42,392 nt of DNA from positions 1 to 42,392 of IMG/VR virus record IMGVR_UViG_3300046048_000288, one strand, 5' to 3'. Source of the stretch: a virus. The position numbers were made by a program, and so were the translations under genes. A model generated the notes under the pieces. It worked only from the letters and a program-made list of their open reading frames with translations. It was not told the origin of the DNA and did not search any database. Below are positions 1 through 42,392 of this stretch, piece after piece; within the stretch, counting starts at the first letter, position 1, and every line of letters starts with the position of its first letter.

Positions 1-110
1 AGCGTTGAGGCTAGAGCCGTTAGACCGTCTGTGCCATTGGCGAGATCCGCAGCGGCCGCACTGCGCCCAAGGGTAAACTCGCCTATTACTTCACCAACTA
101 CACTTACACC
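1..110. repeat. Left copy of 110-base terminal repeat of the contig
   Basis: These 110 bases are repeated at 42283-42392 with a single difference (C at 103, A at 42385). The fibre gene reads through the junction without a frame break, so the repeat marks a circular assembly or a circularly permuted/terminally redundant phage genome rather than a gene duplication. The mismatch argues against a pure k-mer overlap artefact and may be a population variant or an end-of-contig error. Confidence 0.9.
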
Positions 111-377
111 ACCCACAGTTCCAGTTGTGATAACCAGAGAATAGGAGGTACCAGAAGCATAGCCATTTCCGCTAGTTGCTACGACCCGAACGTTGTGTAG
201 ACCCGTCACACTATCGAAGTCTACAGTTAGTGTAATGCCTGCCGTAAGTTGGGTTGTAGAGTTATCTGGATAGGCAGAAATAACCGGAGTACCAGCAAGA
301 GTAGTTGGTGCCCCAGTTGAGAATGATCTTGTGGAGAACTTTATATCTAAAGTATCGCCTAAGGTAAAATCCGTCAC
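1..377 (-). CDS. Tail fibre-like repetitive structural protein, N-terminal part (continues at 42282)
   Basis: This is the first 125 or so residues of a protein that leaves the window at position 1 and resumes in frame at 42282, ending at 41169. The rejoined gene is 1,491 bases (496 residues). The GTG start (377-375) overlaps the stop of the gene before it by GTGA, the coupling style seen throughout this genome. The N-terminal part is rich in Thr, Ser, Val and Gly and looks like a beta-sandwich. It then enters an Ala-rich region, just before the cut, that leads to the repeats described for the C-terminal part. A virion-exposed fibre or head-fibre role is inferred from composition and position; no enzymatic motif is visible. 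Confidence 0.75.
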   Translation of the reverse strand, partial: MTDFTLGDTLDIKFSTRSFSTGAPTTLAGTPVISAYPDNSTTQLTAGITLTVDFDSVTGLHNVRVVATSGNGYASGTSYSLVITTGTVGGVSVVGEVIGEFTLGRSAAAADLANGTDGLTALAST

Positions 378-1186
378 GCTGCGTATCTCCTAATTTCGGA
401 TGCAGAAGGACGATAGATGTGACTTCGGCGTCTGCTAGCTTCGCGTCCAGCAAGACCGCCACCTTGACCAGCTAAGCCACCCATTCCAGCTAGTCCACCT
501 AGGCCAGCAAGACGTGGGGTGATTCGTCCACCGCCTCCGCCAACTACTTCGGAGACTGCACAAGTTACACCAACAGCAGTAGCTGAGCTGTGAGATAGCA
601 TCGTGAAAGCGGAGAGATCGTTAGAGTCTACTGCATCCCTGGAGACACCAGACAACGAGTAGGCAAAGTAGTAAGGTTCTGCACCACGCAGAGTGTAGTT
701 GGTGACAGCTGATGGATTGTTCACATCGAGGACGAAAGCACCACCGACCCAGCATGTTCTACTGCTTAAAGTGAGTGAAGTAGGTGAAGTGGTAGCAGCA
801 CTAGTTGTGTTAACTGTATCGGAGTCTACAACTTCAGTATCGTCCGCGCCAGTAAGGGTTATACAGATAAGCTTAGCGTAGCCAGTACCAGTTCGAGTAC
901 CGGCCGCTGTCTGTGCTCCGGTTGGAATACTGGAACCTAGAAAATATAGATACCAGTGCAAGTTCAACGTATCTGGATAGCCACCACCGTCACCTGAACC
1001 AGTAATAGAGGCGACTTGAGTCATAGTGACACCACCGTAAGTAACGTCACTGGCACCGAATGTAGCGGAGGCATTACCGTAGACGAATGCGATTACTGCT
1101 CGTGGAGTTCCCACAGGCGTATGTGTAAAGCTAGGGTTTGACGCCGCAGCGCTAGCAGTAGTAACAGCGTCAAAAGCGACGGTCAT
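374..1186 (-). CDS. Structural protein with glycine-rich C-terminal tail
   Basis: This 270-residue protein has a Thr/Ser/Val-rich beta-type body (about residues 1-215). A glycine-rich stretch follows with tandem LAG-x-GG units (about 216-245), then a short basic tail. Such glycine-rich segments occur in phage adhesin tips and fibre-associated proteins, so a receptor-binding or fibre-accessory role is plausible but unproven. The start overlaps the upstream 93-residue gene by four bases and the stop overlaps the fibre gene start, so the three are translationally coupled in the late operon. I do not recognise a specific family. Confidence 0.7.
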   Translation of the reverse strand: MTVAFDAVTTASAAASNPSFTHTPVGTPRAVIAFVYGNASATFGASDVTYGGVTMTQVASITGSGDGGGYPDTLNLHWYLYFLGSSIPTGAQTAAGTRTGTGYAKLICITLTGADDTEVVDSDTVNTTSAATTSPTSLTLSSRTCWVGGAFVLDVNNPSAVTNYTLRGAEPYYFAYSLSGVSRDAVDSNDLSAFTMLSHSSATAVGVTCAVSEVVGGGGGRITPRLAGLGGLAGMGGLAGQGGGLAGREASRRRSHIYRPSASEIRRYAA

Positions 1187-1464
1187 CTCATCTCCGCATT
1201 GAGAGAAGCGCCAGAGCCACCAGATATGTTCATCCTCGCATACGGTGCTCGGAACTGTACGTTTAGGGCTCCATCATCAGTGAAGGAAGCGCCAGAAACG
1301 TCAAACCATTGAGACTGATCTAGGGATATTTGCAACTTCATGGTTGCGCCTCCCCACGTTCCCCAAGCATAGATAGTGAATATGTCATACTTCCTCTGGC
1401 CATAAGAGCCAATAGCGACTGTTTCACTATCTGTGTTTGTGGTTTCAGCGCTAAAGAACCTCAT
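1183..1464 (-). CDS. Small virion-type protein, paralogue of the 39823-40104 product
   Basis: This 93-residue protein has a predicted beta-sandwich pattern. It has the same length as the product of 39823-40104 and shares YAWGT, LQ-x-S-x-D, VSG-x-SF, a GA pair, I-x-GG and SLN in the same order and spacing, so the two are clearly paralogues. The other copy lies beside the terminase genes, this one beside the fibre genes. A capsid-decoration or head-fibre subunit is a reasonable guess from size and fold type. The start overlaps the 76-residue gene by 14 bases. Confidence 0.7.
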   Translation of the reverse strand: MRFFSAETTNTDSETVAIGSYGQRKYDIFTIYAWGTWGGATMKLQISLDQSQWFDVSGASFTDDGALNVQFRAPYARMNISGGSGASLNAEMR

Positions 1465-1681
1465 TAGCTTTCTCCACTATATCTGCCAGATCTAGGAGAT
1501 ACTGGTCTTTTGCTCGGAAGAAAAAGAAGCGCTTACGAGTTGCGTGGTTTCGCAGCAAAGCAACTAGAGCTTTGTTCCTATCCTTTATCTCTCGCTTGAG
1601 ATTGAACAGTTCCTCACCTGCGACATCGCTAGGCCCAGCCATAGGCATGACAAAAGGAACTGCTCGCGCGAAACCGGTCAT
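1451..1681 (-). CDS. Small hypothetical late protein
   Basis: The protein has 76 residues. The N-terminus is apolar with several Pro and Met (about 1-22). A charged helical region follows, with a basic-aromatic patch RKRFFFF near residue 50 and an acidic C-terminal helix. It overlaps the preceding membrane protein gene by four bases and the following 93-residue gene by 14, so it belongs to the late operon. I do not recognise the family. The aromatic-basic patch could be membrane-associated or RNA/DNA-binding; neither is supported further. Confidence 0.6.
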   Translation of the reverse strand: MTGFARAVPFVMPMAGPSDVAGEELFNLKREIKDRNKALVALLRNHATRKRFFFFRAKDQYLLDLADIVEKANEVL

Positions 1682-1986
1682 TTCTTGATGTGCCCTTTGG
1701 CGATGAAGTTAACGAATGTAACCCATTTGCTAACCTTTGGATTCCCTTTATCCGTTTCTCTCTGTAAGTGAGCGGAGAAGGTTTCGAACTTGTGGGAACC
1801 GAATACGAGGTTATAGATCACATCGGCTGGATAACCGAGCACTAGCCAGATTTGTGCTACTTGTTTCAACCCAGGAGGTATCCACAAACCCTCGTCCATT
1901 GCCTTCTTTACACTGTATACGACGATAAACCCTGTGTAAAGGCAGAAGATAGAAGCGAGAACGGTATAGATGAGTTTAAGTATCAC
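1678..1986 (-). CDS. Small membrane protein, possible lysis-related
   Basis: This 102-residue protein has an N-terminal hydrophobic segment (about residues 2-25), a second apolar region around 38-60 and a basic C-terminus. It starts with GTG (1986-1984) overlapping the stop of the Cys-rich gene. It follows the holin-like gene by one small gene in the first part of the late transcript, so a role at the cytoplasmic membrane, such as accessory lysis or superinfection exclusion, is conceivable. There is no recognised domain. Confidence 0.6.
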   Translation of the reverse strand: MILKLIYTVLASIFCLYTGFIVVYSVKKAMDEGLWIPPGLKQVAQIWLVLGYPADVIYNLVFGSHKFETFSAHLQRETDKGNPKVSKWVTFVNFIAKGHIKK

Positions 1987-2159
1987 TCACAACCTCCAGT
2001 ACAGTTGCAATGGCCAAAAACCTTGCCACAGCATTCACAAGTGTATTGCATTTCCGGACGTTCCGGTTCTGCATCTCGACCGACGAGGTCACGAAGCTGG
2101 TTATTCATCTCTCGGATTTTGGCAGCTTCTTCTGTTTTTAGGAAGTCAGTTAGGCTCAT
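1983..2159 (-). CDS. Small cysteine-rich protein
   Basis: This 58-residue gene starts ATG at 2159-2157 and overlaps both neighbours by four bases, which supports its reality. The N-terminal half is a charged helix. The C-terminal 20 residues contain six cysteines and one histidine in the order CECC, then HCNC, then a final C, which suggests a small zinc-binding module. It lies between two membrane protein genes at the head of the late operon. Function unknown. Confidence 0.65.
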   Translation of the reverse strand: MSLTDFLKTEEAAKIREMNNQLRDLVGRDAEPERPEMQYTCECCGKVFGHCNCTGGCE

Positions 2160-2575
2160 ATCTTCCTCCAGGCATAGATGCCAAGACCGGCGTAGATAGT
2201 CACTGACATGATTTTGCCGATTGGCGACATGCTACCGTCGCTCATGGACATAGTGTTGTTCAGTTCAGTAACGGCCAGTTTGATCCCCTCGAGGACTTGA
2301 CCATAACCGAAAGCTTGTGCTATCGCGCCTATGACGATGATGTTGAAGATAGCTAGGACGGAAACAGTTATGTATTCATCCTTCCAGGTGGATTCACTGG
2401 CCCACTGGCCTAGCTTTTCCCACTCTTGATCGTTGAAGGTAACTTGAGCCTCCGTATCCATCTGTTTTTCGACAATCTTCGCTTCGAGAGTTTTCTCTAC
2501 GTTCTTGCCCTCTCGTCGAGATACGAATGCTTTGCTAGCTGCCTCGATCACGCTACCTAGAATTGGTATTGCCAT
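2156..2575 (-). CDS. Holin-like membrane protein
   Basis: This 139-residue protein has an N-terminal amphipathic or apolar stretch (1-18), a long charged region, a W-x4-S-TWKDEY segment leading directly into a transmembrane helix (about 75-98), and a final transmembrane helix near 118-136. The pattern of a Trp-Lys-Asp-Glu motif just before the first membrane span resembles three-TM phage holins and gene-transfer-agent holin-like proteins. It is the first gene after the strong late promoter, with AAGGAG at 2591-2586. The M15 endolysin is far downstream, so the assignment rests on topology only. Confidence 0.5.
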   Translation of the reverse strand: MAIPILGSVIEAASKAFVSRREGKNVEKTLEAKIVEKQMDTEAQVTFNDQEWEKLGQWASESTWKDEYITVSVLAIFNIIVIGAIAQAFGYGQVLEGIKLAVTELNNTMSMSDGSMSPIGKIMSVTIYAGLGIYAWRKI

Positions 2576-2631
2576 AACGTAAAAACTCCTTGTCAGAAGG
2601 GATAACCGTTCGACTAGAAACTACCGGAGCA

Positions 2632-2664
2632 GGTATCGCATCAACTTAAATGTGATGGCATACC
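2632..2664 (-). promoter_or_regulatory. Hairpin in the 5' leader of the late transcript
   Basis: On the minus strand GGTAT and CATCA pair with TGATG and ATACC around a 2-by-2 internal mismatch and a 9-base loop. It lies between the late promoter and the first late start codon. A 5' stem of this kind can stabilise mRNA or modulate translation; the role is inferred. Confidence 0.4.
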
Positions 2665-2691
2665 CTTAATTCACTTTTCCACCTTACCCTA

Positions 2692-2720
2692 TTTATACCA
2701 CGCCTGTTTCCAAGTGTCAA
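2692..2720 (-). promoter_or_regulatory. Sigma70-type late promoter, firing leftward
   Basis: Minus strand: TTGACA (2720-2715), a 17-base spacer and TATAAA (2697-2692). This is close to the ideal vegetative consensus and lies about 115 bases upstream of the first late gene. A GGGT-ATTA-ACCC inverted repeat at 2731-2742 lies just upstream of the -35 box and could be an operator. Because the promoter is already consensus, delayed late expression would need repression or competition rather than an activator. Confidence 0.8.
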
Positions 2721-2760
2721 GTAGGCGAGAGGGTATTAACCCCTAGAGGTCGGAACATAT

Positions 2761-2790
2761 TTTACCCTATATTTTAACCTTAACTATAGC
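2761..2790 (+). promoter_or_regulatory. Weak candidate rightward promoter
   Basis: TTTACC (2761-2766), an 18-base spacer and TATAGC (2785-2790) each match the sigma70 boxes at four of six positions. It would initiate into the repeat array and early genes. It is the best rightward candidate I see in the divergent region, but it is weak. Confidence 0.25.
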
Positions 2791-2809
2791 AATGGAGCGT
2801 AGATCCATG

Positions 2810-2822
2810 TTCAAATTTTGAA
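2810..2822 (+). promoter_or_regulatory. Palindromic motif site 1 (TTCAAAWTTTGAA)
   Basis: TTCAAATTTTGAA sits in the divergent intergenic region; with flanks it reads GTTCAAATTTTGAAAA on the plus strand. It is one of six copies, all intergenic; see the site entries at 4942, 12959, 21432, 30961 and 40953. A dyad around a single central base suggests a dimeric DNA-binding protein. Confidence 0.65.
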
Positions 2823-2942
2823 AACCGAGCTTATGAGCGATAGCGAAGGGGAGTGACACCATGCGTTTGGTTTTTTGGAGAAGATGTGCAGGTGTGTTCG
2901 ATAGAGCAACGGTAGGGGCTTGGGGGGTAAGAGGGCGCGGCG

Positions 2943-3408
2943 TTATGTCAAATAGTATTATGTCAAATGATCTTATGTCACATGGCGTTATGTTAATAGA
3001 CATAATCAGGGATATTATGTTAAACTACGTTATGTTAACAGGTGGCGTTTGCACTATCAGCGGTAGTGATAGTAGTATCTATACTAGGATAAATAGATCA
3101 TATGTTGCTGTATCCTATGTATATCTATCATAGGTATAGTTATCACAGGCTAGTAGGTCACAGTATAACTGGTGATAGGATAGATAGTTATATGATAGAT
3201 AACACCTGGTAGATTATGTCAAACTATGTCACGGCACATTATGTTACATGGCATTATGTCAAGTGGCATGGACATTGCATGGGCGGTGTGCATTATGTTA
3301 AGTGGCACAGCTATTGCATACATGATGCACGTTATGTTAAGTGGCACGGTACTTGCTAGCGGATATGCATTATGACAAGTGGCATGGATCTTGCTAGCGG
3401 GGAAATGA
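2943..3408 (+). repeat. Iteron-like array of TTATGTYA boxes; candidate replication origin/early control region
   Basis: The 976-base stretch 2576-3551 holds no convincing gene. Within it TTATGTYA-like boxes start at 2943, 2958, 2973, 2988, 3015, 3030, 3214, 3225 (variant), 3239, 3254, 3293, 3332 and 3370 (variant), with one inverted copy at 2998-3005. The first four are spaced 15 bases apart. The last four sit in tandem units of about 39 bases that continue with AAGTGGCAYGG and, in two units, CTTGCTAGCGG. Between the two clusters (3041-3213) the sequence is dense in GATAG/CTATC words. Iterons of this sort are typical of origins or of cooperative operators. Confidence 0.7.
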
Positions 3409-3473
3409 GCGGAATTCGGTGCATAAGCATATAGCCCCACGGTCTAAGAAAAACATGAAATTATTGTTAAATC

Positions 3474-3518
3474 GGACACATGGCGAATCCAGAAAGCCCC
3501 ATAATGGACACATGGCGA
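3474..3518 (+). repeat. 13-base direct repeat before the first early gene
   Basis: GGACACATGGCGA occurs at 3474-3486 and 3506-3518, 32 bases apart (about three helical turns), immediately upstream of the first early gene. A related CACATGGCG is present at 2980-2988 in the box array. Possible operator pair. Confidence 0.55.
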
Positions 3519-3551
3519 TATTGCCATACATGCAAACCAGGAGTTAACAGA

Positions 3552-3962
3552 ATGAAAGTCCTAACCCACAATGATGTTGCACAGAATTCTGTCAAATACG
3601 CTGATGATGTGGTAAAAATGGTACGAACCAGCACAAACCACACATTCGCGCCAGCCAGTAAGAAAATGAGAATCGTTCTCAACTGGTACTTCGATTTCGC
3701 GGATGTGACGCGCGAAGAATTATGTAAAATGGCGTCCGAATTCCTTATCATCAAAAAACGGACAGAATTTAAGAACATTGAGTCGCGAGAAATTCTGGAA
3801 AAGGCCACAAAACAGGAATTCTCGGTGCGCTCGATTTTGGATGAGGAAACCCGGAAACCGGCCGATAATGTTTCCAAGGCGAAAGATTTGCTATCCAAAC
3901 TGACGCCGGAACAATTGGCCGCCGCAACCGGTTTGCCACTGGAAATGTTCCAGAATAAGTAA
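3552..3962 (+). CDS. Early hypothetical protein with C-terminal LTPEQ helix
   Basis: The ATG at 3552 is chosen because AGGAG (3539-3543) lies at good distance; an in-frame ATG at 3480 has no ribosome site and lies in a direct repeat. The 136-residue product is charged and helical. It ends in a helix KDLLSKLTPEQLAAATG, a pattern shared with several other small proteins of this phage (products of 7133, 9425 and 13377). It is the first gene of the rightward block and is bracketed by TTATGTYA boxes on both sides, which suggests a link with the control or origin region. No family recognised. Confidence 0.65.
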   Translation: MKVLTHNDVAQNSVKYADDVVKMVRTSTNHTFAPASKKMRIVLNWYFDFADVTREELCKMASEFLIIKKRTEFKNIESREILEKATKQEFSVRSILDEETRKPADNVSKAKDLLSKLTPEQLAAATGLPLEMFQNK

Positions 3963-4004
3963 AACTGAATAACGGGGAGGGACTTCAAACCTCCCCCATC
4001 AGTT
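3963..4004 (+). terminator. Strong hairpin after the first early gene
   Basis: GGGGAGG (3974-3980) pairs with CCTCCCC (3990-3996), with an outer AACTG/CAGTT pair (3963-3967/4000-4004). There is no T-run directly after it, so it may be an mRNA 3' stabiliser or a weak terminator rather than a classical one. Confidence 0.5.
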
Positions 4005-4314
4005 CGACATAATATCTTTCGGTGGCGTGACCATCAGGAGCACTCCTGGACGACTATTATATCCCTTAACATAAGCTCGTGCTACACGCTATCATCAGTT
4101 ATTATCCTTGTTGTTGTTATCCAGAGTCCCATTTCTCCATATGCATGGCTTGGATTCTCTGGTTTCTCTTTTCTTTCTTTTTTATTTTTTTTTTTAAGAT
4201 ATATAAACCAGAAAGCTTGGAAAGGAAAGTCTAGATACATAAATGGGAAAATGGGAAACGGTATGTGAATAATAATGATGATAAGGATAACTGATAATAG
4301 CATGTAGCATCTAG
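4005..4314. other. AT-rich intergenic stretch with inverted boxes and a T-tract inverted repeat
   Basis: No gene is supported between 3963 and 4393. Two TTATGTYA boxes appear here in inverted orientation (4006-4012 and 4066-4074), facing the main array across the first gene. TCTGGTTT (4158-4165) and AAACCAGA (4205-4212) form an inverted repeat around a very T-rich core with a run of twelve T. The remainder to 4310 is A+T-rich. This would suit a DNA-unwinding element or a transcript end; direct evidence is lacking. Confidence 0.5.
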
Positions 4315-4344
4315 TTGACATTGGGTTATGTCCTGTGTTATAGT
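4315..4344 (+). promoter_or_regulatory. Sigma70-type early promoter
   Basis: TTGACA (4315-4320), an 18-base spacer and TATAGT (4339-4344) lie about 50 bases upstream of the GTG start at 4394. This makes an upstream in-frame ATG at 4328 unlikely as the start, since it would lie inside the promoter. Confidence 0.7.
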
Positions 4345-4393
4345 GCCTGTTCATGTTTGGTTTTTGTGTTTCTTTTTTGTTGGAGAGATAGCA

Positions 4394-4858
4394 GTGAGTA
4401 AAGCAGGAAAGTTGTTCGGTGCGGAAGATGCTATGGGCTTTTTGAGAAGTAGGAGAAAGAGTAACGATAAGCAGAAGTTGAAGTATCTAATTGGAAGGTT
4501 GATTGAGTGGCAACAGAACGGTAGGCGAGGTGCTCCACCTGCAGTTAGGACTTGGTTCCCAGGTATGGCCGATGCATTCGCTAGCTATGGTCTATCAGAG
4601 CAGGAGTATTATGCATACTATGGTACTGGTTTCCCACGTGATCCTAATGCTAAAGCTAAATCACTGAACATAGGGATTGTTCTAGACGACGATCAGGGGT
4701 CGAACCCATCTACCCCATCCACACCAGCAAGCGATGCGGAATGGAAAGCTTATTGTGAGAAATATAACCTGGATGAGAGAGGGAATAAGAGGGAGGTAAA
4801 GGAAACAGAGGGTGTTGGAGAGATACCTGGGATTAAGCGTCCAATCGGTATGGAGTAG
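4394..4858 (+). CDS. Early hypothetical protein
   Basis: The GTG at 4394 is preferred because GGAGAG (4382-4387) precedes it and the upstream ATG overlaps the promoter. The 154-residue product has a basic N-terminus (RSRRK near residue 20) and an aromatic middle (WFPG, YYAYYGTG). It has a Thr/Ser/Pro linker around 107-114 and an acidic-basic C-terminus. It is the first gene behind a strong promoter and is separated from the following gene set by palindromic motif site 2. The family is not recognised; early position and basic composition would suit a host-takeover or nucleic-acid-binding protein. Confidence 0.65.
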   Translation: MSKAGKLFGAEDAMGFLRSRRKSNDKQKLKYLIGRLIEWQQNGRRGAPPAVRTWFPGMADAFASYGLSEQEYYAYYGTGFPRDPNAKAKSLNIGIVLDDDQGSNPSTPSTPASDAEWKAYCEKYNLDERGNKREVKETEGVGEIPGIKRPIGME

Positions 4859-4941
4859 AACTAGTATGGCGATAGCTATCAGGGAATAAAGTTCAACATC
4901 GGTTTGACTTTTCATGTACAATGTGAAAGTGGAGATACATT

Positions 4942-4954
4942 TTCAAATTTTGAA
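4942..4954 (-). promoter_or_regulatory. Palindromic motif site 2
   Basis: TTCAAATTTTGAA in the gap between the 4394 gene and the small-gene operon, 20 bases upstream of the ATG at 4974. Read on the minus strand it extends to the full GTTCAAAATTTGAAAA. It sits in the leader of the downstream operon. Confidence 0.65.
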
Positions 4955-4973
4955 CAAACATCGGAGGATTACC

Positions 4974-5141
4974 ATGTTTCTATTCAGATGGTTACGAAGC
5001 AAATATAATGCATATAAAGTCAATCGGTATATGCGAACGCTGAGCCAGGAGCAAAAGGATATGTTCATCGCATTCCTGGTTGATGGTACGCCTATTGATA
5101 ATGTTAAGTTCTATCAAGCCGCGAAAAAAGCTGGAGAGTAA
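4974..5141 (+). CDS. Small basic early protein
   Basis: The product has 55 residues, with ATG at 4974 and CGGAGG upstream. The N-terminus is basic and aromatic (FRWLRSKY); the second half carries an LSQEQKDMF helix similar to the recurrent LTxEE helix in other small proteins here. It is the first gene after motif site 2 and lies two bases before the next start. Function unknown. Confidence 0.6.
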   Translation: MFLFRWLRSKYNAYKVNRYMRTLSQEQKDMFIAFLVDGTPIDNVKFYQAAKKAGE

Positions 5142-5142
5142 C

Positions 5143-5436
5143 ATGACCGGTGGACACGCAATCATCATAGGTGGTATGAACAAACCCGCTCTATGGCTTC
5201 AGATATACACTAAGCTGGACCACGCTAGGGAAGCTCAAGTTATGTTCTGGTTCACCAGAATGCAGGAGAAAGAAGCATCCCCAGTTTCTCGCATATACGC
5301 TCTTGAGCGAGTCAACGCAGAGAATTGTATCTGTGGTCCCGGTAGGATCGTATTCGGTGAGTGTGACTTCTGCACTCGAACTGAAGCAGAGAGTCAAGCT
5401 GATCGCGACTATTTCCTTTCCCTCGGCGGTCAATAG
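5143..5436 (+). CDS. Early hypothetical protein with cysteines
   Basis: This 97-residue product starts at the ATG after GGAGAGTAAC. It has a C-x-C pair (CIC) and a later CDFC pair in the C-terminal half, consistent with a small zinc site. The N-terminus carries an apolar IIIGG stretch. It is part of a tight run of small early genes (4974-9293) with spacings of a few bases or overlaps. No family recognised. Confidence 0.6.
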   Translation: MTGGHAIIIGGMNKPALWLQIYTKLDHAREAQVMFWFTRMQEKEASPVSRIYALERVNAENCICGPGRIVFGECDFCTRTEAESQADRDYFLSLGGQ

Positions 5437-5445
5437 GAGAGTAAC

Positions 5446-5646
5446 ATGACACTAGCTGTACATTATCCAACTAAAAAGGCTCTGAAAGAAAGTGTTGGTC
5501 AACGGTTGAAGTTTACCGAGACGAGCATCTTCGGCGCTGAGTACAAGGCCAATGGCACGATATACGTCGTTGGCCCAACCCCTGAAAGTCGCAAGTTCTT
5601 CGCAAAAGTTACCATGAAGAATGATCTGATAGAGAAGGTAGAGTGA
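5446..5646 (+). CDS. Small hypothetical protein (beta-rich)
   Basis: The product has 66 residues, with ATG after AGGAGAG. The sequence alternates polar and apolar residues (KFTETSIFG, GTIYVVGP, KFFAKVTM) as in a small beta-barrel or OB/SH3-like fold. It is closely spaced with its neighbours. Many phages carry single-domain proteins of this size in the early region. No specific role can be given. Confidence 0.6.
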   Translation: MTLAVHYPTKKALKESVGQRLKFTETSIFGAEYKANGTIYVVGPTPESRKFFAKVTMKNDLIEKVE

Positions 5647-5647
5647 C

Positions 5648-5875
5648 ATGAAAATCTCAGTTCAAGAATGCAACGTGCAGTTCACCGATAGTCTTGGTGA
5701 TCGCTGGGAAGCTGATGCTGTAGCATCCCGGGATGATATGACTCTAATCCTTCGTTGCATGGACAACACTTTAGAGCATCCACGACCACCTATCGAGATC
5801 CGTTATAGCAATGGTGGATTCGACACTAACCCTCTCGCATGTCTCGTGATTGAACTCCTAAACGTGAGGCCGTAG
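5648..5875 (+). CDS. Small hypothetical protein
   Basis: This 75-residue product begins one base after the previous stop. It has alternating beta-type segments (ISVQECNVQF, MTLILRCMD, IEIRYSNGGF). There are no conserved catalytic residues or metal sites that I can identify. Its position within the early small-gene operon suggests a host-interaction or accessory role, but this is inference only. Confidence 0.55.
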   Translation: MKISVQECNVQFTDSLGDRWEADAVASRDDMTLILRCMDNTLEHPRPPIEIRYSNGGFDTNPLACLVIELLNVRP

Positions 5876-5877
5876 TC

Positions 5878-6051
5878 ATGCTGTTTTTCAAACCTAAAGA
5901 TTCCTGTCCACATGAAAGCTGGACACCCTATCTCACCTTCTCCATATTCACCGAGACTAGATGGTGTAGAACATGCGGGAAGCGAGAAACTCGCCGGTTG
6001 CCTATTGGCGAGATACTTTTGAACATCAAACCAACGGAGCCACGAAAGTGA
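5878..6051 (+). CDS. Small zinc-finger-like protein
   Basis: This 57-residue gene is supported by a GTGA overlap with the next gene and by its position two bases after the previous stop. It has CPH near residue 10 and CRTCGKRE near residue 33, a C-x-H plus C-x2-C layout typical of tiny phage zinc fingers. A basic stretch follows the second pair. It may bind nucleic acid or a host protein. Confidence 0.6.
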   Translation: MLFFKPKDSCPHESWTPYLTFSIFTETRWCRTCGKRETRRLPIGEILLNIKPTEPRK

Positions 6052-6473
6052 ACAGACAAGAAATCTTCAACACGGTGTACACTCACCTGTTAACTCAAAA
6101 CTCGCGATGCACAGGTGGAGGTATTATCAAATCCTGCATGTATCGCTCTCCCGATCGTACCAGGAAATGCGCTATCGGTGCACTCATCCCTGATGAGAAA
6201 TACAATCCGTTGATGGAAGGTATATCTATTTCAGCGATATATGATCGGGACACAGAGAGTCCTCGACAAACTCGTGCAATCGAAATCCTTAAAGCAACGC
6301 TTATCGAGCTGGATATAGACCTGCGAGGGGACTTTGACCTTCTCGTTGACCTACAAGGTATCCACGATGGAAGGGATGCCAGCGAATGGCAAGAGGAACT
6401 CGAGCAGCTAGCTGATGCCTATGGCCTAACTATCCCCGAACTCCCAAACCTGGAGAACACCAATGACCGTTAG
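6048..6473 (+). CDS. Conserved phage protein of the 'KCAIG-LIPDE' type
   Basis: The GTG at 6048 is chosen because of the four-base overlap with the preceding stop and because the N-terminus then reads NRQEIFNTVYTHLL. The 141-residue protein contains C-x-YR, a KCAIGALIPDE segment (about residues 43-53), QGIHD near 111 and a C-terminal AxxYGL. I recognise this layout from a family of uncharacterised proteins in many phages and bacteria, but no function is established that I can cite. An upstream in-frame ATG at 5973 would overlap most of the zinc-finger gene and is less likely. Confidence 0.7.
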   Translation: MNRQEIFNTVYTHLLTQNSRCTGGGIIKSCMYRSPDRTRKCAIGALIPDEKYNPLMEGISISAIYDRDTESPRQTRAIEILKATLIELDIDLRGDFDLLVDLQGIHDGRDASEWQEELEQLADAYGLTIPELPNLENTNDR

Positions 6474-6627
6474 AATGTCACACAGAAAGCGTTTCGCCTT
6501 TGTCCGAACTGAGAAAGCCACGCACATCTTAAAACGTGGAGACGTCTATCTCGCTTTCGGCATAGTCGTCGTCGAGTACAACCCTGTTCTACTGAAAGGA
6601 AAGGTTCATGATCGACTTATCCCGTGA
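6463..6627 (+). CDS. Tiny basic hypothetical protein
   Basis: The product has 54 residues. It starts at an ATG that overlaps the previous gene by 11 bases and ends inside the next gene. The N-terminus is strongly basic (RMSHRKRF) and the middle has a beta-type segment ending VVVEYNP. Without it there would be a 134-base gap in an otherwise gap-free operon, which supports it. Length alone makes the call moderate. Confidence 0.45.
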   Translation: MTVRMSHRKRFAFVRTEKATHILKRGDVYLAFGIVVVEYNPVLLKGKVHDRLIP

Positions 6628-6916
6628 TGCCTCCATCTTTCCTGAACTCCGAAAGGAAACGGAAGAGGAAAAAAGCAAGCCTCGGCTAATCGTAGAAGAT
6701 CCACAAGTCATGGCCTTGCTGCAAAGCTACGTCGATATGACTACGAAAATCTATAGTGCCGAGGAAGTTCTAACTGCTTCAATGATTCTGGTACTTGACT
6801 TGATAGGTTATCACAACATACCAGCAACTTCGGCGCTGCAATACTTCCTTTCCGCCATGTCAATCCCTCTCGTGATACAAAAGAAGGTAAACCACGATGG
6901 CCGCACAATTAACTGA
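6608..6916 (+). CDS. Early hypothetical protein
   Basis: This 102-residue product has ATG with GGAAAGG upstream. It has an acidic N-terminal third, then two apolar helices (about 40-60 and 62-90) that look like a helical bundle rather than membrane spans. It overlaps both neighbours by about 20 bases. No recognised domain. Confidence 0.6.
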   Translation: MIDLSRDASIFPELRKETEEEKSKPRLIVEDPQVMALLQSYVDMTTKIYSAEEVLTASMILVLDLIGYHNIPATSALQYFLSAMSIPLVIQKKVNHDGRTIN

Positions 6917-7136
6917 ACCTCGTATAGTTATCCTCCGCCCTGTATATATGGGGCGTGAGGTTAAACTTTTCCCCAGAACTCTTGAAGGCTTCCAAGAAGC
7001 TGAGAAATATTTCTGTGAGGAAAAGCACAGACCTTGTTTCCTAATGTCCGGTGACGATGTGCCAGTCACGGATAAAGACTCTCTCCTATCATGGGCACGC
7101 AATCACCTAAATCAAGCTAAGAGGATAGATAAATGA
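6897..7136 (+). CDS. Small hypothetical protein
   Basis: This 79-residue product starts inside the end of the preceding gene and ends with an ATGA overlap with the next one. It begins with a beta-type stretch (RIVILRPVYMG) followed by helical segments with two cysteines. Nothing identifies a family; the tight overlaps support it as a real gene of the early operon. Confidence 0.6.
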   Translation: MAAQLTEPRIVILRPVYMGREVKLFPRTLEGFQEAEKYFCEEKHRPCFLMSGDDVPVTDKDSLLSWARNHLNQAKRIDK

Positions 7137-7432
7137 ATGGTTTCACTTACTTCCCGGATAGAGTCTGGGAGATTACAGGACAACGGACACTTGACAGCGG
7201 CAAGGTTATTGACACCTGGTCTAGTCATGAGCCAACAACGGAGGACCGTAAACGTAGAAGTGCTGTCATGCACAAGCTGACTGGGCACAGTCCATCTATT
7301 TGTGACGCCTTCGTCGGTTTAACGCTAGAGAAGAAAAACAAATTGGAAAAGGAAAGGGCAATGGTAGAAGCTATCAACGCCCTAACAGATGAGGAACGAG
7401 AAGAACTTTACAAACGAGCCATAGGTAGATAA
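7133..7432 (+). CDS. Small hypothetical protein ending in the recurrent LTxEE helix
   Basis: This 99-residue product overlaps the previous gene by ATGA. The last 40 residues form a charged helix that ends AINALTDEEREELYKRAIG, matching the C-terminal helix pattern of the products of 3552, 9425 and 13377. The N-terminal half is mixed alpha/beta with several aromatic residues. The shared tail suggests a common partner or oligomerisation mode rather than shared function. Confidence 0.6.
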   Translation: MNGFTYFPDRVWEITGQRTLDSGKVIDTWSSHEPTTEDRKRRSAVMHKLTGHSPSICDAFVGLTLEKKNKLEKERAMVEAINALTDEEREELYKRAIGR

Positions 7433-8071
7433 ATGAAAACGGAACAAGTAAATGTCAGGCTTTCTCTCAACTGTCTTATCGGTTGCGGTAAGCTCATGCT
7501 AAAACAAGGTCATGAGATAGATGAACTATCCATGGCCAGCATCGTACGGTCAACCTTGGAAGGGTTGATCTCTTGGCTAGAGAATGAGGGACACATAGAA
7601 AGTTCTCAATCCTTAACCGAGGATGAGGTTGACGAACTGTATAGCATGATGTTCAATCGAGATGCCACAGAGAAAGGTGGCTTGAACTTCAATGCTTTAG
7701 AACTCCTAACCGAGGAGAAGTTAGACGAACTGGCTGAGAAGGCGAGAGAGATGGCGAATAACAGACCTACTCCTCCGGAGCCAAACGTCAAAACCTCAAC
7801 AGAGGAGATAGAAACCAGCGACATCGTAGACCCACCATTAGATGTATTCAACATCAATCGGATGGACATTGCCAACCTTACAAAGATGGCACCAAAGGAT
7901 GTTCTCATCATCAAGTGTAACAATGGCATAGTAGAGCCAGAGTTTATCGCAGCTGTTGAAGCGATATACACGAAGCTCTCGCCAGATCTTTGGGGTACGA
8001 CCACAGCTCAACAGGCTGTAGCGGACCTTGTTCGACGGCACCAGAAAGGACAGGAGGAAGCTAATGACTAA
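7433..8071 (+). CDS. Early hypothetical acidic protein
   Basis: This 212-residue product starts one base after the previous stop. It has two copies of the LTxEExxDEL helix pattern (about residues 61-72 and 89-102), then a Pro/Glu/Thr-rich linker (about 105-130) and a C-terminal helical domain. Its last 8 bases overlap the next start. The linker separates two domains, so it may be a scaffold-type interaction protein. No family recognised. Confidence 0.6.
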   Translation: MKTEQVNVRLSLNCLIGCGKLMLKQGHEIDELSMASIVRSTLEGLISWLENEGHIESSQSLTEDEVDELYSMMFNRDATEKGGLNFNALELLTEEKLDELAEKAREMANNRPTPPEPNVKTSTEEIETSDIVDPPLDVFNINRMDIANLTKMAPKDVLIIKCNNGIVEPEFIAAVEAIYTKLSPDLWGTTTAQQAVADLVRRHQKGQEEAND

Positions 8072-8348
8072 GGATCAACTCCGTATAGGGCAACGAGTCC
8101 GATATATTCCAACTCATGCTAGAGGTAACGACAAACATCCTGATTGTCAGGATGGAATCGTTCGCAGCTTCAATAGACACGGTCAACCATTCGTAGTGTA
8201 TGACAATAGCATTCGTGGAAAGATGCTAACACTGGAACTAGCAGAACCGTGGACAGCTGCCTGTACCGATCCTGATGATTTAAAACTGTTATCGGACTCA
8301 GAAAAGCTCCTCGAAATCCCCAAGTTCCTTAGGACAGGAGACGACTAA
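8064..8348 (+). CDS. Small SH3/KOW-like protein
   Basis: The ATG at 8064 is preferred over 8028 because CAGGAGGAAG lies just upstream. The 94-residue product has a QRVRYIPTHARG start, a GIVRSF turn and a PFVVYDN segment. This layout is typical of SH3-like or KOW-like small barrels in phage early regions. Such folds often bind nucleic acid or proteins. The C-terminus is helical and acidic. Confidence 0.6.
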   Translation: MTKDQLRIGQRVRYIPTHARGNDKHPDCQDGIVRSFNRHGQPFVVYDNSIRGKMLTLELAEPWTAACTDPDDLKLLSDSEKLLEIPKFLRTGDD

Positions 8349-8533
8349 TGCGATTTAAACCGATCAAGTTTGGTCCCTTTGTCTTTAATCGGCCAAAGTT
8401 CCCTATCTCTCCAGACCTAGAGAAACGTATGACTGAGAAACGTAGGGAGATAGAGCTAAACGGGAAGGCTGTGGACATAACTAAACATCCACGTTGGGGC
8501 GTTAAACGTAAAGCACAAGGAAACAAGCAATGA
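8348..8533 (+). CDS. Tiny basic proline-rich protein
   Basis: This 61-residue product starts at the stop of the previous gene and overlaps the next by ATGA. It is Lys/Arg/Pro-rich (KPIKFGPFVFNRPKFP at the start, WGVKRKAQG at the end) with a charged central helix. No family recognised. Confidence 0.5.
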   Translation: MRFKPIKFGPFVFNRPKFPISPDLEKRMTEKRREIELNGKAVDITKHPRWGVKRKAQGNKQ

Positions 8534-8751
8534 AGCCGCCGGGGCCGGATGCACCGATAAGCGAGCTCTTGGCGTTCGCGCTATTTGCCAAGCGTTACGA
8601 GCCGGAAGAGCGGCTGCATGACTGGTACGGGTATCACGGGCATCGGTTCGAGATTGTTGGCGGGATATCTGCGGCCGAGGTTCAGCGGCGGAATCTGGCG
8701 CGCACAAACCCGCTGTTTTCGGCGTTGAGAAAGGAGAAAACTAATGATTAA
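8530..8751 (+). CDS. Small protein encoded by a GC-rich island
   Basis: This 73-residue product sits in the operon with an ATGA overlap at its start and an 8-base overlap at its end. Its codons are unlike its neighbours: it uses GCG, CCG, CGG, CTG and GGG heavily, and the gene is visibly far richer in G+C than the genes on either side. This points to recent acquisition from another genome. The protein has a WYGYHGHRF segment and no recognised domain. Confidence 0.65.
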   Translation: MKPPGPDAPISELLAFALFAKRYEPEERLHDWYGYHGHRFEIVGGISAAEVQRRNLARTNPLFSALRKEKTND

Positions 8752-9040
8752 AAACCTAAGTAGAAAATGGACCGTAACTTGGCCATACAGCGGAGAGGAG
8801 GAAGATGTAGACGTCTGCCTAACATACGACGCTGTGAAGTACGACCCAGGTAGAACCTACGGACCACCGGAAGATTGCTACCCACCAGAGGGAGGACCGG
8901 AACCACTTTCACTAACCATCAACGGCGTCGAAGTCAACATGGAGGATTGGAAAGAGATAGTTGACAAATTCATAGAGTTTGCCCTCGACGAACCACCTTA
9001 CATTCCAGAAGAAAGGGAGTACAATAGCGATGACTATTAA
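8744..9040 (+). CDS. Early acidic hypothetical protein
   Basis: This 98-residue, strongly acidic product has several Pro and Tyr (GPPEDCYPPEGGPEP in the middle). Its N-terminus is beta-type (KWTVTWPYSGEEEDV). Acidic small proteins of early phage operons can mimic DNA or block host enzymes, but there is no direct evidence for that here. It overlaps the GC-rich gene and the zinc-ribbon gene. Confidence 0.6.
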   Translation: MIKNLSRKWTVTWPYSGEEEDVDVCLTYDAVKYDPGRTYGPPEDCYPPEGGPEPLSLTINGVEVNMEDWKEIVDKFIEFALDEPPYIPEEREYNSDDY

Positions 9041-9293
9041 ATGCATATATACGTGTAATCACTGCAAAGCTGTATCAGACGAGGAACATTCCTATATCCT
9101 ACCTAAGGGATGGAGGAAACTAGATATTCGACTCGGTCACTATACCCAGTTAAAACAAGAATTTCATCTCTGTGACACTTGTGCACCAAAGCTAGAGAAA
9201 GAAGAAGAGGAATCTTACGCAGATGCAGGCACCAGGATTCACCAAATAATCCAGGAAATAATCGACGACACTCTTGAAAATGCACAACCATAG
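9030..9293 (+). CDS. Small zinc-ribbon-like protein
   Basis: The ATG at 9030 (AAGGGAG upstream) gives 87 residues beginning TIKCIYTCNHC. CNHC near residue 9 and CDTC near residue 50 form a two-knuckle zinc ribbon. The C-terminus is a long acidic helix. It is the last gene before the promoter at 9318 and so closes the first small-gene operon. Likely a nucleic-acid or protein-binding factor. Confidence 0.6.
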   Translation: MTIKCIYTCNHCKAVSDEEHSYILPKGWRKLDIRLGHYTQLKQEFHLCDTCAPKLEKEEEESYADAGTRIHQIIQEIIDDTLENAQP

Positions 9294-9306
9294 GGAGGAA
9301 CTATTT

Positions 9307-9373
9307 TCGCAATCTACTTGACACCATAACATGGTCTGTTATATAATCTCACCTCAGTCTCGCGATCTACTTG
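9307..9373 (+). promoter_or_regulatory. Consensus sigma70 promoter with flanking 14-base direct repeats
   Basis: TTGACA (9318-9323), an 18-base spacer and TATAAT (9342-9347) form a full consensus promoter for the gene at 9425. TCGCRATCTACTTG occurs twice: at 9307-9320 overlapping the -35 box, and at 9360-9373 just past the expected transcription start. Repeats placed on both sides of a promoter are a typical operator arrangement. Confidence 0.75.
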
Positions 9374-9424
9374 CGAAGATTGGGTACCCAAAATACACTC
9401 ATACTGACGAATAAGGAGAATGTA

Positions 9425-9796
9425 ATGAGTAATCGTGAAATCACAGCGAAGGCTGGCCAAGAGGAAGATGCACCGAGCGCAACGGTAGTTTATGACTTCG
9501 GAGACGATCTCGAAGAAGCTGTTGAACTGTTCGGCGCTGACGTTGTCTACAAGCGCTTCTTGGCAGCTGCCACTGTCGATATTCAGGCTTTGATCCGTCG
9601 CGGTCTCACGCGAGTCGATAAGGACAAACAGCCAAACCCGATGAGCACCGAGGAGCTTCAGACTCAAGTTTCCGAGTGGAAGCCAGGCGTGACGAAGGCT
9701 CGCAAGAGCAAGACCGAGAAGGCACAGGAGGCTTTCGAGTCTCTGTCCGAGGAGGAGCGCAACGCTCTGCTCGCGTCTCTGGGTCTGTCGGCCTAA
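9425..9796 (+). CDS. Abundant early/middle protein, single-gene transcription unit
   Basis: ATG at 9425 with AAGGAG nine bases before it. The 123-residue product has a helical N-terminal domain (DLEEAVELFG, TVDIQALIRRGL), a WKPGV turn near residue 83, a Lys/Ala linker, and a C-terminal helix FESLSEEERNALLASLG. It has its own consensus promoter and a strong terminator. Its codon choice (CTG, CGT, CGC, GAG) is more biased than that of the flanking small genes, so it is probably made at high level. No family is recognised with confidence; a DNA-binding or ssDNA-associated role would fit the expression pattern but is a guess. Confidence 0.7.
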   Translation: MSNREITAKAGQEEDAPSATVVYDFGDDLEEAVELFGADVVYKRFLAAATVDIQALIRRGLTRVDKDKQPNPMSTEELQTQVSEWKPGVTKARKSKTEKAQEAFESLSEEERNALLASLGLSA

Positions 9797-9811
9797 TCAA
9801 CCGACTTGGTT

Positions 9812-9866
9812 GGGAGAGGGTAGTTACCTGTCACGGCTACCCTTTCCCTTCCTCTCTAGTTTCTTC
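9812..9866 (+). terminator. Strong intrinsic terminator
   Basis: GGGAGAGGGTAG (9812-9823) pairs with CTACCCTTTCCC (9837-9848), a 12-bp stem with one G-U pair, followed by a pyrimidine-rich tail (TTCCTCTCTAGTTTCTTCT). It closes the single-gene unit of the 9425 product. Confidence 0.75.
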
Positions 9867-9971
9867 TAGGATAGGCCTTGGTGACATGCACTAGGTGAGT
9901 TCCGCAGACCCCCTTATAAGTGCTGGGATTTAAGGTTTGGCCCTTCCAAGGTCTATCACTAGAAGAAATTA
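9857..9971 (+). ncRNA. Structured RNA element with a 25-bp helix
   Basis: Bases 9857-9881 pair with 9946-9971 over 25 base pairs with a single bulged A (9958) and two G-U pairs. The 64-base apical region contains a smaller hairpin (GCACT 9888-9892 with AGTGC 9919-9923). The element lies between the terminator of the 9425 gene and the ribosome site of the 9995 gene. A second short hairpin, GTGGC/GCCAC (9974-9978/9986-9990), puts AAAAGGA in its loop directly before that start. It could be an RNase III processing site, a 5' leader regulator or a small RNA. I do not recognise a known riboswitch class. Confidence 0.55.
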
Positions 9972-9994
9972 AGGTGGCAAAAGGAGCCACGATC

Positions 9995-10300
9995 ATGAGC
10001 GACTCAATCGAAGTTACACTACACGAAGGGGTTTCAACTACCACACTCTCAAGTCTTTCTCCTGGCGATTTTTTCCTAAGGGATGCAAGTAAAAATCCTG
10101 CTCCGCTGGAACGCAGAGCAATTTACATAGTGCTTCATCCCCATGGACGTCTTAGTAATTTCATGAGAGGTTGTAATACGGTTCCGTTTATGAACCTTTC
10201 AACTGGTAGGATAGAAAGCCTAGAAGCAAATCACCCAGTTCTGAAACTAAAGGGTAAGATATCACTTTGCCCTGTTCGTCCCTGGGAAGTAAACCGATGA
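9995..10300 (+). CDS. Hypothetical protein upstream of the nuclease
   Basis: The ATG at 9995 follows AAAGGAG and is preferred over 9920, which falls inside the structured RNA. The 101-residue product is mixed alpha/beta with an SLSPGDFF segment and an AIYIVLHPHGR segment. Its stop overlaps the nuclease start by ATGA, so the two are coupled. No recognised family. Confidence 0.6.
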   Translation: MSDSIEVTLHEGVSTTTLSSLSPGDFFLRDASKNPAPLERRAIYIVLHPHGRLSNFMRGCNTVPFMNLSTGRIESLEANHPVLKLKGKISLCPVRPWEVNR

Positions 10301-11313
10301 AAGTTGACAAACTCCTATATTACGACAACACAAGGGTTTCAACCTATCGCGAGTGTCCTCGCAAATTCTATCTACGACACGTCCGGCACTGGACAAGAGA
10401 CAGTGTAGCTCTTGCTCTAGTAAACGGTAGTTCGTGGCATGAAGCTATGGACGTTGTATGGGGCTACGCTCAAACGGATCTATCTAACAGCGAGATCCTA
10501 AAGCTAGCCTACGAAGCCTACGTAAAGAAATGGACAGATGAAGGGTTGAAACACCCGGATGATTTCACGATGGAAGAGCAAACTGCTCTCGGAGTTCGTG
10601 GTCCATTCATTGCGAAGGAAACACTATACAACTATATCACTGCTCGCAGACCTTTTATCCAAGAGTGCGAGATCCTCGACATTGAACGTCCATTCGCTGT
10701 ACCCTTTTCTATCTCCAGCACAGGGGAACAGAACTGGTACATCGGACGCTTGGACAAGAGTGTCAAACATCCCCAGCATGGCAAGCTCATCATCGAGCAT
10801 AAAACCACATCCTGGTATGCCACGCAAGGAAACTTCAGAAAAGAGTACCTCGATAGCTTTAGCCCCAACAGTCAGGTTGACGGCTATGCTTTCAGTGCGC
10901 ACATCATCTATGAAGGTATCAAGGGAGTGTGGATAGACATATCCCTCTTCCATAAAAAGATCCACGACGCCTTCAAGTTCCTTCCTATCGACCGTCAATT
11001 CAACATGATCGACGACTGGAAAGATGAAACAACATTCTGGATAGAAAGGATACAAAGTGCTTTGGCTACTCTTGAAGATAATCAAGTGGATAGTTTGTCC
11101 AGGAGCTTCCCTAAAAATACAGGATCATGTTCGAATTACGGCGGCTGTACTTATCACGACGTATGCCGATTTGTTCGTGACCCTAGGACTCTTACTTCTC
11201 CTCCTGATGGGTTCAAGGTAGAACGTTGGGATCCCTTTGACGTTCTGCATATCCAGAAGTTGGGAATGAAACCCGAGTTTAATGACGAGACAACGGAGAA
11301 TTCAAATGGCTGA
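10297..11313 (+). CDS. RecB/Cas4-like PD-(D/E)XK exonuclease with probable Fe-S site
   Basis: The 338-residue product has the layout of RecB-family single-domain nucleases. C20 lies in YRECPRKFYL, H48 in SSWHEA, D153 in GRLDK, and E167/K169 in IIEHKTT as the catalytic D...E-x-K. C278, C284 and C290 near the C-terminus, together with C20, match the four-cysteine iron-sulphur cluster of Cas4 and AddB nucleases. It heads a recombination module with the Sak4-like ATPase and SSB, and probably resects DNA ends for annealing or processes replication concatemers. There are no adaptation-type CRISPR genes nearby, so a Cas4 role in CRISPR is not suggested. Confidence 0.85.
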   Translation: MKVDKLLYYDNTRVSTYRECPRKFYLRHVRHWTRDSVALALVNGSSWHEAMDVVWGYAQTDLSNSEILKLAYEAYVKKWTDEGLKHPDDFTMEEQTALGVRGPFIAKETLYNYITARRPFIQECEILDIERPFAVPFSISSTGEQNWYIGRLDKSVKHPQHGKLIIEHKTTSWYATQGNFRKEYLDSFSPNSQVDGYAFSAHIIYEGIKGVWIDISLFHKKIHDAFKFLPIDRQFNMIDDWKDETTFWIERIQSALATLEDNQVDSLSRSFPKNTGSCSNYGGCTYHDVCRFVRDPRTLTSPPDGFKVERWDPFDVLHIQKLGMKPEFNDETTENSNG

Positions 11314-11650
11314 AAAGATTGAAGAAGAAAAGATCAACTACGGGTACGTAGAACTTGATAAAAAGGCTTACATTGTCCCTATCTATATGGTAGGCAAGAT
11401 TCTGGAAGTCCTCACAGAGCTTAAAGCTTCGGGCTACGTTCGAGATAATTACACCTCTGATGCGGGGTACGCCACAGAGTTTGAGTTGGATAAAACTAAC
11501 GTCCTCCTCAGCGCTGGTGTTCTCAAACTCCCTATCTCCATGTTGAATAAGATTCAAGGGTTCAAGGACTCTCCTGCCCCAACCTTCGATTCGACAGAGA
11601 ACGTACTGGACACCCCACCCGAGGACAACGGTTTCGAGGCGATAGTCTAA
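11306..11650 (+). CDS. Hypothetical protein of the recombination module
   Basis: The ATG at 11306 (CGGAG upstream) gives 114 residues. The N-terminal half is charged with an YIVPIYMVGKILEVL helix. The C-terminal tail is acidic and Pro-rich (about residues 88-114), like the acidic tails that tether partners to SSB or ATPases. It overlaps the nuclease end by eight bases and shares one base with the Sak4-like gene, so the product probably works with that pair. Confidence 0.6.
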   Translation: MAEKIEEEKINYGYVELDKKAYIVPIYMVGKILEVLTELKASGYVRDNYTSDAGYATEFELDKTNVLLSAGVLKLPISMLNKIQGFKDSPAPTFDSTENVLDTPPEDNGFEAIV

Positions 11651-12459
11651 TGCCTAACGCAAAGGAACTTGACATATCAACTATGGGGAAACCTAAGTTT
11701 CTCCTAATGGGAGACAGTGGAGCTGGGAAAACAACTCAGTTCCTAACCCTCCCAGGTAAAAAGTTCGCATATCTCTTTGATCCCTCGGCCCTATCTGCGC
11801 TACGAGGTCATGACGTTGAGTTCGAAATGTTCGTTCCCACTGTCGTATCCCTTGCAGCTCAGTCCCTATCTAAAGGGAAAGGCGATCAGAAGAAACTCAG
11901 TATGGTAGATGCCTCTAAAGTATACCTAAACTGGGAAGCTGACTTTGAGAAGAAAGTAACAGAGGGTTATTGGGCGGATATAGATTGTATCCTATTCGAT
12001 AGCTTCACTACTTTCAGCCAGGTGGTCATGGATCGCATTCTGGAAATCAATGGTCGAACTGGGCAATGGCCCCAGCAAGATGATTGGACTGCCCAGATGA
12101 ATACCATGATCAACGTAGTGCGAACCCTCACGGGACAGATGGGAATGACACTGGTCTGTACTGGTCATGAACAAACGGTGCAAGACGAAATGACGCATCG
12201 TATTCAAAACCAGATCATCTTAACAGGTCAGTTGAAATCCCGCCTTCCCCTTCTCTTTAGCGACATTCTGCACATGGAGTGCCAGGTAACAAATGGTGAA
12301 GCAAAGTATGTTGCTCAGACCAAACCTGATCGGATGAATCCGAAGTGTCGTACTTCATTCCGCGGTCTAGATCAATTTCACGATGTTACGATCAAAGACT
12401 GGAATAACCCCGAAAACTACGGTCTAGGGAAACTACTGAAAGACAACAACTTAACTTAA
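11650..12459 (+). CDS. Sak4-like RecA-fold ATPase (single-strand annealing)
   Basis: This 269-residue product has Walker A GDSGAGKTT at residues 21-29 and a short RecA-fold core. A Walker-B-like strand (DCILFDSF, about 112-119) follows, with a conserved VCTGHE segment near 173. Phage proteins of this AAA_24/Sak4 type are ATP-dependent single-strand annealing proteins that act with a DUF669-like SSB, which is exactly the next gene. Position behind the nuclease fits a three-part recombination system. The alternative is a generic AAA_24 NTP-binding protein. Confidence 0.8.
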   Translation: MPNAKELDISTMGKPKFLLMGDSGAGKTTQFLTLPGKKFAYLFDPSALSALRGHDVEFEMFVPTVVSLAAQSLSKGKGDQKKLSMVDASKVYLNWEADFEKKVTEGYWADIDCILFDSFTTFSQVVMDRILEINGRTGQWPQQDDWTAQMNTMINVVRTLTGQMGMTLVCTGHEQTVQDEMTHRIQNQIILTGQLKSRLPLLFSDILHMECQVTNGEAKYVAQTKPDRMNPKCRTSFRGLDQFHDVTIKDWNNPENYGLGKLLKDNNLT

Positions 12460-12469
12460 GGAAACAACC

Positions 12470-12877
12470 ATGAGCTTTATCGACCTACCAGGTATTGACG
12501 AAGTAACTGAACCAGAACTCGTTCCAGAAGGCCAATACGATCTCGTCATTACAGACAACCCGACACCGAAGAAGAACGAAGCTTCTGGCAAAATGAACAT
12601 GCTGGTCGTTCTCGCGATCGAGGGTTTCCCGAAAGCCGCAAACGTGATGCACAACCTTGCACTCCCGACTGCGGAAGATGACGAGAAGGCGAAGCAGTTC
12701 AAGCTTCTCCAGATCAAGCGCTTCTGTCATACGTTCGGCATCGAGTATGCCGGTGGTATCAACACCGAGCTCTTTGCTGGTTCGAAGGCTTCGAATATCT
12801 CTCTGAAAAAGGACGAATACCAGGGTAACGTGCGAAACATCATCGCTTCGCTTCCCCCGCTTCCGTCTGAAGGCTAA
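12470..12877 (+). CDS. DUF669-type single-stranded DNA-binding protein
   Basis: This 135-residue product has an EGQYDLVITDNPTPKKN start. An alternating-strand core around residues 38-60 (MNMLVVLAIEGF) and a KLLQIKRFCHTFGI helix with a later G-R-N segment follow, typical of DUF669 proteins that serve as phage SSBs. It follows the Sak4-like gene by ten bases. Its codon usage is more biased (CTC, ATC, GCG) than its neighbours and it has its own terminator hairpin, which suggests high expression. It would coat ssDNA during replication and recombination. Confidence 0.75.
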   Translation: MSFIDLPGIDEVTEPELVPEGQYDLVITDNPTPKKNEASGKMNMLVVLAIEGFPKAANVMHNLALPTAEDDEKAKQFKLLQIKRFCHTFGIEYAGGINTELFAGSKASNISLKKDEYQGNVRNIIASLPPLPSEG

Positions 12878-12883
12878 GTAGTG

Positions 12884-12960
12884 TGCGGAGGTGGTCAAGT
12901 GCTTTTCCTCATGAAAGCTGGTTTCCCCCAAGAAGCTTGGCTGCCTCCGCATCTATTTTT
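12884..12960 (+). terminator. Large terminator-type hairpin after the SSB gene
   Basis: The arms 12884-12899 and 12936-12951 pair over 16 bp including three G-U pairs. The 36-base loop holds a small GCTTT/AAAGC hairpin. TCTATTTTT follows, which fits an intrinsic terminator. The T-run is directly continuous with palindromic motif site 3, so RNA ending and motif binding may be linked. Confidence 0.7.
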
Positions 12961-12971
12961 CAAAATTTGAA
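12959..12971 (-). promoter_or_regulatory. Palindromic motif site 3
   Basis: TTCAAAATTTGAA directly behind the SSB terminator T-run and 16 bases before the start of the ribbon-helix-helix gene. On the minus strand the site and its downstream flank (GAAAAATAGAT) match site 4 over more than 20 bases. It is well placed as an autoregulatory operator. Confidence 0.7.
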
Positions 12972-12987
12972 CAAATAAGAGTGAACA

Positions 12988-13206
12988 ATGGAAAAGCCTG
13001 TACAACTTGGTGTCCCTGTTGATCGGACACTAAACGATACAATCAACAAACTAGCTCCGAGAGGGATGAAAGCTGAGGCTATCCGTAAACTCTTGGAGCT
13101 TCTCATAGAAACTCAACGCGAGTGGGTAGATATCGGACGTACAGACTTTGTCGTCGATTACCTTCTGCGCGATCAATGCAAACTGGTGCTACGAAATGGC
13201 AAGTAA
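12988..13206 (+). CDS. Ribbon-helix-helix (Arc/MetJ-like) DNA-binding protein
   Basis: This 72-residue product begins VQLGVPVDRTLNDTINKLA, continues through RGMKAEAIRKLLELLIE, and thus shows a beta-strand then two helices, with the G-turn between helices typical of RHH repressors. RHH dimers insert an antiparallel strand pair into palindromic operators. Its leader contains palindromic motif site 3, so it is the best candidate protein for the six-copy motif, with autoregulation. The assignment rests on the pattern only. Confidence 0.6.
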   Translation: MEKPVQLGVPVDRTLNDTINKLAPRGMKAEAIRKLLELLIETQREWVDIGRTDFVVDYLLRDQCKLVLRNGK

Positions 13207-13396
13207 ACTGGCAACTAAGTTTCCTAAAGGACAGCGAGTTAGATCTAATGCAGGTCACGAAGGAACTGTCGTGGGAGTAGCAGATCATGTAAACCGAGTA
13301 GCAGTAGCATTCCCGGAAAAGAAAATGATCCGAATGTGTGAAGCTGATGAACTTACCTTGATAAAGGAAGAAGATAGTGACACAAAAGCTGAATGA
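13196..13396 (+). CDS. Small SH3/KOW-like protein
   Basis: The ATG at 13196 overlaps the RHH gene end, giving 66 residues. KGQRVRSNAGHEGTVVGV and a following NRVAVAFPEKK strand are typical of a KOW/SH3-like barrel; the product of 8064 has a similar layout. The C-terminus is acidic. It is likely a small interaction or RNA-binding domain. Confidence 0.6.
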   Translation: MASKLATKFPKGQRVRSNAGHEGTVVGVADHVNRVAVAFPEKKMIRMCEADELTLIKEEDSDTKAE

Positions 13397-13619
13397 TCTT
13401 TTCCAGGAATTCTCAAGCCTATCTACTCACGAACAGTTAGAAAAGGTTCGCGAGATTCGTAATGCTCGGACGATAGAACGTCCTGTAGCAGCGAAGAAGA
13501 GAATCAAAAAGGAAGGTGTGAAAAAGGAGAAAGCGAAATCCAACGCTGCAACCCTTTTCAAAGCCCTAACGCCTGAACAACAGGCGGAAGTTTTAGCGAA
13601 GCTAGGAGTAGGTAAATGA
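13377..13619 (+). CDS. Small basic protein with C-terminal LTPEQ helix
   Basis: The GTG at 13377 has AAGGAAGA upstream; 80 residues. The N-terminal helix contains LSTHEQLEKV. A lysine-rich middle (KKRIKKEGVKKEKAK) leads to the C-terminal helix LFKALTPEQQAEVLAKLG, the clearest example of the tail shared with other small proteins of this phage. The basic middle suggests nucleic-acid contact. Confidence 0.6.
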   Translation: MTQKLNDLFQEFSSLSTHEQLEKVREIRNARTIERPVAAKKRIKKEGVKKEKAKSNAATLFKALTPEQQAEVLAKLGVGK

Positions 13620-13801
13620 GTTCTAGTATTGTCTTACGCATAGGTATGGCAGATATTATATCTGGTGGTTATAAACTCCGAGATAAGCAAGGTGGAGAGA
13701 TAGAATTACCATTCTCTGATCTCGTTATCCTCTATGATGATGCCCTACGCAGAGCTAAAGAACGTAAGTTTACCAAAAACCGGAGAGAAGTAAGTGAGTG
13801 A
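13616..13801 (+). CDS. Small hypothetical protein
   Basis: This 61-residue product overlaps the previous gene by ATGA and the methyltransferase fusion start by eight bases. It has a beta-type start (SIVLRIGMADII), an acidic middle and a basic C-terminal helix (RRAKERKFTKNRR). Its coupling suggests co-expression with the ParB-methyltransferase. No family recognised. Confidence 0.55.
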   Translation: MSSSIVLRIGMADIISGGYKLRDKQGGEIELPFSDLVILYDDALRRAKERKFTKNRREVSE

Positions 13802-15212
13802 ACTTTTAAACATTCCCGTAGGCGAGATAGGACTCACCGACCGGGCCAGACAGGAGTACCATCTAGATGAGGATTTTCTTAGCAGCATCCGAGAAAAAGG
13901 AGTTATTCAGCCAATTACGGTCAAGCGCAATATCGAAGGATCCGATACGCGGTTTTCTGTTCTTGCTGGAGGACGAAGATATAGCGCAGTTAAACAACTT
14001 GGAATTGAAACTATCCCCTGTCTCGTTCGTGACTCAGAGGGGACTCTTGACGATCGGGAAATCGAATTCCTTGAAAACGCTCAACGCAGAGATCTCACCT
14101 GGCAAGAGCGACTAAAGCTCGTAAACGATATCAATAACCTAATGGCGGAGAAGTATGGTGAACGCGGATCTCAATCAAAAACGGCCAAATTCCTGGATAA
14201 ATCTGTTGGAGGAATTACAAGAGCTGTACAACTCGGTCAACTCATATCTAAGTTTCCGGCACTTGGCGCTTGTACGACTGAAGATGAAGCTGTCAAGCGA
14301 GGCAGAAAAATCCTCGAAGCCGCTCTTGTCAAGACTATGGCTAAAACGCATCGAGCAGAATCAGGAGAGCCTGACCCAAGCGGAAGCCCATCTGGAGAGA
14401 CTCCAGAAAGAAAGCATGACGATCCTTACCTCCGCCTGGCAAGAGCTGCAGAAAAGCATTACCGAATAGGTTCCTGTTTCGACGGTATGCAGGAAATGAT
14501 AGATAATGGTATGTCACCACCTATCATTCTCGTCGAAGTAGATCCTCCATATGGCATTGACCTACAAGAACAAAAGAAAGGTGATAGCTCCAAAGAACTA
14601 GATATTTACGAAGAGATACCGCGTGACCAATACGAAGAATGGACGTACAAACTGGTTGACTATCTTTACAAAGTTACGCCACCGAATACGCGAGTTATCT
14701 ACTGGTATGGCCACGAGTGGTACGATCTTGTTGCTAGAGCTTTGCGTGAAACTGGCTTTAGCATTGATCCGATTCCTTGTATTTGGAACAAGGGTTCTGG
14801 ACAAACGAACGACCCTGACAGATATCTTGCACGGACCTACGAGACCTTCATTGTTGCTACCAAGGGTACAGGGACTCCTATCGCAAAGCGAGGACGATCT
14901 AACGTTTTTACACATGCTCCTGTACCACACTCGAAAAAGTACCACCCGACTCAGAAACCTCTCGCGTTGATGGAAGATATTCTAGAAACCTTCGGTTGGC
15001 CTGGTGGTATCGTTCTTTGCCCATTCCTCGGATCTGGTGTAACACTTCGTGCCTGCTATAACAAAGGTATGTTACCTTTCGGCTGGGAATTAAATGAAGA
15101 AAACGTCGATCCATTCTTAGCCGCAGTTCAAGGCGATATCGACGCATACACTGAAGCTTTGGAGAAACCGCAGGATTCGGAGGTAGGCGAGATTCCCTTT
15201 AATAAGGAGTAA
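13794..15212 (+). CDS. ParB-like domain fused to a DNA methyltransferase
   Basis: 472 residues from a GTG start. Residues 1-180 are a ParB/Srx-type domain with GGRRYSA (59-65), ENAQRRDLTWQE (94-105) and an HTH-like segment. After a Ser/Pro/Gly linker (about 188-208), residues 209-450 form a beta-class DNA methyltransferase. DPPY (250-253) precedes the target region, HPTQKP lies at 384-389 and FLGSG at 411-415 begins the AdoMet-binding part. DPPY favours N6-adenine, though N4-cytosine is possible. ParB-methyltransferase fusions occur in phages and mobile elements. No partner restriction enzyme lies nearby, so self-protection or regulation is likely. Confidence 0.85.
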   Translation: MSELLNIPVGEIGLTDRARQEYHLDEDFLSSIREKGVIQPITVKRNIEGSDTRFSVLAGGRRYSAVKQLGIETIPCLVRDSEGTLDDREIEFLENAQRRDLTWQERLKLVNDINNLMAEKYGERGSQSKTAKFLDKSVGGITRAVQLGQLISKFPALGACTTEDEAVKRGRKILEAALVKTMAKTHRAESGEPDPSGSPSGETPERKHDDPYLRLARAAEKHYRIGSCFDGMQEMIDNGMSPPIILVEVDPPYGIDLQEQKKGDSSKELDIYEEIPRDQYEEWTYKLVDYLYKVTPPNTRVIYWYGHEWYDLVARALRETGFSIDPIPCIWNKGSGQTNDPDRYLARTYETFIVATKGTGTPIAKRGRSNVFTHAPVPHSKKYHPTQKPLALMEDILETFGWPGGIVLCPFLGSGVTLRACYNKGMLPFGWELNEENVDPFLAAVQGDIDAYTEALEKPQDSEVGEIPFNKE

Positions 15213-15215
15213 GAT

Positions 15216-15383
15216 GTGACATATCTCATTGCTATGATTTGCCTAGTATGGGGTTTGATTTCTTTTCTTCTCGCGGTATTAGTTGGAAAATACCTTAAAC
15301 TGTTAAACAAGACTGACGGAGAACATAATGCAATGGAGCCCAGAGCAGTCCCGCGCATTAACCATGGTTTCAAACTGGATTAA
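15216..15383 (+). CDS. Tiny single-span membrane protein
   Basis: GTG at 15216 follows AAGGAG at ideal distance and gives 55 residues. Residues 3-24 are a strong hydrophobic segment (YLIAMICLVWGLISFLLAVL), followed by a basic GKYLKLL boundary. The end overlaps the helicase gene by 56 bases in another frame. Position between methyltransferase and helicase, topology and ribosome site make it plausible; its role is unknown. Confidence 0.55.
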   Translation: MTYLIAMICLVWGLISFLLAVLVGKYLKLLNKTDGEHNAMEPRAVPRINHGFKLD

Positions 15384-16419
15384 AGATCCCAACGGAGATC
15401 AAGTATTCAAGTTGATGGGTTATGCTGGAACTGGAAAAACAACGCTAGCGAAGCACTTGGCTGACGGAATGAAGGGTGTCTACTTCGCGGCATACACAGG
15501 TAAAGCTGCACACGTCCTTAGAACTAAGGGTTGTCGTAACGCTTCTACTATCCACGGATTGATCTATATGCTAGACCCAGATAGTCCAGTAAATGATCCA
15601 ATCTTCATTCTCAACGAAGAAAGTCCACTAACCCATGCCAAACTATTGATCGTAGACGAAGTATCTATGGTCGATGGAGACATAGGAAAAGACCTTCTAT
15701 CCTTCGGCTGTAAGATCTTGGTCCTCGGTGATCCTGCTCAGTTACCTCCGATTGCTGGTGCTGGCTTCTTTACCAAGGGCACACCGGATATTGTTTTAAC
15801 CGAAATTCATCGTCAAGCACAAGATAATCCAATCCTCGCCATTGCTACGATGATCCGTAACGGTAAACCACCGAAAGCTGGTGATTACGGAGATAGTAAG
15901 GTTATAGCTAAAGTTGAACCGGACAAAGTAGTTGCTGCTGATCAAATCCTAGTTGGCACAAACAAACTACGGTTGAACATCAATAGTTTCATTCGTCAAC
16001 ACTATGGATATAACAAACAAAGTGACTTCCCCTTGGCCGGCGAGAAAATTGTCTGCCTTCGGAATAATCACCCTGAGAAGTTGATGAATGGGGCTCTGTA
16101 TTTCGTAGATGAACAGCTATCTATAGGCCCATCTGAGATCGACCTGTCCATCTATGCTGACTTCGATAGTGCTATCAGTGCACAGAAAGTCTCCTGCTAC
16201 CCTGAGTACTTTCAAAAGGAAACACCTACAGGGGAAGCATACAGAAGATTAAACCACTTCGACTTTGGCTATGCCCTAACTGTGCATAAAGCTCAAGGTA
16301 GTGAGTGGGACGACGTTGTAGTGTATGATCAAAGCTTTATCTTCCGACAGGATAGATGGAAGTGGCTCTACACTGCTGTCACTCGGGCAAGTAAACGTAT
16401 AACCATCGTGAGGAATTGA
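15328..16419 (+). CDS. SF1B DNA helicase (Dda/RecD2-like)
   Basis: This 363-residue product has Walker A GYAGTGKTT (31-39), a TGKAA motif Ia (58-62), DEVSM Walker B (111-115), GDPAQLPP motif III (135-142) and a C-terminal HKAQGSEWDDV motif V/VI region near 330, ending in YTAVTRA. This is the compact set seen in T4 Dda and RecD2-type 5'-3' helicases. It probably remodels forks or protein-DNA complexes during phage replication. The annotated ATG follows CGGAGA. Confidence 0.9.
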   Translation: MQWSPEQSRALTMVSNWIKDPNGDQVFKLMGYAGTGKTTLAKHLADGMKGVYFAAYTGKAAHVLRTKGCRNASTIHGLIYMLDPDSPVNDPIFILNEESPLTHAKLLIVDEVSMVDGDIGKDLLSFGCKILVLGDPAQLPPIAGAGFFTKGTPDIVLTEIHRQAQDNPILAIATMIRNGKPPKAGDYGDSKVIAKVEPDKVVAADQILVGTNKLRLNINSFIRQHYGYNKQSDFPLAGEKIVCLRNNHPEKLMNGALYFVDEQLSIGPSEIDLSIYADFDSAISAQKVSCYPEYFQKETPTGEAYRRLNHFDFGYALTVHKAQGSEWDDVVVYDQSFIFRQDRWKWLYTAVTRASKRITIVRN

Positions 16420-16420
16420 G

Positions 16421-16609
16421 ATGAGAATCTATGAATGCCGTCTCTGTATGTCTCAACTAGTCGTAACTGTTCAGAGAAACGATGACGTAGGTCGGTATAA
16501 GAAATTGGAAAATTACTACTATACCCCACTACCGGAAGAAGAAATAACAGGGGCACACTGTCCCACTTGCGGTATAGTACATGCCGTAGACACGAACGAA
16601 CCACTGTAA
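16421..16609 (+). CDS. Small zinc-ribbon protein
   Basis: The product has 62 residues. CRLC (residues 6-9) and CPTC (47-50) form two zinc knuckles around a polar strand region. It begins two bases after the helicase stop, so it is coupled and might be an accessory factor of the replication genes. Similar tiny zinc ribbons sit among replication genes of many phages. Confidence 0.65.
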   Translation: MRIYECRLCMSQLVVTVQRNDDVGRYKKLENYYYTPLPEEEITGAHCPTCGIVHAVDTNEPL

Positions 16610-16620
16610 GGAGTCTGCAA

Positions 16621-16827
16621 ATGATAGCTGTTATCGCTGGAAACTATAACGAGTTCCAAGCTTTTCTTCAAAACATATCTATGGACGATAGAAAAGATAT
16701 GGAATATATCGTATCTCGATCTCAAGTCGAAGGTCGTAAGTTCAAAGCACTACTTCGTGTTGGAACATACTTCGATCGTCTAGACTACCCTGAAATCGTC
16801 AAGAACGTTGAAGCGTCCATAGGATAG
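16621..16827 (+). CDS. Small hypothetical protein
   Basis: The ATG at 16621 follows AAGGAG and is preferred over 16567. 68 residues: an IAVIAGNYNEF start, an ISMDDRKDM helix, and a beta-type middle (KFKALLRVGTYFD). It sits two bases before the UDG-exonuclease gene. No family recognised. Confidence 0.6.
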   Translation: MIAVIAGNYNEFQAFLQNISMDDRKDMEYIVSRSQVEGRKFKALLRVGTYFDRLDYPEIVKNVEASIG

Positions 16828-16829
16828 TT

Positions 16830-17849
16830 ATGTTTATACCTGAGAAGGCTCCAGACCCCAGGCCTATAGAAGGGTCACAAGAAGCTGAAATCATGATTCT
16901 GGGAGATAATCCAGACGGTCATGCAATGAAAGCTAAGAAACCTTTCGGGCATGGAGCTGAAACTGTTTTACAAGATTGTATCCACCAGGCGGGAATGGTT
17001 AGACCGGAGGTTTGCATTACAAACTTCTTATTCGACACCACCAGACTAGAGAACTTCTTCGTATATAACAGTAATAGCTTGGGGCCTTCTCAGATCAAAC
17101 GTGACATATCAGGATATAAGGCAAGTCTCTGGTCGTTGATAAAACAAGTTAAGCCCAAGGTCATAGTTACCCTAGGTGAACTCCCTTGCTACATCTTAAC
17201 AGGGGATCAACATCTATCTAAGATCAGAGGCTACCCTTATAGTCTGAAAGATAAGGATACCGGCGAACATATCTGTTGGGTTATCCCATCGCTTCATCCT
17301 GGTAAAATGATCTGGAGCAATTACGAGTGGCGTTACTATCTCGCCCACGACATTCGGAAAGCTAGAAAGATCGTAGAGAACCCTTCCCTTTGCCATCCCA
17401 AGATGGACATTCAAATAGCTACGTCCCTGAAAGACATAGCTGATATGTGTGCTCAGATCAAGGCAGCAAAGGTAACTTCCTGGGATATAGAAGTCTCCAA
17501 CTTCCACACAAGCTGTATGGGCTTTAGCTGGAAAGACCTACACGGAGTCTCTGTCCCGATAGACAGTCGTTGGACGGAACTGGAAGAGATAGAAGTATGG
17601 AAGATGATGAACTCCATCCTATCTGATCCAGACATAACCAAGATCACACAAAATGGCAGCTTCGACGTACAGTTCGTAGCGCAAGAGATAGGTATCTTTG
17701 TGAAAAACTATCAGATAGATACCATGATATCTCACTCAATTCAATTCCCTGATTTCTTAAAGGGATTAGGTTTCCTTGGCAGTATCTATACGTATCACCC
17801 ATACTGGAAGGATGAATTGGAAGGTAAGTCAATCAAAAGCGAGGATTAA
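16830..17849 (+). CDS. UDG-superfamily domain plus 3'-5' exonuclease domain (N-terminal part of a split family A polymerase)
   Basis: 339 residues. Residues 18-185 resemble a family 4/5-like uracil-DNA glycosylase fold: GDNPDG at 25-30 replaces GEAPG, PFGHG at 38-42, ITNFLF at 63-68, and SLHPG at 154-158. Residues 195-330 are a DnaQ-like exonuclease with D219/E221 in SWDIEVS (motif I) and N275/D279 in QNGSFD (motif II). The domain stops before motif III, which is found at the start of the 18488 gene. SPO1-type polymerases carry the same UDG-exo-pol order in one chain. The UDG catalytic residues look altered, so glycosylase activity is uncertain. Confidence 0.8.
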   Translation: MFIPEKAPDPRPIEGSQEAEIMILGDNPDGHAMKAKKPFGHGAETVLQDCIHQAGMVRPEVCITNFLFDTTRLENFFVYNSNSLGPSQIKRDISGYKASLWSLIKQVKPKVIVTLGELPCYILTGDQHLSKIRGYPYSLKDKDTGEHICWVIPSLHPGKMIWSNYEWRYYLAHDIRKARKIVENPSLCHPKMDIQIATSLKDIADMCAQIKAAKVTSWDIEVSNFHTSCMGFSWKDLHGVSVPIDSRWTELEEIEVWKMMNSILSDPDITKITQNGSFDVQFVAQEIGIFVKNYQIDTMISHSIQFPDFLKGLGFLGSIYTYHPYWKDELEGKSIKSED

Positions 17850-17850
17850 G

Positions 17851-18048
17851 ATGGATTTCGAACTTTCTCAACACGAACTTTGCAGAGCAGTTGAGTACTG
17901 GATCAACACAGTAGCTATGAAACAAAAGATCAGAGTTGATAAAATTGAGCCTAATAAGGCAAACGCTACTGGTCCGCTTCATGTAAAGATCATAACAAAG
18001 CTCGATACGGGCGAAGTCGATGGACCTGAAAAAGCTTCAGAAGAATAG
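17851..18048 (+). CDS. Small gene 1 of the insert between polymerase halves
   Basis: The product has 65 residues, with ATG one base after the UDG-exonuclease stop and GAGG upstream. Helical N-terminus (LSQHELCRAVEYWI) and a beta-type HVKIITKLD segment. It overlaps the next gene by 29 bases. It shows no homing-endonuclease motif. No family recognised. Confidence 0.55.
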   Translation: MDFELSQHELCRAVEYWINTVAMKQKIRVDKIEPNKANATGPLHVKIITKLDTGEVDGPEKASEE

Positions 18049-18244
18049 ACGCGGAAAGAAGCTAACCCTGTCCGCGGATGAGATTGTATTAACCTACAAT
18101 CTGTACTATAGCAGTAAAAGAATTGCTATAAGTGACGTGGCTCGGAAGATGGAAACTAGCACGTACATAGTGAAAGCTATCATCCAACGACAGGGTATTT
18201 ACGATTTAATCTTAACAGAAATGGGAGTTATTCACCATGTCTAG
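18020..18244 (+). CDS. Small helix-turn-helix-like protein in the polymerase insert
   Basis: 74 residues with a basic N-terminus (KKLQKNRRGKKL). A central segment, ISDVARKMETSTYIVKAIIQ, fits a helix-turn-helix. It could be a DNA-binding regulator or a remnant of the DNA-binding part of a homing endonuclease; the catalytic part is absent. It overlaps both neighbours. Confidence 0.55.
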   Translation: MDLKKLQKNRRGKKLTLSADEIVLTYNLYYSSKRIAISDVARKMETSTYIVKAIIQRQGIYDLILTEMGVIHHV

Positions 18245-18488
18245 GCTTACCGTAAAAGAACTGCATGAGGCATTAGAAGATATACTAGATATAAAGTATA
18301 TTGTCAGTAATGCAGAAGTAGAAGGTGATCCACCGAAAATGGCACATTCTCTGCATAATAACTTCCCGGTGTTTATCTCCATCAAAGCTCATCGTCCAAT
18401 TCCATTCGGACAACACATTACCCTATCTGACTTCGAGCTAAAGCAAGGTGATGGAAACTTCTACATTCTCGAAGGGATTATAGAGTAA
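18237..18488 (+). CDS. Small gene 3 of the insert between polymerase halves
   Basis: This 83-residue product starts eight bases before the previous stop and shares its final A with the polymerase ATG. Acidic helical N-terminus (ALEDILDIKYIV), then beta-type segments (FPVFISIKA, FYILEGII). The stop-start coupling suggests it is translated with the polymerase subunit. No family recognised. Confidence 0.55.
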   Translation: MSRLTVKELHEALEDILDIKYIVSNAEVEGDPPKMAHSLHNNFPVFISIKAHRPIPFGQHITLSDFELKQGDGNFYILEGIIE

Positions 18489-20047
18489 TGGAAAGCCAAT
18501 CTAAATGGCGCACTAGCGATAGTACATTACACTACAATGCTAAAGACGCCATTGTAACTCGGGAACTTGTCTCCTGTTTTCATGGGGATATAGATAAACC
18601 AGCAGCCAACGATAGGCCAACATTCCGTAGTACCTACGATCACACTATCAACCTTTTCGAACCCTGTATGTACATGCAGTCTCGAGGTATTAAGATAGAT
18701 CGTGAGGCACTAGAACAGGAGAAGATCAATGTCGCAAGACGAATTGAAGAACTTTCGGCTGAAATTAACAATCTCTGCGGACGGACGATTAATCCTAATT
18801 CCCCAGCAGATCTGCAAAGATACTTTTATGTGGAAAGAGGTATCCCTCCTTACACTAAGCTCAACTCTAAAAAAGAACAAAGCATCACTTGCGATGATCT
18901 TGCACTTTCACGACTCGCTAGAGGCACATCCGCTCGTGCCCCTCTTAGGGAAGCTTCTCTTATTCAAGAGTGGCGTAAACTCTCTAAACTCAAGGGTACA
19001 TATCTCGAAATCTCCTTCGATATCGACAGTAGACTACGATGTAGTTATAATCCCAGAGGCACTAAGTTTGCCCGACTAAGTTCATCTAAAACCGTATTCG
19101 GAACTGGAATGAATATGCAGAATCTCCACCCTGCATTCCTTTCCTTCCTAGTCGCAGATGAAGATTGTATCTTCCTGGACATTGACAAAAGCCAAGCGGA
19201 ATGGGTAGTCGTCGCTTATGCTAGTGGTGACGAGAACATGATCTCTTGCCTTGAACGTGGAATCGACCCTCATGCCTATACTGCAAGTCAAATGTTTCAT
19301 ATGCCGGTCGATCTTATCAAGGAGGAAGGTAAACTACTCGGACACGAGAGCGATCCTCTACTTGTACAAAAACAGAGGTTACTTCACCCCGAACTTGCGA
19401 AAGCTATTGCGGAGAAAAAGTGGCTACCTCGAACAATGTCGATGCGGCAGTGTGGCAAGAAATCCAACCACGGGCTTAATTACGATGAGTCCCCTAATAT
19501 GTTTGGTCTCATTAACGAAATCTCCGTCGGAGAAGCTAAAGTTATCGTTGACTTTTATCACAGAACTTACCCCGGAATAAGAAGATATTATGAATGGACC
19601 AAGCGAGAACTTTCCGACCACGGAAGAACTTTGGTTAATCTATTCGGCCGCCCTTGTCGCTTTCTTGGACGATGGGACTCAGAACTTTGGAAGTCAGCGT
19701 ATAGCTACATTCCTCAGTCAACTGTTGGAGAACTCGTCAATCGCGCGCTTTGCGGAATATATTATGACTCTTCGGATGATACCCGCAACCTCGAAGTCAT
19801 GCAGCAGGTCCATGATAGTATTAGACTGCAAATACCCCTTGACAGTCCCAATCTCGGAGCCGCTATTCAAGCAGCAGCCAGATATCTCAACCCCACCCTG
19901 AATGCTTCAGGTCGAGAGTTTCAGATCGCTAGCGACTTGAAAGTTGGTTTCAACGCGAGAGACATGGAGGAAGTTCCTTTAGTCTCCGATTCTGCAGAAC
20001 AGGCAAGATTGGTATTAGAAAAGGCTAAGGAACTTCGTGGCAACTAG
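18488..20047 (+). CDS. Family A DNA polymerase, catalytic part with exonuclease motif III
   Basis: 519 residues. The first 30 contain LHYNAKDA, in which Y16 and D20 match exonuclease motif III, so the exonuclease site must be completed in trans by the 16830 product. The polymerase core carries motif A (D231/D233, SQAEW), motif B (R320, K324, NY 331-332) and motif C QVHDS (440-444). All catalytic residues are present. There is no UDG or full exonuclease domain. The two parts together would equal a normal UDG-exo-pol chain of about 850 residues. The last 11 bases overlap the helicase gene. Confidence 0.88.
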   Translation: MESQSKWRTSDSTLHYNAKDAIVTRELVSCFHGDIDKPAANDRPTFRSTYDHTINLFEPCMYMQSRGIKIDREALEQEKINVARRIEELSAEINNLCGRTINPNSPADLQRYFYVERGIPPYTKLNSKKEQSITCDDLALSRLARGTSARAPLREASLIQEWRKLSKLKGTYLEISFDIDSRLRCSYNPRGTKFARLSSSKTVFGTGMNMQNLHPAFLSFLVADEDCIFLDIDKSQAEWVVVAYASGDENMISCLERGIDPHAYTASQMFHMPVDLIKEEGKLLGHESDPLLVQKQRLLHPELAKAIAEKKWLPRTMSMRQCGKKSNHGLNYDESPNMFGLINEISVGEAKVIVDFYHRTYPGIRRYYEWTKRELSDHGRTLVNLFGRPCRFLGRWDSELWKSAYSYIPQSTVGELVNRALCGIYYDSSDDTRNLEVMQQVHDSIRLQIPLDSPNLGAAIQAAARYLNPTLNASGREFQIASDLKVGFNARDMEEVPLVSDSAEQARLVLEKAKELRGN

Positions 20048-21248
20048 AGTTTGTGGAGACTGGTTAACCGCTTACCTAGAATACGTTGAGGATACAGAAC
20101 CACCCTTCCAGTATCATCTCTGGACAGGACTTAGTGTTCTTGCTTCAACGCTTCAAAGGAAAGTCTGGTTAAAACAAGGGCATGAGAACATATATCCTAA
20201 TATGTTCATTGTCCTCGTTGGCTCGTCTGGTAGATGTAGGAAAGGCACAGCTATAGGTATCGGAGCCTACCTTTTAGGTGAGATAAAAGAAGTAGTTCTC
20301 AGCGCTGAGAGTGTTACTAGAGAGGCTCTTATTAAGCGCATGAAAGACTCTACTTCAACCTTATCTGATCCAGACAATCCCAGCGTTATCAAGACCCATT
20401 GTTCTATCACAATCGTAAGTGAAGAGCTTTCCGTATTCCTACGGCAAAATGATATCAACTTTCTCTCTAACTTAACAAACTGGTACGACTCAAGAGATAG
20501 GTGGGTTTATGAAACCAAAGGTTCCGGGAAGGACACGCTGGAAGGACTTTGTGTCAATCTACTCGGTGGGACGGCCCCGGATTGGTTACAGAGTATGCTA
20601 CCGCAGGAAGCAGTGGGTGGTGGTTTTACATCGAGAATTATCTTCGTCACAGAGGAGAAAAAACGGAAGACCGTTACAGTTCCCAAGATGTCTTCAGAAC
20701 TCAAGAAGAAACTTGTTACAGATCTCGAACAGATTGTACAACTCAAGGGGCAATTTGAATTCTCGCCGGAAGCTACTGAGATGTATAAGAACTGGTACGA
20801 AGAACAAGACATTAAGATGGGACGAAATCAGCCTCCTATCAATGACCCTCGTTTCACTGGGTACTGTGAGCGACGTCCAATGCACCTTAAGAAACTTTGT
20901 ATGGTGGTGTCGGCATCTCACACAAACGACAAATTTATCACCGCATCTGATTTTGAACGTGCTCTTGAGATCCTCCTTGCCGCCGAGAAGAATATGCCGA
21001 ATACCTTCGGTGGACTCGGGACGAGTGACTATGGTCAGATTACCGAAAAGGTACTCCGGTATATCATCGCACGTGGCTCAACAACGAAAGCAGAACTGAT
21101 GCGTCTATTCTACCGGGATATGGACCCACAGACTTTGGGTATCGTAGAACAGACGTTGACTGAAATGAAGATTATCAAAGTAACCATCCAGCCAGAGAAA
21201 GGAGACACTTTATATGTCCTTGATAGAGATATGTTGTCCAAACTGTAA
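20037..21248 (+). CDS. DUF3987-like replicative helicase/primase-helicase ATPase
   Basis: 403 residues from a GTG with AAGGA upstream. It begins with a W-L-x-YLEY segment and a PFQYHLWTGL helix. VGSSGRCRKGT (61-71) is the atypical P-loop of DUF3987-like phage/plasmid helicases. ITIVSEELSVFL (about 118-129) is the likely Walker B region. A C-terminal winged-helix-like segment follows (about 330-395). It probably unwinds DNA at the fork with the polymerase pair. No separate primase is recognised in the window. Confidence 0.75.
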   Translation: MATRVCGDWLTAYLEYVEDTEPPFQYHLWTGLSVLASTLQRKVWLKQGHENIYPNMFIVLVGSSGRCRKGTAIGIGAYLLGEIKEVVLSAESVTREALIKRMKDSTSTLSDPDNPSVIKTHCSITIVSEELSVFLRQNDINFLSNLTNWYDSRDRWVYETKGSGKDTLEGLCVNLLGGTAPDWLQSMLPQEAVGGGFTSRIIFVTEEKKRKTVTVPKMSSELKKKLVTDLEQIVQLKGQFEFSPEATEMYKNWYEEQDIKMGRNQPPINDPRFTGYCERRPMHLKKLCMVVSASHTNDKFITASDFERALEILLAAEKNMPNTFGGLGTSDYGQITEKVLRYIIARGSTTKAELMRLFYRDMDPQTLGIVEQTLTEMKIIKVTIQPEKGDTLYVLDRDMLSKL

Positions 21249-21420
21249 GCACGAGTTGAAAGTTGGACAATTATTCGACTATCCTGTTGTAGTCGACTAT
21301 ACATTGGAACCAAACAGGATAAACTTCGTAAACAGGAATGGCCAGATAATCGGATCTTTTTTCATGTCCGATATACCTGGCCATCCACCTTCTCCGCCAG
21401 GAACAGCTAAAAAGGAATAA
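21214..21420 (+). CDS. Small protein with a CPNC knuckle
   Basis: 68 residues overlapping the helicase end by 35 bases in another frame. CCPNC near residue 7 gives half of a zinc site; no second pair is visible. A Pro-rich C-terminus follows. It is the last gene of the rightward block and is followed by motif site 4 and the convergent late block. Moderate support because of the long overlap. Confidence 0.5.
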   Translation: MSLIEICCPNCKHELKVGQLFDYPVVVDYTLEPNRINFVNRNGQIIGSFFMSDIPGHPPSPPGTAKKE

Positions 21421-21431
21421 TCAGAGGATTG

Positions 21432-21444
21432 TTCAAAATTTGAA
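21432..21444 (+). promoter_or_regulatory. Palindromic motif site 4, at the convergent boundary
   Basis: TTCAAAATTTGAA lies in the 42-base gap between the ends of the two transcription blocks. It is not upstream of any gene, so a promoter role is unlikely at this copy; a block to readthrough, an operator of the stoperator kind or a structural site would fit better. No strong GC-rich terminator stem is visible in this gap. Confidence 0.6.
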
Positions 21445-21462
21445 AAATAGATACAACCTCAA

Positions 21463-24363
21463 TCACTCTTCTTGATTATCCGGAGTTGCTACATCCATCT
21501 GTACTCCAGTAAGCCAGCGAAGGACGTAATTCAAAGCTTGCTTCTGTTCTGGAATATTCTCTGCTTTATCAAACCCTACTAGCAGGGACTTATACAGTTC
21601 TGGATCATCAATAGCTGCAACTAGTACCTCTCTCACATGATCCCTAGTGATTGCAGCCAACGCCTTTCTAGCTCTCTGACTACCTGCCTGAGCCATAACA
21701 AGTTGCGAACCAGAACCCTTCGCGACAAATGAGCCAGCATGAGAACCAGCCCATCGAGCTATGACTTCCAAGATAGAACTAGCCTGAGTCTTTAATATAT
21801 CAGGCGGAAGTGTACCACCCCTAGCCTTCGTTCTAATGAACACTTCAGCTATATTTCTGACTCGATCTATCTGTTCCCTTTCCATCCCGGTTGCACGTAA
21901 CGCCGGAAGGTAAGTCTTAATCATGTTATTCAGCTTACCGGGACTATAAATAATCTCTCCAGCATCATTGAACGATGCAGCTGAGACATTGAGGATCTCT
22001 TCCAATAGTGTACTCTGTAGTCCTCGACGAGCATCTATATCATCCCCCAAACGTTGAGTATGTCTCCTAGCTACCGCCTCCGGATTCCTAGCAGTTAGAA
22101 TATCGTTGGCTACCCCTTTCAAGTCTCCGTGAAAGTACAAACTTGCTGTGCTTTTATTACTATTATACGCCAACCTACTGAAGTTTGTAACACGAAGATC
22201 GTATCTAGAGCTAGCTTGAGCCAATGAGGTAACGTTTTCCAACTCAGATCGAAGGTGTGGGAATATCTTAAAGTATCCTTTTTCTTCCCACTGGGATATA
22301 ATCCTCTCAGCTTTTCGAGGATCAATAGCGTCAGTTCCACCACTCTCTACTGTTGCAACTCCTAGTATGTATTGCTTCTTAAGCCAATCCTCCATAACAG
22401 GAGCACTTTCAGGAGAGGCTTCTAGAAACTGTTTCATCGCGACAGTGCTAGTATCTCCTCGCATCAGACGAGTTAGGAACAGTTCAGGATCTACAGCTAA
22501 ACCACCATCGGCTTCATAGCCAAGTAGCTGACCAACTCTACCTCTGGTGAATTTATTATTAAGCTGTAGGGAGAAGTCAAGAGCTGCTTTAACTTCATCT
22601 CCACCACCACCAGCGACTGTCATATCAGCGAGAAGAGCATCAGCAACCTGAGCCATAATTCGAACACTGTTTCTATTTGGTGACTTACCACCTAACTCAT
22701 CTCGAATACTCTTTCTAATCCTTCCGTATAGAGTAACCATCCAACCAAGAGATTGTTCTTCCAATCCTTGTGGGCTGTCAACACCTTGACCAAGAACAAT
22801 GTTCTCACCGCCCATCATACGAACATCGGCAGTTTGCCTTCGTAGAGTTAGGTCAGCCGTGCCATCTTTTACCATCTCTGCCAAAGCAGGATCTATTCCA
22901 TCTGCTAACTCTTGATCAGCTTTCGGAAGTAGATGTTCTCTAAGGAACTTCGGTATATCTGCCGGATCAGCTGAACTTTCCCTCTCGGCTAGTATTCGCT
23001 GAAAAGTTGAAGTTGCTTCTTCTGTAGTTCCGAAGTTAGATCTTGGAATTTGTTTCCAAATAGCTACTTCATCAGCTCTAGCGCCTGCCTCAGCTATAGC
23101 TAGATTCTGGTAAGCAGTAGTTGTAATTTCACTAGGGCTAGCATCTGGATTCAAGTTTGCCAGAGCCTTAAAAGCTCTTTCAGCTGCAACTCGAGATCTG
23201 GCTTGTAACCTTCTATACGAAGATCCAACTAATGCTCGAAATCGATTCTGTGTTGCTCTTGCATCAGCTCCTTCAATAGTTCTACCTTCTTGAACTGCTC
23301 TAGCTCTCGCAGCATCAACTCTCTCTTGTGTGCGAGTAGCTAACTTAGCATTATCCTCTACTAACTTGTTCTCGATAGCTATCAACCTAGGATCACCAGT
23401 TTGTTGTGCTGGTGTCAGCTCTGGCACATCACCAATCCTATTAGCCGCAGCTTGAGGATCTGGAACTTGACTTCGAAGAAGATCGCTAGCTTGCCTTCTA
23501 TATCGAGACATAGCTGAAGCTGAGGGCTCAACGATCATCATATCAGCAATTCTTCTTACATCCTCTCGAAGGTAAGATAATCCACGACCTACCGCAGTCC
23601 CAGCACCTATCATATGTGTCGCTGTAGGTGTTAAACCACCAGCAAACTCAGCTAGAGCTAAAATAGTTGGATCGTCAGTAAACTGACTAGCATATTCACC
23701 ACCTACACCAGCGCCATAGCTAGCCATTACTTCTCCAGAAGCTGCTGCACCAACATTAGCTCCTTGAGAGGCAAGAAACTGTTGCCAGACAGTTCTAGCA
23801 CCAACAGCAACGTTTCTTAACTGTCCTGCAGCTTGCATTCCCTTAGCCGCGAGACCAAGGAAAGGGATAACTGAACTTCCTAGAATATAGCTACCTCTAG
23901 CGATATACCCTGTTGGTTGCTGCTCACCGCCTGTACCTATCCCAGCTTTGTCCGCGAGATTCTGAACTGGATCATATTCAGTGCCGAACAACATATTACT
24001 TATATCATTCGGAATACTGAGCAAGTCAATCATACCTTGATTGAATGGAGCAGCTATATTATTAACAGCTAACTCTTTTCCAGCTTCAAAGATTCCTTTC
24101 GGAACAGTCTTGAAAAAGTAATCAAAAGGTTCCTCCGCCTTTGGCTTATCCGGAAAAGCCGAAAGACCTGCACTGAGACGATCTCCTATTCGGACAGGTA
24201 AACCTAACCTTTCTAGCTCATCATCTTTGGCTTTCTTATCTTCTTCAGATTGAAAGTCATTAAGAGAGACTCCGCTGTTTCCGCCACCAGGAGGAGCAGG
24301 AGGATTATTGTACGTATCTGGGTTATCCAGCATACGCTGCATATCTTCTAAACTAACGCCCAT
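21463..24363 (-). CDS. Large ejection/internal virion protein
   Basis: 966 residues, Ala/Arg/Gln-rich and mostly helical after a flexible Pro/Gly-rich N-terminus (about 15-60). There is an apolar region around 150-260 (alternating Gly/Ala) that could insert in membrane. No transglycosylase or protease motif is evident. It is the third of three consecutive genes downstream of the tail hub, the position of the P22 gp7/gp20/gp16 or T7 gp14-16 ejection proteins. These leave the capsid with the DNA and form a conduit through the envelope. Last gene of the late block. Confidence 0.65.
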   Translation of the reverse strand: MGVSLEDMQRMLDNPDTYNNPPAPPGGGNSGVSLNDFQSEEDKKAKDDELERLGLPVRIGDRLSAGLSAFPDKPKAEEPFDYFFKTVPKGIFEAGKELAVNNIAAPFNQGMIDLLSIPNDISNMLFGTEYDPVQNLADKAGIGTGGEQQPTGYIARGSYILGSSVIPFLGLAAKGMQAAGQLRNVAVGARTVWQQFLASQGANVGAAASGEVMASYGAGVGGEYASQFTDDPTILALAEFAGGLTPTATHMIGAGTAVGRGLSYLREDVRRIADMMIVEPSASAMSRYRRQASDLLRSQVPDPQAAANRIGDVPELTPAQQTGDPRLIAIENKLVEDNAKLATRTQERVDAARARAVQEGRTIEGADARATQNRFRALVGSSYRRLQARSRVAAERAFKALANLNPDASPSEITTTAYQNLAIAEAGARADEVAIWKQIPRSNFGTTEEATSTFQRILAERESSADPADIPKFLREHLLPKADQELADGIDPALAEMVKDGTADLTLRRQTADVRMMGGENIVLGQGVDSPQGLEEQSLGWMVTLYGRIRKSIRDELGGKSPNRNSVRIMAQVADALLADMTVAGGGGDEVKAALDFSLQLNNKFTRGRVGQLLGYEADGGLAVDPELFLTRLMRGDTSTVAMKQFLEASPESAPVMEDWLKKQYILGVATVESGGTDAIDPRKAERIISQWEEKGYFKIFPHLRSELENVTSLAQASSRYDLRVTNFSRLAYNSNKSTASLYFHGDLKGVANDILTARNPEAVARRHTQRLGDDIDARRGLQSTLLEEILNVSAASFNDAGEIIYSPGKLNNMIKTYLPALRATGMEREQIDRVRNIAEVFIRTKARGGTLPPDILKTQASSILEVIARWAGSHAGSFVAKGSGSQLVMAQAGSQRARKALAAITRDHVREVLVAAIDDPELYKSLLVGFDKAENIPEQKQALNYVLRWLTGVQMDVATPDNQEE

Positions 24364-25726
24364 TAGCTGCCCTCTCTCGTGCTCTACGAATTAGCTCCGT
24401 AGCTTGTTGTTGTTGCTCAGGTGTGAACTGATCACTACCTTCGAAGTCCCGCCAAGTGAAGTTTGCATCAGCCCTATCACCGTTCGGCAACAAGAACTCT
24501 CCAGGCTGTAACGGTACTCCCATAGTAGCAAGATAGTTTCTGATAGATCTCGCATTTGCTTGTTGTGATCTTCGAGTTTGATCACTCAAAGATGTATCAT
24601 TAGCATCAGCTTCCATCTGCTTAGCTCTGAGGGCTAGATCCCTATAGAGACCCAACATTCTACCGTGCATATTAACAGGGCTATCTAGAATTTGTGGATC
24701 TAGATTAGTTTCCTTGCGAAGTCTTTCTTGCTCACCAACAGGGAAACGTTCGTTAACAGCTAATGCACTAATCAACCCTTGATTCGACGCCATGAGTTGC
24801 TGTCTAGCTGCGATAACTTCTGGATTAACATCTATTCCAGCAATACCACCAACTTGAATACCCAAGCTAGTTGCAGCACTCTCAGGACCAGTTGCAAGTT
24901 CAGCTAGATCCCATAGAGTATTCCCTGGTGTCGGAGTAGGAGTTGTCCTGGTAGGTCCACTGTTTGGTTTTGGCTCAGCTACTGTTCCACGTAGAGCATC
25001 TACTATCTCAACCTTACCAGTTACTGGATTAGGCGCTACGTCTAGATTGCTATAAGCTATCTGAGTGGCCCTCTTTACAGCTTCGGTCGGATCTACTCCC
25101 TCACTGATCAAGATAGCAGCATTCCTAGATATCTCTAGTTGCTTAGCGTCTGTATTAGATTGAGCAGATGCATCAACTTGTGCTTGTTCTCTCTGTCTCT
25201 GCTGCATTTTATCGAACAGCTCAATTTCAGGACCTTGAGCTATTTGAAATGTTCGATCGTCAAACATTCCCTGCCAGTTGGCTAGATCAGCTTCTGCTCC
25301 CTCTTTAGTCAGGGCTGTATCGAGTTGCTCTATCCGACCATTAGCATCTATCGACACAATGGTAAAAGGTCGTGGACGAGTCCTACCTTGTTCAGCTAAC
25401 TGAGCATCGGATAGTGGACGATCTTTTGGCTGCGAGATAGCCTCCATTCTACCATCGCTAGTCAATGTCTCAACCAGGGTAGTTTCAGGAAAACGTTCCT
25501 TTGCTTTATTCGACAGATCCTCTCCGAAGTTACTCCGGACACGATAGCTAGCAGCTTCGATAGCACTTAGAGCTGTCTGGTAATCAGGGGCTTGAGCTAT
25601 TGCACCTTCAACTGTACGACGCTCTTCATCTATCTTTTTATTCGTGAAATGGGCAACAAGACCCTCTCCAAGACTATCACCTGCCTGTTGCCACGGTCTA
25701 GCTGGAGCTGGAATAATAGTAGCCAT
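24353..25726 (-). CDS. Ejection/internal virion protein
   Basis: 457 residues, helical, Gln/Ala/Arg-rich with long stretches lacking aromatic residues. A Thr/Pro linker (about 252-266) separates two helical parts. It overlaps the 966-residue gene by 11 bases and lies next to the 275-residue gene. Composition and position are those of podovirus DNA-ejection proteins. No catalytic motif is seen. Confidence 0.6.
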   Translation of the reverse strand: MATIIPAPARPWQQAGDSLGEGLVAHFTNKKIDEERRTVEGAIAQAPDYQTALSAIEAASYRVRSNFGEDLSNKAKERFPETTLVETLTSDGRMEAISQPKDRPLSDAQLAEQGRTRPRPFTIVSIDANGRIEQLDTALTKEGAEADLANWQGMFDDRTFQIAQGPEIELFDKMQQRQREQAQVDASAQSNTDAKQLEISRNAAILISEGVDPTEAVKRATQIAYSNLDVAPNPVTGKVEIVDALRGTVAEPKPNSGPTRTTPTPTPGNTLWDLAELATGPESAATSLGIQVGGIAGIDVNPEVIAARQQLMASNQGLISALAVNERFPVGEQERLRKETNLDPQILDSPVNMHGRMLGLYRDLALRAKQMEADANDTSLSDQTRRSQQANARSIRNYLATMGVPLQPGEFLLPNGDRADANFTWRDFEGSDQFTPEQQQQATELIRRARERAANGR

Positions 25727-25735
25727 CTATACCTC

Positions 25736-26563
25736 CTACGGTATCATTTTACCAGCTAATGCCTTGCCACCAGCATTAGCAGCACCAGCAAGAAACTCTT
25801 GCAACAATCCAGTTGATCCTGGATCGACGAAGTTCTCTTTCCCTCGAATACCTAGAGCATTCAAGATAGCATTCGTTCTGGCAGAGTTCTGATCCTGCTT
25901 CCTCAAGAAGTCAGCATAGTCTTTATCTAGTCCTTGCTGACCAACTTGTCTCTCCAAGCCAAAGGCATTGAGTTCTTTCAAGATGTTATCAGTTCGAGAG
26001 TTCTGAATGTTCTGACCAAGACCGAGAGCATTAAGCAACCTGTCAGCTGCTGTTTCAGCTCCCTGAAACTTGAGATTAGCTCGTTGTCTAGTCAAATCTG
26101 TTATCAAGTTCTTAGCTGCGGTATCATCCGCTTTCGCTCTGTCACCAGAGAAGAAGTCAGCACCGCCAAAGGTTCGACCAATGGTAGGCTTAACATCTTG
26201 CTCAAAGCTTTGGAGTGCTGGATCCTGAACATTCGTTTTAAAGAAATTCTCGAAATCCCCTCCTGTGCTAGCACCCCGATTCTGCACCAACTCCAGAAGC
26301 GCTTTATCCATCTCTGGATTCAGCTGTCCAGTAGCTCGCGCAACACTCTGTTGCTCCAAGGCATCCAGGGACATTTGCTCATTCCCAGACAAGCCATAGT
26401 TCAACTGGCCGTTATAATCAGGAGCTTGATAATTTGCGCCACCTTGTGAGCCAAACTGCCCTAGGATTGTCTTTAACAGCTTATCCTGTTCCGGAGTTAA
26501 TGTAGAGGCAGACTCGATAGATCTATCCTTACCTAGAATCATTTCTTTCAGATTGAAACCCAT
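25736..26563 (-). CDS. Ejection/internal virion protein
   Basis: This 275-residue product has an N-terminal LTPEQDKLLKTILGQFG helix, then Gln/Asn/Ala/Gly-rich helical segments with two related NALGLGQNI / NALGIRGKE blocks. The C-terminal 30 residues are small and apolar (LAGAANAGGKALAGKM). It follows the hub gene by one base. Position and composition suggest an ejection protein comparable to P22 gp7. Confidence 0.55.
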   Translation of the reverse strand: MGFNLKEMILGKDRSIESASTLTPEQDKLLKTILGQFGSQGGANYQAPDYNGQLNYGLSGNEQMSLDALEQQSVARATGQLNPEMDKALLELVQNRGASTGGDFENFFKTNVQDPALQSFEQDVKPTIGRTFGGADFFSGDRAKADDTAAKNLITDLTRQRANLKFQGAETAADRLLNALGLGQNIQNSRTDNILKELNAFGLERQVGQQGLDKDYADFLRKQDQNSARTNAILNALGIRGKENFVDPGSTGLLQEFLAGAANAGGKALAGKMIP

Positions 26564-26564
26564 T

Positions 26565-29081
26565 TTACGCTCCTATCGCTATTCTCTGATATGTATCTGC
26601 AGCTGGGGCAGCTAAAGTAGACCAAGTTTCCGGCAACCCAGTTGGACTTGTTAAGATAACTCCACTATCACAAACCGCTACAAATCTACTAGCTTCGTCA
26701 AACCAAGCAATATCGTTTGGTCTGGCACCATCGTTGTAAGACAATGTCCAAGTTAAACCTCGATCCGCACTATAGTAAATCCCATGATCTTCGGCTGCAT
26801 ATACTATTACCCCATTTGTAGGGCAATAAGCCAAACGACAGAACTCATCAGATCCACTACTATTCACCGGAAGTGTATTCGCTTGTTCAGTCCAAGTTTT
26901 TCCATCGTTACTAGTGTGAACATATCCTGTACTGGCATCAAGTTCTACCATTATAAACAGATCTATTTCTTCGATTCGAAGAATAGTTAATGGTCGTTGA
27001 TCTACTGTATGAGTAGCAATAGTCCACGTATCACCATCTTCTGACCAGAATATTCTTCCGGTCATGATACCAACTACTACTATGATATTACGAAGTGCTG
27101 ACTCCGCATAAGCATGTGTTCTATTTGCAGACGTCCACCCAGCATTTAACGTCCACGGACCCTCACCTGTTGTGCTCTCCAATAAGTTGTTAGAGCTATC
27201 ATCTCTACCGATAAACCATCTTTCAGCAATGTCAGAGTAGACACAAAACTCCAACTCAGTTCCTTGTGGAATATCTTCACCCTGAGTCCAAGTCTCTCCA
27301 CTATCATCACTATACCATGTATCATCAGTTGTAGCATTGGCAGTAACAGCTACCCATCTGTCCTGTTCTGCACTATACCCAATCGCTCCTAGTGAACCGA
27401 GAACACCTATAGCATGGTCAATTTCAGAGAAGTTAACTCCATCTGTCGATTTCATTATACGACCGAGAGATGTTTGAGTATTGACAGCGAGCAAGACGTT
27501 AAGCGATTCTGTAGTTGGATAACCAATAAGCGTCGGAGCCTCAACAATCTCGTCCTCAGGACAAACTCTTAAACTCATAGAGTAAAGAGCAAAGGACAGA
27601 CTAGCACTTTGAAAACGGAACCTGATGCTTTCATACACGATCTGCTTGTGAATCCTGTAGACTGTCGCTTCATCAGCCGCTATGAAATAAGCCAATGTAG
27701 TCCAGGTTGCACCTTCATCTATCGAATACTGAACAGTGACACCGCCACCAGAGCATCGGAGATCGATCCAATCTAATCTACCATGGAAAGGATACTCACT
27801 AAAATCCTTCGTTTCTACAATCTTATTAGTGACAGTTCCATTATCCCCTGTTTCATCAACAGCGAGACTATATGTCCTAGTATCACTTGCGAAGATCAGC
27901 AACAAGTTACCAACATCGGTAACGAAGTCATTCCAAGCTTGAGTCTGTGCTGCCCAAGTGCCAACTAGATCATCCCACCCGATAGATACCGTGGTAGCAA
28001 TCTTGCTATATCCACGAACAGAGTGGGTGAAGATACGAGTTGTCCAGCTATCCTTAGATAGATCTCCAACAACTGCATAGGTTGGATACGTTCCATCAGT
28101 TGGAACATAGACAGCAGTTAACTCTTCTAGATCTTCTAGATAAAGAAATTGTCTCTTATGCTTCTGGGATGGTTCTTCCGTAGATAGCGGACCGAAGATC
28201 TGATCTCGAATCTTCTCGCCTATCTGTTCAACACCAAAGCCACCATTGTACTTATACAGATTATCTGTACCCCAGATGACGTGTTCATTCTTATCTATCT
28301 GTACCACAGATCCGATGGAATAAACCCCCTGGTCAGGGACCATTTGATCTACATCATAAGTCTTCGTTGGATTGTTGGATAAAGCAATTCGGTGTATCCC
28401 TCTCTCCCGATATACAATGAGATAAGGACCCATCTGCACGCCCACAATGATCGGAGACGTGCTTTCAAACAAATCGTTGACATATGCAACTCCAGCTACC
28501 CATTCAGTAATATCTGCCTGGTCACTACCACGTACCCTTTGTGGATAAGCTGAGCTGTTCTCATTCAGATTGAACAACCATAGACAGCTATTGTACACAG
28601 CAACAGATTTACAGATCGTGTTAGCTACTGGACCGGTCAAGTCACTGACAGTATTCGTCTGCCCGTCTATGACTTTAACAGTGTCAACTCCGTTAGTAAA
28701 GACTACTTGATCACCCCACGGGATGCCGACAACGGAGAAGTAGTCCTCTACACTCCCGGTTAGGGAACTATAGATAGATTGCCAATCAGTACCATCGTCA
28801 TAGTAGACATTACTAGTTGTGAACAGGAAGGTAGTTCGTATTCCAGTTATACCCTCAAACTTGTACACAGCCATCGGTGTACCAGTGAGAGCAGTTGTGT
28901 GATACGCAGCATAGTCTACTGGAGGTTTCAACGTGTTGTTGAAGAACCTAAGGTTTTCTGCGCGAGTCAACTCATGGTTTTGAATGTTATCTGGATCATC
29001 GTCCAGACGAACAGAAGTGAATGGCGCGATTTTAATATCATGCCAGTCATCAGGTTGAATGGTATCTTTGACTAGTGCCAT
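26565..29081 (-). CDS. Tail hub protein (P22 gp10-like) fused to an Asp-box propeller
   Basis: 838 residues. Residues 1 to about 520 resemble tail-hub/DNA-stabilisation proteins: an N-terminal arm, then repeated propeller-type strands (IPWGDQVVFTNG, GPYLIVYRERGIHRI, VIWGTDNLYKYNGG). Residues about 540-820 carry at least four Asp-box repeats of the sialidase/BNR type (SDDSGETWT, SEDGDTWT, SNDGKTWT, SADRGLTWT). Asp boxes mark propeller turns and are common in glycan-binding or glycan-cleaving proteins. The fusion would put a receptor-binding propeller on the tail tip. No catalytic Arg triad could be assigned. Confidence 0.7.
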   Translation of the reverse strand: MALVKDTIQPDDWHDIKIAPFTSVRLDDDPDNIQNHELTRAENLRFFNNTLKPPVDYAAYHTTALTGTPMAVYKFEGITGIRTTFLFTTSNVYYDDGTDWQSIYSSLTGSVEDYFSVVGIPWGDQVVFTNGVDTVKVIDGQTNTVSDLTGPVANTICKSVAVYNSCLWLFNLNENSSAYPQRVRGSDQADITEWVAGVAYVNDLFESTSPIIVGVQMGPYLIVYRERGIHRIALSNNPTKTYDVDQMVPDQGVYSIGSVVQIDKNEHVIWGTDNLYKYNGGFGVEQIGEKIRDQIFGPLSTEEPSQKHKRQFLYLEDLEELTAVYVPTDGTYPTYAVVGDLSKDSWTTRIFTHSVRGYSKIATTVSIGWDDLVGTWAAQTQAWNDFVTDVGNLLLIFASDTRTYSLAVDETGDNGTVTNKIVETKDFSEYPFHGRLDWIDLRCSGGGVTVQYSIDEGATWTTLAYFIAADEATVYRIHKQIVYESIRFRFQSASLSFALYSMSLRVCPEDEIVEAPTLIGYPTTESLNVLLAVNTQTSLGRIMKSTDGVNFSEIDHAIGVLGSLGAIGYSAEQDRWVAVTANATTDDTWYSDDSGETWTQGEDIPQGTELEFCVYSDIAERWFIGRDDSSNNLLESTTGEGPWTLNAGWTSANRTHAYAESALRNIIVVVGIMTGRIFWSEDGDTWTIATHTVDQRPLTILRIEEIDLFIMVELDASTGYVHTSNDGKTWTEQANTLPVNSSGSDEFCRLAYCPTNGVIVYAAEDHGIYYSADRGLTWTLSYNDGARPNDIAWFDEASRFVAVCDSGVILTSPTGLPETWSTLAAPAADTYQRIAIGA

Positions 29082-29680
29082 TATGAAACATCCAATGCAA
29101 AGAAGAAGAAGTTACGATCAGCTGTCACACCAGAACCACGACCTATCACTATGTCGAAATAGTTCGCATTCAAGTTCTGATACTCACAAGCCATGTACTC
29201 GCTAGTGTGTTGATTGATAGCGAAGAAGCGTAGATCATACACACTTGATAAGCCCAGATTATGTGTGATTCTATATACACCTGTGCCTGTCTTTGACACT
29301 GACCAACCAGACGGTAGAGTTGCTCCTGTTCCAGTAGATGGAACATAACCAGTGTACATCGAACCCGGACCGATATAATCCGTAATCTCACTTATCGTGT
29401 GTGTATGAGTGTCTGGTGTAAAGACAGACGGTTTACCAGTTATATCTGCATAGGCATGAGTGTGAGTGTCTGGAGTAAAAACACTTGGCTTTCCAGTGAT
29501 ATCTGCCCAATCGACATTAACCCCGGCAGAGGGCATACCATCAGCTGGAACTAAACCAGGAAAGTCTCCACTTCCATCCCAGATCTGAACAAAATTCAAA
29601 GCTCGTCGAATCTGCTCCTCGAGCTGTTGGAGACTATCTAATTGTTCCCTATTCCAGGCTCTTGGGTTATGGATAGACAT
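29081..29680 (-). CDS. Tail fibre/appendage protein with HTH metal-type repeats
   Basis: 199 residues. A helical N-terminus (about 1-35) is followed by two copies of DITGKPSVFTPDTHTH (about 60-100), then a beta-rich C-terminal domain. HxH repeats next to DITGKP units occur in trimeric phage fibres, where the histidines coordinate metal along the axis. It is coupled to the hub gene, with the stop and start touching. Probably an adsorption appendage. Confidence 0.7.
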   Translation of the reverse strand: MSIHNPRAWNREQLDSLQQLEEQIRRALNFVQIWDGSGDFPGLVPADGMPSAGVNVDWADITGKPSVFTPDTHTHAYADITGKPSVFTPDTHTHTISEITDYIGPGSMYTGYVPSTGTGATLPSGWSVSKTGTGVYRITHNLGLSSVYDLRFFAINQHTSEYMACEYQNLNANYFDIVIGRGSGVTADRNFFFFALDVS

Positions 29681-30129
29681 TACATTGTCGCAGTTAGATC
29701 AATGGTAAAGTTTATAACCTCAGTATCTGATGTATCTCTAACCTGTATGGTTACATTAGCAGTATCGGAACCTGAACCAGATGCGGCATTGCGAGAGACG
29801 AATACATATTTATCACTGGATAAAGCTTCCCAAGTTCCGCTGCCAGTCATGTTATCTGTTGGTGTGCCACTGTTAACTGTGAGCGCAATCTCATAGTCGC
29901 CTGGGGTAGTTGTTAGTTCAGCTGGAAGAACCCAATCATAATATGTAACTGTTGTATTACCATATGCGTCAGTTACGGTAACTTCGAGCACACCATCACT
30001 TCGAAATGTTATCGAAGCAACAGAATAACCGAAGGGATCACTTACGTTACCGTATCCAGTTATATCATCCGCATAGTCTGTATAAACAGCTGCTGGAATT
30101 CCTCCAGCTAGCAAAAGTGCATTAAACAC
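29680..30129 (-). CDS. Beta-rich tail/appendage protein
   Basis: 149 residues, Thr/Val/Asp/Tyr-rich, with alternating strands suggestive of Ig-like or fibre beta-sandwich domains (VTVTDAYGNTTVTYYDW, ANVTIQVRDTSDTEV). It overlaps the preceding gene and abuts the following one. Calcium-type D-x-N/D-x-T patches suggest an Ig-like exposed domain. No specific family. Confidence 0.6.
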   Translation of the reverse strand: MFNALLLAGGIPAAVYTDYADDITGYGNVSDPFGYSVASITFRSDGVLEVTVTDAYGNTTVTYYDWVLPAELTTTPGDYEIALTVNSGTPTDNMTGSGTWEALSSDKYVFVSRNAASGSGSDTANVTIQVRDTSDTEVINFTIDLTATM

Positions 30130-30946
30130 TGGTTGTGATTCCCAAGGTTAGGCTAACAATACGCCAGATACTATTCAAATACTGCATCACCATCAGATCT
30201 TCTGCAGCGGCAGTAGTAGATAGCGTTGTACTAACTGATGCACCCTTCTTAAAGCTGGCATTGAGAGTAAGGGTTCGACTACCAGTACCGTCCTGGATGA
30301 AACGGATAGATAATACCTGACCTTCCTTCGGATTGCTCGGCGGATCTAGTGTCCGATTCCCGCCTAGGGTTACATAGAAGTTATCACTCAATGCGGCATC
30401 TACTGCCAAGGTAGCAGCGTCAGTTACTTGAACAGGTGTTACTGCCTGTCCAGCTGTCCAATCATTATTCTGTTTAGTGACATTAGCTACACCTGCACTG
30501 GTCAGCTGAAGGACATTACCATCCTCATCCTCCCAGAACAGTTCAATCTTCGAGTTAGCATCTTTACCATACAGCCAACCTTTGTTTGCTGCATTAGCTG
30601 GATCGCTAGCCTCAACAGGGAATAGGATAGGAGTAGCTGCATGACCACCGTTAGTTAGCTGTGTAACCGTACCTGCGCTGTCGATGAAGAATAGCTCAGT
30701 TACGCCAGCTCCATCGTCCTTTGTATAGACGATACCATAGTTAGCTATGTTTGTAGGATCGCCAGCTGCCTCTTTCAATGTCACCTGGAGATGGCGACCG
30801 TCCGCGGTTGTGCTAACTTCCATCTCGTGGTCGACAGCCATACGTTCTTTGACGTCAACCTTGAAGGCTCTAATTCTCGAAGCTCCAGAGGAAGCAGCTT
30901 CGCTATCGGTAGGAACTGTTTCGTCCCAAGCTCGAGTATGTGTCAC
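30122..30946 (-). CDS. Tail fibre/appendage protein
   Basis: The GTG start (30946-30944) has AAGGATAG upstream within the motif site 5 leader. 274 residues: a short helical start, two related units of the type ANYGxxYTKDDGxGVTELFFIDSxG and ANKGWLYGKDxxSKIELFWEDEDG (about 67-150), and a beta-rich end. Such units, with ELFFxDxxGxxxQLT, are frequent in phage fibres and base-plate appendages. First gene of the tail appendage group behind the lysis genes. Confidence 0.65.
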   Translation of the reverse strand: MTHTRAWDETVPTDSEAASSGASRIRAFKVDVKERMAVDHEMEVSTTADGRHLQVTLKEAAGDPTNIANYGIVYTKDDGAGVTELFFIDSAGTVTQLTNGGHAATPILFPVEASDPANAANKGWLYGKDANSKIELFWEDEDGNVLQLTSAGVANVTKQNNDWTAGQAVTPVQVTDAATLAVDAALSDNFYVTLGGNRTLDPPSNPKEGQVLSIRFIQDGTGSRTLTLNASFKKGASVSTTLSTTAAAEDLMVMQYLNSIWRIVSLTLGITTSV

Positions 30947-30960
30947 GTTAATCTATCCTT

Positions 30961-30973
30961 TTCAAAATTTGAA
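30961..30973 (-). promoter_or_regulatory. Palindromic motif site 5
   Basis: TTCAAAATTTGAA (plus-strand view) in the 30-base gap between the spanin-like and fibre genes. On the minus strand it reads GTTCAAATTTTGAAAA followed by GGATAGATTAAC and the GTG start. The same layout, with GGATAGATGAA and ATG, is found at site 6. The motif therefore abuts the ribosome site in these two copies. Confidence 0.65.
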
Positions 30974-30976
30974 CAT

Positions 30977-31354
30977 TTATCTACGCAACTTTTGCAGTAG
31001 ATTACAATCAGGAGCAGGGTATCGGTCATTGGTAACTTCCTGATACTCTGTCTGAAGGGTGCGAATATAGTTCAGTAATTGAATGTCGCCTGGATTATCA
31101 CAAAGAGCAGCATATGCCGCTTCCAGTCGTCCCTCTAATTGGACAACTCGTACTTTCTTAACCTCGCTAGCTTTAGCGAAGCCACTCTCTCCAGGCCACC
31201 AGCCACCAGACCAAGCTACGTGGAGGGTCATGACCGATATACTAACAAATAGTCCTAATGCCACGAGTATTCTCCATTTAACTATAGCTTCTCTGTCATC
31301 ATTGTTCAGAGGTGGTATCAAAGCACTTCCCAGATCTTTAAGAAGATCAATCAT
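30977..31354 (-). CDS. Spanin-like or holin-like small membrane protein
   Basis: The ATG at 31354-31352 overlaps the endolysin stop (ATGA), giving 125 residues. One membrane span (about residues 28-48, ILVALGLFVSISVMTLHVAW) is followed by a coiled-coil-prone periplasmic part (LEGRLEAAYAAL, LLNYIRTLQTEY). That is the layout of an inner-membrane spanin (Rz-like), with holin as an alternative. No outer-membrane lipoprotein partner was found. Confidence 0.55.
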   Translation of the reverse strand: MIDLLKDLGSALIPPLNNDDREAIVKWRILVALGLFVSISVMTLHVAWSGGWWPGESGFAKASEVKKVRVVQLEGRLEAAYAALCDNPGDIQLLNYIRTLQTEYQEVTNDRYPAPDCNLLQKLRR

Positions 31355-31716
31355 TTTACACCTTCCCATTCAAAAGAAAAGTGTACCGCATCCGGCCTAG
31401 GGCGCCCACTCTTACCTTTGAAATCTCCGCCCCAACGAGCAAGAGGATGCATAGTTTTCCACTTTTCACCTAATTCTCGATAGTCCTCTACGTTCCAGGT
31501 CAACTCGCCATCGAGGAACAAGTTTATATCTATAGCGAGTCTCTTGCAATGAACGGAGTTAGCAATTCCAATCCCAGCGTCTGCGTTAAGTTGAGCTTGT
31601 TCAGGAGTTCTATAAGCTTCACCATAAGTGAAAGATCTCTCTGGCTGAGAATAGATCCATAGAGAAAACTGAGCCCAAGTTTTAGCAAATTCTCGTTGTA
31701 CTTCTGAAAGTTTCAT
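31351..31716 (-). CDS. Endolysin, M15 peptidase (VanY/T5-Lys type)
   Basis: This 121-residue product is a single catalytic domain. H56 and D63 lie in SVHCKRLAIDINLF, matching the H-x6-D zinc motif; H112 in PDAVHFSFE gives the third ligand, and WGGDFK precedes it. M15 L-alanyl-D-glutamate or D-Ala-D-Ala peptidases of this size serve as endolysins of T5 and many podoviruses. No signal peptide is visible, so it needs a holin. The downstream membrane gene supports a lysis pair. Confidence 0.85.
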   Translation of the reverse strand: MKLSEVQREFAKTWAQFSLWIYSQPERSFTYGEAYRTPEQAQLNADAGIGIANSVHCKRLAIDINLFLDGELTWNVEDYRELGEKWKTMHPLARWGGDFKGKSGRPRPDAVHFSFEWEGVK

Positions 31717-32459
31717 TAAACCTCCCGAACAAAGGGATCAAGCCAGTATTGACCCATAACACCTTGACTCACTGAAACACCGGCAATTACGGTATCAAAA
31801 TCTTCATCTTCCAACTTCTCTGCATCATTTATAATGTCTTTATAAATTGCAAAGTGGAAGCGGGCTTTATCCTCTCGCCCGAAGCTGTTATATAGATAGC
31901 TAGTGGATAAGTGGATCAAGGCATCATCTAGATCTAGATCGCTAGCATCAGTTGTTGCCTTACCGCTATTTGTCAGATACCCAGGCCATGTTTGAGCCCG
32001 AACTTCTATACTATAAGCCTCGTCAGGTACACGCCAAAGCTCTATACCCTGCTTAATGTATGTTGAGCCGCTCTTCGTAGCAGTTCGAACATAGATTTCA
32101 GGAAAACCACGAGCGTAGTATTCAGGCTCCGGGACCATTTTATCAAACTCTGATTGAACCTTGCCAACCAGTTTCTTCGATCGACCATCCGAACTAAGGA
32201 TTCGAATGCTGTAAATTTGTTTCAACAGATAGTTGGTCGGCAACTCGCTCGATAGGTCATATACCTTATCAACTTGCGCAGTACCGCCATAGTTGAGAGT
32301 TCCTCGGATCAGCAACTTCAAACCGTCCCAATCCTTCAACCTAGCCATTCGCATCTGAGCTAGATCGACGACAGTATTCAAACGGGAAGTAATATCCGCC
32401 CGTCCACCATGATGTGCAGATATTTCAGTTTTAATCTGTGTGAATGTCAACAAGCCCAT
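31716..32459 (-). CDS. Head-tail adaptor protein (P22 gp4/T7 gp11-like)
   Basis: 247 residues. N-terminal helical segments (FTQIKTEISAHHGG, LNTVVDLAQMRMARLKDWDGL) followed by a beta domain, then a helical segment with DLDDALIHLSTSYLYNSFGR and a helix to about 215. This layout fits the helical-bundle adaptor or tail-tubular A proteins that dock under the portal. It lies between capsid and lysis genes. The call is by layout and context. Confidence 0.6.
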   Translation of the reverse strand: MGLLTFTQIKTEISAHHGGRADITSRLNTVVDLAQMRMARLKDWDGLKLLIRGTLNYGGTAQVDKVYDLSSELPTNYLLKQIYSIRILSSDGRSKKLVGKVQSEFDKMVPEPEYYARGFPEIYVRTATKSGSTYIKQGIELWRVPDEAYSIEVRAQTWPGYLTNSGKATTDASDLDLDDALIHLSTSYLYNSFGREDKARFHFAIYKDIINDAEKLEDEDFDTVIAGVSVSQGVMGQYWLDPFVREV

Positions 32460-32478
32460 TTACTTCTCCAAAAGGTAG

Positions 32479-32496
32479 GGGGAGCCGAAGCTCCCC
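32479..32496 (-). terminator. UUCG-tetraloop hairpin between capsid and adaptor genes
   Basis: On the minus strand GGGGAGC, TTCG, GCTCCCC form a perfect 7-bp stem with the extra-stable tetraloop, then CTACCTTTT. The short T-run suggests a partial terminator or 3' end protector, which would keep capsid transcripts in excess over tail transcripts. Confidence 0.6.
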
Positions 32497-32507
32497 TTCC
32501 CCATATC

Positions 32508-32966
32508 CTACCAAGGGCAGTTCAAGAGAACCAGCTTAGCGGAAGCGTCGATAGCAAACGCCGTTACAGCGTCCGTAACAAGTGCGCTGACGTCCAGCGT
32601 ATTGTCACCAGCACCCACAGAAGTGAGAGCATTACCATCGGCACCAGCCGTCAGAGCAGTGGTAAGGGTCGCATAACCCTTTGTCTGAATCCAGCAGTAC
32701 TGACCATCGGTCGGAGCGGCCTGCAAGACACCAGCAGTAATCACACCACCATCGGTTTTGTCTGCAACGACCTGGCTATCTTCATAGCCGTCGTCACCGT
32801 GATAGTCAACTACATTACCGGCAGCAGCCGCAACTGGACCAGAACCAGTCGTGAATACAACCCACTTATACCACTTGGCACCTTCTTGTCGAACTGTACC
32901 CAGACCTTCAACATCTGTGTCCGAGACAGTCGTCAGCGAGGTGATAAAGATTTTACGAGATCCCAT
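32508..32966 (-). CDS. Capsid decoration-like protein
   Basis: 152 residues, Ala/Thr/Gly/Val-rich, beta-type, with a WYKWVVF segment near 33-38, a DGQYCWIQTKG segment near 85-95, and alternating AxxADGNAL units. The position directly downstream of the major capsid gene and its size and composition fit a head decoration or cement protein. It precedes the UUCG hairpin, so it is expected to be expressed with the capsid protein. Confidence 0.6.
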   Translation of the reverse strand: MGSRKIFITSLTTVSDTDVEGLGTVRQEGAKWYKWVVFTTGSGPVAAAAGNVVDYHGDDGYEDSQVVADKTDGGVITAGVLQAAPTDGQYCWIQTKGYATLTTALTAGADGNALTSVGAGDNTLDVSALVTDAVTAFAIDASAKLVLLNCPW

Positions 32967-32977
32967 CTTATTTACCT

Positions 32978-33955
32978 CTATGCGGTGTCAATGTCGTGGA
33001 TAACGCCCTGAACCCGACGTCGATTGGTCACAAACGAGCAAGCCGTCATAATGTGAGCAATCTTATCGTTAACCTGCTCCGGGACTGGCTTCCACTCAGT
33101 CATGTCGAAGTAGACACCCGGATCATAAACGAACCACAGGAAGTTCGTGTTCAGGAAATACATCCTCGTGTTGGCGATTTCCGGAGACCAGATCATCGGA
33201 ATACCCTTGAAGGTAACCGTGTCGAAGCCAAGTTCGGCAAGCTTCGTGTTCTGGACTTCCAGTTTGTCGTACGCCGCATCTTCGTAGTACTCATACGGCG
33301 TCTGACCACACAAGATGATGTCCGGACGGTCAGCTCGACGATTGTTCGTAATCGTATTGAGCAAGGTCCGCATCTTGGGAATACCATTCGTAGCGAAGGA
33401 CGAGCTAGCAAGGGTTGCTTGCTGACTTCTCCACCAGCTATAGGTACTCTGATTAATACCACCAACAGTTGTCGAGGCCGTCGGATCGTCCGGGACAAGC
33501 AATTGCAAGCCATCAAACGCACCACCGACTGCACCGGCACCAGCTGCCAGAGTTTCCTCCAGCGTGTCGATCAGAGAGTTCTGTGCGTTGTTCAGCTTAG
33601 CGTTCATCAGATCCATGATCTTTGTCTTACCACGGTTCTTCTGATCGTCCGTACCGAAACGAACAACGGGCGCCTGGAGATAGTGCCAGTTATAGACTGC
33701 TTCCGTCAGGAACTCGAAGTCGGCCATGGTAGTCGTGCCGCCCTTTCCGATGAACCCAACGTTGTCATTCTTAGCATATTCCAGCTTTTCGAGAATGTTA
33801 CGGCCGCCGACTTGAGTCTTCATTCGACCTTTGTCACGCATCCAGAACCAGAACGGAGTCGCATCGAAGATGTTATCCGCTGCTGTGTTTTTCTGATGCA
33901 GCCAAGTGGTCGAGTAAAGATTGTCTAAGGCCTCACTTAGTGTTTGTACAGGCAT
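32978..33955 (-). CDS. Major capsid protein
   Basis: 325 residues. It follows a scaffold-like gene and precedes a decoration-like gene, in a block with portal and terminase. The N-terminal region contains LYSTTWLHQKNTAADNIFD and a WFWMRDKGRM arm; a loop region lies around 65-90; the C-terminal half contains PDIILCGQTPYEYYE and a TFKGIPMIW strand, as in many HK97-fold capsid proteins of podoviruses. Codon use is strongly biased (GTC, ACC, CTG), as expected for the most abundant virion protein. Confidence 0.82.
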   Translation of the reverse strand: MPVQTLSEALDNLYSTTWLHQKNTAADNIFDATPFWFWMRDKGRMKTQVGGRNILEKLEYAKNDNVGFIGKGGTTTMADFEFLTEAVYNWHYLQAPVVRFGTDDQKNRGKTKIMDLMNAKLNNAQNSLIDTLEETLAAGAGAVGGAFDGLQLLVPDDPTASTTVGGINQSTYSWWRSQQATLASSSFATNGIPKMRTLLNTITNNRRADRPDIILCGQTPYEYYEDAAYDKLEVQNTKLAELGFDTVTFKGIPMIWSPEIANTRMYFLNTNFLWFVYDPGVYFDMTEWKPVPEQVNDKIAHIMTACSFVTNRRRVQGVIHDIDTA

Positions 33956-33999
33956 TTAGAGTTTCCTTAAGTTACTCGGATATGTGTTAGTGAAGCACG

Positions 34000-34695
34000 T
34001 CAACCGTTATCTTCACCGGCAAGGACCGGGTTATCACCAAAGGCTTCTTCCCAGGCTTTGTCGGCAGCTTCCGTTCTCGTCATGTCTTGTTTGTTTTCAT
34101 CCAGATTCCCATCCTTGCCTTCTGAATGTTGTCCAGGTCTCATTCCGCCAAAACTTCCTTTTTTCGACGCACCTTTTACATCGTCAATACTTGCGTACTT
34201 GGTATCCAGTTCCTTCGCTTTCTCAGGATTGGCAGCCTTCACAAGTGTGTAAGCTTCCTGAGCTGAGAGTCCAGAAACTGAGTTTATCTTTTCTTTGATC
34301 TCAGGAATCCAATCATCGAAATCTTTGTGCGCTCCACGGAATTGGTTAATATCCATCGTGAGCGCTGTACGATGAGATACTTCCGTAACCTCGTCTACTT
34401 GTTTCGAGATACGCTCGGTTACACCATCAAGCATCTTTCGAACACCACCGAACATATGTTGCACAAGCTCTGCCTGTGTCATAGTGTTAATGTCGTCGTC
34501 AGTTACTTTCTTCTCCTCCTGTTTCTGAGGAGCAGACATCTTACCAATGCTTTCCGTCAACCCCTGAACTGAAGCTTGGGTAGCTTGAATACCCTTGCCA
34601 AGTGCCGAAACGACACTCATCAATTGCTTAAACTGGGGATTACTTGAAAGGTCGAGTTCGTCTTTCTTTGTCTCTTTGGTCTTATCGTCAGGCAT
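34000..34695 (-). CDS. Scaffold protein
   Basis: 231 residues, highly charged and helical (Lys/Glu/Asp/Gln), with few aromatics and a long coiled-coil-prone region (about 25-120). It has a Gly/Lys-rich linker near 175-205 and a C-terminal helix. It sits immediately upstream of the major capsid gene. Scaffolding proteins of podoviruses have this composition and position. No protease domain is seen. Confidence 0.7.
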   Translation of the reverse strand: MPDDKTKETKKDELDLSSNPQFKQLMSVVSALGKGIQATQASVQGLTESIGKMSAPQKQEEKKVTDDDINTMTQAELVQHMFGGVRKMLDGVTERISKQVDEVTEVSHRTALTMDINQFRGAHKDFDDWIPEIKEKINSVSGLSAQEAYTLVKAANPEKAKELDTKYASIDDVKGASKKGSFGGMRPGQHSEGKDGNLDENKQDMTRTEAADKAWEEAFGDNPVLAGEDNG

Positions 34696-34713
34696 TTTAG
34701 TCTCCGGTTAAAA

Positions 34714-35016
34714 TTAAGCCGATGTGGCTTTCTTATCGAGCTTTGCAAGCTCTTCCTCTGTCATGAGGGAACGGCGAGATAGTTCATCGGCTTCTCGCTG
34801 AGCCCTCTCTTTATCTTCAACTTCCTTCTTCGCTACCTTCTCAGATTCTTTCTTCATTTCCTCATGTCGAATACGACCCACTGTCTGCTTGAAGGTTCGC
34901 ATAAGAATGGATTGAGAAAACATGATCTTTTTTGGAGATACGTTTTCTATCCCATCCATCTCGACTTGAATATCGTACGGTCCATTAGGTCCAAAGGTAA
35001 TGATTGCCTTAGCCAT
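34714..35016 (-). CDS. Small charged coiled-coil protein
   Basis: 100 residues. The first 45 form a beta-type domain (IITFGPNGPYDIQVEMDG). The remainder is a Lys/Glu/Arg helix (about 48-95). It lies between the zinc-ribbon and scaffold genes and could be a head-assembly accessory. No family recognised. Confidence 0.55.
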   Translation of the reverse strand: MAKAIITFGPNGPYDIQVEMDGIENVSPKKIMFSQSILMRTFKQTVGRIRHEEMKKESEKVAKKEVEDKERAQREADELSRRSLMTEEELAKLDKKATSA

Positions 35017-35025
35017 TTTTTACTC

Positions 35026-35310
35026 CTAAACTCTATTTTCACAATAAACGCTGGTTAAACCGTTCTCTGCCGCTACATCCATAGCTTCTTTTCTATCCCT
35101 GATGTAGACAGGATCAGGAGCTATATGTTCATGCATCCCTTTTGGAAAAGCTTCACGAGCCCATACCTGCCTTGTAGGGGTCAGTAGTTGCTTAGCTTTT
35201 ACCTCGCATTCCGTGCAAATAGCATTCGCTACTGCATGGGAGTGAAAAGATAAAGGGATAGAAACCTCTTCTTCTGCTCCACATTCAGGACAACCAAATT
35301 TATAGATCAT
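35026..35310 (-). CDS. FmdB-like zinc-ribbon protein
   Basis: 94 residues. CPEC (residues 7-10) and CTEC (32-35) frame a short beta ribbon starting MIYKFGCPECG, as in FmdB-type putative regulatory proteins. The rest contains VYIRDRKEAMD. Such genes are often found between portal and capsid genes of phages, with unknown function. It starts with ATGA overlap at the portal stop. Confidence 0.65.
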   Translation of the reverse strand: MIYKFGCPECGAEEEVSIPLSFHSHAVANAICTECEVKAKQLLTPTRQVWAREAFPKGMHEHIAPDPVYIRDRKEAMDVAAENGLTSVYCENRV

Positions 35311-37049
35311 TGTTGTGCTCCAGCTGGTACTTGAGGTCCAAGTAGAAGTTGCGGCATCTGCTGAGCTACTTGCTGTACGATTTGCTGAAACTGCTCAACT
35401 GATATAGGCTTAGAAGGCATACTTCCCATACCATCAGGGATACCTCTAATCATATCGTCAAATTGAACACCATGTAGTTCACGCAGAAGATAACTAGTTA
35501 GTTTGAAAGGATCGATCAATGGGTTTGATTTAAGCTGTTGATACAACATCAAAGCTCTGTTTTCCCGAACATCTCTCGTTTCTGGCAGAGATTGATCAGG
35601 ATCAGCTTTGACTATGTAGTTGATCTTGGATAGCATCTTCGGCTGGAAGTGAATCCAGAAAGGTACACCGCCTGGACCAACTATTTCTTCAACCTGCTCG
35701 CCTGTCCAATGATCAAAGATGATCGGATGGAAGTCTTGCACTGTCTCTACAAGCATGTCTGCGATCATATCGCGTCGTTCGTCAACACGAATGTCGCTAG
35801 CCTGCTTAACTACACGAGTCTCGAGTGCAGTTGGTGAGCGTGAACCCTCTTTGAACTCACCCATCTCGTTACGTGAGAAGCCGAGAGTTTCTCGAATCTC
35901 GCCTAGGAGATCCACATCAGCTTTCATCAAACCAGCAGGAATGTCTCCGCTCTCGATGATTTTGACAGCATTATCTGTGTTTTCCTGTGTCCAGATGATT
36001 GGATTGACATCTGGTCCTACGAGTTTAGCTGCCTCAGTTTCCGATATAGCTCCGATCTTAGCCAGAACACGGACGATAGACATACGTCTATGGTACATCT
36101 TATACGTCTTGATCTCATTACCTTCTCTCTGTAATGGATCCAAGATCTTCGCATCAGGAACGCCCCATACACGTTCATCGTCATCGTTGAACACCAAGAT
36201 GGATGGGACATTGATTCTTAAACGAGCAAACTCATCTCCTTCGAATAGGTGAACTTTGCCACCTGCATGTGGAGATATGACGAAAACAGTTCCGGTTTTC
36301 TTATCACGAATCTCATAGAGTTGAGTAACGTCTGTTTTCTTTGTAATAGTTCGACGGGAACCACCTACCATTTCAGAGATAGATCCAGCACCCATATCCT
36401 TAGTGTTTTTCAACCGAGGATCGTCTTGAATGTCCGCTACGTCACGCTCAATGATAAAGCAGGACCAACGTGCATCTTCGAAGTAATCCAACCCTGCAGG
36501 GAGGACGAAGTTAGCTGGACTATTACGTAGGAACCATGGCATATTCGGCATTATGTCATAGTTATACTCCACGAAGTTAGATAGCCTAGCTTCGATAGAG
36601 GCAGCGTCTACTGGACCAGTATCTCCAAATGCTTGCGGAGTAGCTTGATATTGAGAACCGAAGCCTTTCTTTCCAACAGCAGTACCGAACATCCAGGCAT
36701 CTTGCACTAGACGTTTCATCTGCTTTTTGATCTTCATAGAGCGAAGAAGCTTATTATCTGTACGCTCCAGGATCTTAGCAAATACCGCACCTTCTGCGCC
36801 TTGCGTAGCTGGGCTAACAGAGATAGCTGGATTACGGAAGTAGATTCTCGGCACAGTCGAACGGATCATCTTAAAGAAGATGTTCGTTGGCAGAATATCT
36901 GAACGCCAATTACCACGGTAATACTGTCGCCACGTATCCCAATTTTGCTCGAATGCTGAATTCTTCCGATACTCTAAGCCATATCGGATTTGCTCAAGCC
37001 AGTAACCTACATCAGGTTTACCGTTCTTGTAGCCGTTAGACTTGGCCAT
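35307..37049 (-). CDS. Portal protein
   Basis: 580 residues. Begins with a helical region (WLEQIRYGLEYRKN), then WDTWRQYYRGNWR and NIFFKMIRSTVPRIYFRNP, a segment typical of podovirus head-to-tail connector proteins. Long helices follow around 390-480, and the C-terminus is Gln-rich (QFQQIVQQVAQQMPQL), as in portal barrel tails. It follows the terminase block, overlapping the ATP-grasp gene by 14 bases. It forms the DNA entry ring and terminase dock. Confidence 0.85.
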   Translation of the reverse strand: MAKSNGYKNGKPDVGYWLEQIRYGLEYRKNSAFEQNWDTWRQYYRGNWRSDILPTNIFFKMIRSTVPRIYFRNPAISVSPATQGAEGAVFAKILERTDNKLLRSMKIKKQMKRLVQDAWMFGTAVGKKGFGSQYQATPQAFGDTGPVDAASIEARLSNFVEYNYDIMPNMPWFLRNSPANFVLPAGLDYFEDARWSCFIIERDVADIQDDPRLKNTKDMGAGSISEMVGGSRRTITKKTDVTQLYEIRDKKTGTVFVISPHAGGKVHLFEGDEFARLRINVPSILVFNDDDERVWGVPDAKILDPLQREGNEIKTYKMYHRRMSIVRVLAKIGAISETEAAKLVGPDVNPIIWTQENTDNAVKIIESGDIPAGLMKADVDLLGEIRETLGFSRNEMGEFKEGSRSPTALETRVVKQASDIRVDERRDMIADMLVETVQDFHPIIFDHWTGEQVEEIVGPGGVPFWIHFQPKMLSKINYIVKADPDQSLPETRDVRENRALMLYQQLKSNPLIDPFKLTSYLLRELHGVQFDDMIRGIPDGMGSMPSKPISVEQFQQIVQQVAQQMPQLLLGPQVPAGAQQ

Positions 37050-38223
37050 TTATGTAGCTCCAATTCTTAAGCTGCTCAAATGTGGCATTGGCACTTGCGG
37101 CTAACATAGGGTTGTAATGTTTCTCAGGGAACTTAACAGCTTCCACTACTCCATAGACACGTTCGCAGGCTTCACTAACAGTTCGACCATGAGCAGTAGC
37201 TGTTAGGATAACCTTCCCTTGTCCTGTGTATTGGAAGTCGTTATCTTTTTCCTCTACATTATGAAACACAAAGTGCTTTCGCCTCTCGTCGTTGATTCCC
37301 AAAATGGGAGCTCCGCTCATCTGTTCACCTACACATTTAGACTGAACAGCGGCTACAAAATCTTTAGTTTTCACTGGCTTAAAGCTGTTGGGGAAAGCCA
37401 GACCGTTTAGAAACATACCTAGTTCATCTTGAAAGAACTCAAGTATGGAATAACAGAGGGGGAACTTCCACCCTATGTGCATTTGGTTAGCTACGAAGCT
37501 ATCCTTCTTCAGAACTAGACCAATAGTTACAGGACCGTGATACTCTGTTTGTTTGAAGTAAGGGGTTAGCTTCTCAAACGTTTCCTTTACAAGCGAACTT
37601 GTATTTGGCAACGGAGCCATCATGTCGTAACCGTACAGCTTGGTATCTAGATCTGGTGAGATAGAGAAAGCGTCTAACCATGCCATTCCGTCAAACCAGC
37701 CAGTGATGTTTGCTTGCAATCCAATCTCTATCTCCTGAAAGAGGATCTTAGTGCCAATCGGTACCCGGGTCACACCCCAAGCTAGCCAATCTCGGTAGTC
37801 GCACTTAAACTCTGTATTGCCGTACTTGATCACCGTCCTTCGAGCGTCCCAGTGCAACACCTGCTCGATTGCTTCACTAAGATCCCCTAGAACCTCAGTT
37901 CGCGGTACAGGAACATCAAAACGATTAAATAGTGTGTATTGCTTCACATAGTCATGATTGGGGATAGCGATAAACTCGCTAGCACCTATGACTGGTCGGT
38001 TATAGTACTTAGCGCGCTTATCCAGGTAATCCCAAGGAGCATCCACTAGTACAAACCTACTATTCTGTAAAGCTTGCATCAAGTTGTCAGTCGCTTCAAA
38101 TAGATCGTTCGACTTAAGTCTAAGAGACTTAGAGAACACCTCTACATCGTGACCCTCACTAGTTAATCGGTCTGCAAAGCCTAGAAGGCTACCATCAGTT
38201 ACTATTAATATGTCCATCGTCAT
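37036..38223 (-). CDS. PurD (GARS)-like ATP-grasp protein with degenerate active site
   Basis: 395 residues following the domain order of phosphoribosylamine-glycine ligase: a Rossmann-like N-domain (1-85), an RPVIGASEF strand-turn (76-84), an ATP-grasp core with K133 in VIKYG and E164/E166, and the C-terminal GKVILTATAHGRTVSEACERVY segment (336-357). However, the glycine-rich loop after K133 is absent and 244-255 reads VANQMHIGWKFP where PurD has E-x-N-x-R-x-G-D-P-E. Catalysis of the normal reaction is therefore doubtful. It overlaps TerL by ATGA and the portal by 14 bases, so a packaging-linked role is likely. Confidence 0.7.
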   Translation of the reverse strand: MTMDILIVTDGSLLGFADRLTSEGHDVEVFSKSLRLKSNDLFEATDNLMQALQNSRFVLVDAPWDYLDKRAKYYNRPVIGASEFIAIPNHDYVKQYTLFNRFDVPVPRTEVLGDLSEAIEQVLHWDARRTVIKYGNTEFKCDYRDWLAWGVTRVPIGTKILFQEIEIGLQANITGWFDGMAWLDAFSISPDLDTKLYGYDMMAPLPNTSSLVKETFEKLTPYFKQTEYHGPVTIGLVLKKDSFVANQMHIGWKFPLCYSILEFFQDELGMFLNGLAFPNSFKPVKTKDFVAAVQSKCVGEQMSGAPILGINDERRKHFVFHNVEEKDNDFQYTGQGKVILTATAHGRTVSEACERVYGVVEAVKFPEKHYNPMLAASANATFEQLKNWSYINGQV

Positions 38224-39821
38224 TCCATTGTGTAGTCGGTTACGTCAATATGCTGTTTTGGGATGGGTCCGTCACCCATTGCCCGAGAGTGGTTTAATTT
38301 CTTTATACTCGCTAACATACCCTCCAGAGAGAAAGGATCATGAGCTAGGCTATTGATCATTCTCCCTTTAGTTTCCAAGTTACTCTGTAGGTGAGCTTTC
38401 ATAGCTCCCATCAGGCCAACTGCAAGGCTCATTACACGGTCGTCATGACAACCAGCTTCGGCTTCGAGTTTGCCAGTATCTTTTTCAACAAACGTTCCCA
38501 ATTCATCCCGTAAGGCGGGGCTATGAATAGTGAACTTTTCTCGAAATTCTCGTCGTAGGTTGTTAATGAGCAAAGGTTTCGTTTTAGCTGTGGTTTGGTA
38601 TCCATATTCTAGTACCTTGTCAGTATCTTCTCTCCGGCTATACAGAAGCCATTGTGGATAGATATCTTTTAATTGCATTAACGTCATTCCACCGTGGTTG
38701 TTCGTTTCCACAGTGATGAAAGCATTTCCGAACATCTCACCTAGTGCTGCGAGTTTATAAGCAAACATATCAGGAGAGATGTTATCAGCAACCCACTCAC
38801 CCACTTGTTCATTCTTGGTGATATTGATAATCTGGGCAACTGACCTATCACGACCAACGCCACCAGCCACGTCAGCACCAATAGCATAGACATTATCTTT
38901 AGCAACCCTGAGTTCATCTTCTAGTACCCATAGATGTGCATCGTGTCGTACCCAACGCTCAGTTGGCTCGTAGTTGACATTCTGGAACAGACTATACCCA
39001 GTACTCTGGAAGCACTCATCTAGGGTTACTGGATACTCCTGATGGAACTGACGTAAGTCATAATCCATTTCTTCCAGTTTGTCCCTTCGCCATGCTATCT
39101 GACCAGGAGTAAGACCGGCTTTAATCAACCGAGGTTCTTCCCACTCCTCTTTCAGATTCATCATCAGGTCGTTTGCTTCTTCAGCTGATAGCTCCCTAAA
39201 ATACTCAGGAAACTTCAACCAGTTGAAGAAGTGCAATCGCCAGCGGCCTTTACCCTCATAAGCGTTCATGCAACCACGATGATAGTAATTGCCAACGCCG
39301 TTGCCAGTAGACTCTTCTATTATAAGCCCATTATACGGTACTGCCTGGTATAGACCAGCCGTGAGCGACTTTGGGTCCGGCCAGTAAGCGATCTCTGAAC
39401 AGTGTAGGTCAGTAATCGTATCACCACGTCCAAATTTCCTAGCTCCCGCCGTTCCGATATAGAACATAGAACCAGTCTTCGGAAAGGTAATCTCATTCTT
39501 ATTTGCAAGCTTAGTTTGTGCTTTGGGTCCCTTGATGTTTTCCAACATGTAGTGGACTTTTGATAGCATTCTTTGAGTAGACTCTTTATCGTGGGAAATG
39601 ACCACACATCTGCTGTTTCGTTTATGTAGACACTTAGCAGTGAAGTTACCAAGAACATAGGTCGATATACCCAACTGACGAGCTTTTGGTACCCGGTTTC
39701 GAGCGGTTAACATAGAGTCAAGCATTGCCTGCTCTCTGTTTAGTTTAAAGTCAACGTCGTTCCCATCCTTATCAGGGATACGGAACATTGACTCTATGAT
39801 AAGCCGCTCAGCGGTAGCCAT
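38220..39821 (-). CDS. Terminase large subunit
   Basis: 533 residues from an ATG (39821-39819) that lies one base after the previous stop; a GTG at 39860 adds 13 residues but has no ribosome site. The ATPase part has KARQLGIST (46-54) as Walker A variant and ITDLHCSEIAYW (137-148) with E143 as Walker B/catalytic glutamate. The nuclease part has IGADVAGGVGRDRS, ITVETNNHGG and HDDRVMSLA carrying the acidic metal ligands. It packages DNA into the prohead. Whether by headful or cohesive ends cannot be told from the sequence. Confidence 0.9.
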   Translation of the reverse strand: MATAERLIIESMFRIPDKDGNDVDFKLNREQAMLDSMLTARNRVPKARQLGISTYVLGNFTAKCLHKRNSRCVVISHDKESTQRMLSKVHYMLENIKGPKAQTKLANKNEITFPKTGSMFYIGTAGARKFGRGDTITDLHCSEIAYWPDPKSLTAGLYQAVPYNGLIIEESTGNGVGNYYHRGCMNAYEGKGRWRLHFFNWLKFPEYFRELSAEEANDLMMNLKEEWEEPRLIKAGLTPGQIAWRRDKLEEMDYDLRQFHQEYPVTLDECFQSTGYSLFQNVNYEPTERWVRHDAHLWVLEDELRVAKDNVYAIGADVAGGVGRDRSVAQIINITKNEQVGEWVADNISPDMFAYKLAALGEMFGNAFITVETNNHGGMTLMQLKDIYPQWLLYSRREDTDKVLEYGYQTTAKTKPLLINNLRREFREKFTIHSPALRDELGTFVEKDTGKLEAEAGCHDDRVMSLAVGLMGAMKAHLQSNLETKGRMINSLAHDPFSLEGMLASIKKLNHSRAMGDGPIPKQHIDVTDYTME

Positions 39822-39822
39822 T

Positions 39823-40104
39823 TTATCTGATAGCCATGTTAAGAGAGAACGTTGTGCCACCAGTGATGAAGGCTCGAAGCTGCTTAGCTTTCAAACCAAC
39901 AACTGTCATAGCACCAGCGGCAGAGAATGAGATACCGGAGACTATGCCCCAATTCGTCCCGTCTGGGCTGGCTTGCAGTTCAATAGTGTTAGTGTCGAAT
40001 GTACCCCAGGCATAAACGGTTATGCCATCACGAAGTTCTGTTTGACCGGCAACATCTACTGCGGTAGCAGCACCGGTGTCGGTCTTTGCACTAGCTAGTA
40101 ACAT
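39823..40104 (-). CDS. Small virion-type protein, paralogue of the 1183-1464 product
   Basis: 93 residues, equal in length to its paralogue and sharing YAWGT, LQxSxD, VSGxSF, GA, IxGG and SLN at matching positions. It is inserted between terminase subunit genes, an unusual place for a structural gene. The product is probably a small beta-sandwich head component. The next gene starts one base after its stop. Confidence 0.7.
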   Translation of the reverse strand: MLLASAKTDTGAATAVDVAGQTELRDGITVYAWGTFDTNTIELQASPDGTNWGIVSGISFSAAGAMTVVGLKAKQLRAFITGGTTFSLNMAIR

Positions 40105-40733
40105 TACCTTCTTCCTATGTTGATTTGAACGTTTTGCGCATTCTTAACGATCGCTCTAGCGAAGTCCTCTGCGCTTTCCATGGGATTGCTATCGCTGGCG
40201 ATGGTAGTCTTGAGTTTGGTGTACTTGTCGACTGCTGCAAGTTTCTCGCTTGTAGAGCCTTTTGTAAGCGCGTCTCTAACTCCGCCAATAGCAAGCCCCG
40301 CGAGCGCATCCAACTCTGCTTGACGGTCCTTGTAGCTCTGTCGGATGATAGCTTGGCACAATGGGTCGTTAAGAACGCGGGAAATGGTGGAGATTGAAAG
40401 GCCCATAGCGTTATGAATTTGCTCGCCACTCTCACCGGAGAGATGCCGGAGTATAATCTCGTAATGTCTGTTCGAGATTCGTTGTAGCTTTCTGGAACCG
40501 TTAGATCTACGGATGCCATAGATTTTCTCCGCCTCATACCTTCGCATGATGCCATTCCCGAGGGATATAGCTGGCAACTGCATTCTTTTTCTACCGCGTT
40601 GACCATTAGCCAACTTAACGGCTGGCAAACTCTTGCGTTCCTCTATGAAGACTGGAAAAGTGAGATCGGGTAGTGTCCCCTCACTCTCCAGTACATTCAT
40701 AGAGAAACTTTCAAAGTTGGCTTGAATGTTCAT
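40104..40733 (-). CDS. Terminase small subunit
   Basis: 209 residues. A basic region (GQRGRKRMQL, RRSNGSRKLQR) precedes a helix-turn-helix (98-122; LSGESGEQIHNAMGLSISTISRVL). A long helical oligomerisation segment (about 125-185) and a basic tail follow. This HTH-plus-helix layout and location next to TerL match small terminase subunits that recognise the packaging site. It shares its last base with the start of the 93-residue gene. Confidence 0.75.
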   Translation of the reverse strand: MNIQANFESFSMNVLESEGTLPDLTFPVFIEERKSLPAVKLANGQRGRKRMQLPAISLGNGIMRRYEAEKIYGIRRSNGSRKLQRISNRHYEIILRHLSGESGEQIHNAMGLSISTISRVLNDPLCQAIIRQSYKDRQAELDALAGLAIGGVRDALTKGSTSEKLAAVDKYTKLKTTIASDSNPMESAEDFARAIVKNAQNVQINIGRR

Positions 40734-40939
40734 ATGTTAAAGAGATGGATCGCCTTTATCTTGCCATTTCGATAATAGTCAAGTCCTTTAACATTCGGAC
40801 ACTTTTCACCAGGGTGAGATTTCTTGCAATAGACGCATTGCTTCTCTAACTCCTCTAACCGATCAATCAGGTATTTGATCTTTTTGTAAGCAGCTTTAAC
40901 TCGTTCTTCTTCAGGCATTGCTTTAGCTTCGTCATTCAT
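40730..40939 (-). CDS. Small zinc-knuckle-like protein
   Basis: The ATG at 40939-40937 with AAGGAT upstream gives 69 residues; a TTG further upstream falls inside motif site 6. A charged helix (YKKIKYLIDRLEELEKQ) leads to CVYCKKSHPGEKC, a C-x2-C-x5-H-like knuckle. It overlaps the small terminase start by ATGA and may assist DNA recognition. Confidence 0.6.
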   Translation of the reverse strand: MNDEAKAMPEEERVKAAYKKIKYLIDRLEELEKQCVYCKKSHPGEKCPNVKGLDYYRNGKIKAIHLFNI

Positions 40940-40952
40940 TTCATCTATCCTT

Positions 40953-40965
40953 TTCAAATTTTGAA
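40953..40965 (-). promoter_or_regulatory. Palindromic motif site 6
   Basis: TTCAAATTTTGAA in the 29-base gap between the 66- and 69-residue genes. On the minus strand: GTTCAAAATTTGAAAA, then GGATAGATGAA and ATG, matching the layout at site 5. Confidence 0.65.
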
Positions 40966-40968
40966 CGT

Positions 40969-41169
40969 CTATCTATTGAGATTATCCCACCAGGGATTCG
41001 TCATGCTGTCCATCGTCAAAGTCTTAATCAGGGCGTTTTCAATCCTATCTACCATGGAAGTCGGATAGCCACTACCTGTCTGAACTGTCTTCCCTGAGAA
41101 ACTTCCGTATTGCCCTATTGAGTCTCCACCTGGAGAGAGTCGGGTTACTTGTGATCCAGATAGAGCCAT
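40969..41169 (-). CDS. Small late protein behind the fibre gene
   Basis: 66 residues. Starts at the fibre stop (TAATG overlap). Ser/Gly-rich N-terminal half (SPGGDSIGQYGSFSG), then a helix and a WWDNLNR end. Probably a structural accessory of the fibre. No family recognised. Confidence 0.55.
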   Translation of the reverse strand: MALSGSQVTRLSPGGDSIGQYGSFSGKTVQTGSGYPTSMVDRIENALIKTLTMDSMTNPWWDNLNR

Positions 41170-42392
41170 TACACAATCTTGAAGGTATCGCCATTACCTG
41201 GGGCAGTGGTAAGGGCAGTGAACGTGAGCAACCCGCTTGTGTTTGCATAATCAGTTATATCTGTAGCTTCCCCTTCGCAAGCACCAGAAGTCCAGATGAT
41301 GATTCGACCGATGAGTTGGTCGTCAGCATAACCGGATAGATTAGAGGTAGCTTGGGTGGTTGAAAGTGTCCCTGTTGCAGCAGCGCCAGTTATGATGCCA
41401 AGCGATAGAGTGGCTAGTTTCGTACTATTGCTATCTATCTCCGCTCGGACCTCAGCAGCAGTTGGTAGAGCCGCGAGCTGCGTATCCAGGTCAGCAGATG
41501 CCATCCCAATCGCAGTACGAATACCAGCAGCGTCAAGATCGTTAAGAGCGGCGATACTAGCAGCAGTAGCGAGAGTAGCAAGAGTAGTTGGGTAATCGTC
41601 ACTCTGTAGCTCGTTTGTATCAGCTAGGATGGAGGTTACATCGCTTTGCAATGCAGTCAGAGCAGTTGGATAGTCATCTGTCTGTAGTTCATTAGTATCA
41701 GCCAGAATACTAGCAATCTCTGTAGCTATCTCACCGAAGGAACCAGCAGTGACATGACTCGATTGAACTGCATCCCATACAGCAGCGGCTACGGTTGCGG
41801 CAGTTGGATCGTTTAGCGCAGCGATAAGTCCAGGCACATCATCTGTCTGGAGTTCATTCGTATCTGCGACGATAGCAGCAAGTTGTGTTGAGTTGCTATC
41901 TATCTCTGCTCGAATAGCAGCTGCGGTTGGAACCGACAGATTGCCGATGATGTTACCGGCAGTACCAGCACCGTATGCACCCGGAACAGAAGTTGCCCAA
42001 GGATCAGCTGCACCACCAGCGGCGGCTAGTTTATTACCAGCCGTATCAGCTGTAGTGTGAGCAGCAACTATATCTTCATCCCAAACGGCATCTACTATAG
42101 CAGCTAGACTTGCTGAGGATACCGTAGCTCCGTCAGACCCAGTTAGGGTATCCAAATCAGATTGGGCCGTAGCAAGAGCGGCGGCAGTAGCTAGACTGGT
42201 GAGTGCGCCAGAGTTGGGAAGGGCATCGGTAACGGCTTTAATCGCAGCAACTTCTGTGTCGATATAGCCTGCTATGGTCGATAGCGTTGAGGCTAGAGCC
42301 GTTAGACCGTCTGTGCCATTGGCGAGATCCGCAGCGGCCGCACTGCGCCCAAGGGTAAACTCGCCTATTACTTCACCAACTACAATTACACC
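41169..42392 (-). CDS. Tail fibre-like repetitive structural protein, C-terminal part (gene starts at 377 across the junction)
   Basis: This is the remainder of the 496-residue protein whose start lies at 377 on the circle; the final 110 bases here duplicate 1-110. It is Ala/Thr-rich with three copies of I-(V/L)-ADTNELQ-(T/S)-DD, two copies of RAEIDSNST-(Q/K)-LA, and a DPWATSVPGAYGAGTAGNI segment. I recognise these elements from repetitive proteins of many phages, often with appendage or fibre functions. The last 80 residues are a compact beta domain (IIIWTSGACEG, LLTFTALTTAPGNGD). Likely an elongated trimeric virion protein. Confidence 0.75.
   Translation of the reverse strand, partial: GVIVVGEVIGEFTLGRSAAAADLANGTDGLTALASTLSTIAGYIDTEVAAIKAVTDALPNSGALTSLATAAALATAQSDLDTLTGSDGATVSSASLAAIVDAVWDEDIVAAHTTADTAGNKLAAAGGAADPWATSVPGAYGAGTAGNIIGNLSVPTAAAIRAEIDSNSTQLAAIVADTNELQTDDVPGLIAALNDPTAATVAAAVWDAVQSSHVTAGSFGEIATEIASILADTNELQTDDYPTALTALQSDVTSILADTNELQSDDYPTTLATLATAASIAALNDLDAAGIRTAIGMASADLDTQLAALPTAAEVRAEIDSNSTKLATLSLGIITGAAATGTLSTTQATSNLSGYADDQLIGRIIIWTSGACEGEATDITDYANTSGLLTFTALTTAPGNGDTFKIV
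42283..42392. repeat. Right copy of the 110-base terminal repeat
   Basis: Identical to 1-110 except at 42385. Removing it gives a circle of 42,282 bases with the fibre gene intact. Confidence 0.9.

Follow-up and report, generated by a model that had tools for sequence, protein, structure and literature searches.

A PurD-like predicted pseudoenzyme encoded between terminase and portal genes in a group of uncultured tailed phages

A 395-residue protein with the fold of glycinamide ribonucleotide synthetase (GARS, PurD) is encoded on the minus strand at 37036..38223 of the window, which is the whole 42,392-nucleotide stretch of virus DNA analysed here. The protein is predicted to be a pseudoenzyme, and its gene lies between those of the large terminase subunit (TerL) and the portal protein. 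We consider it somewhat probable that it belongs to a phage-specific family derived from PurD that is a core of the packaging and head operon, and that its body retains a non-catalytic function. Catalysis appears to be dispensable and the protein not, at least in the sampled lineages with a dead active site. The whole analysis is built on metagenomic contigs and predicted models.

The gene, its operon and its relatives

The pseudoenzyme open reading frame (ORF) starts with ATG, and the plus-strand frame of the same interval has many stops, so that the coordinates given in a preliminary description hold with the strand read as minus. The gene starts inside the stop of the upstream TerL gene (38220..39860, minus; PHROG 2, E = 4e-25) in an ATGA overlap of 4 nt, and its 3' end overlaps the start of the downstream portal gene (35307..37049, minus; PHROG 156, E = 1e-10) by 14 nt. 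The GGAG motif ahead of the portal start sits within the pseudoenzyme gene. These overlaps agree with the coupling to both neighbours that had been proposed, and the same slot recurs throughout the phage group. The genes that follow in the conserved order, all on the minus strand, encode a small Cys-rich (zinc-ribbon-like) protein (35026..35310), a scaffold-like or internal head protein (34000..34695; weak PHROG 2497 match, conserved position) and the major head protein (32978..33955; PHROG 9953, E = 2e-45). PHROGs also recognise an endolysin in the window; the pseudoenzyme itself has no significant match in PHROGs or PADLOC. Positions 1-110 and 42283-42392 form a terminal repeat (109 of 110 bases identical), and with one copy removed an ORF would run in frame across the ends, which makes it probable that the genome, of about 42.3 kb, is complete. 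Elsewhere in the window, at 16830-17849 and 18488-20047 (both plus), a uracil-DNA-glycosylase-like domain is joined to a 3'-5' exonuclease of DNA-polymerase type, and a separate gene downstream encodes the polymerase A domain; all 23 genomes compared contain a homologue. A ParB N-terminal domain is fused to an N6/N4 DNA methylase at 13794-15212 (plus).

Searched as a single sequence, the window protein had no match in phages, plasmids or IMG/VR. The family was reached through TerL neighbours: loci L003 and L004 carry a protein of 418-420 residues in the same slot that matches GARS_A and GARS_C. An alignment-based scan of IMG/VR gave 161 relatives, 80 of which were retrieved, and further scans added more. 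Six contigs matched among bacterial and archaeal genomes, all metagenome-assembled, two of them with phage TerL/portal gene order. Nearly all retrieved loci of the main group have the order TerL, PurD-like protein, portal, Cys-rich protein, scaffold, capsid. When loci were selected by TerL alone, 44 of 48 had the gene between TerL and portal; the other four represent three contigs (L089, L093 and L094) that have lost it, and it is thus not universally essential. One gene-less slot (L002/L089:2697-3334) holds two small ORFs, one of which has, by eye, a membrane segment and a coiled coil. The commonest gaps (-4 nt to TerL and -16 nt to portal) fit translational coupling. The PurD-like gene is present in 23 of 23 genomes compared, as are TerL, portal and DNA polymerase, a count that is partly circular because many genomes were chosen for having the gene. 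At most one copy was found in each of 42 records searched for a second (divergent copies appear as two or three matched stretches), which rules out a second intact copy elsewhere as an explanation of dead copies.

Distant relatives (L083, L085, L182-L194 and L005) have tail, lysis or other genes as neighbours, and in the wider family the gene is therefore not bound to the packaging slot. Some of them (L182:4467-6050, also L183-L186) are intact PurD-like proteins with a C-terminal extension that weakly matches HAD phosphatases and could hint at the substrate. In one distant group, small proteins that look GroES-like by eye are encoded convergently with the region of the PurD-like gene (L187:5804-6133, L189:6540-6932 and L193:6246-6599, all minus). 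A second group has a variable protein between the PurD-like gene and portal (L133:3370-5019, L137:6464-7678, L149:8427-9587, L075:6239-7258 and L130:9260-11083); its N-terminal part differs between phages and in some resembles, by eye, nucleotidyltransferases or ADP-ribosyltransferases. Weak phage matches H32-H37 come from human faecal 'Bacteriophage sp.' and Enterococcus phage records, which we assume may hold cellular purD as contamination. A large phage family with a PurD-like gene between TerL and portal is apparently undescribed: a literature search, to which the 2009 amidoligase survey (PMC3268129) did not belong, found no PurD-like gene between terminase and portal.

Fold, active site and purine synthesis

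The preliminary description had recognised a PurD-like ATP-grasp protein with GARS domain order, and structure prediction supports this at the level of a predicted model. AlphaFold2 models of the window protein and of an intact relative (L012) have pLDDT values of 92.7 and 96.1, respectively, and the 15 best PDB matches (Foldseek) are all GARS for both; the best match of the window model is 2qk4 (E = 3e-23), with TM scores up to 0.78. Profile-profile comparison aligns the window protein with the intact family over 391 columns (E = 6e-60), and a profile of 25 relatives matches the GARS 2yw2 end to end (positions 1-400, E = 8e-39). GARS_C matches residues 301-370 of the window protein (37114..37323, minus; E = 4e-6, below the Pfam cut-off), the region best retained in dead members. 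Comparison with the reference viral proteins of BFVD gave no full-length PurD-like match (best TM 0.46). The phage family has in common with GAR synthetase PurD (TIGR00877; GARS_A PF01071, GARS_C PF02843) the three-domain order, the ATP-grasp core and the C-domain; it differs in being virus-borne and in a packaging operon, and the window copy lacks the active site. Other viral proteins of the same superfamily, the ATP-grasp peptide ligases of phages and NCLDVs (the R2K family and others), have a different domain architecture. The sections of PMC7824862 drawn on here propose that such ligases modify proteins and report no fixed TerL/portal link for R2K-type ligases.

Mapping of conserved residues across phage homologues separates the window protein from most of its relatives, whose site is intact. 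Members of the intact group hardly vary at K136, STEGW, NHTxEEK, GPNTGCMGN, GPxDxN and ExTxRxGYDA (L003 numbering), whereas the window protein keeps two of ten core residues. One is K133 (37825..37827, minus), which the preliminary description had recognised and which aligns with K136 of L003; Q163 is also kept, as is the strand GWFDG (residues 175-179; 37687..37701, minus), which reads STEGWFNG in intact relatives. The loss of the catalytic signature is confirmed by the alignment. The glycine-rich loop GPNTGCMGNV is deleted at about residues 192-203 (37615..37650, minus; boundaries approximate), and NQMHIG (residues 246-251; 37471..37488, minus) replaces the L-E-x-T-x-R segment of E-x-N/T-x-R-x-G, with loss of the metal and phosphate ligands. 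We take the E, N and R of the PurD ExNxR motif to be these ligands; intact phage relatives have T in place of N as the second metal ligand. The family is bimodal, with at least 139 loci that have at least nine of ten core residues and about 28 that have three or fewer. These locus counts include near-duplicates; where distinct sequences were computed, about 92 intact proteins have at least nine of the ten chosen residues, and at least 17 dead proteins were found. The sole relative with an intermediate score (L166:2279-3524) is spread over three reading frames and is probably a broken or mis-assembled intact copy.

Intact phage members share with PurD the GPNTGxMG loop, the KR pair and ExxxRxG. 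They differ from E. coli PurD in lacking the GGREHA N-loop, in having EEKR for DHKR and in having ExTxRxGYDA for ExNxRxGDPE. RxGYDA and EEKR occur in almost all intact members, whereas five aligned GARS and E. coli PurD have GDPE and DHKR. The intact members are, judged from these residues, probably ligases and not demonstrably GARS; they may be ATP-dependent carboxylate-amine ligases with a specificity unlike that of GARS. The suggestion of a new ligase is plausible for the intact relatives; for the window protein, in which the residues required for ATP-dependent ligation are missing, it is not supported. Homologues with an intact GARS site had been named as evidence that would count against a role outside purine synthesis. 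The relatives go halfway: they have an intact ATP-grasp site, but GARS signatures are altered and the context is one of packaging.

Automatic annotation would name the gene as an auxiliary metabolic purD, and a viral role in purine synthesis draws on the GARS fold and domain order and on virus surveys that list purD among auxiliary metabolic or purine-metabolism genes (PMC11097641, PMC12043954). This reading is scarcely credible here. NCBIfam purD equivalog scores are 24.8 bits for the window protein and 61-86 bits for intact relatives against a cut-off of 288 (E. coli PurD, as control, scores 631), and the GARS signature is altered. The 52 window ORFs contain no purine-pathway family besides the PurD-like protein, which bears out the view that no other purine gene is present and that the function is not purine synthesis. 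Nor were companion families of the phosphoribosyltransferase, PurN-type/formyltransferase or PurM/PurL-type/AIRS kinds found in 20 phage genomes with the gene, in a search in which controls were detected.

Loss of the site and retention of the body

On a maximum-likelihood TerL tree the dead state requires nine changes, at least six of them forced by starred (well-supported) branches. The window falls in a starred TerL clade with three other dead full-length proteins (L086, L169 and L170). An additional analysis gave a similar result. Many dead copies have deleted the ATP-binding subdomain (about residues 112-173) and kept the C-terminal domain. Horizontal swapping of TerL and the PurD-like gene was considered as a cause of the repeated-loss count and rejected: dead copies resemble intact ones of their own TerL group, and dead L137, for example, scores 442 bits with its intact sister L133 and at most 234 with any dead copy. 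L171 is an exception that groups with the window clade by its PurD-like protein and less clearly by TerL. Genes for an AAA-like protein, a transglycosylase-domain protein, an exonuclease, a GNAT protein and one unknown protein occur in 5-7 of 15 intact genomes and in none of eight dead ones; a partner gene lost together with catalysis was set aside as a candidate because genomes are too few and confounded by kinship. Pseudoenzymes in general have lost catalytic residues while the rest of the protein stays under purifying selection, as here; what sets this case apart is that a single family of phage genes has lost the site independently at least six times, in several instances through removal of the nucleotide-binding subdomain. 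In the literature searched, 'pseudoenzyme' and 'ATP-grasp' occurred together in a single paper, on TTLL12.

The gene could be an auxiliary enzyme past its use and on its way out, as in L089, L093 and L094, whose slot contains either no gene or other small ones. Recurrent site loss and deletions, and complete absence of the gene from three contigs, fit such decay. Dead copies also evolve faster than intact ones: in pairs with TerL 50-60% identical, dead proteins are 30% identical and intact ones 54%, which suggests that constraint has been relaxed over long times. Decay is nevertheless improbable as a full account. Both close dead pairs (L086/L169 and L139/L147) have a dN/dS of 0.066, an approximate value given high dS (1.6-1.7), which is as low as those of TerL (0.09 and 0.05) and portal (0.077 and 0.056) in the same pairs and indicates that these two pairs are not decaying. 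The calculation covers those two pairs, the window gene having no relative that is close enough. Every dead lineage keeps a long intact reading frame, the window protein, L086, L169 and L170 form a coherent clade of dead full-length proteins, and model confidence is high. Conserved positions are kept in dead copies at 71% in the C-domain, 15% in the ATP subdomain and 23-29% in the catalytic segments. Retention of K133, Q163 and the overall fold in a confident model could also mean that the window protein remains active as an enzyme, through a rearranged active site and with other chemistry. We regard this as highly improbable, since the window protein has neither of the two metal ligands, nor the phosphate arginine, nor the glycine-rich loop, and the ATP subdomain is deleted entirely in other lineages.

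The main rival is a ligand-binding or decoy role, in which dead forms act as a binding protein or sponge for the putative ligand of the intact enzymes, or for a host factor, without catalysis. The intact enzymes would then make or consume a small molecule (e.g., a phosphoribosyl or aminoacyl compound) relevant to host defence or takeover, and the packaging operon would simply provide late expression. The C-terminal YRxDIG/EARRRVYRT region is conserved in forms without the ATP subdomain, and relatives in other phages occur amid tail and lysis genes instead of beside TerL, both of which are consistent with such a role. Against it, no PADLOC match was found, and in the window's own clade HYNPML replaces the YRxDIG residues; on balance we consider it unlikely.

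These patterns are most simply explained if the N- and C-terminal domains have a second function that is not catalytic. The PurD-like family would be a core part of a TerL-[PurD-like]-portal-scaffold-capsid operon in tailed phages of about 40-48 kb, and the second job, probably binding of a partner late in infection, would suffice to keep the gene once catalysis became dispensable, as in the window phage. That job would most likely lie in packaging or head assembly because of the translational coupling to TerL and portal, as the preliminary description had suggested; this is the leading candidate, although operon position is no proof of function there. It is possible, and we propose it tentatively, that a former metabolic ligase now serves the packaging motor or procapsid as a core accessory factor throughout the phage group. 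The essential function would then be non-catalytic, and the active site, or even the whole ATP subdomain, could for that reason be discarded repeatedly.

What seemed a stray purine gene becomes a candidate for the core gene set of an uncultured group of phages, and a 'viral purD' counted among auxiliary metabolic genes may have a role other than purine production. When one enzyme loses its site repeatedly and independently yet keeps its body, a natural experiment separates catalytic from structural function, and it singles out the C-terminal domain as the most promising target for tests. Should the protein prove to act together with TerL or portal, it would represent a new type of accessory factor for packaging or for the head.
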